A DNA stretch of 64,000 nt, from the NCBI RefSeq assembly GCF_032484785.1, contig NZ_JAUETR010000001.1, forward strand, positions 1,364,001 to 1,428,000, in the 5' to 3' direction. Position 1 is the first letter of the stretch. Every line of letters begins with the position of its first letter. A model generated the notes under the pieces. It searched no databases. It saw only the letters and a list, made by a program, of their open reading frames with translations, and had not been told where the DNA came from. The position numbers and the translations under genes are program-made. Source of the stretch: Bradyrhizobium sp. SZCCHNS1050 (GTDB lineage Bacteria; Pseudomonadota; Alphaproteobacteria; Rhizobiales; Xanthobacteraceae). Of this stretch, positions 1 through 64,000 are shown piece by piece.

Positions 1-1
1 C

Positions 2-439
2 AACAGCGGCCGGCTGTCGACGCCGACGCCCTATGTCGCGTCGTCGTTGAACACGCCTGACGGCGGCAGCGTCCCCGGCGCGATGGCGCCTGGCACCAAT
101 GCCGCCGATGCGCCGGTGACGATCGCGGGCGAGCCCGGCTGGTTGCTGAACTGTCTCGGCTCCGGCTTCACCGTGGTCACGTTCGACCCCGCCGTGACGG
201 CCGAGCAGCTCACCATCGACGGCATCACGGCGCAGGTGATCGTCGTCGGTCGCGACATCGCCGATGCCACGGGCCTGCTCGCGGCACGATACGGCGCCTC
301 GCCCGGCACGACCTATCTGTTCCGTCCCGATCAATATGTCACCGCCCGCTGGCCGCAGTTCGACGGGGACGCGATCACGGACGCGGTCCGGCGCGCCTGC
401 GGCAGGCGCGGCGCGGTCCAGCAGGAGCTTGCAGCATGA
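2..439 (+). CDS. FAD-dependent aromatic monooxygenase, C-terminal part (partial)
   Basis: The reading frame is open from the first bases of the window, so the N-terminal FAD-binding part lies outside. The visible 145 codons contain an SGRLSTPTPY segment followed by a thioredoxin-like C-terminal domain ending in TTYLFRPDQYVTARW. This pattern is typical of the C-terminal region of MhpA/phenol-hydroxylase-type flavin monooxygenases, which hydroxylate aromatic rings with NAD(P)H and O2. The substrate cannot be read from this fragment. The stop overlaps the start of the DUF2783 gene by four bases (ATGA), so the two are translationally coupled. An internal TTG at 47 is not a likely start because the coding pattern continues upstream of it. 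Confidence 0.8.
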   Translation, partial: NSGRLSTPTPYVASSLNTPDGGSVPGAMAPGTNAADAPVTIAGEPGWLLNCLGSGFTVVTFDPAVTAEQLTIDGITAQVIVVGRDIADATGLLAARYGASPGTTYLFRPDQYVTARWPQFDGDAITDAVRRACGRRGAVQQELAA

Positions 440-630
440 GCCTGACCCTAACCCCGAACATCAGCGATCCCGACGACTTCTATGCCGAGCTGATCGGCGG
501 CCAGCGCGACCTCGGCGAGGACGAGGCGCTGCGCATGAACGCCAGGCTGGTGCTGCTGCTCGCCAACCATATCGGTGACCGGGCGATCCTGAGCGAGGCG
601 ATCCGGCTGGCAAGGTCGCCCGCCGGCTGA
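436..630 (+). CDS. DUF2783 domain protein
   Basis: Small 64-residue protein of unknown function. The sequence matches the DUF2783 pattern as I remember it (MSLTLTPNISDPDDFYAEL start, LNARLVLLLANHIGD-like core). Its ATG overlaps the stop of the upstream monooxygenase as ATGA, so it belongs to the same transcription unit. DUF2783 genes are commonly found directly after flavin monooxygenases of aromatic degradation, which suggests a helper role; that role is inference. There is no signal peptide or membrane segment. Confidence 0.8.
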   Translation: MSLTLTPNISDPDDFYAELIGGQRDLGEDEALRMNARLVLLLANHIGDRAILSEAIRLARSPAG

Positions 631-796
631 CGCAGGCCGCAACACGTCACATCGGCAGCCGGCTTTGATCCGGATCAAAGCCGTTTCTCCGCATTTTGCG
701 GCAGACAGAGAGACCAGCCGGCGAGTCGTGCGCCGGCGCAGAGTCCGCTCGCCTGCGCACATTGCGGCTCCCGATCCGATCCCGGTCGGTTTCATT

Positions 797-817
797 GTGA
801 CAACATCATAATGTCAC
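797..817. promoter_or_regulatory. Inverted repeat upstream of the 878 gene
   Basis: GTGACA and TGTCAC form a perfect 6-bp inverted repeat separated by nine bases, ending 60 bases before the next start codon. It could be a regulator binding site; no regulator can be named. Confidence 0.3.
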
Positions 818-877
818 GCCACATTCACCGAGGCCCTTTACGTCTTCGCCTCGTTCCACAACGGCACGGGGATTCGC

Positions 878-1528
878 ATGTCGCGCTACTACAAGACGCT
901 GCAGACGCAGCGCTTCGACGACTATCGCTACTATCATCAGAGCCGGATCAATCAGACGCTGCACCTGGTCAGCGCCGTGATCTTCCTCCTGTGCTATGCG
1001 CTGCTGTTCAAGGATCCGGCGATGGCCGGCCTGGTCGGCTGGCTCGCGATGCTGACGCGGCAGACCGGGCACTTCTTCTTCGAACCGAACGGCTATGACC
1101 ACGTCAACGGCGTCAGCAACGACTACAAGGAGGCGGTCAAGGTCGGCTACAATCAGACCCGCAAGATCGTGCTGCTGACGGTGTGGGGCCTGGTGCCGGC
1201 GGCGCTGTTCGCGTTTCCGACGCTGTTCGGCCTGTTCGCCGAGCCGACCGGCCGGATGGACTTCGTCCGCCACGTCGGCCTGCTCTGGCTCGCGGTCGGC
1301 ATCGGCGGCGGCCTGTTTCGCGTCATCCAGCTGTTTGCAATGCAGGATGTCTCGACGGGCCTGATCTGGGCCTTCAAGGTGCTGACCGACCCGTTCCACA
1401 ATATCGCGCTGTATTGGAAGTCGCCGCTGGCGCTGCTGCGCGGCGAGTTGATCGATCCGACCATCAAGGACGCCTCGCATTGGGGCGCCGCCGAGGACGA
1501 GGCCGAAGAAGCTGCGCATCTCACCTGA
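878..1528 (+). CDS. Polytopic membrane protein of unknown function
   Basis: A 216-residue protein with about four hydrophobic segments (near residues 30-48, 105-120, 135-160 and 160-170). The N-terminus has YYKTLQTQRFDDYRYYHQ followed by a His-containing segment (NQTLHLVSAVIF) and QTGHFFFEPNGYDH. The histidines near membrane segments recall the Mpo1-like and fatty-acid-hydroxylase folds, but the resemblance is too weak for a functional call. The start is an ATG preceded by a modest GGGGATT. The acidic C-terminal tail (AAEDEAEEAAH) is probably cytoplasmic. It appears to be a single-gene unit with an inverted repeat about 60 bp upstream. Confidence 0.65.
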   Translation: MSRYYKTLQTQRFDDYRYYHQSRINQTLHLVSAVIFLLCYALLFKDPAMAGLVGWLAMLTRQTGHFFFEPNGYDHVNGVSNDYKEAVKVGYNQTRKIVLLTVWGLVPAALFAFPTLFGLFAEPTGRMDFVRHVGLLWLAVGIGGGLFRVIQLFAMQDVSTGLIWAFKVLTDPFHNIALYWKSPLALLRGELIDPTIKDASHWGAAEDEAEEAAHLT

Positions 1529-1654
1529 TCGCGAGTTCCCGCCGCCGGCCGATCCTGCGGCGGGAGTCCTCGAACAGACGGGCTGCAACAACATGGAACA
1601 ACTCTCCTACTGCGCCGTTGCGGGCTTAGTGCTGGTGGCCTTCAGGAGCTTTCC

Positions 1655-2065
1655 ATGTGTGACTACAGCCTCCATACTGTTGCTTCCCGTGACGCCAAGA
1701 CTGCCGACGTGCTGGTCTCCTGTCGATTTCCCGGCACGGAGACCCGCGGCTTCTGCACCAAGGACGACCCGTTGACCGCCGTCTGCCTGCGGCCGGGCAC
1801 GGAGCTCGCCTTCGAAGACGATGTCCGCATCAAGGGCTTCTTCTTCCGGCGCAAGGTCGGCGCCCATCTCGCCCGCTTCCGGCAGGTCGACACCAACAAG
1901 CCGACCGAACATCACGATGCGCTCGAATTCTCCAATGGCCGAATCGTCAAGGTCACCGACCTCGCCACCGGCCAGCGCGCCCGCGTGCTGCAGATGCCGG
2001 CCGATCCGGCCGCCAAGCGCACGACCGTACCGCTCACGATCGAGCTGCGGGCGACGCAGCTCTGA
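1655..2065 (+). CDS. Conserved hypothetical protein (136 aa)
   Basis: A soluble protein of 136 residues preceded by a good ribosome binding site (AGGAGCTTTCC, 5-8 bases before ATG). It begins MCDYSLHTVASRDAKTAD, is rich in charged residues, and has no signal peptide or membrane helix. The remaining sequence (CTKDDPLTAVCLRPG, FFFRRKVGAHLARF) matches no domain I can name. It is read as a real gene because of its ribosome site, even codon use and lack of a competing frame. Confidence 0.65.
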   Translation: MCDYSLHTVASRDAKTADVLVSCRFPGTETRGFCTKDDPLTAVCLRPGTELAFEDDVRIKGFFFRRKVGAHLARFRQVDTNKPTEHHDALEFSNGRIVKVTDLATGQRARVLQMPADPAAKRTTVPLTIELRATQL

Positions 2066-2231
2066 AAACGTCGACATGGCCGGCGTCAGCGCCGCGGCGG
2101 CGCTGGCGTCGGGCATGACCAGCTGAAGACAATGCGCGTCGTCGGAGGCTGCGGGCCCGCCCCCTGATGACATCCTGAACATGTGATCTTGCATGCGTGT
2201 TCGCGATCCCGCGGCACGATCGGTGCCCGAG

Positions 2232-2650
2232 TGATGCGGCAGTCGTCCCTCTGAAAATGAGAGGGCGCGGGGAAGGCCGGGTGCTGACCGCGGCCCATGG
2301 CCCGCCTGCAACAAGAAAGCAGGCGGCAGTCACCACAGGTCGGGCCTGACAACCGGCCTCCCCCGCGCGATCGGTTTTAACGGTGTCCTTCGCGCTCTCC
2401 CTGGGGATCGGCGTTCTTGCCCCCATCGCCCGCCCCGAGCCGTCACAGCATCGAAAGCGAACTTGACCTCAGCGTCGAGAGGCCAGGACCACACGACTTC
2501 GCCGTCCGCGCCGAACTGCGCTCGTCTGGCGCAGCCGTCACGTCCATCGCAGCCCACCTCCACGTTCGTGACGACGCGTACGTCCCTCTGCACGAGGCGG
2601 GATAGGGAGAGAAAAACATGATTTCGGAAAAATAGCAACAAAAATCTTCT
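2232..2650 (+). repeat. Dispersed repeat A, copy 1 (degenerate)
   Basis: This stretch has clear nucleotide similarity to the reverse complement of 38655-39240. Shared blocks include CATGGCCCGCCTGC, GCAGGCGGCAG, ACCACAGGT, CCCGCGCGAT, TTGCCCCC, GAGGCCAGGACC and ATGATTT, in the same order. There is no convincing open frame. It explains most of the 750-base gap between the 1655 and 2816 genes; the rest of that gap shows nothing recognisable. Similar repeats are, from memory, widespread in Bradyrhizobium genomes. Confidence 0.75.
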
Positions 2651-2815
2651 TCTCGGTGGCCTCGACGGGGCGATCGCGCTGAAGCAGCGATCAAGACCTG
2701 CGTTTTGGCCCGCGCTTCGCTGTGCAGCAGCGAGCGCAGCAAGCAACTGACCGCATCCATTGGACAGATCAAACGCCGTGGCTCTCGCGCGCGCTGCCGG
2801 CTATGATGGAGCAGT

Positions 2816-3250
2816 ATGACCGCTTCATCCGACAGATTGCCCACCGGTGGCTTCGCTTCTCTCGTCCCCGAGCTCGACGTCAGTGACCTCGATGCGAGCA
2901 AGAGCTTCTGGTGCGACCTGCTGGGCTTTCGGATCGCCTATCAGCGTCCCGAAGACCGCTTCATGTATATCGAGTTGCAGGGCGCACAGGTGATGCTGAT
3001 GCAGCACAACGGCAACTGGGAGACCGCCCCCCTCGAACGGCCGTTCGGACGGGGGATCAATTTCCAGATCATCATTGATGACATCACGCCGTTGCTGGCC
3101 GCGCTTGAACAAGGGAACTGGCCGCTATTCGAAGAATGTCGCGAAGCCTGGTATCGGGTGGGCGAGCGGGCACGCGGCCAACGCCAGTTTCTGGTGCAGG
3201 ATCCCGACGGCTACCTGCTGCGCTTCGCGCAGGAGCTGGAATTGAAATAG
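2816..3250 (+). CDS. VOC (glyoxalase/bleomycin-resistance) family protein
   Basis: A 144-residue protein with the two beta-alpha-beta-beta-beta modules of the vicinal oxygen chelate superfamily. Visible hallmarks are VPELDVSDLDASKSFWCDLLGF at residues 17-38, MYIELQGAQVML in the first module, and QFLVQDPDGYLLRFAQ at the end. It resembles the bleomycin-resistance subgroup, which often only binds ligand; no metal-dependent activity can be assigned. The HAD phosphatase gene follows 29 bases downstream on the same strand and may be co-transcribed. Confidence 0.85.
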   Translation: MTASSDRLPTGGFASLVPELDVSDLDASKSFWCDLLGFRIAYQRPEDRFMYIELQGAQVMLMQHNGNWETAPLERPFGRGINFQIIIDDITPLLAALEQGNWPLFEECREAWYRVGERARGQRQFLVQDPDGYLLRFAQELELK

Positions 3251-3279
3251 GCGGCCCGCGCGCGGTCTAGTCTCTCGCC

Positions 3280-3960
3280 ATGAACGCCCACCCGAAAGCC
3301 CACTCCGTGCAGCTCATCATCTTCGATTTCGACGGCACGCTGGTCGACAGCCGGGCCCTGATCCTCGAATGCCATCGCATCGTGTTCGCGGACTTCGGGC
3401 TGCCGGTGCCTAGCGCGCAGGACAGCTTGGCGCTGATCGGCCGCTCCCTGGAGCTCGTGCTCGCCGAGCTCGCCGGCGACGGCGCTCCAATCATGAGCAT
3501 GGTGCAGGCCTATGGCCGGGTGCTGCCGCAACTACGCGGCGATGCCGCCTTTGCCGAGCGGCCGTTCGATGGAATCGGCGAGTTGCTGGGCGCCCTGAGC
3601 TGCAGGCCCGGCACCGTGCTTGCGATAGCGACCGGACATACCTCAAAGGCCGTCGTGCCGGCGCTCGAAATGCTCGGCTGGCGCGATCGGTTCAGCACCA
3701 TTCAGGCGGCAGACAAGGCACCGTCGAAGCCGCATCCCGGCATGTTGCTGCAGGCGCTGGCTGAGACCGGCGTCGCGGCTGATGATGCCGTCTTCATCGG
3801 CGACACCAGCTTCGACATGCTGATGGCAAAGGCTGCAGGCGTCCCCGGCATCGGCGTCACCTGGGGCTATCACACCGCGGAGCAACTCGCCGCGGCCGGT
3901 GCAAGCCGTGTCGTGACCACGGTCGCCGAACTACGGCGCTGCCTCGACGACGCACTGTAG
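3280..3960 (+). CDS. HAD-IA family hydrolase (phosphoglycolate phosphatase-like)
   Basis: A 226-residue haloacid dehalogenase-type phosphatase. Motif I is IIFDFDGTLVDS (nucleophile and general acid aspartates), motif II is the Thr in IATGHTS, motif III is the Lys in KPHPG, and motif IV is FIGDTSFDM. The helical cap inserted after motif I is typical of subclass IA, to which Gph and PGP belong. The substrate is undetermined. It follows the VOC gene at 29 bases and is convergent with the membrane-protein gene at 3986. Confidence 0.9.
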   Translation: MNAHPKAHSVQLIIFDFDGTLVDSRALILECHRIVFADFGLPVPSAQDSLALIGRSLELVLAELAGDGAPIMSMVQAYGRVLPQLRGDAAFAERPFDGIGELLGALSCRPGTVLAIATGHTSKAVVPALEMLGWRDRFSTIQAADKAPSKPHPGMLLQALAETGVAADDAVFIGDTSFDMLMAKAAGVPGIGVTWGYHTAEQLAAAGASRVVTTVAELRRCLDDAL

Positions 3961-3985
3961 CACCAGCCTCCAGCGCCCAGTCTCC

Positions 3986-4468
3986 TCAATCAGGCAGGTT
4001 GGTAAACTTCGGCCGCCAGACGCCCAGGATGACGTTCACGGTGGCGACGCCGAGCGTGACCCAGATGGCGCCCTGCTCGGTGCCGAAGTTGGGCGCAAGC
4101 GTCGCCGGATCGATCTGGCCGGCGACGGCGCGCGCGGCCTCCTCGGCGGCTTCCTGCATCGGTCCCTGCACGGCGGCAAAGCCCCATTCGAAGACGAGGA
4201 TGCCGGAAGCGAGCTTGGCGAGCGCCCAGCCGGCGCTGTGCAGCGCGCGGTTGATCGCGATCGCCAGCAGGCCGGCGACCAGGGTCAGGCCGAGCGAGGG
4301 GAAGAACACGTAGCGCACGATGGCGCCCATCGCCGCGCGCATCTCGGCATAGTGCGCAAGCGACACCGACGGCTGCGGGATGAGGCCGAGCAGCACGACG
4401 AGGCAGGCCATCGCGCCCATCATGCCGATCGCGCCCATCGTGTGCAGAAACTTCATCAACCGTCGCAT
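3986..4468 (-). CDS. Membrane protein, DUF2269-like
   Basis: A 160-residue integral membrane protein with four hydrophobic helices. It starts MRRLMKFLHTMGAIGMMGAM, resembling the LHxxGxxxxxG start of DUF2269-type proteins. The ATG at 4468 was chosen because GGGGGA precedes it closely and the hydrophobic N-terminus begins there; the same frame stays open much further upstream but that part lies antisense to the DUF427 gene and is not protein-like. Function unknown. Confidence 0.75.
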   Translation of the reverse strand: MRRLMKFLHTMGAIGMMGAMACLVVLLGLIPQPSVSLAHYAEMRAAMGAIVRYVFFPSLGLTLVAGLLAIAINRALHSAGWALAKLASGILVFEWGFAAVQGPMQEAAEEAARAVAGQIDPATLAPNFGTEQGAIWVTLGVATVNVILGVWRPKFTNLPD

Positions 4469-4620
4469 GGCATTCCCCCGGCGTCGTGAAGATGAGATCT
4501 GGTCCGGCAGGGATTGCGGCCCCAGCCAAGTCAGGCCGCGCTGCATGCGCAGGCTGCCGTCACCATTCATCCCTACGATCAGGATCGGCGACCGGATCAT
4601 GCATCGGGACGGGAGCCTGT

Positions 4621-5109
4621 CTACCAGTGCCGCGTACCCGGCCCGCCCTTGAACGGTCCGACGACACGAGAGGTGATCCAGCCGCCGTAGAAATCGCCCT
4701 GTTGCGCGGCAACGCGCTCGTCGCCGACGAAGCAGGCCTCGACCCGCGAGGCATAGAACGCCAGATGGCCCGCGATCGGTGCGAATGGCGCCGTCGGCTG
4801 CTCGTAGCTCCAGGCGGCCTGCTCGGACACGCGGCCGCCGACCTCCAGCGTCCAGTAGCCGGCGACGCCCTTGAACTCGCAGAACGACCGGCCGGGCGCG
4901 CGCCGCAGCCACTGCATCGCGACATGCTGCGGCGGGATGTAGTAGACCGGAGGATGGCTGGTCTCGAGCACGCGATGGCCATCCTGCGTGTCGGCGATGG
5001 TGACGCCGGCAAATGCGACGCGCAGCCGCGCCGTGCAGCGCTCCAGCCGCGGCGGCCGTGGATAGTCCCACACCGATTCCTGGCCCGGCCCCGGCACGAT
5101 GCGTTGCAT
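4621..5109 (-). CDS. DUF427 domain protein
   Basis: A 162-residue soluble protein. The segments ESVWDYPRPPR, LETSHPPVYYIP, SFCEFKGVAGYW and LAFYASRVEACFV match the DUF427 family, small beta-rich proteins of unknown function. The start at 5109 follows GGAGAAGCG at good spacing; an ATG eight codons upstream has poorer context. The next gene downstream is the DUF2269-like membrane protein, about 150 bases away. Confidence 0.85.
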   Translation of the reverse strand: MQRIVPGPGQESVWDYPRPPRLERCTARLRVAFAGVTIADTQDGHRVLETSHPPVYYIPPQHVAMQWLRRAPGRSFCEFKGVAGYWTLEVGGRVSEQAAWSYEQPTAPFAPIAGHLAFYASRVEACFVGDERVAAQQGDFYGGWITSRVVGPFKGGPGTRHW

Positions 5110-5229
5110 GTCGCTTCTCCGTTGTGGCGCCACCGACCGCGCCTAGCGCCCGGCCAGCGCAAGGCAACGGCCGAACGGCGACAAGGGATCACCGGAGACG
5201 GATGGGGAGCGGCGGCCGTCGTTCCGGCT

Positions 5230-6930
5230 TCACGAAGGTGAGGCCGCCGGCGGAGCGGGCTGAGGCTCCTGCACAGCGGTGGTGCCGGTGCCCTGCCCGA
5301 TGCGGAACAGTTGGATGTAGCTGCCGAGATAGAGCGGCGTGAGTCCGGCGACCGGCTGCTCAGGGACTGGCGGGTCGAGCAGCAGGACAGCATCGAAGTT
5401 CGACCGCCAGCCGGCCAGATAGCGCGCGAGCGGCAACACGTCGGCGGGCGGCGTGTCAGGTTGCAGCCAGCGCCACGCGGCGGGCTCGGCCAGCGGCTGC
5501 GCAAGACGAGCGAAAGAGGGACGGACCGTGATGGGCTGCTGGTTCGGATGGGCGAACATCAGCGGCCAGAACGCCCGCCGCTCGATCACGAGCAGCGCCG
5601 CCATATGGGAATCGACGTAGCGGAATCCGGGCAGGATCCGCTCGCGCCGGCTGGAGACGGGCTGCTCGTGGCCATGCGCGGCGATGACGCGCGCGCCGGG
5701 CTGCACATGCGCGATCGCCGCGCGCAGTTCGGCGAGGTCCACCCTGTGATCGATCCATGCCGATGCGATATCCGCGGTCCGAATCAACATCAGCCCCGAG
5801 AGGACGATGCCGACGAGCACCGCCTTCCTGCCGGACACGACCGGCTGCAAGCCGGCGAACAGCAGCAGGCCGCACATCGCGGCAAAGCGCATGTCGATCA
5901 ACGTTCCTCCCAGCGCCGTCCACGGCGCGGCGACGAAGGCGACGAACAGCGCCGCCAGCGCCAGCGGAACGCCCGGCGCGACGACGAGCTGGCGCCGGAC
6001 GAGGACCAACACAGACATCACCACGACCGTCGTGATGATCGTCAGCTCGGCGCTGGTTGTCAGGAACGGCGTCATGATGCGCCACAGCTTCGGCGGTCCG
6101 TCCCAGTCGCCGAGTTGCAATCCACCCTCGCCCAGCGGACAGAGCCCATAGAGCAGCACGGCCGGGCTGAGCGTGACTCCGAGCGCACAGGCAGCGACAG
6201 CGAACTCCCGCGCCAGGACCGGCGACCGGCGCAGCCGCCACAGCCGGTCGGCCTCTCCGGCGCCGATCAGGACCGCGAAGAACAGCAGGCCGAAGATGTG
6301 GCAGAGGAAGGCGGCCGCCGCGGCGATGGCGCCCCAGGCGATCGCGGGCAGCCAGCCGCCCCGACGGCGCAGCGCCACCCAGCCGGCGGCGCCGCCGAGG
6401 GCCAGGCCGAGCGAGAGCTGGAAATTCATGAAGCCGAGCAGGAAGACGCCGTCATAGGCGACGATGCCGGCCGCCAGCGGCCACAACGACAGCCGGCCGA
6501 ACACCGCGCGGTGATAGGTGATGACGCCGACGAGCGGCGCGAACAGGCTGAGCGCGAGCAGGATGCGGCCGCCGACATGAACGTCGGTGACGCGCAGCAG
6601 CGCGACGCCGATCACGTCCATGCCGAGATTGGGCAGGATGCGCCAATTCGGCGCGTATATCTGCGACAGCACGGGATCGTCGGGATGCGCCAGCACGAAC
6701 AGCCGCGCGAGGTGGTTGGGATAGTCGAGCACCGGCGGGACATCGACCAGCAGGAACGGCACCGCGAGCACGATGGCGAGCACCAGCGCCAACAGAATCC
6801 AGCGCCAGGACAGGTCGCCGGCGCTGGAGGCGGACACCGGATGATGGGGAGCTGATCGGAGGTCTGAATGCACGAGGAGCCCGGCCGGCACGATGGCGCC
6901 GGTCGCCGACGAGCACGATGGCAAATGCAT
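5230..6930 (-). CDS. Large polytopic membrane protein, GT-C glycosyltransferase-like
   Basis: A protein of up to 566 residues with about ten membrane helices and a soluble C-terminal region from about residue 420. After the first helix (around residues 44-62) comes DVPPVLDYPNHLARLFVL. An acidic motif after the first helix recalls GT-C fold glycosyltransferases that use polyprenyl-linked sugars, but no catalytic assignment can be made. The start is uncertain: the first 40 residues are not hydrophobic and a GTG about 20 codons in is an alternative. It ends about 120 bases before the DUF427 gene on the same strand. Confidence 0.7.
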   Translation of the reverse strand: MHLPSCSSATGAIVPAGLLVHSDLRSAPHHPVSASSAGDLSWRWILLALVLAIVLAVPFLLVDVPPVLDYPNHLARLFVLAHPDDPVLSQIYAPNWRILPNLGMDVIGVALLRVTDVHVGGRILLALSLFAPLVGVITYHRAVFGRLSLWPLAAGIVAYDGVFLLGFMNFQLSLGLALGGAAGWVALRRRGGWLPAIAWGAIAAAAAFLCHIFGLLFFAVLIGAGEADRLWRLRRSPVLAREFAVAACALGVTLSPAVLLYGLCPLGEGGLQLGDWDGPPKLWRIMTPFLTTSAELTIITTVVVMSVLVLVRRQLVVAPGVPLALAALFVAFVAAPWTALGGTLIDMRFAAMCGLLLFAGLQPVVSGRKAVLVGIVLSGLMLIRTADIASAWIDHRVDLAELRAAIAHVQPGARVIAAHGHEQPVSSRRERILPGFRYVDSHMAALLVIERRAFWPLMFAHPNQQPITVRPSFARLAQPLAEPAAWRWLQPDTPPADVLPLARYLAGWRSNFDAVLLLDPPVPEQPVAGLTPLYLGSYIQLFRIGQGTGTTAVQEPQPAPPAASPS

Positions 6931-7057
6931 TGAGGTACCCCATTCCGCCCGGGATACTTCGATACCATCCGACCAAAGACTGCAAGATGCCCTGAAACAA
7001 CCTTCTGGTTGTGCCTAATGCCCCGTTACTTTACGGGGATTCCGCAAAGCTGGCGGC

Positions 7058-7861
7058 TCAAGCGATCGCCTGAAGATAACGCCGCACCGAGCGATCGAAC
7101 GCCGCCTTCGCATCGTCGGCGATATTCTTCTGCCACCAGGCGCCGTAGATGCGATCGAAGGCCAGCGGCGCGACCGCATCGGCGATGCGGCGCACGGCGG
7201 CCGCGCCGAGCGGGATGTAGTTCGGATAGGAGTACATGAAGCTGACGTGGCGGCGATCCATCGCCACCATCGCGATGTCACCGGTCAACAGCGCGCCCTT
7301 GCCACCGGCACCTTTGCGCCAATGCAGGATGGTGGCGCCGGCAAAATGCCCGCCGGTCCGCAGCAGCACGACGTCATCCGAGATGGCGAGGCGATCGCCC
7401 GTCCATGGCACGATCGCCGGATGCGGCCGGGTGACGAAGGCGCGGTCGTCGCCATGGAGATAGACCGGCGCGTTGCCGAACGCGGCGCTCCAATCGGCGA
7501 CCGCGCCATAGTAGTGCGGATGCGACACCGCGATGGCCTTCAGGCCGCCCAATGAGCGGACGCGGGAGATGGCCGCATCGGTCGCCAAGGGAATGCAGTC
7601 CCACATCACGCAGCCGTCCGGCTCGGGAACGAGCAGCGCGCGCTGGCCGATCGCAAAGCTCGGGTCCAGAGCGAGGCCGGTCAGCCCGTCATCCTCGCGC
7701 CAGATGACCTGATGCCGGCCAGCAAGGTCGTCGCGGCTGAGGAAGCTCTGTCCCTTCCAATTCACATATTGCCGCTCGTCCTCGCAGACGACGCAATGGC
7801 CGGGCGGCGCCTTCGTATCGGGAAACTGCGCGCCGCATTGAAAGCAGGTCCAGAGAGGCAT
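7058..7861 (-). CDS. MBL-fold protein with N-terminal zinc ribbon and altered metal motif
   Basis: A 267-residue protein. Residues 6-26 hold a rubredoxin-like pair of CxxC motifs (CFQC and CVVC). The rest is a metallo-beta-lactamase fold: the usual THxHxDH becomes SHPHYYG, so the Asp and the last His of that motif are missing, while GGHFAGATILHW and LTGDIAM supply other ligand positions. SFMYSYPNYIPL follows, a pattern I recall from an uncharacterised MBL subfamily. It may bind one metal or none; the activity is unknown. It is transcribed alone and divergently from the cyanuric acid hydrolase-like gene. Confidence 0.8.
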   Translation of the reverse strand: MPLWTCFQCGAQFPDTKAPPGHCVVCEDERQYVNWKGQSFLSRDDLAGRHQVIWREDDGLTGLALDPSFAIGQRALLVPEPDGCVMWDCIPLATDAAISRVRSLGGLKAIAVSHPHYYGAVADWSAAFGNAPVYLHGDDRAFVTRPHPAIVPWTGDRLAISDDVVLLRTGGHFAGATILHWRKGAGGKGALLTGDIAMVAMDRRHVSFMYSYPNYIPLGAAAVRRIADAVAPLAFDRIYGAWWQKNIADDAKAAFDRSVRRYLQAIA

Positions 7862-7979
7862 GGATCACCGGTCGTCGAGATGGGATTGCGGAGGATAGCA
7901 CGCGGACCATCCCGGAACACCGTCGCGCGCGGCTTCGTGATTGCCTAGTGTCGCCGGACGCCCGACAGGAGTTCTCGAC

Positions 7980-9081
7980 ATGCCGACCACGCTGCGCCGC
8001 GCCTACGTGGAGCCCGGACGATGTCGGCGCGCTCGAGACCGGAATCGCGCAAGGCGCGATCGATCCCGCCGGCATCGTCGCCATTCTCGGCAAGACCGAG
8101 GGCAATGGCTGCGTCAACGACTTCACCCGCGCCTTCGCCGTGCGCTCGCTGGAGACGCTGCTCGGCCGCTATCTCGCAGCCGACGCCGTGCGGCAGATCG
8201 CGATGGTGATGTCGGGCGGCACCGAGGGCGCGCTGTCGCCGCACATGATCGTGTTCGAGGCACGCGACGGGGATGACGCCGCGGCGCCGCGCGCTTTCCC
8301 GGCATCGCTGGCGCTGGGGCGCGCGCGCACGCCGGCGCTGCCGGGCGAGCATCTCGGCCGCATGCCGCAGGTCGAGCTCGTGGCCGCCGGCGTGCGCGCG
8401 GCAATGACCGACGCCGGTATCAGCGATCCTTCCGACGTCCATTATGTGCAGGTGAAATGCCCGCTGCTGACGATGGAGCGCATCGAGGCGGTCGAGGCCC
8501 GGGGACAGCGCACCGCCGTGCGCGATACGCTGAAATCGATGGGCTTCTCGCGCGGCGCCTCGGCGCTGGGTGTCGCGATCGCGCTCGGCGAGCTCGCCGC
8601 CGCCGATGTCTCCGACGCGACGATCTGCGCCGACGTCTCGCGCTACAGCGCGCGCGCGGCCACCTCGGGCGGCGTCGAGCTGCTCGACCACGAGATCATG
8701 GTGGCCGGCATGTCGGCCACGTGGAGCGGGCCGCTCGCGATCGATCATGCCGTCATGGGCGATGCCATCGACATCGAGCCGGCCCGGCAGGCGCTCGCCC
8801 GGCTCGGCCTGAACGTGCCGGGCCAGGTGGCGGCGGCCGATCGCAGCCGCATCGCCGCGGTGCTCGCGAAGGCGGAGGCGGCGCAGAGCGGCCGGCTGCG
8901 CGGCCAGCGGCATACCATGCTGGATGACAGCGACGTCTCCTCGACCCGCCATGCCCGCGCCTTCGTCGGCGGCGCGCTGGCCGGGCTGTTCGGCTTCACC
9001 GACCTGTTCGTCTCAGGCGGCGCCGAGCATCAGGGTCCCGACGGCGGCGGGCCGGTCGCGATCATCGCCGAGCGCCGCTGA
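7980..9081 (+). CDS. Cyanuric acid hydrolase/barbiturase family enzyme, apparent frameshift near codon 10
   Basis: A ring-opening amidohydrolase of about 367 residues, the family of AtzD/TrzD and barbiturase, which hydrolyse cyanuric acid or barbiturate. Hallmarks are ILGKTEGNGCVNDFTR near the start, MSGGTEGALSPH, GMSATWSGPLAIDH and the C-terminal VSGGAEHQGPDGGGP, spread over three repeat modules. AGGAG at 7967-7971 sits eight bases before the ATG at 7980, which begins MPTTLRRAYV, but that frame then fails; the family-like sequence SPDDVGALETG continues in the next frame. Removing one G at 8010 joins them. An upstream GTG at 7948 reads in the long frame but has no ribosome site. It may be a sequencing error or a real inactivation. 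Confidence 0.75.
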
Positions 9082-9644
9082 TCTCACGGTCGAGACCGCT
9101 GCAGATGCCGGCCCCCGCATGAAGGTCTACGCTCGGAACCTCACCAACCGCTCCATTCCGACACCTGCCACCGCGGCAACGTCCCGTTCACCCAGATCGC
9201 TCCGGGCGCCGCGTTCTACCTGATCACCACGGCGAAGTTCCGAGCCGCACACGCGCCCCGATCAGGCAACAGATTTGCCAGATTCCCGCCGCATCTCGCG
9301 ACGCGGCGGGGAGCAGCTCGAACCGAAGATCGACCGAAGTGATCGTCAAGCGAACGATCCACCTCGCGAGACGACGTGAAAGACCACCAATTCTCTCATC
9401 AGCAATTGAATGACGGAGATCGGTTCAACCAGGAGGTTTCAACTGTTGCTACGGGGCGACAGTCTGCAAACAACTCTTATTCTCAGAAATGGATGGAAAC
9501 TTTTCGCATTCCGGCCACCGGCGGAACCAGCTTTGGGCCGCTTTCCCCCGCTTCTTGACTTGCATTCGCAACAAGCGCGCGCCGGTTGCGGGCGTTGAAA
9601 CGAACCCAAGTCAAAGTTTTGCGTAACGAATGGGGTGGTCGAGT
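9082..9644. other. Intergenic region before the TonB receptor
   Basis: No convincing gene. A stretch at about 9121-9300 reads protein-like across two frames (MKVYARNLTNR, then NVPFTQIAPGAAFYLITTAKF in parts) and may be a decayed small gene. GGAAACTTTTCGCATTCCGG at about 9495-9514 recurs in altered form elsewhere in the window. I could not identify a Fur, Irr or RirA box. Confidence 0.35.
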
Positions 9645-12176
9645 ATGGGTAAGGCAGTCTTTCCAAGGAGCTTGCGAGGGGCAAGCGGACACGAGTGGGA
9701 TCCATCTCCCGAGATTTCCGGTGTGAAAGTCTCGGCAGTCGCGAGCCTGATCGCGGTTGCCTCGTTCTCCGGTGCCGAAGCCCAACAGGCGCCGCTGCCG
9801 TCCGTCACCGTCGAAGCCCCGGTGGCGCGCCCCAAGCCGGCCGCCTCGCGCCCGACCGCGGACCAGGTCCGCGCCCGCGACGCGATGCGCCGCGCCGCCC
9901 GCCAGCAACAACAGCAACAGGCCGCGGCGCCGAAGAGCAATCTGCCGCCCGACCGCAACCCCTATTCCAGCCCCGCCTCCGACTACAAGGGCGAGCGGCT
10001 GCAGGCCTCCGGCAAGTTTCCGGAGAAGCTGCTCAACACGCCGAAGACCGTCACCGTCCTGAGCAAGGAGATCCTGGCGGACAAGAACTCCACCAGCCTC
10101 AAATCCGCGGTGCTCTCCACCGCCGGCGTGACGCTCGGCACCGGCGAAGGCGGCAACGCGTTCGGCGACCGCTTCTTCATCCGCGGCTTCGACGCCCGCA
10201 ACGACGTCTTCATCGACGGCGTGCGTGACGCCGGCGTCTCCGTGCGTGAGAACTTCTTCACCGAGCAGGTCGAGATCCTGCGCGGCCCGGCGTCGTCCTT
10301 CGCCGGCCGCGGCACCACCGGCGGCGCGATCAACATCGTGACCAAGCAGGCCACGACCGAGAACAGCTTCTACAACATGGACACCACGCTCGGCACCGAC
10401 AGGACCAAGCGCGTGGTGATCGACGTCAACCAGAAGATCACGCCGACCTTCGCTGCCCGCGTCGGCGGCCTGTTCCAGGATGCCGGCGTGGCCGGCCGCG
10501 ACTACGTCACCGACAACCGCAACGGCGGCTTCGTCGCCACCAAGTGGACGCCGCTGGACACCGTGACCCTGTCCGCCAACTACATCCACAACGAGGTGAC
10601 CGGCCGTCCGGACTTCGGCGTGCCCTACTATCGGCCGAGCACGCTCACCGCCGGCGCGCCATTCCCCGAGGTCGGCTCGCCGCGCAACGCCTGGTATGGC
10701 TTCGTCAACCGCGACTTCTCGCGTGTCGGACAGGACATCGGTACGTTCAATGCCGAGGTGAAGGTCACTCCAGACCTGACTATCTCCGACAAGATCCGGG
10801 TGTCGCGCTCGACCCTGAACTACATCGGCACGCTGCCGGAAGGCCCGACGCTCACCAACCCGCTGTCGAATTCGACGATCCGGGCCAATCCGCAGAGCCG
10901 CTTCCAGCAGACCGACGTGCTCGCCAACCAGCTCGAGGCGACCTACAAGTTCGATACCGGCAACTTCAGGCACACCGTGCTCGCGGGGCTCGAAGTCTCG
11001 CAGGAAAAGGCGCGCATCAACAGCTACACCGGGTTGACATCCGAGCAGCAGGGCCTGGCGTTCGCGGGCAGCGGCTCGCTCTCGGGCGTGAGCGTGTTCA
11101 ACCCGCAGTTCACCAACCTACCGTTCGGCATTCCGTCGCTGGGACAATTCCCGACGAACGTGAAGATCGACTCGGCGAGCGTCTACGCGCTCGACAGCGT
11201 CAACTACCGCGATCTCGTCATCCTCAACGGCGGCGTGCGCTACGACAAATACGACGTCCGGGTCGACGGCTTCGGCACCGTCAACGGCGTCGCCAACACG
11301 CCGGGTTCGACGGCGGCCTCCAGCGGCATGCCGAACTTCAACGTCGGCATGACCTTGAAGCCGGTGCCCTACGCCAGCTTCTATGCGGCCTACGCCACCT
11401 CGTCGAATCCGGTCGGCGCGGAGTTCGACGGCCTCAGCCCGCAATATGGCGGCCTGTCGGCGGTCACCAATGGCGGCGCCAACCAGATCTTCGGGCCCGA
11501 GAAGAACACCTCGATCGAGATCGGCACCAAGTGGGAGCTGCTCGACGGTCGCCTGCTGGTCACCGGAGCGCTGTTCCAGACCGAGAAGGAGAACGCCCGC
11601 GAGTCACGCAACATCACCAGCGCCGCGCAGGCCACCGCGGACTGCCCGTATCCGGCAGGCACCATCGGCTCCGTGCCGTGTCTCTCGGCCGGTGCCGCCT
11701 ACCGCATCCGCGGCATCGACCTGCAGGCGGGCGGCAAGCTGACCGACAAATGGAGCATCTTCGGCGGCATCGTGCTGATGCAGTCCGAGGTGACGAAGTC
11801 GAACATCCCGCCAGCCAACACCGCGCTGTTCACCAGCAATGTCGGCCTGCAGCTCGCCAACACCGCGCACCAGTCGTTCAGCCTGCTGACGAAGTACCAG
11901 ATCAACGACACCTGGGAGATCGGCGGCCAGGCGGTGTACCGCTCGAAGATCTTCGGCGGCACCTGGCTGGCGGCGAACCAGGGCACGGAGCTGCCGAGCT
12001 ACTGGCGCTTCGATGCGTTCGCGGAAGCCAAGCTCGACAAGAACTGGACGGCGAAGCTGTTTGTTGCCAACATCTTCGACAAGCTCTACTATGACGCTCT
12101 CTATCAGAGTGCCACCCCGTTCGTGCTCGTCGGTCCGGGACGAAGCGCGTCGATCGTCCTGTCCGGGCGTTTCTGA
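9645..12176 (+). CDS. TonB-dependent siderophore receptor (Fiu-like)
   Basis: An outer-membrane receptor of 843 residues that imports ferric siderophores, probably catecholates, using energy from TonB. The N-terminus carries a signal-like hydrophobic stretch ending at AEAQ and a TonB-box-like PSVTVEAP. The plug domain runs from about residue 115 to 245 ([56 protein letters not shown]). A beta barrel follows, ending SIVLSGRF with the C-terminal Phe typical of outer-membrane proteins. ATG 9645 is preferred over ATG 9630 because a G-rich GGGGTGG precedes it, but this is uncertain. The PiuC-type dioxygenase gene follows at 40 bases, the usual Fiu-YbiX pairing. Confidence 0.92.
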
Positions 12177-12216
12177 TCGCACACCCAAACCTGGGCATAC
12201 ATCAAGTGATGAGTTC

Positions 12217-12906
12217 ATGCTGATCTGTGTCCCCGGAGTTCTGAGCAAAGACGATGTGGCGGACTTCCGCCACATCATGGACGACAGCGACTGGGAGGAC
12301 GGTCGCTCGACGGCCGGCGCCCAGTCGGCCATGGTCAAGCGCAACGAGCAGTTGCCGCCCGACAGCGAGGTGGCGCGCAAGCTCGGCCACCGCATCATTT
12401 CGGCGATGACCGCCAATCCGCGCTTTCTCGCCGCAGCCATCCCGCAGCAGATCTTCCCGCCGCTGTTCAACCGCTACAGCGCGGAGTCGGGCCACCATTT
12501 CGGCATCCACGTCGACAACGCGGTCCGCGGCGACAAGCTCACCGGCCTGCGCATTCGCACCGACCTTTCGGTCACGCTGTTTCTGTCCGAGCCGGAGGAT
12601 TACGACGGCGGCGAGCTGGTGATCGAGGATCTGTACGGCTCGCACGAGGTCAAGCTGCCGGCCGGCGACCTCGTGCTGTATCCCGCCTCGAGCCTGCATA
12701 TGGTCACCCCGGTGACGCGCGGCGTCCGCGTCGCCTCGTTCTTCTGGCTGCAGAGCATGATCCGCGATCCCCTCGCGCGCAGCATGATCTTCGATCTCGA
12801 CACGACGATCCAGGGATTGTCGCAGCGGATGGGACGCGACGATCCGGAGATGGTGCGGCTGACCGGCCTCTATCACAACCTGATCCGCTACTGGGCCGAG
12901 AACTAG
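12217..12906 (+). CDS. Fe(II)-dependent dioxygenase, PiuC/YbiX family
   Basis: A 229-residue 2-oxoglutarate/Fe(II) oxygenase. The start [14 protein letters not shown] aligns with the family start as I remember it. The iron ligands are His and Asp in [10 protein letters not shown] and a distal His in SSLHMVTPV, with an Arg ([11 protein letters not shown]) for 2-oxoglutarate. The C-terminal helices ([14 protein letters not shown]) are the small domain usual in PiuC. Genes of this type sit next to Fiu/PiuA receptors; the role, possibly siderophore handling, is not settled. Long in-frame sequence upstream of the ATG overlaps the receptor gene and is not used. Confidence 0.92.
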
Positions 12907-12943
12907 ACGACCGTTTTCAACGTTCCAGCCCTATTGATGCAGA

Positions 12944-13072
12944 TATGTAGACCCTCACTGTCATCGTCCGCGAACGCGGACGATCTGGTACGCCGTGACA
13001 TCTCGGTTCATCATCTTCGCGGATTGCTGGATGCACCGCCTTCGCGGAGCATGACAGCGGTCGAGATGGCAA
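12944..13072 (+). repeat. Dispersed repeat B, copy 1
   Basis: Sequence with blocks CTGTCATCGTCCG, GCGGACGAT, GTACGCCGTGAC, CTGGATGC, CTTTCGCG/CTTCGCG and ATGACAGCG, matching in order and orientation a second copy at 16600-16725. The block has an imperfect palindromic layout like other rhizobial intergenic repeats. Confidence 0.75.
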
Positions 13073-13166
13073 GCGATAGACCCGGCATCGACCGCTGCTT
13101 CCAAGGAAACGCGCGTCTCAATATCCGCCTTCGGTCGCCATGCTCACGTTGTTTTCGATCGTCTAC

Positions 13167-13196
13167 GAGCCGGGTTGCACACATGCAGCCCGGCTC
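13167..13196 (+). terminator. Strong GC hairpin without a T tract
   Basis: GAGCCGGGTTGC and GCAGCCCGGCTC form a 12-bp stem (one G-T pair) around a six-base loop. No run of T follows, so it is either a factor-assisted terminator of the receptor-dioxygenase unit or an RNA structural element. Confidence 0.45.
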
Positions 13197-13859
13197 ATTC
13201 GTTCGGACGATGACCACATCGCTGCGGAGCCGTTCTCAGCCTTCGCGATGGACCACCGTCCAATCTCACAAGCGGCCGCCTGTCTCTTCCTTGAGCTGTC
13301 ACACGTCCTTGACTGCCGGCAGACCGCCGCTTGCGAGCAGCACGATCTTGCTACGCCGGCAAGCGTGTGCGATTCGCGAACTTCAGCCACCGCTCGCGGC
13401 TTGACCAGATCGCGCGGGGCCCGTTTTTTCAAACAAACCTGATTCCACCGCACCCTGATTCGGATCTCGACGCCTTCGAGCCCTTTCCGGCGGCATCACG
13501 TCTCGAAGAACGCGCGTGATGCCCTCGCGCCCACCGAACGGGACCATCACGCCGGCGCCGACTAATTAGAATTGATGGAAGACCGAACGGCGGCATTTGC
13601 GTGACAGGCAGCCGCGTTGGCGGAACCGTGCACGGCTCGTCGCGCCCCAGGTCAGGACTTTCAGGGAGTTATGACGCGATGGGCAGCATCGCGAGCTCTT
13701 ACGCAGATCACACGATTCGATTTTTCATCTGGCATCGCACTTACCGGAGTGACTGCCGACATTGATGTTCCCGCTTTGAGTCAACGCGCCGTCTCAAAAC
13801 AGCCGGGTTACGACTAGAAGCATTACAGAGAAGATAACTACCAAGGGGTACGCAGCAAC
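13197..13859. other. Intergenic region before exbB
   Basis: No gene with a credible ribosome site or protein-like sequence was found in these 660 bases. The region just before exbB carries AAGATAACTACCAAGGGG as a likely ribosome site and must contain the promoter of the exbBD-tonB operon; no clear iron box was recognised. Confidence 0.4.
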
Positions 13860-15149
<1,290 letters not shown>

Positions 15150-15153
15150 CTCC

Positions 15154-15603
15154 ATGGCCGTCTCTCTCTCGGAAGGCGATGGCGACGATGATCTCGGCGA
15201 GACGAGCGACATCAACGTCACGCCCTTCATCGACGTGATCCTGGTGCTGCTGATCATCTTCATGGTGGCGGCGCCGCTGTCGACGGTCGACGTGCCGGTC
15301 GATCTCCCGACATCGACGGCCACGCCGCAGAAGAAGCCGGACAAGCCGATCTATGTCAGCATCAAGCCGGATCTGACGCTGTTCGTCGGCGAGGAGCCGG
15401 TGAAACGGGCGAGCCTGGTGAGCACGCTCGAGCACATCCCCGAGGCGGCGAAGGACAAGTTCATCTTCCTGCGCGCCGACCGGGGCGTGGCGTATGGAGA
15501 TCTGATGGACGTGATGGAGCTGCTGCGGACCGGCGGCTATCCGAAGATCAAGCTCGTGACTGTCGAAGGCGTCTCACAGGCCGCCGCCCAGGCTGCACAT
15601 TGA
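15154..15603 (+). CDS. exbD: ExbD biopolymer transport protein
   Basis: A 149-residue protein with the ExbD layout: short cytoplasmic N-terminus, one helix and a periplasmic domain. The functional Asp lies in VTPFIDVILVLLIIFMVAAP, followed by VDVPVDLPTS. It partners ExbB to convert proton flow into TonB motion. It begins four bases after exbB and is followed by tonB after 26 bases. Confidence 0.95.
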   Translation: MAVSLSEGDGDDDLGETSDINVTPFIDVILVLLIIFMVAAPLSTVDVPVDLPTSTATPQKKPDKPIYVSIKPDLTLFVGEEPVKRASLVSTLEHIPEAAKDKFIFLRADRGVAYGDLMDVMELLRTGGYPKIKLVTVEGVSQAAAQAAH

Positions 15604-15629
15604 AACCAGTGAAACGACGGAACTGAAGA

Positions 15630-16418
15630 ATGGTCGAACACAAGTATCAGGGAGCGTCGCGCCGCTTGTGGATCTCAGCCGCGATCGGCGCCCTCATGCT
15701 GCACGGTGGCGGCGCCGCGCTCGCGGTCGTCCATCTCAGCGGCAATGACGCGGACGGCGGTCTCGGCGCGGCCGGCGCCGAATTCGCGCTCGAGATCGCC
15801 TCGCCCCAGGTCGAGGACAACGATCTTCCGCCGGGTCCCGACAGCGACGCGGCCGAAGCTGCGCCGGAGCAGATGCAGCAGACCGCCGAAGTCAAGGAGT
15901 CCGACGCCGTCAAGGACAAGCCGACCGAGACAGAGGAGGAGGCCGATCGGGTCGTCACGCAGAACGATCCCAAGAAGCCGGAGAAGGAGGAACAGCAGCA
16001 GGCAACCCAGCAGGCCGAGGCGTCGGTCGCATCTGCTGCGCAGGAAGAATCGGCCCGCAAGGCGCTGGACGAGGCCGCGCCGCCGGCCGAGACAGCCAAG
16101 GCCCCCAATCCGGGAATGGGCAAGGACAAGCAGAAGCTGACCAACGATTGGGGCCGAAAGATCAGCGCCTATTTCGAGCTGCACAAGCGCTATCCGGAAG
16201 GCAAGAAGCACAATGGCACGGTCAAGGTGGCGCTGGTGCTGAGCCGGGCCGGCAAGGTGGTGTCTGCGTCCGTCATGCAGTCGTCCGGCGACTCGATGTT
16301 CGACGATGCCGCGCTGGCGATGATCCGCCGCTCCGACCCTGTGCCTGCGCCGCCGTCCGGACTGACGGACGATCAGTTCAGCTTCAGCCTCGACGTGAAC
16401 TTCAACCAGAAGAAGTAG
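15630..16418 (+). CDS. tonB: TonB-family energy transducer
   Basis: A 262-residue protein. The N-terminal helix (about residues 12-34) carries a His (MLHGGGAALAVVH) like the one needed for ExbB coupling. An acidic and Pro/Glu/Lys-rich spacer runs to about residue 170. The C-terminal TonB domain follows: RYPEGKKHNGTVKVALVLS, GKVVSASVMQSSG, DDAALAMIRRSDPVPAPP. It spans the periplasm to power receptors such as the one at 9645. It is the last gene of exbB-exbD-tonB and is followed by a clear intrinsic terminator. Confidence 0.92.
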   Translation: MVEHKYQGASRRLWISAAIGALMLHGGGAALAVVHLSGNDADGGLGAAGAEFALEIASPQVEDNDLPPGPDSDAAEAAPEQMQQTAEVKESDAVKDKPTETEEEADRVVTQNDPKKPEKEEQQQATQQAEASVASAAQEESARKALDEAAPPAETAKAPNPGMGKDKQKLTNDWGRKISAYFELHKRYPEGKKHNGTVKVALVLSRAGKVVSASVMQSSGDSMFDDAALAMIRRSDPVPAPPSGLTDDQFSFSLDVNFNQKK

Positions 16419-16455
16419 ACCGTGCGTCGTTCGACGCGTGTATCTTGAAGACTTG

Positions 16456-16488
16456 GCAGCGTTCGCAATGGCGCGAGCGCTGCTTTTT
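16456..16488 (+). terminator. Intrinsic terminator of exbBD-tonB
   Basis: An 11-bp stem (GCAGCGTTCGC with GCGAGCGCTGC, one G-T pair) around a six-base loop is followed directly by five T. It lies 38 bases after the tonB stop. Confidence 0.85.
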
Positions 16489-16599
16489 GCGTCTGCTGGG
16501 CCTAGGTCGCGCGGACGAAGGAACGCGAGACCTTTCCGTATCCGGCCGGAATTCCCGCGAGACGACCTTTTCCAAAGTCTCCTCTCATATTCGGAGATG

Positions 16600-16725
16600 G
16601 GTATCCTCGCTGTCATCGTCCGAGGCGGACGATCCAGTACGCCGTGACGTTTCGGTTCGGCATCTGCCGCCACGGAAGTACTGGATGCCCCGCTTTCGCG
16701 AGGCACGACAGCGTTGGAGACTGCG
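16600..16725 (+). repeat. Dispersed repeat B, copy 2
   Basis: Second copy of the repeat at 12944-13072, in the same orientation, with shared blocks GCTGTCATCGTCCG, GCGGACGAT, GTACGCCGTGAC and CTGGATGC. With the first copy it flanks the exbB-exbD-tonB operon. The rest of the gap between tonB and the porin gene holds the terminator and no gene. Confidence 0.75.
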
Positions 16726-16770
16726 GGGGGCTCAGCCCACCACGCGTGCCGATTGGATGGAAACGTTCGT

Positions 16771-18699
16771 CTAGTACTGTACCCGCGCGCCGACCTGCAC
16801 CACGGTCGCCGACAGATTGTTTTCGCGGAAGTTGGAGCGCGTCTCCTCGCGCCGGACGCTGGCCCTGAGCTGCAGCAGGCGTGAGAACTTGTAGAGCATG
16901 CCGAGCTCGACCAGATAGCGGTTGTCGACCCGCGTCGTACCGGTGAACGCGTCCTCGCCATAGCCGGCGAGGAACGTGCCGACGAGCCAGGGCTCGAACT
17001 GATGCTCGATGCCGACGGTGACGTCGCGCTTGAGCACGCCGGAAATGCCGGGCTCGGTGATCTCCACCACCTGCGACTTGGCCCCCAGCGCGATCGCCGT
17101 CTCCTTGGCGAACTGCCATGTCAGATTGGCGTCGGCAATGAGACCGTTGACCGGCTTGAGCATCGGATCCTGATAGCGGCGCGTCAGATAGCCGACGGCG
17201 ACGTCGCCTGTCAGCTTGTCGGCGTAGTTGAAGGTCACGCCGGCCTCGACCGCCGTCCCGGTGGAGTCGCGGCGGAAGCCTTCGGCATCGACCGCGATGT
17301 CGTGAACGCGGCGATCGACGGCGACGTCGACGAAGGGACGGATCTCCGGCGTCAGATTGTAGGTGATGCGGCTCTGCGAGCCGTATTGGACGAAGTTGCG
17401 ATCGGCATTGCTGACGATCTGGCCGTCGACGAGCGGCGCGTTCTGGAACGCGACGCGGTCGATGGCGGCCTTGGTCGAGACCTCGACCTCCTCGAACCGC
17501 TTGGTGACGCCCGCCGAGCCGCCGACGGTGGAGGCGAGCGGAATCCTGGCGAACCGGCCGGCGAAGCGCGGCGTGCCGGGATCATCGGCATCGACGGCAA
17601 CGTGGCCCTCGCCGTTGAGCGCAAACGTATCGGTGATGTCGTAGCGCCCATTCACCTTGGCGTCGACGGTAGGCCTGCTGAGCTGCCGGAGCTTCGCATA
17701 GTCGATGTAGCCGACGCGCACATCGGCGTTGAGCAGATGCCGCTCGAACTGAGAGCGCACGAGCAGGACCGGCGCAACGCTGACGAAGGCCGAGCCCTTG
17801 CCTTGCGGCACACGGCCGGGATTGCTGTCGAAGCCTGAGGACATTTCGAACGCAGGCTTCAGGATGAAGTTTCCCACCGTGATGCCCTTGGGCTCATAGG
17901 GGTCTTCCGCCATCATCGGCGGCTGCGGCTGCTCCTGCGGCTTCTGCCCCTTGTTCACCGGCGGCAGCCGCATCTTGGGCTTGTCCGCCAGAACGGGCGG
18001 AATCGGCTGCGCATCCTGTCGCGGAATCGGCGGCAGGTTGCGCGGCAGCACGCCACGCGTGGCCGGCGGCGGACTGACGGCGAACGCCAGCGCGTCCAGG
18101 CAGCGATTGGGCACGTTCGTGACCGACAGCCGGCCCGGCGTCGACAGGCAGCCGCCGACCAGGAGGCCGGCGGACGGTGCACCGAAAAAGCCGTTTCGAA
18201 CCGGAGCCAGACGCGGCGCCGGCTCGCGGCGCGCGGCCTGCGGGAGCGCGCCCGCGCCCGCATCGATCGGAGACCGCGGCCGCGGCGGTGGAGCCTCGTC
18301 CACCTGCGTGGCCGCCTTCGGCTCCGGCTCGACCCCGCCCGGCGAAACGATCACCTGCGGAATGACCAGCGGTCCATTGCTGTTCGCCGGCCTCACCGGC
18401 TGGCGGCGGCGATTGGGTACGACCACCACCGGTCCGGCGTCGGTGGTCCCCGGATCTGCATAGGCCCTGACCTGGCTCCCCGGCGTGACGGTCTGACCGT
18501 AGGACGGCGCGACTCCGAACAGCGTCACGAGCAGCACGGTGATCGCAACCGTCTCCTCCTGGCACCGTGAGACGTCGCGACCGATGCCACGTCTGGAAGC
18601 GACCGTCTCTCGTGCTGCCCGTTCCAAAGAGCCTCGTCTCCGTCGAGTTCGGCAACCTGCGAAGCGCGGCGCCCGCGGCGTGACGCATCCCGGCATCAC
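16771..18699 (-). CDS. Outer-membrane beta-barrel protein (BBP2-like)
   Basis: A long frame of up to 642 codons. The last 400 residues have the alternating pattern of an outer-membrane barrel, with GNFILKPAFEMSSGFDSNPG and many aromatic strand ends, closing VVQVGARVQY; this resembles the putative beta-barrel porin 2 family. Before it is a Pro/Arg-rich region (about residues 80-290). A signal-peptide-like stretch (ITVLLVTLFGVAPSYGQ) lies at residues 53-69 of the long form, so the true start is probably nearer 18537 (GTG) after AGGAGGAG at suitable distance, and the first 50 codons are doubtful. Cargo unknown. The cupredoxin gene ends 16 bases upstream of the maximal frame and may be co-transcribed. 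Confidence 0.75.
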   Translation of the reverse strand: MMPGCVTPRAPRFAGCRTRRRRGSLERAARETVASRRGIGRDVSRCQEETVAITVLLVTLFGVAPSYGQTVTPGSQVRAYADPGTTDAGPVVVVPNRRRQPVRPANSNGPLVIPQVIVSPGGVEPEPKAATQVDEAPPPRPRSPIDAGAGALPQAARREPAPRLAPVRNGFFGAPSAGLLVGGCLSTPGRLSVTNVPNRCLDALAFAVSPPPATRGVLPRNLPPIPRQDAQPIPPVLADKPKMRLPPVNKGQKPQEQPQPPMMAEDPYEPKGITVGNFILKPAFEMSSGFDSNPGRVPQGKGSAFVSVAPVLLVRSQFERHLLNADVRVGYIDYAKLRQLSRPTVDAKVNGRYDITDTFALNGEGHVAVDADDPGTPRFAGRFARIPLASTVGGSAGVTKRFEEVEVSTKAAIDRVAFQNAPLVDGQIVSNADRNFVQYGSQSRITYNLTPEIRPFVDVAVDRRVHDIAVDAEGFRRDSTGTAVEAGVTFNYADKLTGDVAVGYLTRRYQDPMLKPVNGLIADANLTWQFAKETAIALGAKSQVVEITEPGISGVLKRDVTVGIEHQFEPWLVGTFLAGYGEDAFTGTTRVDNRYLVELGMLYKFSRLLQLRASVRREETRSNFRENNLSATVVQVGARVQY

Positions 18700-18715
18700 G
18701 GCGTCGAAGGTCGGA

Positions 18716-19057
18716 TCACTCGATGATCAGCGCGCCCTTGTTGCCCTGATGGAAGTCGTCGAAGAATTCGTAGCGTCCCGGCTTCTGCGCCTTGACCTTC
18801 ACGACGCCTTCCATGTTGGGCTTGATCACCGTCTCGAACTCCAGGGGCTCGCTCTCGAACTCGACCGGCGCGCCATCCAGATTCTTGACCTTGAACACGA
18901 TCGGCGTGTTGGCCGGCGCCTTCATCTCCGCCGGCTGAAACTTGTTGTCCTTGACCGATATCTCGATGGTCGTCTCAGCCGCCCCTGCCGGCAGCGCGAA
19001 CGCCGCGATCAACAGCACGGCGGCTCCTGCTGCCTGTACCTTCCCAAAGAGATTCAT
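18716..19057 (-). CDS. Periplasmic cupredoxin-domain protein (FtrB/EfeO-type)
   Basis: A 113-residue secreted protein: signal peptide to about residue 26 (ALPAGAA), then a single cupredoxin domain (TIEISVKDNKFQPAEMKAPANTP, FKVKNLDGAPVEFES, GRYEFFDDFHQGNKG). This pattern matches cupredoxin modules of EfeO and FtrB, periplasmic proteins in ferrous iron or copper handling. His in DDFHQG is a possible metal ligand. No iron permease is next to it here; the cytochrome b and PepSY genes lie upstream on the same strand and the barrel protein downstream. Function in metal redox or uptake is inference. Confidence 0.8.
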   Translation of the reverse strand: MNLFGKVQAAGAAVLLIAAFALPAGAAETTIEISVKDNKFQPAEMKAPANTPIVFKVKNLDGAPVEFESEPLEFETVIKPNMEGVVKVKAQKPGRYEFFDDFHQGNKGALIIE

Positions 19058-19672
19058 GCTGTATGTCCCTGTCCCGAATTCACCCGAATGTGCCGAACGT
19101 CTTCCAGCGCTCGCCTGTTTCGACGAGTCTTCGACACTTCATAGAACGACTATAAAGTCCCGAATGCGGCAATTTGCCGTGTCGAAATTTGACAACATCT
19201 GTGTGTGCGACAAAGCGCGCGAATTTATTAGTTGTACGGCGTCAAGTCGCCGCGCAAACGCGCGGGCTCGAGCATCGCCGATGCACAGCGCCGAATGACA
19301 ACGACGAAAATCAGCGGTCACTGCGGTCGGTAGCAGCACAATCGCCTTAGTTCGCATCTGTGCTGATATGAGACACGACAGGTCATGCAGCGCCGTCGCG
19401 CGCCGCGAACCACACGAGACTCACGATCGACCGCCTACGCTGCGCACAGCACATGCATGATCCTCATGCGCCCGCTCATCGAGACGAGTGCGAGCGAGAT
19501 GCACGAAGGGACACGCTCGTGCTGGTCTCACGCGGCATGGACCGCAATATGCGTGTGCGCCCATCCAGCTCGAGCCGTGCGCGGACAAGCCTTGCGCGCA
19601 CTAGAAATGAAATCAGGCGCGGGCCTGCACGCACATATCGCCGGCGAGCGCACACGACCGATGCCCGCCGTC
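19058..19672. other. Intergenic region upstream of the cupredoxin gene
   Basis: Contains no credible gene. It holds a perfect 13-base palindrome, CGGCAATTTGCCG at 19167-19179, about 110 bases upstream of the cupredoxin start in an AT-richer stretch, which could be an operator. The remainder (19240-19672) shows nothing recognisable. Confidence 0.4.
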
Positions 19673-20458
19673 TCACCTGCCGACCCCCAGCCGCCTGTCG
19701 TGAATGCTGAGGGATCGCGGCATACGCGCAGGCTTCGCGGTGCCGGGGGCCGGATTCACGCGCAGGGGCGGCAGATCGGGTACAACGGATACGTGCTCCT
19801 CGTCCGCCATCGGCTCGGGCTCCGGGCTCTGGCGTGCGACGCTGCGCGCCACCGCAGGCGCGGCGCGCATGATGCCAGGCACGCGCTTGCGTCCCGTCAC
19901 CATCGCGCGCATCAAATTCTCCCGCTGCAGCACGCTCATCCACACCGTGCCGAGCACATGCACGGCGATCAGGGCGATGATGGCATTGGACGACAGCGCA
20001 TGCGCCTGCTCGATCCAGCCGACGCCGAAGAACCGGATCGAGACCTGCATGACGCCGCTGATGGTCGAGACGATCAGAAGCGCAAGCATCACGACCAGCA
20101 TCGCGGCCCCTGCCGGGTTCAGGCCCAGATAGCGTCCCGTCTCTCCGCGCAACATGCCCACGATGTACTGAGGCGCCGCCCGCAGCTTGAGGCTGATCCG
20201 CGCAAACAGCGAATGACGGCTGCCGATCAGTCCCCAGATCAGCCTGAAGGCGAGAAGACCGATGACGGCATAGCCCGCCAGGCGATGCAGGCGATCGAAC
20301 GTGTTGGGCGTGACGCAGGCGACGAGCACGAAGGCCGCGAGCGACCAGTGCCAGACGCGCAGCGGAAAATCCCAGACCACTACGGTCCCCGAACCCGAGT
20401 TCGCCGGCGTCTCGGAGAAGACGCTCCGCTGTGCCTGGCCTGCGTCACGCATGACCAT
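19673..20458 (-). CDS. Cytochrome b561-type membrane protein
   Basis: A 261-residue protein with four membrane helices and histidines placed for two b hemes: VWDFPLRVWHWSLAAF near residue 28-43, LHRLAGYAVIGLLAFRLIWG, and IALIAVHVLGTVWMS. VWDxxxRxxHW is the usual start of Ni/Fe-hydrogenase-type cytochrome b/b561 domains. The C-terminal 70 residues are Pro/Arg-rich and probably cytoplasmic. It follows the PepSY gene by four bases, a common pairing; together they may carry electrons to or from a periplasmic partner. Confidence 0.88.
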   Translation of the reverse strand: MVMRDAGQAQRSVFSETPANSGSGTVVVWDFPLRVWHWSLAAFVLVACVTPNTFDRLHRLAGYAVIGLLAFRLIWGLIGSRHSLFARISLKLRAAPQYIVGMLRGETGRYLGLNPAGAAMLVVMLALLIVSTISGVMQVSIRFFGVGWIEQAHALSSNAIIALIAVHVLGTVWMSVLQRENLMRAMVTGRKRVPGIMRAAPAVARSVARQSPEPEPMADEEHVSVVPDLPPLRVNPAPGTAKPARMPRSLSIHDRRLGVGR

Positions 20459-20462
20459 CAGA

Positions 20463-20741
20463 TCACTTCGCCTTGGTGTGCTTCAGCGCGAGGTCTTCGG
20501 GGCTGTAGAACAGCTCATAGAGCTTACCGCCCTTAACGCCGTAGACCTCGTAGCAGGTGCCCTCGATCTTGGTCTGTCGAACCTCGTAGCCCGCGGCCTT
20601 CGCCTTTGCCTCGGCCTCGGCGGTGGTCTTCCACGACGCCTTGTCGAGCTTGGTGCAATCCTTGTAGCCGTCGGCGAGCGCTGCGGAGCCCGACGCCAGA
20701 CCCGCCGCCAAGACCACGCCCATCAGCTTGATGACCTTCAT
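20463..20741 (-). CDS. Small secreted PepSY-like protein
   Basis: A 92-residue protein with a signal peptide (about residues 1-23, ending ALA) and a PepSY-like core (WKTTAEAEAKAKAAGYEVRQTKIEGTCYEVYG). The start at 20741 has GAGGAGGG at good spacing, better than the ATG 13 codons upstream. Two cysteines (KDCTKL, GTCYEV) could form a disulfide. It is the first gene of a two-gene unit with the cytochrome b561-type gene four bases downstream, and probably interacts with it in the periplasm. Confidence 0.8.
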   Translation of the reverse strand: MKVIKLMGVVLAAGLASGSAALADGYKDCTKLDKASWKTTAEAEAKAKAAGYEVRQTKIEGTCYEVYGVKGGKLYELFYSPEDLALKHTKAK

Positions 20742-21715
20742 AATCAAATCCCTCCTCGAAGACTGCGCCATCGGCGCCAACAGCGCTCGATGCGCAGGCT
20801 ACAAAGGGGAGGAGATTTCAACGAAACTTGGACATCATCAGCCGCGGCGGATGGCCTCGATCACGCAGGCGCGGCTCGAAACGTTCCGCATCCGGCCGCA
20901 ATGTCGCTGAGATGCGAACTCACATGCGGTCCCGTCAGGATTGAACCGTGTCGGCAGGCTGCTGATCTTTTCAGGACTCGACAACGCGCGCGGTTCCCCG
21001 CGCATTGCAACTGATATTGATTCGCAGGGATGTAGCAGCATCATCGCGAGGCGCATGCGCTTTGCTCCCGCACAAGGCGTGGCCGGCGCTGTGTGCGGGA
21101 CCACACTCCTGCCCGATTGCCGCTGTGACCATGGTGAGGCGAGAAAGGAACCGACAGCTACAAGGCTGCGACCTTAAGCCTCAGAATTTTTTTTTGAGCG
21201 TCGCCATCGTTCGCACGACCGGATCGAGATCGATGGTGGATGATGACGATGCGGCTGCTTGCGCACGCATCGTCCGGCCGTCAAACGCACATCCGTGCGG
21301 ACAACGGCGCAGCCATCCTGATCCTGGGCGCGGGCGATGCCCTTGCCGACACGGACTGCCGACCAGGATGGCGAGTCGCTGCAGGAAAACGACGTGTCAG
21401 ATGCCTCGGCAACGACGTCCCCTTTTGCGTCGGGATCTGCCATGGACGCGCGCCAGGACGAGCGGCCATTTGCCGGGTGAGGTGCGCTTGCGCCGCCCAG
21501 TGCGGCGCATGCCTCGCGAGCCCTGGCGCGGATTTCGACATGCGTCATTCCATCGCTGCGGCAGGGGCAGGATGATGATGGATCGTCCTTGCCGCCATCG
21601 CGCGACAAGCGCCGCCCTCAGCGATGGATCCTCGAGGAGCGAGCGAGCTTGCGTCCCACGGTCGCGCGCAAGGCGACGCGCATCACGCGCCCGGCCGTCG
21701 GGAATGGAAGGCTCG
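20742..21715. other. Intergenic region between the PepSY gene and the DUF4399 gene
   Basis: Nearly 1 kb without a convincing gene. Several long frames exist on both strands but lack ribosome sites and look like GC-rich chance frames. GAAACGTTCCGCATCCGGCC at about 20877-20896 resembles the motif near 9495. A run of T at about 21186-21194 has no strong stem before it. Confidence 0.4.
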
Positions 21716-22324
21716 TCACTTCGTTCCGGAGAAGACGCGGCTGATGAAGTCGGAGCTCTCGGGCGACTTCGTCATCTCCGGCGACGGCTCGGGCTGGGCC
21801 GGCGGCTCGGTTGGTACGGATCGGATCTGCGGTCGGCTTCGGACGGTGACGCTGCGCGTCGCGCGCGCCTCCTGCTCGCCTCCGTTCGGCTTGCTCACCG
21901 TGATCATGATCTTCTCGGAGATCACGGGCGGATCGAAGTTGAGATGCCTGGTGTCGCCCAGCACGAGCTGCAGCGTGTGCTTGCCGGGCGACAATTCGAT
22001 CCGCGCCTCCGTCTCCCCCGCTGCGTAATGAACGTGTTTCTTGTCGCGCGGAATCTCCTCGCCGGCCTGCATCGTCTCGTCGACGTCGACCAGAAGATGA
22101 TGATGGCCACTGCCGGCGAAATCGTCGCCCGCATGGGTAACGCCCATGTTGCGCAGTCCGAAGCGAGCGATGAAGGGCCCGGTCACCGTCTCCCCGTCCG
22201 CAGGAGAGATGAAATAGACGCGGGCATCCTTCGCAGCCTTCGTCCCCTTGGCCGGCGCCAATGACGGCGCGAGCACGAGCGATGCGGTCAGGATGAGGCA
22301 GAGTCGCGCAGACCTCGGCAGCAT
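21716..22324 (-). CDS. Secreted DUF4399 protein (third gene of the pseudo-helicase operon)
   Basis: A 202-residue protein with a signal peptide (about residues 1-25, SLVLAPSLAPA). The core VYFISPADGETVTGPFIARFGL, GSGHHHLLVDVD and LVLGDTRHLNFDPP matches the DUF4399 family; the triple His could bind metal. The last 60 residues are Arg/Pro/Ser-rich and probably disordered. It starts nine bases after the SUMF1-type gene, so it is the last gene of a three-gene operon. The function is unknown; a periplasmic role beside the other two membrane proteins is inference. Confidence 0.85.
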   Translation of the reverse strand: MLPRSARLCLILTASLVLAPSLAPAKGTKAAKDARVYFISPADGETVTGPFIARFGLRNMGVTHAGDDFAGSGHHHLLVDVDETMQAGEEIPRDKKHVHYAAGETEARIELSPGKHTLQLVLGDTRHLNFDPPVISEKIMITVSKPNGGEQEARATRSVTVRSRPQIRSVPTEPPAQPEPSPEMTKSPESSDFISRVFSGTK

Positions 22325-22333
22325 GCAAATCCC

Positions 22334-23803
22334 CTATGGTGAGAGCGCGATGCGGAAACCCAGGGTCGGATGCCGGATGCGGCCGTCATAGCGGTCGCGG
22401 CTGCCGGCCCGCGCATCGGCGGCGCCGTTCTTCCACGATCCCGAGCGGATGACACGGGCATAGCTACCTTCCTCGAGCCAGGCCGATCCATCCGCCGGCG
22501 CGCCCTTGTAGTTCTTGTGCCAGCTGTCGGCGACCCACTGGCCGACGCCGCCGCCCATGTCGAACAGGCCGTAAGGATTGGCCTGGACGCTGCCGATCTT
22601 CGGCGGCTGGTCGGTCTCGGCGTCGCCCGTGCCGTTGCAGCCCTTGCAACTGGCCATGCCGGGGCGCATGCGATCGCCCCACCAATAGCGGGTGCGCTGG
22701 CCGCCGCGCGCGGCATATTCCCACTCGGCCTCGGTCGGCAGCCGGAACGACTTGCCGGTCGCCTTCGACAGCCAGGCGAGATAGGCCTGCGTGTCGTCGT
22801 AGCTCAGGTTGGTGACCGGACGATCATCCGCACCGGCCGCGATGTCGGCGCAGCTTGCCGCGGCGACACACTGCTTCCACTCGCCGATCGTCACGGGATG
22901 CTTGCCGAGCGAGAACGGTCGCACGCTGACCTGATGCGCCGGCTGCTCGGACTCGTCGTCGCCGCCCATCGCAAAACTGCCACCGGCGATCGCAACCAGC
23001 TCAGGCAAGCGTAGCTTCGGCCCGGCTTCCGGCGCCGGCGCGGGCCGCGGAATGGCTGCCGCGTCGGATGATCGCGCCAGCGTCGCCTCGAGTGCCGGAG
23101 CATCCTGGCGCGGCGCGATGAAGGCGCTGGACGGCGATCGCGCGGCGTCCTGGCGCGCGCCGGCGGCTTCCAGCAGGATCCGGCGCGGCGGAGGCAGCGG
23201 CGCGGCGGACTGCGCCTCCTGCTGCGAGCTCGACGATCCGGCCGACCCAGGCGGCGCCTGAATCAGCAGCCTGATCTCGCGTAGCGGCAACAGCACGCCG
23301 CCGAGGAAGACGATGCCGAGGACCACGACGCCGAGCGCTCCGCGGATCAGCTTCTTGCGCGCACCTGCCGCCGGTGCGAACACGGCCTTCAGCCGGCCGC
23401 CCTCACCCGCCTCCTCCTGATCACCGTCGCTGCCGTCGTCCCATCTGTCTGGAAGGGACGCCGCCGGCGCGGGTGACGGGCGCACCGGAGAGACTGGTGC
23501 AGGTTCTCGTCGAGCCGCACTCTCCGGCTCTGCGATCTCCCATTCGGCATCGAGCGACTGCTCGAGCGCGCCGCACATCATCAGCAACAGCCCGCCTTCG
23601 CTCTTGCCGGTCCAGCGCTCCTGCACCTCGGGACACTCGACCTGATCCTCGACGCGCAGGAAGCTCGGCGGACGCATCGGGCTGAGCGAGACCTGCACCG
23701 TGCGGCCGCAGCGCCGGCAGGCCACCGCGCGGGAATCCTCCGGCAGCGCATCCTCGGCGAGCTTGGGAGCCCGCAGCCATTGCAACGCTGAACTCTCGCT
23801 CAT
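22334..23803 (-). CDS. Membrane-anchored SUMF1-fold protein lacking FGE cysteines
   Basis: A 489-residue protein. The cytoplasmic N-terminus has a zinc-ribbon-like CRRCG at 29-33 with further cysteines at 57 and 77. One membrane helix lies at about 152-174, a Pro/Ser/Ala linker follows, and a SUMF1 (formylglycine-generating enzyme-like) domain occupies about 268-489: LVAIAGGSFAMGGDDES, YLAWLSKATGKSFRLPTEAEWEYAARGG, NPYGLFDMGGGVGQWV, RHPTLGFRIALSP. Where aerobic FGE has its catalytic cysteines this protein has GSRDRYDGR, so sulfatase activation is unlikely; a binding or structural role fits better. It begins 32 bases after the 1769-residue protein and ends nine bases before the DUF4399 gene. 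Confidence 0.88.
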   Translation of the reverse strand: MSESSALQWLRAPKLAEDALPEDSRAVACRRCGRTVQVSLSPMRPPSFLRVEDQVECPEVQERWTGKSEGGLLLMMCGALEQSLDAEWEIAEPESAARREPAPVSPVRPSPAPAASLPDRWDDGSDGDQEEAGEGGRLKAVFAPAAGARKKLIRGALGVVVLGIVFLGGVLLPLREIRLLIQAPPGSAGSSSSQQEAQSAAPLPPPRRILLEAAGARQDAARSPSSAFIAPRQDAPALEATLARSSDAAAIPRPAPAPEAGPKLRLPELVAIAGGSFAMGGDDESEQPAHQVSVRPFSLGKHPVTIGEWKQCVAAASCADIAAGADDRPVTNLSYDDTQAYLAWLSKATGKSFRLPTEAEWEYAARGGQRTRYWWGDRMRPGMASCKGCNGTGDAETDQPPKIGSVQANPYGLFDMGGGVGQWVADSWHKNYKGAPADGSAWLEEGSYARVIRSGSWKNGAADARAGSRDRYDGRIRHPTLGFRIALSP

Positions 23804-23835
23804 GCTGTCCTCGCTCGTGATGCCCGCCAACCCCG

Positions 23836-26800
23836 TCACTGACCCCAGCTGGCGAACACGTCCTTGAACACGCGGTCGCCGTCGGATCCCTTCTCGATCG
23901 ACAGCAGCGCCCGGTTGCCGCCCTCGTAGACGATCGGAATGTCGAACCACTGCTTGCCCTTGAGAAGCATCAGGTTGCGCTTGGTATCGACCTCGTTGGC
24001 CGACAGCGCGACCATGAAGTATTTCGGTGTCACCCGGGCGGTCTGGGTCACCAGCGCCGTCCCGCGCTCGGCCTCCTCGCCCTTGAGGCCGATGCCCCTC
24101 AGGCTGGTCAGGCCGCTGACCGACTGATCCGGCCAGTCGAACTTGAGCTCCATGATGTGACTCGCCGGCATCTCCATGTCGGCGTTCCGCCGCAGCGAGA
24201 TCGTGGCCTTGGTGCCGTTCTCGATCTCGATCTCACCCTTGATCGCCGGCGCCGTATCGAGTCGCGGCCCCTTGGTCTGCTCGATCGACCAGGTGACCTT
24301 GCCAGGATAACGCTTGCCCTTCGGATCCTGCGGATCCTCATGATAGAGGAACGCCTGCGCCGGCGTGCTGACCGGCACGCTCATGCCGACCGTGGCATGC
24401 TCCTCGGCCGCGGCGACAACCACCGGCTTGGCCTCAACCACCGGCTTGGCCTCGGGCGTGATCCGCTCTGCACTGACCTTATGGGCGCCCGGTTCGCTCG
24501 GCAGAGCCGACGCTGCCGTCGCACCGCTCAGGGACAGCTGGATCCATTCCGACGCGCGCTCCCAGGACACCGCCGCACCGACGACTGCCAGCAATCCGGC
24601 CGCGGCAAACGCCATCACCCGCCGGCTCGGCCGACGGCGGTGTGGTGCCGCGGCGTTCTCCGTCGCCTTGAACGCCATCGCGACGAGGGAGGGATGAATC
24701 TTGATCTCGGTCGCCGGCGCTGCAGAAGTCGCAGCAGAGGCTGTAGCCGCAGCAGCGGCAGCGGGCTCAGTGGTGGCAGAAGCCGCTGCCGCAGCGGGTG
24801 TCGCAACGACGGCAGGCTTCACGGGCTCTGCCGGCGCGGCGCCCGTGGACTCCGCCTCGATCTCCGCTGTGACCACCTTTTTTTCGGCAGGGCGCTGCGG
24901 CACCGCAGCCCGATCGGCGACGATGACCGGCGCTTCAGTGACGGCGGCCGCGCTCGGCTGGGTCGGCTCGACCGTGGCCGGCTGCGCGACGGTCGGCAGC
25001 TCAGGCGGAGCCGCAGTCACAACCGGCGCCACGATGTCCGCGGCCGGCTGGCGCGGCGGACGCCGGCGCAGCACGCGAATCTCCGGCGCGGGCTTGGGCG
25101 CAGCCACGCGGCTCTCGGCACGCTGCGCTATCGCGGGCGCGCCGGCGGCAGCCGTGACGATGTCCGTCCCCGAGCGGCGAGCCATCGACAGATATTTCGC
25201 GACGGTGGCGATCTCCTCTTCGAGCGAGTGCGTCGTGAAGACCTGCCGTGGCTGCGGCCGCTGCTTCGGCGCGGGCGCTGCCGCGCGGGCCGGCCGCGGC
25301 AGCTCGGCGGCTGGTGCATCGGCCGGTCTGGACGTATCGGCGGGCAGCAGCGAAGCTGTGACCGAGGCTGCCTCGACGCCGGCAGGGCGCGCGCGCAGCT
25401 CGATCATGCGATCGGGAAACAGGATCGCGGCGAGATCGCGCAGCGAGGCACCCGGCATCAGCAGCCGCCGCAGCGCTGGTGGAACGCGGCGCAGCGTGTT
25501 CGTCTCGGTGCGTTTGACAACAGGATCGTTGCGGCCGGCTTCGACCAAGGCTCCGTCGTCGTGACGCTCGTCGCTGATCAGAACCTTGCGGGCCCGCAGC
25601 ATCGCCGTCAGTTCGCGCAGATCGGAGCGCGAGGCGTGGTCGACGACCAGAAGATCGAAGGTGCCGATCCGGGCCGGCAGCAACTCGGCGACACGCCAGG
25701 CCGGCATCACGTGACAGGGAATCTCCTCGAGCCAGCCGTCGAGAGACCTGCGCGCAGCAAGCCGAAGTCGGCGTGCGGTCGGACCGGAGCAGGCCGACGC
25801 CATCTTCTGCATCGAGTCCCTGAACCGCCTCACCGCTTGCCTGACGGCGACGCCCGCATTCTGCGCGATGCCCAGCGACATGCGGGCGCCGATCACCGCT
25901 TCGAACAGGGCCAGCGACCGCGTCTCCAGCCGCGCGCGCTGAGCCGCGAGGTCATGCAGCAGCTGCCGCTCCTCCGGACTTTCGATCCGCATCAGCACGG
26001 CCCAATTCCAGGCCGCCACCCATTCCGCGAGCGTCGCCGCATCCTTCGCCTCGCCCGCGCCCGGCGCGGACCGCAGCCGCTGTGCCAGACTCGGCGCGCC
26101 CGCTGCAGTCACCATCCGGCAGGCGGTCCTGACGAGTTCGTAGTCCGGGCTGGCCTCGCGGATCTTCTCCATGGTCGCGAGAATGCCTGTCCACCGCGTT
26201 TCGAGCTCCTGCGGCTCCGTCTCGGCGTCACCGACCCGCGACAGCACGTTCTCCTGAACGGAGACAGCGAGTTCTCCCGCCCGGGCGAACAATTCGCCGA
26301 GGCGAGCGAGTTCGATCAGCGGTCCCGATACGCGCGTCATGACGGTCCGAATCGCCGCGCCGAACGCGGCCAGCCGCTGTGCATCGGCCAGCATCGCCCT
26401 GACGTCGCCGTCCGGCACCGACAGCTTGGAGCAGGCATCGGCCACGCTGCGGACGGCGAGCGCGGCCGTCACGATGGCGGCCTCGACGCTCTTGACGATG
26501 TGCTCGAGGTCATCGAACGCCCGCGCCGATTCCAATTGAAGCGCGGGTGCACCGATCTGCGTTGCGATCGACGTCCAGCGCGCGCGCAACGCATGCAGGT
26601 CGTGGCGCCACAGCAGGAAGCGCCCGACATATTGCCAGTCCGCCGGCTTCGACGGCGAGGCACCGTCCACCGTGATCGCTTCGACGGCGGCCTTCAGCGC
26701 GCGGCGCGAGGGCGAGAACCGCGCGAACGGCTTCTCGCCGGCCGCAAGCCGCTCGACCACGCGGATCGCGTCCTTCCTGGTGAACGCCTCGACCGGCGCC

Positions 26801-29145
26801 TGCACCTGGCGCCTCGCGAATTCGGCACTCCGCGACAGCTGGAACGACGCATCACGCGCCCACCCCACGACCTTGTCGAGACCTGCGGGAGCGTCAGCCT
26901 TTGCGGCGCCGAGCGGCGACAGCCGTGCAAGCCAGGTCTCCTCGGCAATGGCGCGATGGCCAGCCACCAGCGCATCGAGATCGGCCGCCAGGCGGTTGGT
27001 TGCGTCGAGCCCGAAGGTCGCGATGGCGTCGAGCGCGAGATCCTCGTCGCGGCCAGCGTCCGACGTCAGGCCTGCCTGGTGCTGCAGCTCCGCGTGCAGA
27101 CGCAGGATAGCGGCGGTGTCGGGAAGCGCCGCGAGCTCCGGCAACTCGACATCGATGTGCTTGAGATCAGCGGCAAGCCGCAGCCGCGCCTCGCGTGCCT
27201 TGTCGACCGCCGTCACGAGCGGGTCGGTGGCTGCGAGCAGGTGCTTCGGCCGGTCGGTGAACCAGGCATGCGCGTCCTGCTCGCCGACCAGCGCCTTGAA
27301 CAAATCGAACGGCAGCTCCGGCAAGCCGCCGGCGAGCCGCAGGTTACGCCGGACGATCTCGGCGATCTCGTCGTCGAGCGATGCGATCTGCGTGCGCTTC
27401 GAGATGATGTCGCGTTCGAGCCGGCCGATCTGACCGACCTGATCGCGCAGATTTGGCGTGTCCAGGATCGATTGCAGCCGGCCCGCCAGGGCTTCGGCCT
27501 TCCTGAGCACGTCCTTGTCGGAGCCGGTCGAGCTGACGGTCAGCTCGCGAATGGCCGGCGGCAGCTTCTGATGCAGCAGCGAAAGTGCAGCCTCGTCCCT
27601 GGACACGACGAGGACGCGCGAGCCGAGCGCGAGGTGATGGCAGACGACGTTGACGAGCGCCGTGATCCGATCGTCGCGTTCGACAGACTGGACCATCAGG
27701 CCATCCGACCGCGACAGTTCGCGTACGACCTCGACATCCTCCGCGACAGCCGGCAGCGGGAAGAACAGATCGCCCTGCTCGACCGCAGCAGGCTTGGGCG
27801 CAGGCGCAAGGTCGATCGGGCCGCCGACGATGCCGGACAGGTGCCGGCGCGCATTGGCGTGGCCGCGTCCATCCGGCTGCGAGAGCAGCGCGCTCACGGC
27901 TCCCGACAGGCAGCACTCACTCTGCGGCGCATGCTCGATCGCCTTCTTGAGACGGTCGATGTCGCGCAGGGCGAGGCTCTCCGGCCGCCGCCGCGCGGAT
28001 ATGACCCAGCGTCCCGACGTGAGCGCGGCCTCCGAGGCCTCCATGGCCGGCGCATCGTCCGAAGACGCGAATTTGCGCGACGTCTTGTAACCGGATTGCG
28101 CGCCTGCGGCGCTCAGGATCTGATCGAGGCCGACCGGCGTGAACGGCGACAGCTCTGCGCGCTGCTCGAGCGCCTCGACCAGGCGATCCGGCTTGTCGCG
28201 CACGGCAAGCGCCACGTCCGGCGCCACGGCATCGAGCGCCCTCAAATTGACGGTTGCGCCGACGAAGCGCGGCCGGACCCTGACCTCGGCATCCGGACGC
28301 GCAATGATCTCGATCTCGACCGCGCGCTCGAACAGCGGCAACTCGAATTCGCGCCCGCCCTGCCGCCAAGATGACAGCGCGATGCCCCACATGACCTCGA
28401 TCGCCTGATCGGCGCCGGCCGTGGCCGCCATGTCGCGCAGCCGCTGATGGATCGCCATGGTCCGGCGGCGCATGCGCTCGGTGTCGGCCCAGGCGGTCCA
28501 TGGCCCGCTGATATAGCGCTCGATCCGCTGCACGAGGTCAGGACGCTGCTCCAGACGCAGCCGTCCGGTCCAGGCGCCCAGCGCCGGGGCGGGCGAAAAA
28601 TCCTCGGGCCGTGCGTGGCGGGCGAAGGTGAGGCGGTTCTTCTCGATCTCATCGACCGTCACCACGATGCTCTCGTACGGCGATGGACGACGGTCGGGCT
28701 CGGACGACGGCTCGACCCAGATCTTGAGATCGTAGTCGATGGCGGGGGGCTGCGTCGCAGCAAGCGCCTCGACGGCGAGCCACACCGGGCCGTCAACATC
28801 GAAGGTATTGAGCACCACGCCCGGCAGACCCGCCAGCTCCTCCTGGTCGAGCGCGAAGCCATGATCGTCGGCGAATGGATGATCCGGCTGCCGCTCCGCC
28901 GGGGAGCCCTCGGCCCGAATGATCTCGGTCAGACTGCCGAGCACGTCCTGCAACGGCTCGACCACCGATCCCGTGCCGAGCGCTTCGCTCGTCGAGAACG
29001 CCCAGGCGTCGGTCGGCGACTGCGGCTCCAGGGCCGCCGCGCCGATAGCACCAAGCAGCCGCATGCCGTGATCGGCTGCACTGCTCTGCGCCTTGCGATC
29101 GCCCGCGCCGGCCTCGTTGGGCCGCACATTCACCAGCTGGCTCAT
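23836..29145 (-). CDS. Giant membrane-anchored protein with degenerate SF1 helicase core and periplasmic domain
   Basis: A 1769-residue protein, first gene of the operon. ATG 29145 follows AAGGA at eight bases; the frame is open 48 codons further but not protein-like. Residues 50-450 resemble the N-terminal region of DUF4011/AAA_11-type helicases (LAGLPGVVLNTFDVDGPVWL). Residues 482-520 match the Walker A neighbourhood (LMVQ..., SRVLVVSRDEAALSLLHQKLP), but GPPGTGKT is replaced by SVERDDRI. A long helical insert (about 550-1130) follows, then IPCHVMPAWRVAELLP and FDLLVVDHAS, where Walker B DEAS has become DHAS. The second RecA domain is absent. From about 1255 a Pro/Ala linker leads to one membrane helix (1509-1526) and a periplasmic domain (about 1585-1769). 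ATP hydrolysis is unlikely; a scaffold or sensor role is inference. Confidence 0.85.
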   Translation of the reverse strand: MSQLVNVRPNEAGAGDRKAQSSAADHGMRLLGAIGAAALEPQSPTDAWAFSTSEALGTGSVVEPLQDVLGSLTEIIRAEGSPAERQPDHPFADDHGFALDQEELAGLPGVVLNTFDVDGPVWLAVEALAATQPPAIDYDLKIWVEPSSEPDRRPSPYESIVVTVDEIEKNRLTFARHARPEDFSPAPALGAWTGRLRLEQRPDLVQRIERYISGPWTAWADTERMRRRTMAIHQRLRDMAATAGADQAIEVMWGIALSSWRQGGREFELPLFERAVEIEIIARPDAEVRVRPRFVGATVNLRALDAVAPDVALAVRDKPDRLVEALEQRAELSPFTPVGLDQILSAAGAQSGYKTSRKFASSDDAPAMEASEAALTSGRWVISARRRPESLALRDIDRLKKAIEHAPQSECCLSGAVSALLSQPDGRGHANARRHLSGIVGGPIDLAPAPKPAAVEQGDLFFPLPAVAEDVEVVRELSRSDGLMVQSVERDDRITALVNVVCHHLALGSRVLVVSRDEAALSLLHQKLPPAIRELTVSSTGSDKDVLRKAEALAGRLQSILDTPNLRDQVGQIGRLERDIISKRTQIASLDDEIAEIVRRNLRLAGGLPELPFDLFKALVGEQDAHAWFTDRPKHLLAATDPLVTAVDKAREARLRLAADLKHIDVELPELAALPDTAAILRLHAELQHQAGLTSDAGRDEDLALDAIATFGLDATNRLAADLDALVAGHRAIAEETWLARLSPLGAAKADAPAGLDKVVGWARDASFQLSRSAEFARRQVQAPVEAFTRKDAIRVVERLAAGEKPFARFSPSRRALKAAVEAITVDGASPSKPADWQYVGRFLLWRHDLHALRARWTSIATQIGAPALQLESARAFDDLEHIVKSVEAAIVTAALAVRSVADACSKLSVPDGDVRAMLADAQRLAAFGAAIRTVMTRVSGPLIELARLGELFARAGELAVSVQENVLSRVGDAETEPQELETRWTGILATMEKIREASPDYELVRTACRMVTAAGAPSLAQRLRSAPGAGEAKDAATLAEWVAAWNWAVLMRIESPEERQLLHDLAAQRARLETRSLALFEAVIGARMSLGIAQNAGVAVRQAVRRFRDSMQKMASACSGPTARRLRLAARRSLDGWLEEIPCHVMPAWRVAELLPARIGTFDLLVVDHASRSDLRELTAMLRARKVLISDERHDDGALVEAGRNDPVVKRTETNTLRRVPPALRRLLMPGASLRDLAAILFPDRMIELRARPAGVEAASVTASLLPADTSRPADAPAAELPRPARAAAPAPKQRPQPRQVFTTHSLEEEIATVAKYLSMARRSGTDIVTAAAGAPAIAQRAESRVAAPKPAPEIRVLRRRPPRQPAADIVAPVVTAAPPELPTVAQPATVEPTQPSAAAVTEAPVIVADRAAVPQRPAEKKVVTAEIEAESTGAAPAEPVKPAVVATPAAAAASATTEPAAAAAATASAATSAAPATEIKIHPSLVAMAFKATENAAAPHRRRPSRRVMAFAAAGLLAVVGAAVSWERASEWIQLSLSGATAASALPSEPGAHKVSAERITPEAKPVVEAKPVVVAAAEEHATVGMSVPVSTPAQAFLYHEDPQDPKGKRYPGKVTWSIEQTKGPRLDTAPAIKGEIEIENGTKATISLRRNADMEMPASHIMELKFDWPDQSVSGLTSLRGIGLKGEEAERGTALVTQTARVTPKYFMVALSANEVDTKRNLMLLKGKQWFDIPIVYEGGNRALLSIEKGSDGDRVFKDVFASWGQ

Positions 29146-29436
29146 CGCACAGATCCTTCTCTGAAGTCGGCCGCGACGTCGGCGGGAGCTCGGCGAGAGG
29201 CTGACCGACAAGGATGGCCCTGCGCGTGATCGCGGTGCGCCGGGCGATCGAAGGGTGGGTTCAGAGTGGACAAGCTTGCCTCGCTGCAACGTCGACGGAA
29301 CTCCCGACTCGTTGCGGAGGGGTATGGCGAAGTGAGGTCACATCAATGACCCGACAGGTAGATGAATGTGACGATTCTCGCCCCTGTCGGGGAATCGGGA
29401 AAAAATCCCGGGTCATTCGATGAGGAAAATCGTGCC

Positions 29437-29452
29437 TAACAAGTTTGTTAGT
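29437..29452. promoter_or_regulatory. Perfect 16-bp palindrome CTAACAAGTTTGTTAG
   Basis: Seven-base arms CTAACAA and TTGTTAG around GT, in an AT-rich pocket. It looks like a dimeric repressor site (TetR- or MarR-type). The efflux adaptor starts 450 bases downstream on the plus strand and the pseudo-helicase gene 290 bases away on the minus strand. Confidence 0.45.
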
Positions 29453-29527
29453 CTGGGCTTTTTGTGTAGCGCGGCGCGCGTGGCCGGCAACAAGCTTGGG
29501 TTGCGGACGAATACGCTGGAATGTGTC

Positions 29528-29542
29528 TAAGAATACTTCTAA
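29528..29542. promoter_or_regulatory. TAAGAATACTTCTAA, Irr/ICE-like imperfect palindrome
   Basis: TAAGAA and TTCTAA are inverted with one mismatch around three bases. This is close to the TTAGAA-N3-TTCTAA shape of rhizobial Irr (ICE) boxes as I recall them. The assignment is tentative. Confidence 0.25.
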
Positions 29543-29900
29543 CGCTCAAGAAGAAATATCCCGACGCATGCCGAACGCCCGATCTCCACGCCGCAGCGCG
29601 GCTGCGGTCCATGTTCGGCCACGAACCCGCCGCGCATGCGGCTCGCTTGCAAGGCAGGCGCCACAAGCATTGGCGACTGCGTGCATTGCGCTGCGCGCTC
29701 CCCTCCGCAAGTACCGGGCTCGCATCCGACGGAAACGGCGCTGGCAAGCGATAGCCGGACAGAGCCCGGGGAGTTGCCGGATCCGACGCGACCGTCCTGC
29801 AGCGAGCGCTGCTTGAAACACCCTCGAAGCTGAAGTAGCTGTTGTTGTAGAGACATCAACGTCATCCAGACGTTTCCCCGATCGATGGGGCCGGGACCGC

Positions 29901-30908
29901 ATGGTGAGGCAACGGACGAGAGCTGCGGCCGCATGCGGTGCCGTGCTGTTCACGGTGGTTTCCCTGTCGTCGCGCGCGCAGGCGCAGTCTGACGGCGCGG
30001 CCGGCCGGGAGCCGGCGACGGTCAAGCTTTCCGCAACGCAACAAAAGCAGATCGGACTCCAGACCGCCGTCCTGGCGGCGGAATCCCATCCCGAACAGTT
30101 TCGCGCCTACGGCACGGTGCTGGACGTCGCCAGGTTGACCGACCTGACCAACAACTACGCCAATGCCCAGGCGCAGCTGCAGACGGCGCAAGCGAAACTC
30201 GACGTCGCAAGACTCGCATTCGAGCGCGCCCGCGACCTCGTGCAGTCGGCGGCGATGCCGCGCAAGGATGCCGAGGCGGCGGAGGGCACGTTCCGGACCG
30301 ATCAAGCCAGCCTGGCTGCCGCCGAATCGCAAGTGAAGACCCTGATGGCGACGGCGCGGCAGGAATGGGGCGCGGTCATCGGAAAGGGCATCATCGAGCG
30401 TTCGCCGCAGGTCGTGCAATTGATCGAACGCGAGCAGCTGCTGGTGCAGGTCACGCTGCCGCCCGGCGTGACTCTGGCCGGGCCGCCGCGCGGCGCGCTA
30501 GCGCAGGCGCCCACCCGCAGCGCCAACATCGATCTCAGCTATTTGTCGGCTGCGCCGCGAACCGATCCGCGCATCCAAGGCGTGAGCTATTACTTCGTCG
30601 CCGCCGGCGACAGCGGGCTGCTGCCGGGGATGAACACCACCGCCTACGTGCCCTCGGGCAAGTCGTTCGACGGCGTCTTCGTCGAGGACACCGCGATCGT
30701 GCAATGGCAGGGCCGCTCGTGGGTCTATTTGCGCGCCGGTCCCGAGCTCTTCAAGCGCCACCCGATCCGCACCGACCAGCCGGTGTCCGACGACGACTAT
30801 GTCGTGCAGGACATTCCGTCGGGCTCCGAGATCGTTCTGCGCGGCGCGCAGGTGCTGTTGTCGGAGGAGGCCAAGAGCGAGTTGCGCGGCGGCGGCGACG
30901 ATGATTGA
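29901..30908 (+). CDS. RND efflux periplasmic adaptor (HlyD/CusB family)
   Basis: A 335-residue adaptor with a signal peptide (about 1-28, ending AQA). Residues 45-75 form the first half of the lipoyl/barrel region (KQIGLQTAVLAAESHPEQFRAYG), followed by a coiled-coil hairpin (NNYANAQAQLQTAQAKLDVARLAFERARDL, then SLAAAESQVKTL). The second half (GLLPGMNTTAYVP, GVFVEDTAIVQWQGRSWVYL) is the beta-barrel and membrane-proximal domain. It links an inner-membrane RND pump to an outer-membrane channel. It is rather short for CusB/CzcB proteins. The stop overlaps the pump gene start by eight bases. No TolC-type gene is in the window. Confidence 0.88.
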   Translation: MVRQRTRAAAACGAVLFTVVSLSSRAQAQSDGAAGREPATVKLSATQQKQIGLQTAVLAAESHPEQFRAYGTVLDVARLTDLTNNYANAQAQLQTAQAKLDVARLAFERARDLVQSAAMPRKDAEAAEGTFRTDQASLAAAESQVKTLMATARQEWGAVIGKGIIERSPQVVQLIEREQLLVQVTLPPGVTLAGPPRGALAQAPTRSANIDLSYLSAAPRTDPRIQGVSYYFVAAGDSGLLPGMNTTAYVPSGKSFDGVFVEDTAIVQWQGRSWVYLRAGPELFKRHPIRTDQPVSDDDYVVQDIPSGSEIVLRGAQVLLSEEAKSELRGGGDDD

Positions 30909-33900
30909 CGGCGTTCGCGGCGCCGCAGCCGGCCCCCAGGCGGCGCTGATCTCGTTTGCCATCCGCTTCCGCGGCATCGTGCTGGGGGTGGCCTGCACCA
31001 TTCTCGGCTACGGCATCTTCTCGCTAGGCAGCGCCAATTACGCGGTCTTTCCCGAATTCGCGCCGCCGCAGGTCTCGATCCAGACGGAGGCCCCCGGGCT
31101 CAGTCCGGAACAGGTCGAGGTGCTGGTCACGCAGCCGATCGAAATCGCGATCAACGGTCTCGCCGGCGTCGAGAGCATGAGGTCGTCGTCGATCCAGGGC
31201 CTGTCCGTCATTTCGGTTATCTTCCAGCCCGGCACCGAGGTGTTCCGGGCGCGGCAATTGGTGACCGAGCGACTCGCGGTTGTCGCCGGCAGCCTGCCAC
31301 AGGGCGTGCGGGCGCCATCGATGACGCCGCTGGTGCCGGCGGCCGGCACCGTGCTGGCGATCGGGCTGACCTCCGATCAGCGCTCGCTGATGGATCTGCG
31401 CACCATCGCCGATTGGACCGTGAGCCGGCGGCTGCTGGCCGTCGCGGGCGTCGCGCAGGTCACGACCTATGGCCGGGACATCCGGTCGCTGCAGGTGCAG
31501 GTGCGATCCGACGATCTGGTCCGCTTCGGCGTCGGCATGAACGACGTCCTCGCGGCCGCGCGCAAGGCCACCGGCGTGCGCGGCGCCGGCTTCGTCGACA
31601 CCGCCAATCAACGGGTCATCCTGCAGACGCAGGGCCAGTCGCTGACACCCGAGCAACTGGCGCGCACGGTCCTGCTGCACCAGGGCGGCGCCAGCGTGGT
31701 GCTCGGCGACGTCGCGACGGTCGTGAACGCGCCGGAGCCGCCGATCGGGGGCGCGCTGATCAACGGCCGGCCCGGCATCATGATGATGATCAGCCAGCAA
31801 TTCGGCGCCAACACGCGCAACGTCGCGGCGCGCGTCGAGGCCGCGCTGCGGGAGCTGCGCCCGGCGCTCGACAGCGAGAAGGTCAGGCTGCACGCCGATC
31901 TGTTCCGTCCGGCGACCTTCATCGATGCGGCAACGGAGAACGTGCTGTTCGCCCTGCTGATCGGCGGCGCCCTGGTCATCATCGTGCTGTTCGTGTTCCT
32001 CTATGACTGGCGCACTTCCGTCATCAGTTGCACCGCGATCCCGCTGTCGCTGCTCTCGGCCGTGCTGGCCCTGCAGTGGATGGGACAGAGCCTGGACACG
32101 ATGACCCTTGGCGGCCTCGCCATCGCGATCGGCGAGGTGGTCGATGATGCCGTGATCGGCGTCGAGAACGTGGTGCGCCGGCTGCGTGAGAACCGAGGCC
32201 TGCCGTCGCCGCGCAGCGAAGCGCGTGTCGTCTACGATGCCATGCTCGAGGTGCGCGGCGCGGTCGCCTATGCGACCTTCGCCGTGCTGCTGGTGTTCGT
32301 GCCGATCCTTGCGCTGCCGGGCCTCGCTGGCCGGCTGTTCGGTCCGCTCGGCATCGCCTACATCCTCGCCGTGGTGGCCTCGCTCGTCGTCGCGCTGACG
32401 GTCACACCGGCGCTGTCGATGCTGCTGCTGGCCGGCCGGAAGCCGCGCGAGGAACGCGAGCCGCCACTGGTGCGCTGGTCGCGCGGCTCCTACGAGACGC
32501 TGTTGCGGCGGCTCGGCCGGTTTCCCAAATCCGTCATGTTGACGGCCGTGCTGGTGACCGCCGGCGGCGCAAGCCTGGTTCCGTTCTTCGGCGGCACCTT
32601 CCTGCCCGACCTGAAGGAAGGTCACCTGATCCTCCACGTCTCGACGCTGCCGGGGACCTCACTCGACGAATCGCTGCGGCTGGGCACGCTGATCGCCGAG
32701 GCCCTGCAGGGCGTGCCGGAGGTCCGCAGCGTGGCGCAGCATGCCGGCCGCGCCGAAGCCGGCGTCGATACCGCGGGCACGCATTCGAGCGAGATCGAGG
32801 TCGACCTGAAGCCGGGGCTATCCGGCGAACAGCAGGAACTGGCGCAGCAGCGCATCCGCGCCGCGCTCGCCAATTTCGCCGGCATCAACCTGTCGATCAA
32901 GACCTACCTGACCGAGCGCATCGAGGAAACGCTGTCCGGCTTCAACGCCGCCGTGGTCATCAACGTGTTCGGCCCCGATCTCGACGATCTCGAGCGTGCG
33001 GCGCGCGACATCGCGCGCGAGCTCGGCGAGGTCTGGGGCGCGATCGACATCCAGCAGCAGTCGCCGCCCGGCATGCCGCAGGTCAACGTGACCCTGCGCC
33101 CGACCGATCTGCAATCCTGGGGCCTGGACGCGGTCGAGGTGCTGGAATTGATCCGCACCGCCTATCAGGGCGACGTGGTCGGCCAGGCCTATGAAGGCAA
33201 CGTCGTCTTCAACGTCATCGTCAAGCTCGATCCCGATGCGACCGCACGCCCGACCGAGATCGGCAACATGCCGATCCGGACGCCGAGCGGCGCCTACATC
33301 CTCCTGAAGCAGGTCGCGGACGTCTACGGCACCGCGGGGCGCTACGTCGTGCTTCATCGCAATGGGCAGCGCGTTCAGACCGTCACCGCCAATGTGGCCG
33401 AGCGCGACCTCGAATCCTTCGTGGCCGCGGCCAAACGGAAGATCGCCAAGGAGGTCAAGCTGCCGCCGGGCGCGCATGTCGAGTTCACCGGCGCGGCCGA
33501 GGCGCAGGCCAAGTCGCGCCGCGACCTCTTGGTGAACTCGCTGCTGGCGACGATCGGCATCGTGCTGCTGCTGTCCTTCGTCACCGGGCACTGGCGCAAC
33601 CTGGTGCTGGTGCTGATCAACCTGCCGTTCGCCTTCGTCGGCGGCGTCATCGCCGTCGCATTGACCGGCGGCGTGCTGTCGCTGGGCTCGATGGTGGGCT
33701 TCGTGACGCTGTTCGGGATCGCGCTGCGCAACTCGATCCTGATGATCTCGCATTACGAGCATCTGGTCGTCGTCGAAGGCCGCGCCTGGACTCTGGAGAC
33801 CGCGATCGCCGGCGCCGCCGACCGCCTGGTGCCGATCCTGATGACCTCGCTGGTGACCGGCCTCGGCCTGCTGCCGCTCGCCCTCGGCGCCGGCGAGCCG

Positions 33901-34053
33901 GGCCGCGAGATCGAGGGACCGATGGCCGTGGTCATCCTGGGCGGACTCCTGACCTCGATGGCCCTTAACCTGCTGGTGCTGCCGACCCTGGCGCTGCGCT
34001 TCGGCCGGTTTGCGCGCGGCGTGCACGCCCGCGGAAATGTCGCGGCGAGCTGA
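30901..34053 (+). CDS. RND efflux pump permease (CusA/CzcA-like)
   Basis: A 1050-residue inner-membrane RND transporter with twelve helices and two large periplasmic loops. The first helix is followed by YAVFPEFAPPQVSIQTEAPGLSPEQVE, typical of the heavy-metal branch. The fourth helix carries the proton-relay acidic residues (GGLAIAIGEVVDDAVIGVENVV). The second half repeats the layout (GMSLGSMVGFVTLFGIALRNSI-like segment near residue 925). Export of divalent or monovalent metal cations is possible but the substrate is not determined. ATG 30901 overlaps the adaptor stop. The frame is open upstream but overlaps the adaptor gene and is not used. Confidence 0.92.
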   Translation: MIDGVRGAAAGPQAALISFAIRFRGIVLGVACTILGYGIFSLGSANYAVFPEFAPPQVSIQTEAPGLSPEQVEVLVTQPIEIAINGLAGVESMRSSSIQGLSVISVIFQPGTEVFRARQLVTERLAVVAGSLPQGVRAPSMTPLVPAAGTVLAIGLTSDQRSLMDLRTIADWTVSRRLLAVAGVAQVTTYGRDIRSLQVQVRSDDLVRFGVGMNDVLAAARKATGVRGAGFVDTANQRVILQTQGQSLTPEQLARTVLLHQGGASVVLGDVATVVNAPEPPIGGALINGRPGIMMMISQQFGANTRNVAARVEAALRELRPALDSEKVRLHADLFRPATFIDAATENVLFALLIGGALVIIVLFVFLYDWRTSVISCTAIPLSLLSAVLALQWMGQSLDTMTLGGLAIAIGEVVDDAVIGVENVVRRLRENRGLPSPRSEARVVYDAMLEVRGAVAYATFAVLLVFVPILALPGLAGRLFGPLGIAYILAVVASLVVALTVTPALSMLLLAGRKPREEREPPLVRWSRGSYETLLRRLGRFPKSVMLTAVLVTAGGASLVPFFGGTFLPDLKEGHLILHVSTLPGTSLDESLRLGTLIAEALQGVPEVRSVAQHAGRAEAGVDTAGTHSSEIEVDLKPGLSGEQQELAQQRIRAALANFAGINLSIKTYLTERIEETLSGFNAAVVINVFGPDLDDLERAARDIARELGEVWGAIDIQQQSPPGMPQVNVTLRPTDLQSWGLDAVEVLELIRTAYQGDVVGQAYEGNVVFNVIVKLDPDATARPTEIGNMPIRTPSGAYILLKQVADVYGTAGRYVVLHRNGQRVQTVTANVAERDLESFVAAAKRKIAKEVKLPPGAHVEFTGAAEAQAKSRRDLLVNSLLATIGIVLLLSFVTGHWRNLVLVLINLPFAFVGGVIAVALTGGVLSLGSMVGFVTLFGIALRNSILMISHYEHLVVVEGRAWTLETAIAGAADRLVPILMTSLVTGLGLLPLALGAGEPGREIEGPMAVVILGGLLTSMALNLLVLPTLALRFGRFARGVHARGNVAAS

Positions 34054-34210
34054 TCTTGGGCGTGAGACGTCCGCGACGTTCGCCGCACGTGGCTGCTCGA
34101 CGCTTCACCGTGCGGGCCGGATGAAGGAGATTAAATTCCGACCCGTGTTGACGAGCTTGCCACTGGTCAACTGCAGACCTTCGCGACCGAATTCCCGGCG
34201 TCCGCATTCA

Positions 34211-35722
34211 GCTGATTCCGTTGAAAAAGTCGGCAGTAGTTTCGTCGTGAACGCCATCTGTTTCGAGGACGAATTGGCGCGTTGTGGTTCACGCGGGCGT
34301 CAGCGCGGGCATCGGGATCAGCTTGGCCATCTTACGAAGGTTCTGAGCGGCTGCAGCGAGGGTGAACTCGTCGCGTGCGCCGTTCGGCCCTCTTAGTCGC
34401 AGCCGATCTAGCTTGAGGATGCGCTTGAGATGCGCGAACAGCATCTCAATCTTCTTGCGGAGCCGGCGTGAAGTGCGGCCTTCCCATGAGCTTGCGATCT
34501 CGCGTGCCATGTCGCGAGCGCCCTCGTAGATCGAGCGCGGCACTTTTCGAGCCGGGGTGTTGGGGCAACACCTGCTTCTTAGAGAGCATGCTTGACAATC
34601 GCGCTTGCTCGCACGGTAGAGGACCGTCGTGTCGTTGTTCACCAGCGTCCCTGTAGTGGTGAGGGGGTTGCCAGCGGGGCAGCGATAGACGTCCCTGGTA
34701 TGGTCGTAGGTGAAGGCCTCACGCGAGAAGGTCCCGTCGGTGCGGGCCGACTTGTCGAAGACGGTCACGTGCGGCTCGATCCCGTGCTCGTAGACCAGCC
34801 ACCCGAGCATCTCAGCGGAGCCATAGGCGCTGTCGCCGAGAAGCCGGCTTGGATAAAGATCGAACCTTTCGATTGAACGCTCAATCATGCGCTTGGCGGC
34901 CAATACTTCTGCCTGGCGGATCGCCGTGGTCGCTTCGACATCGACGATGATCGCATTCTCGACGTCGACCAGATAGTTCGTCGAGTAGGCGAAGAAGGCT
35001 TGGCCGCCGTGCGCTCCCGTCCAGCGCGCCGCCGGGTCGGAGGGCGATACAAACTTGGGCGTGACCTCCGTCGCGGCACCGAACGCGGCATCATCAAGAA
35101 CGGCAAGATACTCGTCGATCGCTCGACCCGCAGCCTCCGGCGGAAGCCTCTTATCGCCTTCGATTCCCTTCTGCCGATTGGCATCCGCCTTGATCAGGCT
35201 CGCGTCGACTGCGAACCCTTCGCCGCCGATCAGGCGCTCCCGGATGCAGCGGCGCAAGACGGTCTCGAACACGCGACGGAAGAGATCGCTCTCACGGAAG
35301 CGGCCGTGCCTGTTCTTCGAGAACGTCGAGTGATCGGGGACGCCTCCATCTAGACCCAGCCGGCAAAACCAGCGGTATGCCAGATTGAGATGGACTTCAT
35401 CGCAGAGGCGCCGTTCCGATCGGATGCCGAAGCAATAGCCGATCAAGAGCATCCTGATCATCAGCTCCGGATCGATCGAGGGCCGCCCGATGTTGCTGTA
35501 GAACGGCGCCAGCTCCCGCCGTAAGTCCTCAAGGTCGACGAACCTATCGATCGACCGCACGAGGTGGTCGGCTGGGATGTGCCTTTCCAGCGAGAACTCA
35601 TAGAACAACGCAGCCTGTTCGACTTGCCGATGCCCCATCATGACCTTCAGTCCTGCCCACTAGACAGACTGAATCACCGATATCTCTGCGTCGCAACTGC
35701 TGACTTTTTCAACGAAATCAGC
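34211..35722 (-). mobile_element. IS1182-type insertion sequence with 26-bp terminal inverted repeats
   Basis: The ends 34211-34236 and 35697-35722 are inverted repeats matching at 24 of 26 positions; both contain GTTGAAAAAGTC in the appropriate orientation. The element is about 1.5 kb and encodes one transposase. I see no convincing direct target duplication at the ends. It lies 158 bases after the RND pump gene and at the edge of the accessory island. Confidence 0.85.
34289..35641 (-). CDS. IS1182 family transposase
   Basis: A 450-residue transposase, apparently intact. The N-terminal DUF772-type domain (LERHIPADHLVRSIDRFVDL, GRPSIDPELMIRMLLIGYCFGIRSERRL) is followed by a DDE catalytic domain: VPDHSTFSKNRHGRF, FAVDASLIKADA (first Asp), LLGDSAYGSAEM (second Asp) and the C-terminal YEGARDMAREI region for Glu. 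Zinc-like cysteines (CQACSLRSRCCP) sit in the insertion. Full length and unbroken frame suggest recent activity. Confidence 0.93.
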   Translation of the reverse strand: MMGHRQVEQAALFYEFSLERHIPADHLVRSIDRFVDLEDLRRELAPFYSNIGRPSIDPELMIRMLLIGYCFGIRSERRLCDEVHLNLAYRWFCRLGLDGGVPDHSTFSKNRHGRFRESDLFRRVFETVLRRCIRERLIGGEGFAVDASLIKADANRQKGIEGDKRLPPEAAGRAIDEYLAVLDDAAFGAATEVTPKFVSPSDPAARWTGAHGGQAFFAYSTNYLVDVENAIIVDVEATTAIRQAEVLAAKRMIERSIERFDLYPSRLLGDSAYGSAEMLGWLVYEHGIEPHVTVFDKSARTDGTFSREAFTYDHTRDVYRCPAGNPLTTTGTLVNNDTTVLYRASKRDCQACSLRSRCCPNTPARKVPRSIYEGARDMAREIASSWEGRTSRRLRKKIEMLFAHLKRILKLDRLRLRGPNGARDEFTLAAAAQNLRKMAKLIPMPALTPA

Positions 35723-35803
35723 CCATTACGGACACTGAGCAGAATCTTAACCTGCGGTAGCGAGGCGGGCTGTCGCGGGCCTCAGCACGGGCGGTAACGA
35801 AGG

Positions 35804-36664
35804 TCAGCTTCCCGGAAGCTTAGCAAACGCCTCGCGCAACTTCGGACCCGGCCCAACGGTGTATTTAGCGGGGTTTTTCGGATCCCGACGCTCGTCCGGG
35901 ATGACGACGATCTCCATCATCTCGGGCAATTCCAGATTCTCGTTTGCCCACGTTACCAGCATGTCCTCTCCCAAGGTCAAGAGGTTATGGATAAATGCGT
36001 CGAAGTCGGCGCGAATCGAAGACGGCTCGGTCGCGTTCTTGCCATCCTTCACCCGGTGCCAGACTGGCTCGCTGAGCATCAGATCTGGATCGAGACGGAA
36101 GTTTTCAATCACAAGCCTGCCGCTGTAGCCGTCTGGATGCTCCACCGCGTTACGCATGGCGATTGCTTCTTCGACGAACGGCGCCGCTTCGACTAACATC
36201 TTCGTCCTGGCATCGTCCGGGCCGAAGGTCTCCTTCGCAAATTCGATCAGCGACTTCCCGCCCTTCCGCGCCTTCGAGAACTCGCTCGCCTCGGAGAATG
36301 AAGTGCCATAGAGCTTGTTTACCACGTAAAGCACGTCGCGAATGTAATTCTTCGCCTCGTATAGGAAGTTGTGGCAGTCCGCTTCCAGCCGGTCGATCTG
36401 CGGAACCTCGACCAGCGCGTTGGGTGTCGCAGGCGGCTTAAACTTTGCAGCCGCTTCCGCGAATGACTTCTTGAACGAGTCTTCGATTTCCCAGCATCGC
36501 AGCAATTTCTTCATCAGTGAGTTAAGATAGAGGCTGCCGACCTTGTCTTTGACCTCTTTTGTCACCTTGCACTTCTCCAGAATCTGCAGAGTCTGAAGCG
36601 ATAGGCGTGCAACAATCGGGTTGTCGACGCCGTGGCTGGCAAATTTCTTAATCTCGAAGGACAT
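35804..36664 (-). CDS. Protein with an RX4H (HEPN-like) motif, function unknown
   Basis: A mostly helical 286-residue protein with no signal peptide. EEAIAMRNAVEHPDGY (about 165-180) contains R171-N-A-V-E-H176, an RX4H arrangement like the catalytic motif of HEPN ribonucleases, placed after a helix as in that fold. The rest matches nothing I can name. Start 36664 (MSFEIKKF) follows AGAGG; ATG 36685 and longer starts are alternatives, but the farthest overlap the 69-residue gene. It is the third of three minus-strand genes with a ParA-type ATPase, in a region whose base composition looks less GC-rich than its surroundings. A defence or toxin-like role is inference. Confidence 0.65.
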   Translation of the reverse strand: MSFEIKKFASHGVDNPIVARLSLQTLQILEKCKVTKEVKDKVGSLYLNSLMKKLLRCWEIEDSFKKSFAEAAAKFKPPATPNALVEVPQIDRLEADCHNFLYEAKNYIRDVLYVVNKLYGTSFSEASEFSKARKGGKSLIEFAKETFGPDDARTKMLVEAAPFVEEAIAMRNAVEHPDGYSGRLVIENFRLDPDLMLSEPVWHRVKDGKNATEPSSIRADFDAFIHNLLTLGEDMLVTWANENLELPEMMEIVVIPDERRDPKNPAKYTVGPGPKLREAFAKLPGS

Positions 36665-36885
36665 GGCGACCTCTGGGAGCGCCATCCTAATACCTTGTAA
36701 GACTACCGGCGCAAGGCCGTAGCAGCCCGGGGCGATAGGGATGCAGTGCGGTTGGACGCCTCTCATGGCGCCTTTTGGCACCAATCCGACATACCGGGGC
36801 AGTGTGCCGATGTTCGTTGGTCGGGTAGACCGGAAGCGGCCCGCCGGCGATCGGAACGACGCGAACAGACCTTCCCGGACGCTAG

Positions 36886-37095
36886 CTATTTGAATGCGTC
36901 GATGTAGGCGGTCGCGTTGCCTGGATCTCGGACAGAGAGAAGGCAGAGCGCGTAGGTCTTCAATATCCAAGCTCGATCGGCCGTCGATGCTCCGTTGAGC
37001 TGCTTTTTCTCGGCCTTCCCGATAAGCTCGAGCAGCTTGTAAGCGACTTGCTCCTTGGTGTTGTCTTCCACGCGAACCGTTGCGGCATCAGTCAT
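36886..37095 (-). CDS. Small hypothetical protein (69 aa)
   Basis: Starts MTDAATVRVEDNTKEQVAYKL and is predicted mostly helical, with no membrane segment. AAGGG lies eight bases before the ATG, a good ribosome site. I recall similar short proteins in Rhizobiales but no function. It lies between the ParA-type gene (194 bases upstream) and the RX4H-motif gene (221 bases downstream), all on the minus strand. Confidence 0.7.
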   Translation of the reverse strand: MTDAATVRVEDNTKEQVAYKLLELIGKAEKKQLNGASTADRAWILKTYALCLLSVRDPGNATAYIDAFK

Positions 37096-37289
37096 TTTGA
37101 GATCCCTTGATGTCTAGTACGCGCTCAACCTATACGTTTCGACCGCCGGCGTCGATCCGCTGAAGGTCATGAAGCAGACCCGCCACGCGAGGGTCGACGC
37201 CACTGAAGGGCTACGACGGGCGCGAGAACGATTTCGATGACCACGCTGGCGAGGAGTTTCTGTAATTGTGCGTCATCCGCGGTGGCCGC

Positions 37290-38306
37290 TTAAAGCTTGG
37301 AAACCAGCATGTTGATGCTTTTGAGAACATCCCTGCGATAGTCTTCTTTAACTTGGACTCGATGGCCGCCAATATCCTGTTTGCCAGCCGAGAGGCGCGA
37401 AAACGGACAGCCCTTAGCGAATGCGACGACGCCTGTGGTCTGGAAGTCTCGGATCTCGCACGTGCCGTCGCTGATCTTGCTAAAAGTGAAAAGCTCCGGG
37501 TGGATCTTCAGCAGTGCACCAATGTCTCGCTCGATTTCGGACAGCACAGCGGCGTAAGCGGAAGCAGGGCCCATATATTGCGTAATGCGATTCTTAGCGA
37601 TGAGATGAACCTGGGGAAGCTTCCGTCCCGCTTTTGCCAGCTTCGTATTGAAGGCGTACGTCGTATAGATCTCGGACGGCAGCTTCAACCCGTACACGAG
37701 CGACAGCGCATTCTGAACCGCGCGACGGGAAGAGTCGTCAGCCATCACGGGCAATACGAGTCGATCCACTGATGCCAGCGCAATCTGCGTGTAGATCGAG
37801 AAGCTCGGATTGCAGTCCACGAAGATGGTGTCGTAATCGTCCTCGCATTTTGCAAGAAAATCATTCAACCAATCGACGACGGCAATCCAGGTATCGGTAC
37901 CGGGAACCTGGGTGTTAGAGAGCGTGTTAATAGCATTCGATTGCAGCTCCAGTAGAGGGTCGCCGCAAACCAAAGCAATGTTGCTGGGAATCAGGGGATT
38001 AAAATCATCCGGGTCTGTGACGAAATCTTCGGGGTCGAAGACCGGCGGCGAGAACGGAGATGGCAGACGGAGCTGGAAGTAGCCGCCAAGGCTGCAACGA
38101 GGTACGAGGCCCTGGCGCTGCAGCAGCTTGTGTCCTCCCTTATTAGTAAGGCCGCCGAGAAAAAGTTCGGACAGATTGGCCTGTGGACAGGCGTCCACTA
38201 CCAAAATACGTTTTTTTGGATTTTTCTCAGCGTAGCGGCAGATTGCCTGGAAAGCCAAGCTCGTCTTGCCAGTTCCGCCTTTGTTGTTCCAGAACGCGTA
38301 GCGCAT
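37290..38306 (-). CDS. ParA/MinD-type ATPase
   Basis: A 338-residue P-loop ATPase. MRYAFWNNKGGTGKTSLAF carries the deviant Walker A KGGTGKT, RILVVDACPQANLSELFLGG the second ParA motif (with Cys where Asp is usual in DPQ), and DTIFVDCNPSFSIYTQIAL the Walker B-like segment with adjacent Asp. Start 38306 is preferred over ATG 38318 because GGAG lies seven bases before it. No ParB or centromere is seen, so it is probably an orphan or accessory ParA, not a replicon partition gene. A strong promoter with palindromic sites lies just upstream. Confidence 0.85.
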   Translation of the reverse strand: MRYAFWNNKGGTGKTSLAFQAICRYAEKNPKKRILVVDACPQANLSELFLGGLTNKGGHKLLQRQGLVPRCSLGGYFQLRLPSPFSPPVFDPEDFVTDPDDFNPLIPSNIALVCGDPLLELQSNAINTLSNTQVPGTDTWIAVVDWLNDFLAKCEDDYDTIFVDCNPSFSIYTQIALASVDRLVLPVMADDSSRRAVQNALSLVYGLKLPSEIYTTYAFNTKLAKAGRKLPQVHLIAKNRITQYMGPASAYAAVLSEIERDIGALLKIHPELFTFSKISDGTCEIRDFQTTGVVAFAKGCPFSRLSAGKQDIGGHRVQVKEDYRRDVLKSINMLVSKL

Positions 38307-38332
38307 CGCTGGCTCCATGGTATGTCAACGTC

Positions 38333-38363
38333 GGACATTATTACGTCCAAAACGGACTGTCAA
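38333..38363 (-). promoter_or_regulatory. Sigma70-type promoter with overlapping palindromes for the ParA-type gene
   Basis: On the minus strand TTGACA (38358-38363) and TAATGT (38335-38340) are separated by 17 bases. GTCC/GGAC half sites form two palindromes, 38345-38357 inside the spacer and 38333-38348 across the -10 element, sharing one half site. This arrangement suggests repression by a dimer, perhaps autoregulation. The start codon is about 30 bases downstream of the -10 element. Confidence 0.6.
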
Positions 38364-38654
38364 TCGTCTCCTATGGCCTGGTGCAGCCTGTTGCGGTTTC
38401 ATGCGGTGTGCGGCCGTGTCGCCGACGAACAGATCACCGATGTCCGCTCATCGCCCTTCTCGGACCTTCCGGCCGCCGCCAAAGACGTCGGCCTGCTGGG
38501 CTTGAGCGGATATGCTTGTCGAGACTCGTGCGGGCCCGGAGCCAGGCGCGCACGACCGACAAGTCAACCTCTGATGCGATGCGCTCAAAATCTGATTTTA
38601 CTCACCGCCTCAAGCACATCACCCTTGTCCAGTCCTCCCACGGAAAATATTCCA

Positions 38655-39240
38655 CTTTCGTTTTTCAGAAAATCATGATTGACTATGCGCATCCCGTCCC
38701 GCCATGAGGGGCGCTTCGCGATCGTCACGAGACGTGGGTGCGGGATGCGGTGGGTGCATTGGATCGCAGCGCGAGCAATCGTGCGGACGAACGAGCCCGA
38801 TGCGCCGGCGAAATCGTAGGGTCCTGGCCTCCCGGTGCTGAGGCCAAGCGGACGGTGACGATGATCCGTTCGTGACGGGGGCAAGACAGCCGGTCCCCGG
38901 GGAGAGGACGTATAAGCCGCCCAACCATCGCGCGGGGAATGCCGGGATGTCTCGGCTGAACCTGTGGTACCTGCCGCCTGCATTTTTTTCGCAGGCGGGC
39001 CATGGGGGCGGCCAGCTCCCGGCATTCCCTGCGCCCTCTTCGTCGATGAGGGCGAAACGACCCGCACAACTCGGACGCACGGAGCGCCGCGAGGCCGAAT
39101 GCCTGCGTTCTAAGAAGCACTCATCGCAGATGTCGGCGCCCGCAGCGTCGAGGCGGTGGAGAGACGATGGACGTCCCGCATGACAGCGCGCACAAACGCC
39201 ACGGCTGTCGACCATTGGCCCGGTGGACGTCCGCGCCGAA
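38655..39240 (-). repeat. Dispersed repeat A, copy 2 (longer copy)
   Basis: Reverse-complement counterpart of 2232-2650, with the blocks listed there in the same order. This copy is longer and includes CCATGGCCCGCCTGCG and GCAGGCGGCAGGTACCACAG. Overlapping open frames on the minus strand (ending in RDDREAPLM-like text) are, from memory, a feature of this repeat in Bradyrhizobium and are not considered genes. It fills the gap between the ParA-type gene and the amidohydrolase and may mark the edge of the accessory island. Confidence 0.8.
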
Positions 39241-39245
39241 TGGCC

Positions 39246-40493
39246 TCAGCCGTTCAGCCGGTCGATGTGCACCTTGCCGGCCTTCATCACCAGCGGAATG
39301 TGATCGCCCTGGCCGAGCAGGCACGAGACGTCGCGCAGCGGATTGCCCTCGACCACGAGCAGGTCGGCGAAGGCGCCGGGCGCGATGCGGCCGAGCTTGC
39401 CTTCCATGCCGAGCACCTCGGCGCCGATCACGGTCGCGCTGGCAATGACCTCGCGGGGCCCGAGGATCTCGGCGCGGATCCGGAATTCATCGCTCTGCAG
39501 GCGCTGGGAGGGTCCCAGGAGATCGCTGCCGAAGCCCATCTTGACGCCGGCGTCGCGGTAGATGCCGAGCGAGCGCAGGCCGGCATCGCGCACATCGGCG
39601 ATCTTGGCGACGCTCTCCGGCGGCAGGCCATACTGCGCGCCTTCATTGGCGAGCGCCTCATAGGTGACGAGCGTCGGGATGACATAGACGCCCTTCTCGG
39701 CCATCAGGCGCGCGGTCGGAAGGTCGACCAGATTGCCATGCTCGATGGTGCGGACCCCGCAATGGACGGCGCGGGCGATGGCTTCCGCCGTGTAGGCATG
39801 CGCCAGGACGTAGGTCTGCCGCGCGCGAGCCTCGGCGACGATGGCGCGGATCTCGTCCTCCGAGTAGCCGAACGCGCCGACGGGATCGGTCGGCGAGGCC
39901 ACGCCGCCGGACGCCATGATCTTGATCTGGTCGGCGCCCATCTGCAGCTCCTCGCGCACCGCCTTGCGCACCGCATCGACGCCATCGGCCACCCGGGCCA
40001 GCGCGCCGACGCGCACGCAGCAGGGACAAGGGGCGTTGTCGGAAAGGAAATCCGTCCGCGCCCGCATGTCGCCATGGCCGCCGGTCTGGCTGAGCGCCCG
40101 GCCGGACACGAACAGCCGCGGGCCCTCGGTGAGGCCGGTATCGACGGCCTGCTTCAGCGGATAGCCAGCGCCGCCGGCGTCACGCACCGTGGTAAATCCC
40201 CTCCGCAGCATGCCCTTGAGCAGCAGCGCCGAGCGCAGGGTCACCAGCACGTTCGGCATCTGCACTTGCTGGGCAAGATTGAGCTCGACCGCGATCGCAT
40301 GGACGTGCAGGTCGATCAGCCCCGGCATCAGCGTCTTGCTTTGGAGATCGATGGTCTGGTCGACGCTGGTCTGCAGCGGCTTGTCGGACACTTCCTTGAT
40401 CAGGTTGCCTTCGACCAGGACGTGCTGCCCCTCGAGCAGGTCGGGCTGCAGCGGGTCGAGCAGAGCGGCATTCTTGAACAGGATGGTCGGCAT
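39246..40493 (-). CDS. Amidohydrolase family metal-dependent hydrolase
   Basis: A 415-residue TIM-barrel amidohydrolase. LIDLHVHAI gives the HxH metal ligands, ADQIKIMASGG the bridging Lys, LAHAYTAEAI and IEHGNLV the next His ligands, and GFGSDLLG the catalytic Asp. The small beta-sandwich domain is formed by both ends (PTILFKNAALLDP; GAFADLLVVEGNPL). It resembles imidazolonepropionase/Xaa-Pro dipeptidase-like enzymes; a dipeptide or lactam substrate is possible. ATG 40493 follows GAGG at eight bases. PutA lies just upstream on the same strand (120-base gap), which may hint at proline-containing substrates. Confidence 0.85.
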   Translation of the reverse strand: MPTILFKNAALLDPLQPDLLEGQHVLVEGNLIKEVSDKPLQTSVDQTIDLQSKTLMPGLIDLHVHAIAVELNLAQQVQMPNVLVTLRSALLLKGMLRRGFTTVRDAGGAGYPLKQAVDTGLTEGPRLFVSGRALSQTGGHGDMRARTDFLSDNAPCPCCVRVGALARVADGVDAVRKAVREELQMGADQIKIMASGGVASPTDPVGAFGYSEDEIRAIVAEARARQTYVLAHAYTAEAIARAVHCGVRTIEHGNLVDLPTARLMAEKGVYVIPTLVTYEALANEGAQYGLPPESVAKIADVRDAGLRSLGIYRDAGVKMGFGSDLLGPSQRLQSDEFRIRAEILGPREVIASATVIGAEVLGMEGKLGRIAPGAFADLLVVEGNPLRDVSCLLGQGDHIPLVMKAGKVHIDRLNG

Positions 40494-40613
40494 CAAGGTG
40501 TCCTCGATCGGAGCGAAGCGTGCGTCAGCGGGCGGAGCGGGCCGACGATGACGGTGTTCTCCCCTATCCTGTCCTGCGGGCTCGAGCCAGCTCGGGACGG
40601 AATACCTGTCTTC

Positions 40614-43600
40614 TCAGCCGATCGACATCAGGCTGGCATTGCCGCCGGCGGCCGCGGTGTTGGTGGAGAGACTGACTTCGGTGACCAGCCGGTCGAGATC
40701 GTAGCAGCCGTCGCTGGCGCGCGGCGTGACGAGCGGGACGATCGGTCCGGGGCGCGTGGCGAGGTCGCGACCGAGCGCGATCAATTCATCCGCCTCGCCG
40801 TCGGAAAGCACGGCCTGCAGATCGCGGAGAGCCCGCCAGCTGTCGACGATCCGCAGGCGGCCGCGCAGCCGGCTGGTGAGCGGTCCCAACACGGCACAAG
40901 CAGGGCTGGCGCGTTCGACGAACGCGTCGTTTCCGGTCATCAGAATGACGCCGATCTGGACCAGCAACGCCTGCTCGCTTCGCGCCAGTGCAGCGACGGC
41001 GCCGCGCGCGGTGATGCGATAGACGTTCTGTTCGCCGACGGGTCCTGGCAACTCGATCTCGAGGCCGGCCAGCACCTGGGGCCCATGCGCCTCGCACGCC
41101 AGCGCCGCCTCGGCGTGTCCGCTGGCGCGCAACCCGTCGAGGTAAGAGCGCAAGACCGCGTCAGACTGCGACGCCATGAGCCGCTGGCGCGGCGGCATCG
41201 CGAACAGCCGGCGCAGATACAGCGGACCGCCGGCCTTCGGCCCGGTCCCCGACAGGCCGGAGCCGCCGAATGGCTGCACGCCGACCACCGCACCGATCAC
41301 GTTGCGGTTGACGTAGATGTTGCCGGCCGCGCTGTGGCTCGAGGCGCGGGCAATTGTCTCCGTGATCCGCGAATGGATACCGAAGGTCAGGCCATAACCG
41401 GTGAGGTTGATCGCGTCGACGAGGTCAACGAGCTGCTCGCGGCGGTAGCGCAGCACGTGGAGCACGGGGCCGAACACCTCGCGCTCGACATCGAAGATGT
41501 TGGCGATCTCGATGATGGTCGGCGCAACGAACGTGCCATGCGCCGCCTGCGGCGGCAGCGGCAGCCGCTCCACGGCATGGCCGCGCGCCTGCATCGTGGC
41601 GACATGCGCATCGAGCGTGTCGCGGGCCTCGCCGCTGATCACCGGGCCGACATCGACCGACAACGACGCGGGATTGCCGAGTTCGAGCTCGCGCAGCGCG
41701 CCGCGCAGCATCGACATGATGTGGTCGGCGACGTCCGCCTGCAGGCAGAGGATGCGCAGCGCCGAACAGCGCTGGCCAGCGGAGTCGAAGGCGGAAGCGA
41801 TGACATCGCCGACAACCTGCTCGGCGAGCGCCGAGGAATCCACGATCAGCGCGTTTTGGCCGCCGGTCTCGGCGATCAGCGGCACGGGCTGTCCATGGAC
41901 GGTGAGGCGCTCGGCAAGCTGTTTCTGGATCAGCCGCGCGACGTCGGTCGATCCCGTGAACATCACGCCCTGCACGCTGTGATCGCCGACCAGCGCCGCG
42001 CCGACGCGGCCGTCGCCCGGCAGCAATTGCAGGACATCCGCCGGCACGCCCGCCTCGTTGATGATGCGAACCGCTTGGGCGGCGATCAGCGGCGTCTCCT
42101 CGGCAGGTTTCGCCAGCACCGGATTGCCGGCCGCGAGTGCGGCAGCGATCTGGCCGGTGAAGATCGCGAGCGGAAAATTCCACGGGCTGATGCAGACCAC
42201 GGGACCGAGCGGCCTGGGAATGTCGCCATCGGGCAGCGCTTCGATCTCGCTCGCATAATAGCGCAGGAAATCGACGGCTTCGCGCACCTCGCCGACGGCG
42301 TTCGCAAAGGTCTTGCCGGCCTCGCGGACGATCAAGCCGATGAGGACGAGGCGACGCGCCTCCATCGTCTCGGCCGCGGCGCGCAGGCATGCGGCGCGCG
42401 CGCGCGGGCTGGTCGCGGCCCAGGCCGGCGCGGCGTTCGCGGCACGCGACAGCGCCGCCTCGATCTCGGCAGGCGCTGCATCCCTGACCGCACCGACGAC
42501 GTCACGGCGGTCGGCGGGATTGCGAATGCGGCGCGCGCCTTCGCTGGTCGTCGCTCCGGGCGCCGCAGCCGTCCAATCGAGGCTCGCGCTCGTGACCAGA
42601 CCTTCGCCGAGACGCGCCAGCGCGCGCTGATCGGAGAGATCGAATCCGGCCGAGTTCACGCGGCCCGGGCCGAACAGCTCGGGCGGGCGCCTGATCTTGT
42701 CGTGCGGCGCGCCCGGGCGTTCCGACGCGCGAACGATGGCGACCGGGTCCGCGATCAGATCGTCGACGGAGACGGCGGGATCGGCGATGCGGTTGACGAA
42801 GGAGGTGTTGGCGCCGTTCTCCAGCAGCCGCCGCACCAGATAGGCCAGCAGCGTCTCGTGCGAACCGACCGGCGCGTAGATGCGGCACGGGCGGCCGAGC
42901 CGTGCGGGTCCGACAACTTCCTCGTAGAGCGGCTCGCCCATGCCGTGCAGGCACTGGAATTCATACTGGCCGCGCTCGTAGCTGGAGCCCGCCATCTCCA
43001 CGATCGATGCCAGCGTCCCCGCATTATGCGTCGCGAACTGCGGGAACACGGCGTCGGGCGCGCCCAGCAGTTTGCGGGCGCAGGCGAGGTACGACACGTC
43101 GGTATGGTGCTTGCGCGTGAAGACCGGAAAGTCCTCCAGGCCATCGACCTGGGCGCGCTTGATCTCGCTGTCCCAATAGGCGCCCTTGACGAGGCGCACC
43201 ATCAGCCGGCGCTGCGAGCGCCGCGCGAGGTCGATGAGCCAATCGACGACGAAGGCGCAGCGCTTCTGATAGGCCTGGATGACGAAGCCGATGCCGTTCC
43301 AGCCGGCGAGGTCCGGATCGAGGCAGAGCGCCTCGAGCAGATCGAGGGACAGGTCGAGACGGTCGGCTTCCTCGGCGTCGATGTTGAGGCCGATGTCGTA
43401 TCGCCGCGCGAGCAGCACCAGCCGCTTCAGCCGCGGCAGCAACTCGTCCATGACGCGGCCGCGCTTGATGCGGACATAGCGCGGATGCAGCGCCGAGAGC
43501 TTGATCGAGATGCCCGGCCCGTCGTAGATGCCGGCACCGGCCGCATGCCGCCCGATCGCATGGATCGCCGCCTCGTAGGCGGCGAAGTAGCGCGCGGCGT

Positions 43601-44267
43601 CTTCCGCCGTCGTCGCGGCCTCCCCGAGCATGTCATAGGAGTAGCGGAAGCCCTGCGCTTCCCATGGACGGCCGTTCGACAGCGCCGCGTCGATGGTCTG
43701 ACCGGCCACGAACTGTTCGCCCATCAGGCGCATGGCGAGCGTGACGCCCTTGCGGATGATCGGCTCGCCGCCGCGGGCGATCAGCCGTGTCAGCGCCGAC
43801 ACCAGGCTGTCCTCGCTGGCCGCGGCCGTCAGCGTGCCGGTGACGATGAGGCCCCAGGTCGCGGCGTTCACCAGCAGCGACGGGCTGTGCCCGATATGGG
43901 CGCGCCAATCGCCGGTCGCGATCTTGTCGCGGATCAGCGCATCGCGCGTCGCGGTGTCCGGAATCCGCAGCAGCGCCTCGGCCAGGCACATCAGCGCCAC
44001 GCCCTCCTGGCTCGACAGTGAATATTCGTGGATCAGTCCCTCGACGCCGCCGGATTGCGCCTTGCCGCGCAGACGCAGGACCAGATCCCGCGCCAGACCG
44101 GCCGCTCGTGCCGACGATGCCTCCGGGAGCGCGGCGAGATCGAGCAGCGGCGCGATGCACTCCGGCTCGGCGCGGCGATAGGCCGAGGTGATCGCAGCGC
44201 GCAGCCCGCTCTGGCGCTGGACCTGGGTCGCGAACGCGGCGAACGGTCGTGGCGGCGACTGCGACAT
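40614..44267 (-). CDS. putA: Bifunctional proline dehydrogenase / glutamate-semialdehyde dehydrogenase
   Basis: A 1217-residue enzyme converting proline to glutamate in two steps, with FAD then NAD+. The proline dehydrogenase barrel spans about 180-460 ([41 protein letters not shown]). The aldehyde dehydrogenase part begins near 560 with [42 protein letters not shown] and the catalytic Cys in [10 protein letters not shown]; about 170 more residues follow the conserved [16 protein letters not shown]. There is no ribbon-helix-helix region at the N-terminus, so it is not self-regulating like E. coli PutA. AGAGGAG precedes the start. Usually membrane-associated. Confidence 0.95.
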
Positions 44268-44346
44268 GACCCGTCTCCTCTGAAGCGATCCCCGTCACTC
44301 GCCATGGCTGCGCGGCGTTGGCGCACGTCGCGAGCGACGGATAGCG

Positions 44347-45153
44347 CTACCGCCCGATCAACTGATCGGCGTAGTAGCCGATGGTCTTGCGGTAGATCAC
44401 CGCCCTGTTCCACTCGCGCATCGCCTCGAAATTGGCCGAGCCCTCGTCATAGGGCGCGCCCATCTTGAAGCCGTTGCTGTGCAGCAGGTTGGCGGTCGAG
44501 GCCAGCACGTCGGCGGTGGAGTGGCGCAGGTCGACGCGGCCGTCGCCGTCGAAATCGACGCCGTATTTGATGTAGGACGACGGCAGGAACTGGGTCTGGC
44601 CGATCTCGCCGGCGAAGGCGCCGACGAGGTCGCGCAAGGTGAGATCGCCGCGCTGCACGATCTTCAGCGCCGCCAGCAATTCGCCCTGGAACAGCTCGGT
44701 GCGCCGGCAGTCATGCGCCAAGGTCGCAAGCGTGCGGATCACCGGCAGCTTGCCCATGTCGCCCTTGCCGAAATCGGTCTCGAGTCCCCAGATCGCGACC
44801 AGGATCTGGCGCGGCACGCCATATTGCTGCTCGATGCGCGACAGCAGCGCGGCGTGCCGCTGCAGCATCGCGCGCCCGCCATTGATGCGGCCGGCGCCGA
44901 CGCGGGTCGAGACGTACTGCTCGAAGCTCTTGTTGAAGGTGTAGCGCTGGCGGCGGTCGAAGGCGAGCACGGCCGGATCGAGCGTCACGCCCGACAGCGC
45001 CTGGCTGATCGTGCCGCCCGAGACGCCGGCGCTCTGCGCCTCCGCCGAGACGCCCGCGATGAAGGTATTGAAGTCGCCGCCGCAGCGCGCGGCGAAAGCG
45101 GGAGAGGCAAAGGAGAGGATCGCGACGGCAACAAGGAAGCGGACAACGGACAT
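44347..45153 (-). CDS. Lytic murein transglycosylase (MltB-type)
   Basis: A 268-residue periplasmic enzyme that cleaves peptidoglycan, forming 1,6-anhydro ends. The signal peptide is at the start (FLVAVAILSFASPAFA, cleaved about residue 22). The SLT_2 core contains the catalytic Glu in AIWGLETDFGKG, then FAGEIGQTQFLPSSYIKYGVDFDGDG and SANFEAMREWNRA. It lacks a C-terminal peptidoglycan-binding domain found in longer relatives. The start at 45153 gives the proper signal peptide; 20 more codons upstream are open but not signal-like. Confidence 0.92.
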   Translation of the reverse strand: MSVVRFLVAVAILSFASPAFAARCGGDFNTFIAGVSAEAQSAGVSGGTISQALSGVTLDPAVLAFDRRQRYTFNKSFEQYVSTRVGAGRINGGRAMLQRHAALLSRIEQQYGVPRQILVAIWGLETDFGKGDMGKLPVIRTLATLAHDCRRTELFQGELLAALKIVQRGDLTLRDLVGAFAGEIGQTQFLPSSYIKYGVDFDGDGRVDLRHSTADVLASTANLLHSNGFKMGAPYDEGSANFEAMREWNRAVIYRKTIGYYADQLIGR

Positions 45154-45419
45154 GAGGAGAAAGGTCCCTGCATGAGAGCATGATGACGGCAGTCCGGCGG
45201 CGGACGCCGTCACAATGCCTGATTTGGCGGTACCAGGCCAGCCGGCGGGCGATAGCCACCGAACCGCACCCCATCGTCATCTTTTTTTGAACGGTCGGCG
45301 CGCTCGTCGCCACTCATGCAGGGCGTGCCTCGTCCGACGTCGCGCCGTTTTCGCGCGCCGATCCAAGCGCGCGTTCTGAAAACCACGAGCGTTGGCACCA
45401 CTTTTCGGGAGAGGTCCCC

Positions 45420-46370
45420 ATGACGATGATGTTCCGGCTCGGCACACTGGCGCAGCTCACCTTGGTCGCGGCCCTGATGTGTCACGGCCTGGCGCCCGCG
45501 GCCGCTCAGCCGGGCGATGTGGCGGGCGCAAAGGATTACCCCGGGATCGGCCGCTTCGCCGGCAGCGTGATCACCGGCTATGTCACCAAGGATTTCGATG
45601 CGATGCGGCTGCAGGCGGCGCCGTTCAAGGCGGACAAGGCGACCGACGAGCGACGCCCGGAGGGGCGCGTCGTCAGAATCGCCTATCGCACCGCGCCGGG
45701 TCCCTCGATCCTCGAAGTGTCGCGCAATTTCGAAAACCAGCTCGCCAAGGCCGGCTTCGAGAAGCTCCTCGCCTGCGACACCGATGCCTGCGGCGGCATT
45801 CCCTTCACCGAGGCGATCGACCTGCTGCCGGTTCCGCAGATGTGGGCCGATGGCTTCGACTACCGCTATTTTGCCGGCCGCAAGGAGGCCGGCGGCCGCG
45901 AGACCTTTGCCAGCGTGCTGGTCAGCCAGAACAACCAGCAGATCTACGCCCAGCTCACCGTTGCCGAGCTCGGCGCGATGGAGAACAAGATGGTGAGCGT
46001 CGCCGAGATGGCGAAGGGCCTCGGCGACAAGGGCCACATCGCCCTCTACGGCATCTATTTCGACACCGACAAGGCGACGATGAAGCCGGAGAGCCGGCCG
46101 ACGCTGGAGCAGATCGCGCAGTTGCTCGCCGGCCAGCCGCAGCTCAGCGTCTTCATCGTCGGCCATACCGACAACCAAGGCAGCTACGACTACAATCTCG
46201 ATCTGTCACGGCGGCGCGCCGAGGCGGTCGCCGCCGAGCTTTCGCGCAGCTATCGCATCGCGCCAGCGCGGCTGCGCACCGCGGGCGTCGGCCTGCTCGC
46301 GCCGGTCGGCAGCAATGCCACCGATGCGGGCCGCACGCTGAACCGCCGCGTCGAACTGGTGGCGCCCTGA
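45420..46370 (+). CDS. OmpA-family outer membrane protein
   Basis: A 316-residue secreted protein with a signal peptide (about 1-29, ending AAAQ). The N-terminal half (DYPGIGRFAGSVITGYVTKDFD, two cysteines in ACDTDACGG) resembles DUF4892-like proteins. The C-terminal OmpA domain, about 195-316, has IYFDTDKATMKPES, VFIVGHTDNQGSYDYNLDLSRRRAEAV and NRRVEL, the peptidoglycan-binding signature. GGGAGAGG precedes the ATG. Probable envelope anchor; transcribed divergently from the lytic transglycosylase. Confidence 0.9.
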   Translation: MTMMFRLGTLAQLTLVAALMCHGLAPAAAQPGDVAGAKDYPGIGRFAGSVITGYVTKDFDAMRLQAAPFKADKATDERRPEGRVVRIAYRTAPGPSILEVSRNFENQLAKAGFEKLLACDTDACGGIPFTEAIDLLPVPQMWADGFDYRYFAGRKEAGGRETFASVLVSQNNQQIYAQLTVAELGAMENKMVSVAEMAKGLGDKGHIALYGIYFDTDKATMKPESRPTLEQIAQLLAGQPQLSVFIVGHTDNQGSYDYNLDLSRRRAEAVAAELSRSYRIAPARLRTAGVGLLAPVGSNATDAGRTLNRRVELVAP

Positions 46371-46456
46371 GGCGCTGCGCCGGCGCGGCCGCTTGATCCT
46401 CGTCAACACCGTGCCATCATGACGCCCTAAGCTCCGCGGCCGAAATGGAGATCGCC

Positions 46457-46969
46457 ATGATCGGGATTACGCTGTCGACCGACCAGATCCGCTCGGCGCC
46501 GCCGGAGGTGCGGCGTTGGATCGAGCATCAGGTGCTGTCGGGTCTCGGGCTCGGCCCGGAGGCGCCGCTGACGCCTACCCTCCCCGCCCAGAGCGCGCAT
46601 CTCGTCGCCTGCAGCGTCGAGGATGCGGCCAAGGTCCTAGCGCAGATCCAGAGCGCGCTGCCCGCGGTGAACGTATTCTTCGAGTTCGGCCGGCCGGGCA
46701 TCGCGATGGGCCAGCCGCCGATCATGATGTTCCGCCTGATCGACATCCTGCATCACACGCGGCTGCAGAACATCGGCCAGGTGATGGCCTCGCTGGAGAT
46801 GATCAACAAGGCGCTGGTCGAGGTGAGGCACGATCCCTCGGTGCGCTTCTGCGGCTTCGACAATGAAGGCCACTGCCTGATCGCACCGGAGACGCAACGC
46901 GCGATCGCCAGCGTCTGGCAGAGCGTGATCGCCAGGCAGCACGGGGTGGCCGAGGGCGAGGCGGCGTGA
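46457..46969 (+). CDS. Conserved hypothetical protein (170 aa)
   Basis: A soluble protein beginning MIGITLSTDQIRSAPPEVRRWIE. No signal peptide, membrane segment or named domain. Leucine-rich helical stretches (AKVLAQIQSALPAVNVFFEFG, DILHHTRLQNIGQVMASLEMINKAL) suggest a compact helical protein. Start 46457 follows GGAG at six bases; an in-frame ATG four codons earlier is the alternative. Function unknown. Confidence 0.7.
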   Translation: MIGITLSTDQIRSAPPEVRRWIEHQVLSGLGLGPEAPLTPTLPAQSAHLVACSVEDAAKVLAQIQSALPAVNVFFEFGRPGIAMGQPPIMMFRLIDILHHTRLQNIGQVMASLEMINKALVEVRHDPSVRFCGFDNEGHCLIAPETQRAIASVWQSVIARQHGVAEGEAA

Positions 46970-46992
46970 GGCCGCGGCTCCGGTTTCAATGA

Positions 46993-47029
46993 GGCGTCAT
47001 CCGGAGCGCGCGGGGGCCCGGAATGACGG
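46993..47029. repeat. REP-like imperfect palindrome
   Basis: GCGTCATCCGGAGCG and CCCGGAATGACGG form the imperfect inverted ends of a short intergenic repeat of the type that is common in Bradyrhizobium. Confidence 0.5.
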
Positions 47030-47227
47030 AGCGAGATGTGCCGCGGGCGCCTCGTGCGCGCGAGGTCCGCGGACAAGAGAGGGCCGCCGGGACACTCCCG
47101 CCTCCTGTCCCAAAACGGCGCGCCGCACGCGGCGCAGCCATGCCCGCCCCGAGCGGCTCCGGCCTTGAGCCGGTCGCGGACGGTGCTACGATATCGTTGT
47201 CGTTCACGATCCCTCGGGAGATCGCCG

Positions 47228-47548
47228 ATGCAGCACAATCAACGCCAGCGCCGATTGCTCCAGATCCCTCTGTTCCGCCTGCTCGCGATCAACCTCGCGC
47301 TCGGCCTCGGCATGGCCGTGGTGCTGGTCGGCGGATTGCTGCTGCTCGATCCCTGGGGCCTGCGTCACCTGATCTTCGCCGACCACTCGCCCGTCGTCGC
47401 CATCGGTCTCTTGCTCGGCTCGTTCTTCGTCACCTTCGGCTCGACCGCGATGGGCACCGCGATCATGGCGCTCGGCCGCAGTGATGATGACGACGGCCCG
47501 CACGGCGGCACGCGGGTGCATGCGCGGGTGAAGGTGCGGAGGCGATAG
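47228..47548 (+). CDS. Small two-helix membrane protein
   Basis: A 106-residue protein with two membrane helices (LAINLALGLGMAVVLVGGLLL and VVAIGLLLGSFFVTFGSTAM) separated by a short loop, and a charged C-terminus (DDDDGPHGG...VKVRRR). GGGAGA precedes the ATG at 47228. No domain can be named; function unknown. The frame upstream of the ATG overlaps repeat-like sequence and is not used. Confidence 0.75.
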   Translation: MQHNQRQRRLLQIPLFRLLAINLALGLGMAVVLVGGLLLLDPWGLRHLIFADHSPVVAIGLLLGSFFVTFGSTAMGTAIMALGRSDDDDGPHGGTRVHARVKVRRR

Positions 47549-47581
47549 AGGCGAGCTGTTACCACGCGCTCGGTGCGCTCC

Positions 47582-47776
47582 CCTCCCCCTTGCGGGGAGG
47601 GGTCGGGGGTGGGGGTCTCCGGGCACTGAACTCAGTGAGGCGCGCTCGACAATACGAGTCCGGAGGCGCTCAACTCGATTGGCATCATCCGTGAAGATGC
47701 TCGGCGAGATCAGTGCGTCTCAGCTCAAGCGGGCCTCGTGGACCCCCACCCCCGACCCCTCCCCGCAAGGGGGAGG
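47582..47776. repeat. Perfect 36-bp inverted repeat pair (arms 47582-47617 and 47741-47776)
   Basis: The two arms are exact reverse complements over 36 bases, with cores such as GGGGAGGGGTCGGGGGTGGG in the left arm. They are separated by 123 bases that contain no gene. Such G-rich repeats are common in Bradyrhizobium, but an exact inverted pair this close is notable. Confidence 0.9.
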
Positions 47777-47827
47777 AGAGTCGACCGCGCCAGCGGCCGA
47801 AGCCTTGGCTCAAGCGGCAGCTCTCGC

Positions 47828-48217
47828 TCACCAATGCCCCTTCCGTTTGTTCCAGGCGAACAGCACATCGGCAAACCGGTCATAGCCGAACCGCGTCAGC
47901 GGCCGCACCAGGCGGTTGCCGAACAGGGTCGCCAGCCAGCCCTCGCCCGGCGTCAGCGCCCACAGCAGGAGCGCCACGTCGGCGCCGGTGATCAACTCGC
48001 CGTCCTCGTCGGTCGCGTGCAGGCGGCGGCGGACGGCGTCGACATCGGCGCCGAATGCGGCCAGCGCGTCGGGCTGCTCGTTGATGTCCTTGAACGCGAC
48101 CCGCCCCGACTTGACCAGCGCCAGCAGCTTGTTGCGCTGCCAGTCGATGCCGGCGTCACAGACCGGGCAGCGCGTGTTGTACCAGATGGTGAGTTGGGGC
48201 ATCGACATGGGCTGCAT
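47828..48217 (-). CDS. DCC-family thiol-disulfide oxidoreductase-like protein (DUF393)
   Basis: A 129-residue protein with the DUF393/DCC signature: IWYNTRCPVCDAGIDWQR gives a thioredoxin-like CxxC, followed by VAFKDINEQPDALAAFG and DGELITGADVALLLW. The fold is thioredoxin-like; the substrate is unknown. The start may be 48217, 48208 or 48202 since none has a strong ribosome site. It stands alone, converging with the inverted-repeat region. Confidence 0.85.
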   Translation of the reverse strand: MQPMSMPQLTIWYNTRCPVCDAGIDWQRNKLLALVKSGRVAFKDINEQPDALAAFGADVDAVRRRLHATDEDGELITGADVALLLWALTPGEGWLATLFGNRLVRPLTRFGYDRFADVLFAWNKRKGHW

Positions 48218-48421
48218 TCGCGGCGGGGTGAGACGTCCACGATGAACGCACTTTCATCCGGCAAAATCGAGGTGTTTCGGGACCCCGCCGGCCGGTCCGT
48301 GATCGCTCCGGCCGCCCTGCCGATTCGGCGAAAACCATATGACGAAAAAGTCAAAATCGGGCAGCGGATAAGCATTTTCTGGCATTGACCGGACCGGTCC
48401 CGCCGCCGTAAAGCGCCATCC

Positions 48422-48658
48422 ATGGCGAAAAAACCCGGCTCCAATCCCAAAGGCGAATTCGCCTTCTTCAACGTGACCTACGAGGACGGCTCGCAGCGCT
48501 CCAACCGGCGCGTCCCGGCCGAGCTGCTCGGCGGCCTCGACGGCGACGAGCCCGCGCGCGGCTTCATCATGGAGCAGGACCGCGAGATCGCCGAAAAGTC
48601 CGGCCGCCCGCCGCTTCAGATCAAGTCGCTCGAGCGGGTTGGGGCGAAGAAGAAGTAG
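48422..48658 (+). CDS. Small conserved hypothetical protein (78 aa)
   Basis: Basic, soluble protein starting MAKKPGSNPKGEFAFFNVTYEDG and ending GAKKK. No membrane segment or known domain. The regular codon use and short beta-like pattern (FFNVTYEDGSQRSNRRVP) support a real gene. Function unknown. Confidence 0.7.
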   Translation: MAKKPGSNPKGEFAFFNVTYEDGSQRSNRRVPAELLGGLDGDEPARGFIMEQDREIAEKSGRPPLQIKSLERVGAKKK

Positions 48659-48744
48659 GCCGGCCGAGCCGCCCTAGGATGGGCAAAGCGACCGCCGCCA
48701 GGCAGCCGCGTGTCCACGATCAACTGCGTACCACGAACGACGTC

Positions 48745-48890
48745 ATCATGGGTTACGCGTCATGGCCGGGCTTGTTTCGGCCATCGACGTCGTTGACGTC
48801 GCAATGACGTGGATGCGCGGGCCTTCGCCGCGACGAAGCGGCTTCGGCCGCGCAGGCGGGACAAGCCCGCGCGTGACGCGGAGATATCTC
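48745..48890. repeat. REP-like repeat overlapping the 3' end of the DUF817 gene
   Basis: GTCATGGCCGGGCTTG with CGTTGACGTCGCAATGACG, then a second imperfect palindrome with CGCGGGC and GCCCGCGCG. These match the style of dispersed rhizobial intergenic repeats. The C-terminal codons of the minus-strand gene read through it. Confidence 0.55.
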
Positions 48891-49847
48891 GACCCACATC
48901 CGACCGTCACGCCGCCTCTCGCTCGGCTCGACGGCGGCCGACCTCACCGCCCTGCCCTGCTCCATCGCCCTCGGCCGGTTGATCAGGCTGACCAGCGTGT
49001 AGCTGATGATCAGCAGCAGAAACCACGAGCCGAGCTTGGCCGGCGACACCATGGCCCAGCCATGGGCCTGCTGCGGATAGAGCCAGACCCGGGTGAAGGT
49101 GCCGACGTTCTCCGACAGCCAGATGAACAGCGACACCAGGACCAGCCCGAGCAGCAGCGGCATCGCGCGGTGCACGCGCCAGACCTTGAAGTGGACCGTG
49201 GCCGGCGCGAACAGCAGCGCGGCCCAGCCGAACAGCACGAGCCTGACATCGAGCCCGTAATGGTCAATGAAGAAGTTGAGATAGATCGCCGCGCTCAGGC
49301 CGATCAGCCGGCGCCGTGAGGGGTGGCCGGTGAAGCGGAAGTCGAACAGCCGCCAGACGCGGCAGAGATAGCTGCCGATGCAGGAATACATGAAGCCGGA
49401 GAACAGCGGTACGCCGCCGAGCTTGATGAGGCTTGGCTCGGGATAGATCCACGAGCCGGTCGCGGTCTTGAACAGCTCCATCGCGGTGCCGACGAGGTGA
49501 TAGATCAGGATGATCTTCGCCTCCTCGAATGTCTCCAGACGCGCAGCGAGCAATGCGGCTTGGACGCCGAGCATGCAGAGGAAGAGAAAATCGTAGCGCG
49601 CGAGCGGCGCGTTCGCCGGATAGAACCGCCACTTCAGCAGCATCAGCGCCACCGCGATGCCGCCGAACAGGCAGGCCCAAGCCTGCTTCACGCCGAAGCG
49701 GAGGAATTCGTAGAGGGCTGCAGTCCAGGGCTGCTGCGCCGCCCGCGCGGCGAGACGCGCCTCGGCGGCGATGAAGGGGCGCAGCGGCGCCCAGATCGCG
49801 GCGGCGCTGTCGTGCGCTGCGGCCGATGAGAACTCGTCGTCATGCAT
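48753..49847 (-). CDS. DUF817 integral membrane protein with repeat-derived tail
   Basis: A protein of 364 residues with about eight helices. PLFSGFMYSCIGSYLCRVWRLFDFRF, YLNFFIDHYGLDVR and WLYPQQAHGWAMVSPAKLGSWFLLLIISY match the DUF817 family, whose function is unknown. The last 60 residues (from about VEPSERRRDG to NKPGHDA) are encoded by intergenic repeat sequence and are probably not ancestral. ATG 49847 is favoured; the frame also opens at a TTG at 49895. Confidence 0.85.
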   Translation of the reverse strand: MHDDEFSSAAAHDSAAAIWAPLRPFIAAEARLAARAAQQPWTAALYEFLRFGVKQAWACLFGGIAVALMLLKWRFYPANAPLARYDFLFLCMLGVQAALLAARLETFEEAKIILIYHLVGTAMELFKTATGSWIYPEPSLIKLGGVPLFSGFMYSCIGSYLCRVWRLFDFRFTGHPSRRRLIGLSAAIYLNFFIDHYGLDVRLVLFGWAALLFAPATVHFKVWRVHRAMPLLLGLVLVSLFIWLSENVGTFTRVWLYPQQAHGWAMVSPAKLGSWFLLLIISYTLVSLINRPRAMEQGRAVRSAAVEPSERRRDGRMWVEISPRHARACPACAAEAASSRRRPAHPRHCDVNDVDGRNKPGHDA

Positions 49848-49992
49848 GGGATAGGCGTCCGGTGAGGCGCCAATTCCTAGCAGCCGATCGCCCAACGCCG
49901 TCTGCGCAAAGTTCGGCCTCTTGCAGCAAGGACACGGACATTTGCGGACAAGAGGTCGTGTCGGCTAACCCGGACACCTCAGCGCCGCCCCT

Positions 49993-50063
49993 CGTCATTG
50001 CGAGCGAAGCAATCCAGAATCGTACGCGCAGCTCTGGATTGCTTCGCTTCGCTCGCAATGACG
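49993..50063. repeat. REP-like palindrome
   Basis: The arms begin CGTCATTGCGAGCGAAGCAA and end GCTTCGCTCGCAATGACG, inverted over about 26 bases with a small internal expansion in the right arm. A classic rhizobial intergenic palindrome. Confidence 0.85.
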
Positions 50064-50128
50064 GACAACCGGAGCATGCAACACGAACTACGCAGGCACC
50101 GCGTCCAGCGATGATTGGATGCGCATGC

Positions 50129-50362
50129 TCACTCCCCTTGAGACTGCAAAAAGAGCATCAGCTCTTCGTAGCCGCCCTCTACACTCTCGTCGCCGCGGAA
50201 GCGGCTGAATTCGAGATGGCCATCTTCGAACACATCGATCTCGAGCCGCTCGCCTACCAACGTCACCGACAGGCGGATCGTATCGGGGCGCGTTCGTTCA
50301 ATGAAGAAGTGAAGGCCGAGTTTGTCGAGCAGGCGCATGCTCGCGAACAGAGTCGAGGACAT
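50129..50362 (-). CDS. Small hypothetical protein (77 aa), immunity-protein-like
   Basis: Starts MSSTLFASMRLLDKLGLHFF and continues RPDTIRLSVTLVGERLEIDVF and FSRFRGDESVEGG. The pattern recalls small immunity-like proteins (Imm74-type) that I have seen in rhizobia, but this is from memory. Start 50362 follows AGAAGAGC; the longer frame begins in repeat sequence. It lies downstream of the rpoD terminator on the same strand, so it needs its own promoter. Confidence 0.65.
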   Translation of the reverse strand: MSSTLFASMRLLDKLGLHFFIERTRPDTIRLSVTLVGERLEIDVFEDGHLEFSRFRGDESVEGGYEELMLFLQSQGE

Positions 50363-50402
50363 CGGAAGCTCTTCTTTCGTGCGCTGGAACCATGAGCAGA
50401 AC

Positions 50403-50433
50403 AAACAAAAAGACGGGCCTTTCGGCCCGCCGT
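50403..50433 (-). terminator. Intrinsic terminator downstream of rpoD
   Basis: On the minus strand GGCGGGCC-GAAA-GGCCCGTC forms an 8-bp stem (one G-T pair) with a GAAA tetraloop, followed by TTTTTGTTTG. It lies about 60 bases after the rpoD stop. Confidence 0.9.
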
Positions 50434-50448
50434 TGATGTCTCGATGGA

Positions 50449-50471
50449 TTGCCGGGTCAAGCCCGGCAATG
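50449..50471. repeat. Short palindrome between rpoD and its terminator
   Basis: ATTGCCGGG and CCCGGCAAT are perfect inverted arms around TCAAG. The element looks like a shortened REP-type unit within the 3' untranslated region of rpoD. Confidence 0.7.
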
Positions 50472-50491
50472 ACGACCAATCGGTGGCCGAA

Positions 50492-52600
<2,109 letters not shown>

Positions 52601-53028
52601 TCATTGCTCCCGAAACGCGCCCGCTCCGCCCGTGGCATCGTAGCCCTTGGCATCGCGGCGCCCGCCTGCTCTACTCAAACTGTTCTCGACGCGGAAAGGG
52701 CGGCGCACTTTTAACGTCGCCACCCCCTGAAGCCCGTCGCTCGTTTCGTCCTACGCTGGTGTCGTCCCGTTTTCGGACCGGCGCGCGTTTCTTGCAAAAG
52801 CGATACCGGTTTTGCAATCGAATCCGGCGCCCGACATGCAGGCGCGGTGTCCGACAGCGAAACCAACCCATCTGCCGCAGAAAATGCCCCGGACCTCTTA
52901 AACTTCGATTAACCCTGTTTTTGCAGCCAAACCATGGATTTGGCGAGTCTTTTCGCGCGGACCTGATACCGCGCGGGCGGACCGGGCCGAAATGTGCTCA
53001 ACTGGCGACAGGGCGCCGGGCGTCCCGT
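52601..53028. other. Intergenic region between dnaG and rpoD
   Basis: No gene seen. It should contain the rpoD promoter and possibly a dnaG terminator. AT-richer segments at about 52890-52935 could hold promoter elements but no single pair of -35/-10 boxes stands out. Confidence 0.5.
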
Positions 53029-55035
53029 CTACACGTTGCGGTTGGTGCGTCCGGACAGTTCCCCGAAGCCTTCGATCAGCGCTTCGGTGCCGTCCATCTC
53101 GGCCATCCTGGCCTTCACGTCCCTCAACCAGCCCATGTTCGGCTCGCTCGGCTCCTCGCCCAGCGCCAGCTCGGCATCCTTCAATTCCCTAAGTAAGGAG
53201 TGCCATTGCCGATGCAAGGCAACCAGCTGATGCCAGGTCGCAAGAACGTCATCGCGCGCCGCGCCCGATTTGGTCGCCCACACTGCCGCCGTCGTGATCG
53301 CGCGCTCAACCCGTTGAAGAAGCTCGGAAAAGCCTGCCTTCTCCAGATCGGCCCGCATCTTCTCGGCCTGTTCGTCCGGATCCGGCGAATGGTGATGGTC
53401 GTGGGCGAAGGCGGCGATGATGGCGGCGCGGAGCTTGTGCGCCTCGGGATGGGCCAGTTCCAGCGCGGCGACCTCCTCCAGGTGGTCGTGCAGGAGCCAG
53501 GGGTGGTTGATCAGGCACTGCAGGATCAGGGCCTCCCGGCGCGAGATCGCCGAGCGCTGGCCGCGCATGATCGGGCTCATGGCGAGCTGCGGGCTGGCCG
53601 CCTGGTAGGGGCCGCGGGCCATGGCCTGGCCTGTGGATGGCGGTCCGCCGCGGCGACCGCCTCCTGTGGATAACCGCCCAGGCTGTCCGGAACCGGGACT
53701 GCGGGGAGCAAAACGCCGTCCTGATTCGGCACCGAAGCCGCGGCCAAACCCCCGGCCGCCGTCCGGGGCGAACGCCCGGTACAGCCGGTCGCCGAGATCC
53801 TGCTTGTAGTAGCGCCGTACCACCTCGTCGGCGATGCCGCCGGTGAGCTGGCCGATCCGCGCCTCCAGCGCGGCACGGCGCTCCGGGGTGTTGAAGCTGC
53901 CGCCCTCGATCTCGCGCGACCAGATCACCTCGGCGAGGGGTTTTGCGATTTTGAGCACCTCCTCGACCGCGCCGCGACCGCCGGAGCGGACGAGGTCGTC
54001 GGGATCCTGTCCCTCGGGCAAGAGCGCGAAGCGCAGGCTCTTGCCAGGCTTGAGATGCGGCAAAGCAAGGTCTGCGGCCCGATAGGCCGCCTTCTGGCCG
54101 GCGCGGTCGCCATCGAAACACAGGATCGGCTCGTCGACCATCTTCCAGATCAGCGAAAGCTGGCTCTCGGTCAGCGCGGTGCCGAGCGGCGCCACGGCGC
54201 CGGCAAAGCCGGCCGCGACCAGCGCAATGACGTCGACATAGCCCTCGACCACGATCATCGGCGCGCCGTTATGGGCGGCCTGACGGGCGCTGGCGAGATT
54301 GTAGAGGTTGTCGCCCTTGTGGAAGAGCGGCGTCTCCGGCGAGTTCAGGTATTTCGCCGGCACGTCCTTCTGCAGCGCGCGACCGCCGAAGGCGATGACG
54401 CGTCCGCGGAGATCGGTGATCGGGAACATCACGCGGTCGCGGAAGCGATCATACGGCACGGGAATGTCGTCGCCACCGACCAGCAATCCCGCCTCGACCA
54501 TGTCGGCCACCGGGATGCCCTGGGCGCCGAGATATTCCTTCAAGCCGAACCGATCCGGCGGCGCGTAGCCAAGCCGGAATTGGAGCTGCGTCTGCGGCAG
54601 GATCGCGCGATCGGCAAGATAGCCGCGGGCGCGCGCGCCATGACGGGACGCCAGCGTGTCAGAAAAGAACTTCGCCGCCAGCTCCATCACGTCGTACAGC
54701 GTCTTGCGCTGCCGCTCCTGGCGCGCCGCATCGGGCGTGACCGCGGGCAGCGCCAGGCCGGCGATTCCCGCGAGCCGCTCCACGGCTTCGGGGAAGCTGC
54801 AGCCCTCGGTCTCCATCACGAAGTCGAAGATGTTGCCGTGCTTGCCGGACGAGAAGTCGTGATAAAAACCCTTCTGGTCGTTGACGTAGAAGGACGGCGT
54901 CTTCTCCTGCTGGAACGGCGACAGCCCCTTCCACTCCCGCCCGGCCTTCTTGAGCTTCACGCGCTTGCCGACGACGTCCGAGACCGGAAGCCGGGCGCGC
55001 AGCTCATCGAGAAATTCCGGCGTGAAGCGGGCCAT
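53029..55035 (-). CDS. dnaG: DNA primase DnaG without zinc ligands
   Basis: A 668-residue primase that makes RNA primers for replication. The N-terminal zinc-binding domain is degenerate: the usual CPFH is SPFQ (about 39-42) and the later CxxC is replaced by HDFSSGKHG, as I recall for other Rhizobiales primases. The catalytic TOPRIM domain has IVVEGYVDVIALVAAG and CFDGDRAGQKAA. The C-terminal helicase-binding region ends with helical segments. Start 55035 (MARFTPEFLDELRARLP) matches the family; the frame upstream is open for 15 codons only. Confidence 0.97.
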   Translation of the reverse strand: MARFTPEFLDELRARLPVSDVVGKRVKLKKAGREWKGLSPFQQEKTPSFYVNDQKGFYHDFSSGKHGNIFDFVMETEGCSFPEAVERLAGIAGLALPAVTPDAARQERQRKTLYDVMELAAKFFSDTLASRHGARARGYLADRAILPQTQLQFRLGYAPPDRFGLKEYLGAQGIPVADMVEAGLLVGGDDIPVPYDRFRDRVMFPITDLRGRVIAFGGRALQKDVPAKYLNSPETPLFHKGDNLYNLASARQAAHNGAPMIVVEGYVDVIALVAAGFAGAVAPLGTALTESQLSLIWKMVDEPILCFDGDRAGQKAAYRAADLALPHLKPGKSLRFALLPEGQDPDDLVRSGGRGAVEEVLKIAKPLAEVIWSREIEGGSFNTPERRAALEARIGQLTGGIADEVVRRYYKQDLGDRLYRAFAPDGGRGFGRGFGAESGRRFAPRSPGSGQPGRLSTGGGRRGGPPSTGQAMARGPYQAASPQLAMSPIMRGQRSAISRREALILQCLINHPWLLHDHLEEVAALELAHPEAHKLRAAIIAAFAHDHHHSPDPDEQAEKMRADLEKAGFSELLQRVERAITTAAVWATKSGAARDDVLATWHQLVALHRQWHSLLRELKDAELALGEEPSEPNMGWLRDVKARMAEMDGTEALIEGFGELSGRTNRNV

Positions 55036-55145
55036 GAGCGGGCTGGTGGTCCTGTGGTGGTGGCCTAGGCATATAGGCACCCGTGTACGAAATGTGAACT
55101 TCCTCCGGCTTGTCCGGGCTATTCACAGGCACGGCCCTCTCCTCT

Positions 55146-55290
55146 CGTCATTCCGGGGCGCCCGCAGGGCGAGCCCGGAATCCATAACCACGACCAGTCG
55201 TGAGGCGGGACGGCCGCGCCACTGCCTGTCCTCGCACCGTTTGTGGTTATGGATTCCGGGCCCATCGCTGCGCGATGTCCCGGAATGACG
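55146..55290. repeat. REP-like palindrome, long form
   Basis: Ends CGTCATTCCGGGG and CCCGGAATGACG are inverted, and inner arms CCGGAATCCATAACCA and TGGTTATGGATTCCGG are also inverted around a central 60-base region. Typical of rhizobial dispersed palindromes; no gene. Confidence 0.85.
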
Positions 55291-55302
55291 GCGCGGAGAG
55301 AC

Positions 55303-55701
55303 TTAGGGCGCCAAAAACCGTCCCGAGGCGATGCGGGCGACCTCGTCCACGGGCCAGTTGTACACGTAGGTCCAGGCCTCGCGGGCCGCGCCGTCGGCCA
55401 GCGTCACGGCGAGGCACCGGCGCAGATATTCGGTCGGCGCGGCGAAGCCTTCGCCGCAGGCCTCGTACATGTCGAACTCGCGCAGCATCGGCTCGGGCTG
55501 GTGCAGCCGGAACAGTTCGCCATGGACGAGATCGGCCGCGTCATCGGACGGCACCAGGCCGGGATAATGCTGGATGCGGTACAGCCGGCCGCGGCAGCTT
55601 GCCTCGGCGACGAAATCGGCATTGGCCGACAACAGCCGCGCCATCGGATGGTCGAAGCCGCGCATCAGCGTGCCGTAGACGAACAGGAGATCGGTGGTCA
55701 T
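55303..55701 (-). CDS. Gamma-glutamylcyclotransferase-like (AIG2/GGCT) protein
   Basis: A 132-residue protein with the GGCT fold signature LLFVYGTLMRGFDHP (the YGTLxxG loop binding glutamyl groups) and the later ELFRLHQPEPMLREFDMYEACG, where the Glu in YEACG may be the catalytic acid. These enzymes release 5-oxoproline from gamma-glutamyl compounds; the exact substrate is unknown. It is a single gene on the minus strand, followed by the transglutaminase gene upstream. Confidence 0.88.
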   Translation of the reverse strand: MTTDLLFVYGTLMRGFDHPMARLLSANADFVAEASCRGRLYRIQHYPGLVPSDDAADLVHGELFRLHQPEPMLREFDMYEACGEGFAAPTEYLRRCLAVTLADGAAREAWTYVYNWPVDEVARIASGRFLAP

Positions 55702-55763
55702 GGCCCGTCTATAGCGGCGATCGCCGATGATGCGAAGCGGCGGCCGGCCGCGCCTTTCTCTGC

Positions 55764-56576
55764 TCAGGCGGCCGCGATCTCATCGCTGACGACGTGGAAT
55801 TTGGTCAGGGTCATCAGGCCGAACGAGGTCGACAGCGCGACGTCGGCGGCGTCCCGTCCGGTCGCCATCAGGATGCGACCGATGCGCGGCACGTTGTGGC
55901 GGGCATCGAACGTGTACCACCGGCCCGAGAGATAGACCTCGAACCAGCCCGAGAAATCCATCGGGACCGGGTCCGGCGGCACGCCGATGTCGCCGAGATA
56001 ACCGGTGCAATAGCGTGCCGGAATGCCCATGCAGCGGCAGAAGGTCAGCGCGAGGTGGGCGAAGTCGCGGCAGACGCCGGTGCGCTGCTGATAGACGTCG
56101 TGCGCCGACTTCATGGCGTGGGCGTGCTCATAGCCGAACGTGACGTGGCCGTGCACGAAGTCGCAGATCGCCTGCACGCGCGCCCATCCCGCCGGCGCGC
56201 TGCCGAACAGCGACCACGCGACCTCGGCCAGCTTGTCGGTCTCGCAATAGCGGCTCGGCATCAGATACAGCAGAAGCTCATCGGGCAGCTGCTCGATCGA
56301 CAACTGCTGGGCGCCGGGATCGATCGCGTCCGGCCGCCCGCTGTCGCGGACGATGGCGCTGCCGTGGAAGGTGACCCCGCCGGCCGGCGCCACCAGCCGT
56401 CCACAGAGATTGCCGAAGCTGTCGTTGTAGAATTTGATCGGCACCTTGGGCTCGGTCGTGATCGTCTCGGTGCCGACGATGTCGGGAAAGCGCGACGGAT
56501 GGATCGACAGCATGATCACCATCGGCGTTGCCGCCGGAGCCGCATAGGCGATCTCAAATCCAACCTTGATCAGCAT
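55764..56576 (-). CDS. Transglutaminase-like protease-fold protein
   Basis: A 270-residue protein. An N-terminal beta domain is followed by a transglutaminase core at about 140-240: RTGVCRDFAHLALTFCRCMGIPARY (catalytic Cys), WFEVYLSGRWYTFDARHN (region of the His-Asp pair). Such proteins act as peptidases or amide-bond enzymes; the substrate is unknown. The start at 56576 has GAAGGAG at good distance. It lies divergent from the N-formylglutamate amidohydrolase gene. Confidence 0.9.
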   Translation of the reverse strand: MLIKVGFEIAYAAPAATPMVIMLSIHPSRFPDIVGTETITTEPKVPIKFYNDSFGNLCGRLVAPAGGVTFHGSAIVRDSGRPDAIDPGAQQLSIEQLPDELLLYLMPSRYCETDKLAEVAWSLFGSAPAGWARVQAICDFVHGHVTFGYEHAHAMKSAHDVYQQRTGVCRDFAHLALTFCRCMGIPARYCTGYLGDIGVPPDPVPMDFSGWFEVYLSGRWYTFDARHNVPRIGRILMATGRDAADVALSTSFGLMTLTKFHVVSDEIAAA

Positions 56577-56780
56577 GAAGGCTCCTTCGCCCCGTTCGGG
56601 CGGCACGATGCGCCAGCCTCATCCAGCCCGGACCGTAGGCCCATTGCGAACTTCTGTCTTGTGAATGATCGCCAGAATCAGCATCGTTTGGGCGACCATC
56701 ATGATGTCCGCCGGCCCAATCCTCATCCGTCTGCCCAATCCGAGATCGGTCTGCCGCTTCATGAAGCAACGAGAGGCAGC

Positions 56781-57584
56781 ATGACCGTGTCCGGCACGAG
56801 CAACACTCATCGACTCCTTCAGCCAGACGAAGTTCCACCCGTGCTCGAGCGCAACGCCGATGGGGCGTCGGCCTTGTTCTTCACGTGCGATCACTATGGC
56901 CGCCTGCTGCCGCGCGCACTCGGCGATCTCGGCCTGCCCGAAAGCGAACTGGAGCGGCACATCGCCTGGGACATCGGCATCGCCGGCGTCGCGGAGGCCG
57001 TATCGCGGGCGCTCGATGCGCATCTGATCGCGCAGCGCTATTCGCGGCTGGTGATCGACTGCAACCGCTCGCCGAAGGCGCCGAACGCGATTCCGATGAT
57101 CAGCGAGCGCACCACGATCCCCGGCAATGAGGGCCTGACGCATGAGGACGCCGAGCTCCGGCGCCGCGCGATCTTCGATCCCTATCACGACCGCATCACC
57201 GAAGTGCTCGATGCGCGCAAGGCCGCGGGGCGGCCGACCATCCTCGTCTCGCTGCACAGCTTCACGCCGGTCTATGCGGGCATCGCGCGGCCCTGGCACA
57301 TTGGCACGCTGTATCAGCACGACCGTGTGCTGCCGCCGCTGCTGTTGAGGGCGCTGCGGGCCGAGCCCGATCTCGTGGTGGGCGACAATCAGCCCTATGC
57401 GGTCGGCGACGGCACCGACTACACCATCCCCGTGCATGGCGAGGCGCGCGGGCTGATCAATTCCGGCATCGAGATTCGTCAGAACGAAATCGCCGAGCCC
57501 GAGGGCCAGCAGCGCTGGGCCGAGCGGCTGATCCGCATTCTCGGCGAGATCGAGGTCGAGCTGCGCAGCAAGGGTCTCGCGTAG
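56781..57584 (+). CDS. N-formylglutamate amidohydrolase family protein
   Basis: A 267-residue zinc amidohydrolase. Hallmarks are FFTCDHYGRLLPR, HIAWDIGIAGVAEAVSRALDA, RLVIDCNRSP, and SLHSFTPVYAGIARPWHIGTLY, then DNQPYAVGDGTDYTIPVHGE. The family hydrolyses N-formyl- or related acyl-glutamate in histidine degradation; here it may act on another amide. The ATG at 56781 follows GAGAGG. It converges with the MocR gene, leaving four bases between stops. Confidence 0.9.
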   Translation: MTVSGTSNTHRLLQPDEVPPVLERNADGASALFFTCDHYGRLLPRALGDLGLPESELERHIAWDIGIAGVAEAVSRALDAHLIAQRYSRLVIDCNRSPKAPNAIPMISERTTIPGNEGLTHEDAELRRRAIFDPYHDRITEVLDARKAAGRPTILVSLHSFTPVYAGIARPWHIGTLYQHDRVLPPLLLRALRAEPDLVVGDNQPYAVGDGTDYTIPVHGEARGLINSGIEIRQNEIAEPEGQQRWAERLIRILGEIEVELRSKGLA

Positions 57585-57588
57585 CCCG

Positions 57589-58929
57589 CTACTCCGTCAT
57601 GTCGGAGGCGTCGTGATGGGCGAGCAGGCCCGCGAGCCGCCACAGCGCCGTGCGCAGATCGTCATGGCTCGGCAGGCCGAGCGCGAGCCGCACCGCGTTC
57701 GGTGAATGGCCGTGCGCCACCGCAAACGCGCTCGCCGGCGTGATCGCGATGCCGGCGCGCGCGGCCGCGGCGGTCAAGGCTTCGGCGCGCCAGCCCTCCG
57801 GCAGATGCAGCCAGACATGGTAGGAGCGCGGATCGGCCTCGATGTGATGGCCGGCGAGGCACTCGGCGACGATCGCCTGCCGCACCAGCGCATCGGCCCG
57901 CTTGCGCCTGGTGATCTCGGCCGCCGTGCCGTCGGCGAGCAGCCCCATGCCGGCGGCCAGCGCCAGCGACGTCACCGACCAGGCCCCGGTGCGCACCGTG
58001 GCGGCGAATTTTTCGCGCATGCTTCCCGGCACGTAGAGAAAACCGACCGCAATCCCCGGCGCGAGCCGCTTGGCAAGGCTGTCGACCACGACGACACGCT
58101 CCTCGGCCTGCGTCGCCAGCGAGACCTGATCGCTGAGGAAGCCGTAGACGAGGTCCTCGATGATCATCAGCTCGTGCTTGCGCACCAGACGCACGATCTC
58201 CTCGCGCCTCGCCTCGCTCATCGTCAGGCCGAGCGGATTCTGCATCACCGGCTGGATGTAGATCGCGTTGAGCGCGCTCGCGCGGTGCGCCTTGGTCAGG
58301 GCATCCGGGCGGATGCCCTCGCCGTCCATCGCGAGCGGCACCAGGGTCACGCCCAGCCGCGCCGCGATGCCCTTGATCATCGGATAGGTGACGGCCTCGA
58401 CGCCGAGCCGGCCACCGACCGGCACCAGCGCCGAGATCGCCGCAGCCAGCGACTGTCGACCACTGCCGGCGAAGACGAAGTTCTCCGCGCGCGGGCGCCA
58501 GCGCTCGCCGGCGAAGAAGGCCGCGGCGGTGCGCCCGGCCTCGGCCAGCCGCCGCTGCGTGATCGGCGCCAGCACCGGCGCCAGCTTCTCCGGCCGCTGC
58601 CATGCGGCAAGCGACTTCGCGATCAGGGCCGCCTGATCCGGCAGGGTCGGGAAATTGAACTCGAGATCGATGCGGCCATCGAACGGCTCCAGCCGCAGCG
58701 AGGGTGGTACCGGTACCGCCTCTCCCGCGACGAAGGTGCCGCGCCCGACCTCGCCCACGACCAGACCCCTGCGCAATAATTCGGCATAGACGCGCGCTGC
58801 CGTGGATGCGGCAATTCCCCGTTCATAGGCGAACTGACGCTGCGGCGGCAGCCGGTCGCCCGCCTTCAGCCTGCCGTTGGCGATGTCCTCGGCAATGTCG
58901 TCCACCAGGGTCGTATACGAAGCATTCAT
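57589..58929 (-). CDS. MocR-type regulator (GntR winged helix + aminotransferase-like domain)
   Basis: A 446-residue transcription factor. The GntR winged-helix domain (about 4-75) has DIANGRLKAGDRLPPQRQFAYE and STAARVYAELLRRGLVVGEVGRG. A fold type I aminotransferase-like domain follows from about 100, with SGRQSLAAAI, IIEDLVYGFL and the PLP Lys in VDSLAKRLAPGIAVGFLY. MocR proteins usually control a nearby gene in response to a PLP ligand. The ATG at 58929 was chosen because the sequence upstream contains direct repeats used here as the operator. The divergent DUF1127-phzF pair is the likely target. Confidence 0.9.
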   Translation of the reverse strand: MNASYTTLVDDIAEDIANGRLKAGDRLPPQRQFAYERGIAASTAARVYAELLRRGLVVGEVGRGTFVAGEAVPVPPSLRLEPFDGRIDLEFNFPTLPDQAALIAKSLAAWQRPEKLAPVLAPITQRRLAEAGRTAAAFFAGERWRPRAENFVFAGSGRQSLAAAISALVPVGGRLGVEAVTYPMIKGIAARLGVTLVPLAMDGEGIRPDALTKAHRASALNAIYIQPVMQNPLGLTMSEARREEIVRLVRKHELMIIEDLVYGFLSDQVSLATQAEERVVVVDSLAKRLAPGIAVGFLYVPGSMREKFAATVRTGAWSVTSLALAAGMGLLADGTAAEITRRKRADALVRQAIVAECLAGHHIEADPRSYHVWLHLPEGWRAEALTAAAARAGIAITPASAFAVAHGHSPNAVRLALGLPSHDDLRTALWRLAGLLAHHDASDMTE

Positions 58930-58934
58930 GCTAT

Positions 58935-58969
58935 ATTGCACCGAGAGCAATGTTTCGATTGCACCGAGA
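58935..58969. promoter_or_regulatory. Direct repeats ATTGCACCGAGA, probable MocR operator
   Basis: ATTGCACCGAGA occurs at 58935-58946 and 58958-58969, 23 bases apart (about two helical turns), between the divergent mocR-type and DUF1127-phzF genes. Direct repeats of this spacing are typical of MocR/GabR-type sites. An extra inverted pair, GCTCTTC and GAAGAGC, lies at about 58984-59012. Confidence 0.7.
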
Positions 58970-59024
58970 TATGTACTGCGCGATTGCTCTTCGAACAACG
59001 CAATTGAAGAGCGATAGGTGACTC

Positions 59025-59228
59025 ATGGCATATTCCCTGGCGCAGCGTTGGGCAACTCCGCAGGTTGCCCACGGAAAGAGCAATTTGCTCCAGGTCCCGC
59101 AACTCTGGCTGCGGCGCCTGTTCTGGCGGTCCGAACTGGCGATGCTCGATCGCGAGCAGATGCGCGACTGCGGCCTTGATCCCGTGGTCGTGCAGGAAGA
59201 GGCCAACAAGCCGTTCTGGCGCGACTGA
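59025..59228 (+). CDS. DUF1127-type small protein
   Basis: A 67-residue protein whose C-terminal half, LDREQMRDCGLDPVVVQEEANKPFWRD, matches the short DUF1127 motif (LDDRxLxDIGL...A..EA.KPFWR). Such proteins are often basic, RNA- or stress-related regulators in alphaproteobacteria. It is transcribed divergently from the MocR gene, and phzF follows 25 bases downstream. The N-terminus looks less conserved. Confidence 0.8.
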   Translation: MAYSLAQRWATPQVAHGKSNLLQVPQLWLRRLFWRSELAMLDREQMRDCGLDPVVVQEEANKPFWRD

Positions 59229-59253
59229 CGCCGACATCGAGGAGGGCACCGCA

Positions 59254-60090
59254 ATGCTCGCGCTTCCGTTCCATCAAGTCGACGTGTTCTCCAAGGTCGC
59301 CTTCAAAGGCAACCCGCTCGCCGTGATCGCCGAGGCCGACGGCCTCGACGATGCCGCGATGCAGGCGATCGCCAACTGGACCAATCTGTCCGAGACGACC
59401 TTCCTGTCACGCGCTCAGAATCCGGGCGCTGATTATCGCGTGCGCATCTTCACCCCGCAGCGCGAACTGCCTTTTGCGGGCCATCCGACGCTCGGCTCAT
59501 GCCACGTATGGCTCGCGCTCGGCGGCCGGCCGAAGGGCGAGCATGTGGTGCAGGAATGCGGCGCGGGCCTCGTGCGCATCAAGCGTGACGGAGACCGCCT
59601 CGCCTTCGCCGCCCCGCCCCTCCGCCGCTCCGGCGCCGTCGATGCCGAGCTGACGAGCAAGATCGCGGCAGCGCTCGGCATCCCAACGAGCACGATGCGC
59701 GCCGTGCAGTGGATCGACAACGGCCCGGGCTGGATCGGCGTGCTGATCGACTCCCGCCGCGCGCTGCTCGACATCCGCTACAATCCGGCGGCGCTGCCGC
59801 AACAGCCGATCGGCGTGGTTGCGCCATGGGATCGGGCGCAAGATGGCACAGATGCCGACTACGAGGTCCGCGGCTTCATGTGGGGCGGCGGCGAGGACCC
59901 GGTGACGGGCAGCCTCAATGCAAGTTTGGCGCAATGGCTGATCGGAGCGGGAATTGCTCCGAAGCAATACGTCGCCTCCCAGGGCACCGTGCTGGGCCGC
60001 GCCGGCCGCGTCCATGTCGCGCAGGACGGCGACACGATCTGGATCGGCGGCGACGTCGCGCCTGTGGTGAAGGGGACGATCAGCCTGTAA
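59254..60090 (+). CDS. PhzF family isomerase/epimerase-like enzyme
   Basis: A 278-residue protein with the PhzF/diaminopimelate epimerase-like fold. The N-terminus is LPFHQVDVFSKVAFKGNPLAVI, followed by NLSETTFL, RIFTPQRELPFAGHPTLG with the catalytic-Glu region, and the second-half GGGEDPVTGSLNASLAQWLIG. Members isomerise or epimerise small molecules; its substrate is unknown. GGAGGG precedes the ATG. Located with the DUF1127 gene and opposite a MocR regulator. Confidence 0.92.
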   Translation: MLALPFHQVDVFSKVAFKGNPLAVIAEADGLDDAAMQAIANWTNLSETTFLSRAQNPGADYRVRIFTPQRELPFAGHPTLGSCHVWLALGGRPKGEHVVQECGAGLVRIKRDGDRLAFAAPPLRRSGAVDAELTSKIAAALGIPTSTMRAVQWIDNGPGWIGVLIDSRRALLDIRYNPAALPQQPIGVVAPWDRAQDGTDADYEVRGFMWGGGEDPVTGSLNASLAQWLIGAGIAPKQYVASQGTVLGRAGRVHVAQDGDTIWIGGDVAPVVKGTISL

Positions 60091-60135
60091 CGCGCGTCAG
60101 CAGACGGCGATGCGGCCGCGGGGCCGAACGCGTGC

Positions 60136-60756
60136 TCACCGTGCCCGGGTCAGCGCCAGCCACACGCCGCCGCCGATCATGAAGCCGCCGGAGATGCGCG
60201 ACACCAGCCGCGTCCGCCTGGCCGAGAACAGTTTTCGCGCACGGCCCGCGAGCAGCGCATAGATCGCGTCGGTGAGACCCGCGATCACCATGAAGGTGAC
60301 GCCGAGCAAACCGACCTGCGGCACGTGATCCCGGCTCATGTCCATGAACTGCGGCAGGAACGCGCCGAAGAACACCATCACCTTCGGGTTCGAGAGCAGC
60401 ACCAGCAGCCCCTGCAGGAAAAAGCCGCCGCGCGGCGGCGGTGGCGGCGCCTCGCCCGCAGAGATCCCCTCGATCGGCGAGCGGATGAGCTGAATGCCGA
60501 GCCACACCAGATAGGCCGCACCGATCAGTCGTACCCATTCGAACCAATAGCCCATCGTGGCCATCAGCGACGTCAGGCCGACGGCGACGATGCCGATCGC
60601 GATCGCCAGCCCGGTCTGCACGCCGGCGATATTGACGAGCGCGGCGCGGGTCCCGTGGCGCAGACCGTTGGCGATCAGCAGCGTCACGACGGGACCCGGC
60701 AGCAGCGCCAGCCCGATACAGGCGGCGACGAAGGCGAGATAGACTTGCAGGGACAT
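60136..60756 (-). CDS. LysE/RhtB family amino acid exporter
   Basis: A 206-residue membrane protein with six helices. The family motif appears as GLALLPGPVVTLLIANGLRHGTRAA near residues 14-35, followed by YLVWLGIQLI and the second-half FLQGLLVLLSNPKVMVFFGAFLPQF. It exports amino acids or related compounds by proton exchange. The start 60756 gives a protein beginning MSLQVYLAF; the frame upstream is open but not membrane-like. Divergent from the ArsR gene. Confidence 0.92.
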   Translation of the reverse strand: MSLQVYLAFVAACIGLALLPGPVVTLLIANGLRHGTRAALVNIAGVQTGLAIAIGIVAVGLTSLMATMGYWFEWVRLIGAAYLVWLGIQLIRSPIEGISAGEAPPPPPRGGFFLQGLLVLLSNPKVMVFFGAFLPQFMDMSRDHVPQVGLLGVTFMVIAGLTDAIYALLAGRARKLFSARRTRLVSRISGGFMIGGGVWLALTRAR

Positions 60757-60850
60757 GAAGCGCCTCGATGCGAATGAGGCGCTCACTAATGCACGACATG
60801 TCTGCAGAGGGAAGCCCGCTTGTCCTCGCGCGATCCACAACGCAGCGCCC

Positions 60851-60880
60851 TTGACACGCAACCATTTGGTTGCCTATTCT
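60851..60880 (+). promoter_or_regulatory. ArsR-gene promoter with palindromic operator
   Basis: TTGACA (60851-60856) and TATTCT (60875-60880) are 18 bases apart, eight bases before the start codon at 60888, so the message is nearly leaderless. GCAACCATTTGGTTGC (60858-60873) is a perfect palindrome with 7-base arms, placed in the spacer so that a bound ArsR dimer would block polymerase. Confidence 0.75.
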
Positions 60881-60887
60881 TTCTCAC

Positions 60888-61202
60888 ATGGATGATGTCT
60901 TCAAGGCGCTTGCGGACGGCTCACGACGCGCCCTGCTCGACAGGCTCCACGCGCGGAACGGGCAAACCCTGACCGAACTCTGCGACGGCCTCGCGATGAC
61001 GCGACAGGCCGTGACCAAGCACCTTGCCATTCTGGAAGCGGCCAATCTGGTCGCGACGATCCGGCATGGCCGCGAGAAGCTGCACTATCTCAATCCGGTG
61101 CCGATCCATCACATCGGGGAGCGCTGGATCAAGAAATTCGAGCGCGGCAAGCTCGCCGCGCTCAGCGAGTTGAAGCGGCAATTGGAGGAGCGCGATGAGT
61201 AA
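60888..61202 (+). CDS. ArsR-family winged-helix repressor
   Basis: A 104-residue regulator. MDDVFKALADGSRRALLDRLHARNGQTLTEL begins the fold; TRQAVTKHLAILEAANLV is the recognition helix and HGREKLHYLNPVPIH the wing. No cysteine pair typical of metal sensors is seen, so it is probably of the SRPBCC-associated subgroup. ATG 60888 is chosen over 60870 because the latter lies within the promoter. The stop overlaps the next gene by eight bases. Confidence 0.92.
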   Translation: MDDVFKALADGSRRALLDRLHARNGQTLTELCDGLAMTRQAVTKHLAILEAANLVATIRHGREKLHYLNPVPIHHIGERWIKKFERGKLAALSELKRQLEERDE

Positions 61203-61656
61203 GCCCGAATTCGTCTACGTCACGTATATCGCGACGACGCCCGAGAAATTGTGGGAAGCGCTGACATCAAACGAATTCGCGAAGCGCTACTGGTTCGGCA
61301 CCGAACTGCATTCCGATTGGCGCGTCGGCTCGCCGTTCACGCTGGTGACCGACGGGATGACGACGGATGTCGGCCAGATTCTGGAGTTCGATCCGCCACG
61401 CCGGCTCTCCTACACCTTCCAGCACGTCCTGAAAGACGAGTTTCGCAACGAGCAGCCGACCAAGGTCGTGTTCGCGATCGAACAGCACGGCGACTCCGTC
61501 AAGCTGACCCTGACGCATGAAGGCTTCGAAGGGGCGGCAAGATTGCTCGATGCGGTTTCCAACGGCTGGCCCGCGATCATGTCCGGCCTAAAAAGTCTGC
61601 TGGAGACCGGAACGGCGCTGGCGATCCCGATGTCAGCGCTCGGCAAAGGAGTCTGA
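61195..61656 (+). CDS. SRPBCC (AHSA1/START-like) domain protein, copy 1
   Basis: A 153-residue protein with the Bet v1/START-like fold: YVTYIATTPEKLWEALTSNEFAKRYWFG, ILEFDPPRRLSYTFQ, LTHEGFEGAARLLDAVSNGWPAIMSGLKSLLETG. AHSA1-type domains bind hydrophobic ligands. It overlaps the ArsR stop by eight bases and is followed three bases later by a paralogue. Ligand unknown. Confidence 0.92.
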   Translation: MSKPEFVYVTYIATTPEKLWEALTSNEFAKRYWFGTELHSDWRVGSPFTLVTDGMTTDVGQILEFDPPRRLSYTFQHVLKDEFRNEQPTKVVFAIEQHGDSVKLTLTHEGFEGAARLLDAVSNGWPAIMSGLKSLLETGTALAIPMSALGKGV

Positions 61657-61659
61657 GCG

Positions 61660-62172
61660 ATGGATCTTGCAAAGTTCAAGCCCGCCACCGTCTACACGAT
61701 CTACATCGCCGCCAGCCCTGAGAAGGTATGGCAGGCGCTGACCTCCGCCGAGTTCAGCCGACAATATTTCTTCGGCTTCGCCGTGGAAGCCGAACTGAGG
61801 GCGGGCGGCGCCTTCATCGTGCGCGCGCCGGACGGCTCCGAACACATCAGCGGCCAGGTGATCGTCTGCGAGCCGCCGCACCGGCTGACCGTCACGTGGG
61901 ACGTCAACTGGCCCGGCCTCGTCGAGGCACTGGGCCGCACGCTCGTGACCTATGAGATCGAACCGGCCGGCGACGCCGTCCGTCTCACGATGACTGAAGC
62001 GCATGAGCGGCCGCTCTCCGACGACATCCTGTCTGGCGGACGCCAGGGCTGGCCGGCCATCCTGTCGAGCCTCAAGAGCGTGCTCGAGACCGGCAAGCCG
62101 CTCGCGGTGAAGATGACGCCGCCGACGCGCATGCTGGCGGCCCTGAAGGCGATGGGGATTGCAGTGCCTTAA
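61660..62172 (+). CDS. SRPBCC (AHSA1/START-like) domain protein, copy 2
   Basis: A 170-residue paralogue of the preceding protein: VYTIYIAASPEKVWQALTSAEFSRQYFFG, VIVCEPPHRLTVTWD, LSGGRQGWPAILSSLKSVLETGKPLA. The shared GWPAI...SLKS(V/L)LETG segment shows duplication. It is the third gene in the ArsR-controlled operon and ends with VKMTPPTRMLAAL, an extension absent from copy 1. Confidence 0.92.
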   Translation: MDLAKFKPATVYTIYIAASPEKVWQALTSAEFSRQYFFGFAVEAELRAGGAFIVRAPDGSEHISGQVIVCEPPHRLTVTWDVNWPGLVEALGRTLVTYEIEPAGDAVRLTMTEAHERPLSDDILSGGRQGWPAILSSLKSVLETGKPLAVKMTPPTRMLAALKAMGIAVP

Positions 62173-62185
62173 ACGACAACGCCTG

Positions 62186-62608
62186 CTACGACACCGCGGC
62201 GATCTGTGGGATGCTGGCGAGGACGGCGCCGACCTGGACCGCATTGCTCAGCATGCCACCCCAATGTAACCAGCGCAGCCGACGCAGGGCCGTCGCATCG
62301 CCGGAATCCCTGTCGCGGATGCGCGCGTCCATCTGCCGCAGAAACCAGCGGCGCGAGAGCAGCGCGAACGCCGCGATCAGCCCAATGCCCAGCCCCAGAA
62401 CGGGGCGGCCGTCGGCCAGCACGGCGAGCGCGCCGATGCCGCCAGCGATCGAAAGCGCCACGAAGTAGGAGTCGAACATGCCGCGCAGGAGCCGGGTGAC
62501 CGGCACGATGTCGAGCCGCACCAACAGAAAGGCCGGCGCGGCCAGCAGCAGATAGAACATCGGCAGCAACAAGACGATCGTGGCAAACAACGCGATGTTG
62601 TCCGGCAT
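62186..62608 (-). CDS. Small polytopic membrane protein
   Basis: A 140-residue protein with about three to four hydrophobic helices (ALFATIVLLLPMFYLLLAAPAFLLV, VALSIAGGIGALAVLA, VLGLGIGLIAAFALL, NAVQVGAVLASI). GGAGGAGG lies just upstream; ATG 62608 has better spacing than ATG 62611. Function unknown. It converges with the SRPBCC operon. Confidence 0.8.
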   Translation of the reverse strand: MPDNIALFATIVLLLPMFYLLLAAPAFLLVRLDIVPVTRLLRGMFDSYFVALSIAGGIGALAVLADGRPVLGLGIGLIAAFALLSRRWFLRQMDARIRDRDSGDATALRRLRWLHWGGMLSNAVQVGAVLASIPQIAAVS

Positions 62609-62720
62609 CATCCTCCTCCGACATTGGGGCCGGCCGGACCACCGGCGAGCCGCGTTTCGAAACGAGCCCGTTCGACGGCGTCCATGCGCCATCGAACCTA
62701 CGTCGCGGCTCGCCCTTGCC

Positions 62721-63497
62721 TTATGCCGGAGCTACGATCCGGCGGTACAGATGCCAGGTCGCATGGCCTAGCACCGGCACAGTGACCAGCAGCCCGAGGA
62801 AGTACGGTAATGCCGAAATGATCAGCAGCACGGTGATGACGGCGGCCCAGCCGATCATCGGGCCGGGACTCGTCACGACCGCGCGCACGCTGGTGATCAT
62901 CGCCGTCACGAAATCGACGTCGCGCTCCAGCAGCAGCGGAAACGACACGACCGTGAGCGAGAACAGCACCAGCGATAGAGCGGCGCCGTCGAGATTGCCG
63001 ATCGCGAGGAAGAGCAGACCCTCGTTGGTCGTCAGCACCACGGTCATGAATTCCTTGATGCTGGAGAACGAGGCATTGAGCCCGAGCAGCAGCGCGATCA
63101 GGAGGCGCACCTGGTACATCCAGATGATGAAGAAAAATAGTGTCACGAACGCCATCCAGCCGATCTCGCCGCGCGAAGTGATCGTGCGCCAGATCCCGCC
63201 ATAGGAAATCGGCTGGCCGAGTTCGCGGCGGCGGCTGACCTCGTAGAGACCGATCGCGACGAACGGGCCGATCAGCGCAAACCCCGCGGCCAGCGGATAG
63301 GCCAAGTAGACCATCCCGAAGGCGGTGACGCACAGCACGATGCTGATGCCGCCGAGTACGTAGATCAGCCCGAAAGCAAGGCCGAACATGGGCTGAGCCT
63401 GAAAATCGCGGAGGCCTTGCGTCAAGGCTTCGGCAATATCGGCCGTGGTGATGCGGCGCACCACGGGATCGGATCGTCCCGAGACGGATGCGGTCAT
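62721..63497 (-). CDS. DUF2189 membrane protein
   Basis: A 258-residue protein with about six helices. The start VVRRITTADIAEALTQGLRDFQAQPMFGLAFG is typical of DUF2189, as are VYLAYPLAAGFALIGPFVAIGLYEVSRRRELG and FSLTVVSFPLLLERDVDFVTAMI. The function of the family is unknown. The gene upstream on the same strand is the acyl-CoA synthetase, about 210 bases away. Confidence 0.9.
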   Translation of the reverse strand: MTASVSGRSDPVVRRITTADIAEALTQGLRDFQAQPMFGLAFGLIYVLGGISIVLCVTAFGMVYLAYPLAAGFALIGPFVAIGLYEVSRRRELGQPISYGGIWRTITSRGEIGWMAFVTLFFFIIWMYQVRLLIALLLGLNASFSSIKEFMTVVLTTNEGLLFLAIGNLDGAALSLVLFSLTVVSFPLLLERDVDFVTAMITSVRAVVTSPGPMIGWAAVITVLLIISALPYFLGLLVTVPVLGHATWHLYRRIVAPA

Positions 63498-63705
63498 CGG
63501 CGGTCCCTCCTGAATGTTGTTGTTGCCGTGATGCTAACAGCGGGAGGGCGGGGATTTCAATTTCAACTTGTGGGCAGAGGGGCGGAGCGATCACATATGA
63601 CGATGCAGTTTTGCACTCGTCTGTCGCCATCCGTCGTGCCGTGCGGGACTGCCGGCGAGGCGAGGGAGCCAGGCGCACCATTGGGCACCCACGAACGGGA
63701 GCCCC

Positions 63706-64000
63706 CTACCCCCGCGCCCGCAACTCCCGCCTCAGCACCTTGCCGGTCGCCGTCATCGGCAGGGTGTCGGTGAATTCAACGTGGCGCGGGTATTCGTGCG
63801 CGGCAAGCTTCACTTTGACGAAGTCCTGGATCTCTCGCGACAGCGTGTCATTTGCAACGAAGCCAGGGCGCAGCACGATCCACGCCTTGATGGCCTCCGT
63901 GCGCACCGGGTCGGGAATGCCGACGACGGCCGCCAGCGCGACTGCCGGATGCTTGAGCAGCGTGTCCTCGATCTCCGCCGGGCCGATGCGATAGCCGGCC
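63706..64000 (-). CDS. Acyl-CoA synthetase (AMP-forming), C-terminal part (partial)
   Basis: The frame runs off the end of the window, giving the last 97 residues. AGYRIGPAEIEDTLLKHPAV is the hinge motif (A8), and FTDTLPMTATGKVLRREL contains the catalytic Lys (A10) that contacts AMP. Enzymes of this class activate carboxylic acids to acyl-CoA using ATP. The substrate cannot be told from this end. Confidence 0.9.
   Translation of the reverse strand, partial: AGYRIGPAEIEDTLLKHPAVALAAVVGIPDPVRTEAIKAWIVLRPGFVANDTLSREIQDFVKVKLAAHEYPRHVEFTDTLPMTATGKVLRRELRARG

What the first reader, a model, noticed from the sequence alone, without database searches (positions are those of the whole stretch)
23836..29145. 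Giant protein with a dead SF1 helicase core fused to a membrane anchor and periplasmic domain
The 1769-residue product keeps recognisable flanks of a DUF4011/AAA_11-type helicase: VLVVS...LSLLHQKLP after the P-loop position and IPCHVMPAWRVAELLP...FDLLVVDHAS at the Walker B position. The GPPGTGKT loop is replaced by SVERDDRI, the catalytic DEAS is DHAS, and the second RecA domain is missing. A Pro/Ala linker, one helix and a periplasmic domain follow. A cytoplasmic helicase fold turned into a transmembrane scaffold or sensor would be a new arrangement. Motif loss is seen directly; family identity is from recognition; the role is inference.
Basis: partly seen in the sequence, partly recalled or inferred. 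Interest (0 to 1): 0.92.

Follow-up and report, generated by a model that had tools for sequence, protein, structure and literature searches.

The report
Membrane-anchored dead helicase with periplasmic domain
A group of photosynthetic soil bacteria has turned a DNA/RNA-unwinding motor into what looks like a motor-dead protein anchored in the inner membrane with a domain outside it, kept by selection beside two other cell-envelope proteins, perhaps as part of a signal-relaying or scaffolding complex.

The parts
23836..29145 (-). CDS of the transmembrane pseudohelicase, 1769 aa (ATG at 29145, stop ending at 23836)
27856..28974 (-). residues 58-430: N-terminal helices and beta region (1B-like; domain name recalled from Upf1)
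   Evidence: homologous to intact helicases; model spans it in the Upf1 match
27664..27687 (-). residues 487-494: former Walker A; GPPGTGKT replaced by SVERDDRI; family signature [DE]R in place of GK
25771..27540 (-). residues 536-1125: long helical insertion between motif Ia and motif II, also present in intact relatives
25630..25644 (-). residues 1168-1172 VDHAS: former Walker B, Asp1169 kept, catalytic Glu replaced
24646..25383 (-). residues 1255-1500: Pro/Ala-rich linker where intact relatives have RecA2 and nuclease; fast evolving
   Evidence: dN/dS 0.58
24562..24618 (-). residues 1510-1528: predicted transmembrane helix, N-in/C-out by flanking Arg
   Evidence: dN/dS 0.159 for residues 1501-1530
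23839..24354 (-). residues 1598-1769: predicted periplasmic domain with IalB-like fold
22334..23803 (-). second gene of the cassette: N-terminal piece with conserved cysteines, TM helix, FGE-sulfatase-fold domain (489 aa)
21716..22324 (-). third gene of the cassette: DUF4399 protein (202 aa), start looks like a signal peptide by eye

Best explanation
A transmembrane pseudohelicase. An Upf1-like SF1B helicase-nuclease of the AAA_11/AAA_12/MTES_1575 type lost its second RecA domain and nuclease. It gained a Pro/Ala linker, a single inner-membrane helix and an IalB-like periplasmic domain. Its ATP site carries a charged [DE]R motif and keeps the Walker B Asp, so it cannot run as a motor. The retained half-motor plus the long helical insertion most likely works as a non-catalytic cytosolic docking platform, coupled through the membrane to a periplasmic complex with the FGE-fold membrane protein and the DUF4399 protein of the same gene cassette. 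In the 12 other Bradyrhizobium neighbourhoods examined the same FGE/DUF4399 pair comes with a class III nucleotide cyclase fused to the FGE protein; in the dead-helicase clade the cyclase part is gone and the pseudohelicase stands upstream instead. This suggests that it took over, or scaffolds, the cytosolic output of a periplasmic sensing module. Shown: ancestry, motif loss, single clade, purifying selection, the cassette, the cyclase difference. Inferred: topology, co-transcription, complex formation, coupling, and any Arg-Asp contact in the old ATP site.
Against: No experiment. Foldseek alone gave no match at E<=0.001 for either model; for the core its top rows are unrelated long helical chains, with Upf1 at E 0.03. 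The folds rest on VIA-align and, for the core, on sequence homology. Core pTM is only 0.60. The cyclase difference marks one clade, so it is one event, and 12 of 42 neighbourhoods were read. The dead-helicase genomes still hold other cyclase-TM proteins (38-42% identical to the query over the cyclase and TM part; three read, different C-terminus). The pseudohelicase could be a bystander upstream of a conserved pair. Nothing shows that the three proteins touch. Motif Ia residues are still well conserved, which a pure scaffold might not need. Clade B keeps some ATP-site residues (Q-motif Gln 26 of 27; first Gly 24 of 27).
Confidence: 0.6

Rival explanations
1. Membrane-tethered nucleic-acid binder: the half-motor lost ATPase but still grips single-stranded DNA or RNA, so the protein tethers or senses nucleic acid at the inner membrane and reports to the periplasm.
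For: The motif Ia block (VCHHLALGxRVLVVSR) and the block before motif II are among the most conserved parts, with dN/dS 0.215 and 0.290 in those regions. A published pseudohelicase, D. radiodurans PriA, kept DNA binding without ATPase (PMC4504706, abstract read).
Against: RecA2, half of the groove in Upf1-type enzymes (recalled), is missing. The two partner genes look like envelope proteins.
Confidence: 0.25
2. Still a defence protein: it derives from relatives of anti-phage helicase-nucleases and still acts in phage defence, for instance as a membrane sensor that triggers partner proteins.
For: The intact relative P0043 matches anti-phage models: PDC-S37 1e-64, Hhe 7.5e-37, antiphage_ProA 1.1e-67. 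The window protein still matches ProA at 1.9e-4.
Against: Both are far below the curated cut-off (19 bits for the window and 228.6 for P0043 against 1500). The nuclease is gone. The cassette is kept in two copies in 5 of 6 clade genomes looked at, in conserved settings, not as a patchy island.
Confidence: 0.1
3. Non-canonical nucleotide binder: the [DE]R site still binds a nucleotide or another anion and uses it as a switch.
For: The Walker Lys is Arg in 50 of 51 rows, not a random residue; the Walker B Asp is invariant; clade B keeps Thr or Ser at the last P-loop position in 19 of 27 rows and the Q-motif Gln in 26 of 27.
Against: In clade A none of the three P-loop Gly positions holds Gly in any of 24 rows; an acid sits where the last Gly was in 49 of 51 rows; motif III is dissolved.
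Confidence: 0.08
4. A decaying pseudogene or an assembly/annotation fusion of two genes.
For: Loss of motifs is what decay looks like.
Against: Open frame from helicase part to C-terminal domain in 12 of 12 loci; mean dN/dS well under 1 in every region measured; two maintained paralogs; conserved cassette.
Confidence: 0.02

Closest known systems
AAA_11/AAA_12/MTES_1575 helicase-nucleases (e.g. P0043, Methylobacterium durans); nearest named models: NCBIfam antiphage_ProA and Hhe, PADLOC PDC-S37
   Same: Common ancestry over residues about 60-1254, including the long helical insertion
   Different: Window family lacks P-loop, DE, motif III, RecA2 and nuclease, and has a TM helix plus C-terminal domain
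Upf1 / IGHMBP2 / Dna2 SF1B helicases (solved structures)
   Different: Half motor only; predicted membrane anchor; no ATP site
Known pseudohelicases: D. radiodurans PriA (PMC4504706, abstract read), Utp25 (PMC9539457, listing with start of abstract); RecC and AddB are recalled
   Same: Helicase fold kept without motor activity (for this protein inferred from sequence)
   Different: As recalled, those are soluble and act with nucleic acid; this one is fused to a TM helix and an outside domain and sits with envelope genes
IalB (PDB 3dtd)
   Different: No Pfam match at E<=10 in the window domain; here a domain of larger proteins
Cyclase-TM-FGE + DUF4399 pairs of other Bradyrhizobium
   Same: Same TM-FGE part (47-57% identical, 42 of 59 genomes), followed by DUF4399 in 12 of 12 read
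   Different: N-terminal class III cyclase in place of the cysteine-bearing piece; no pseudohelicase in the stretch fetched

Membership tests
SF1B (Upf1-like, AAA_11) helicase | common ancestry and first RecA domain fold | tested here: met
SF1B (Upf1-like, AAA_11) helicase | Walker A GxxxxGK[ST] | tested here: not met
   SVERDDRI; 0 of 51 family rows
SF1B (Upf1-like, AAA_11) helicase | Walker B DE | tested here: not met
   DH in the window; E in 3 of 51 family rows
SF1B (Upf1-like, AAA_11) helicase | second RecA domain (AAA_12) | tested here: not met
   homology ends near residue 1254; no Pfam family at E<=1
   no Pfam family at E<=1; the genome's one PF13195 match is another gene, 1614-aa frame
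NCBIfam antiphage_ProA (NF058533) | equivalog cut-off 1500 bits | tested here: not met
   19 bits, E 1.9e-4
IalB family | IalB-like fold | tested here: met
IalB family | sequence match to a Pfam model | tested here: not met
   0 families at E<=10 for the window domain
Pseudohelicase | helicase homology without catalytic motifs, kept by selection | tested here: met
Pseudohelicase | no ATPase or unwinding activity in vitro | not testable with these tools
   needs purified protein
Single-pass inner-membrane protein | one TM helix, C-terminus periplasmic | tested here: inconclusive
   hydropathy and flanking Arg only; same domain in L003 behind a start that looks like a signal peptide by eye
Formylglycine-generating enzyme (second gene) | active-site Cys pair in the segment after GGS[WY] (positions recalled) | tested here: inconclusive
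   segment reads SGSWKNGAADARAGSRDR, no Cys; the alignments shown were to PvdO, ToxD and PorK-type chains, not to FGE

The most novel reading that the evidence does not exclude
A helicase fold has been converted into the cytosolic arm of a transmembrane receptor: the FGE/DUF4399 periplasmic module that in other Bradyrhizobium is fused to a class III cyclase is here coupled to a motor-dead Upf1-like half-helicase whose ATP pocket was rebuilt as a fixed [DE]R-Asp lock. That would be a new kind of signalling output or transmembrane scaffold.
Probability: 0.3. Interest if true: 0.88.

Novelty: new variant of a known kind. Interest (0 to 1): 0.68.

Why it matters
Pseudohelicases are known, but the paper searches made here showed no report of one anchored in a membrane with a periplasmic domain. 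If the reading holds, a nucleic-acid motor can be recruited to a transmembrane, possibly signalling, role. The family gives a graded record: intact relatives, early-branching P0041 with the Walker Lys and DE still there, clade B with part of a P-loop, clade A with none. It therefore makes the conversion of a motor into a non-motor directly testable. The cyclase difference gives a concrete hypothesis for what a periplasmic FGE/DUF4399 module does.

Tried and rejected
Rejected: pseudogene or mis-assembly; private mutation; DUF4011 membership. A partner role for an intact copy in the same genome is not supported: a search with intact P0043 matched over most of its length only the two dead copies, plus shorter stretches of two other helicase-like frames. 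Foldseek alone named neither fold at E<=0.001. Pfam, PADLOC and PDB sequence searches with the window protein alone gave no useful match. Paper searches that showed no paper on this family: (listings only, 10 of 63 shown; one abstract read, PMC4504706). What 'ProA' stands for in NF058533 was not found. Genus hits besides the own genome: G015 is intact with P-loop and DEAS (L129); L094 and L096 are of the intact type at Walker B, motif III and C-terminal part, their P-loop lying outside the stretch held. Before the motif count rows L001 and L002 were dropped as copies of the window gene and of L005.

Full report
Observation. The ORF lies on the minus strand, ATG at 29145 with AGAAGGA upstream, 1769 aa. 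Pfam finds nothing in it at E<=1, PADLOC one match at E 0.025, and NCBIfam only a weak antiphage_ProA match over residues 628-1190 (19 bits, E 1.9e-4). The quoted motifs are all present.

Family. A protein search returned 52 proteins at E<=0.001; only the 7990 candidates sharing most words were scored. P0003-P0020 are 61-97% identical to the window protein, P0021-P0041 40-53%, and P0042-P0054 are intact enzymes with AAA_11 and AAA_12, most with MTES_1575. Every hit of the first two groups that carries an organism name is Bradyrhizobium; the rest are unnamed. The best intact ones reach 34% identity over two thirds of the query. A scan of the 84,980-species genome collection found 286 relatives, of which the best 80 matches, 78 distinct loci, were kept. 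Ten of these loci, the window gene, and its 49% paralog in the same genome have no P-loop and carry the C-terminal domain. The other 68 have an intact P-loop and no such domain, though some frames are incomplete, at least L030, L033 and L048.

Motif fate. The alignment has 132 rows: 24 clade A, 27 clade B, 81 intact. The 51 family rows hold 48 different sequences by their last 600 residues, so counts are sequences and not events. GPPGTGK is 81 of 81 in intact rows. In the family, Lys is Arg in 50 of 51 and Lys in 1 (P0041). The Gly before it is Asp or Glu in 49 of 51, and [DE]R occurs together in 49 of 51. The Walker B Asp stays in 51 of 51, its Glu in 3 of 51. The Q-motif Gln is kept in 26 of 27 clade B rows and in 0 of 24 clade A rows. 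Motif III GDDKQVSP is dissolved in clade A. P0041 still reads IIDEAS and GDDKQVEP. This looks like stepwise loss with a selected replacement at the ATP site; a contact between Arg493 and Asp1169 is inference.

Phylogeny and selection. On 68 rows the 27 P-loop-less rows form one side of a branch (SH-aLRT 100, one change). Their nearest neighbours are 14 intact rows, among them Methylobacterium, Microvirga, B. canariense and Rps. palustris (quick tree, midpoint root, 19 rows with odd letter make-up, three long end branches). Clade A sits among B-like rows on a branch of 0.51. Nei-Gojobori dN/dS over 15 pairs of clade A: gene 0.315, former P-loop and motif Ia 0.215, helical insertion 0.260, Walker B region 0.290, TM 0.159, C-terminal domain 0.202, linker 0.581, N-terminal leader 0.532. 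Clade B is similar, gene 0.326 and C-terminal domain 0.165, with the Walker B region at 0.372.

Neighbourhood. Downstream on the same strand, 32 and 9 nt apart, lie an FGE-fold protein with one TM helix and a DUF4399 protein. Both follow the dead helicase in the window and in 11 of 11 other family loci, in both paralog groups. DUF4399 relatives were seen near none of the 68 intact loci and remote FGE relatives near 2 (L066, L044); many of those contigs are short, so absence there is weak.

What stands there elsewhere. In a sample of 60 genomes of the genus (own included) a 137-residue Walker B region query matched in 4: twice in the own genome, and once each in G008, G015 and G027. G015 is intact with P-loop; the other two are of the intact type at Walker B and the C-terminal part, with the P-loop outside the stretch held. 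So the dead form was seen in 1 of 60. Yet 42 of the 59 others hold the TM-FGE protein at E<=6e-87, 47-57% identical, the match starting at residue 149 or later of 489. I fetched 12 of these 42 neighbourhoods. In 12 of 12 an FGE frame is followed by DUF4399, and no dead helicase or C-terminal-domain relative was found in the stretch. Pfam finds a class III cyclase domain ahead of the TM in 8 of 8 scanned (E 2.2e-10 to 1.6e-12) and none in the window's FGE protein. A YGDGVN string occurs in 12 of 12 and an N-terminal RRLAAI..YSRLM string in 11 of 12. In the dead-helicase clade that part is a short piece with conserved cysteines. With a cyclase-FGE protein as query, 6 clade genomes (own, and those of L010-L014) show strong FGE matches only from residue 241 on. 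They do hold other cyclase-TM proteins, the longer matches 38-42% identical; I read three (L128, L130, L131), and by eye their C-terminal parts are not FGE. G063 (strain 83002) shows one strong FGE copy, the other five two each. The own genome has two photosynthetic reaction-centre matches, PF00124.

Reading. The ancestry, the loss of the motor site and the domain order are close to certain. The function is inferred from company: a periplasmic FGE/DUF4399 module whose protein elsewhere bears a cyclase and in this clade stands beside a dead helicase. I favour a transmembrane non-catalytic scaffold or receptor arm (0.6 for the whole statement, lower for the receptor part), with a nucleic-acid tether as the main rival.

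Noticed in passing
L003:751-2184 (own genome C1 about 2558752-2560185): Caspase-like (Peptidase_C14) protein, start like a signal peptide by eye, with the same IalB-like C-terminal domain.
   Followed up: partly
L004:1390-3039 (own genome C1 about 4032008-4033657): Protein right after an adenylosuccinate-synthetase-like gene (recognised by eye) with the same C-terminal domain; that domain family has thousands of members and no Pfam model was seen for it.
   Followed up: partly
L110-L121: Class III cyclase-TM-FGE fusion followed by DUF4399 in fetched Bradyrhizobium neighbourhoods (12 of 12 with DUF4399; cyclase by Pfam in 8 of 8 scanned); no paper found with the searches.
   Followed up: yes
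window 22334-23803: The FGE-fold domain has no Cys in the stretch that carries the active-site pair in true formylglycine-generating enzymes (recalled), so it may itself be non-catalytic; best PDB match PvdO, then ToxD and PorK-type chains.
   Followed up: partly
L128:1361-3070, L130:907-2628 (-), L131:1167-2969: Another cyclase-TM protein family in three clade genomes with a cysteine-bearing C-terminal part that is not FGE by eye.
   Followed up: partly
L005:15936-19901: Upstream of the paralog, on the opposite strand, a Porin_O_P-like gene and a secretin-like gene, matched at 76-89% identity in 5 of 5 clade B loci compared.
   Followed up: no
window 34289-38318: Transposase gene (34289-35641), an ORF without a family (35804-36970) and a ParA-like ATPase (37290-38318) on one strand; possible mobile remnant.
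   Followed up: no
window 13860-18699: ExbB-like, TonB-like and BBP2_2 porin genes next to each other; possible uptake system.
   Followed up: no
window 24157-28374 (+): A 1405-aa antisense ORF inside the pseudohelicase gene; probably a by-product of base composition.
   Followed up: no
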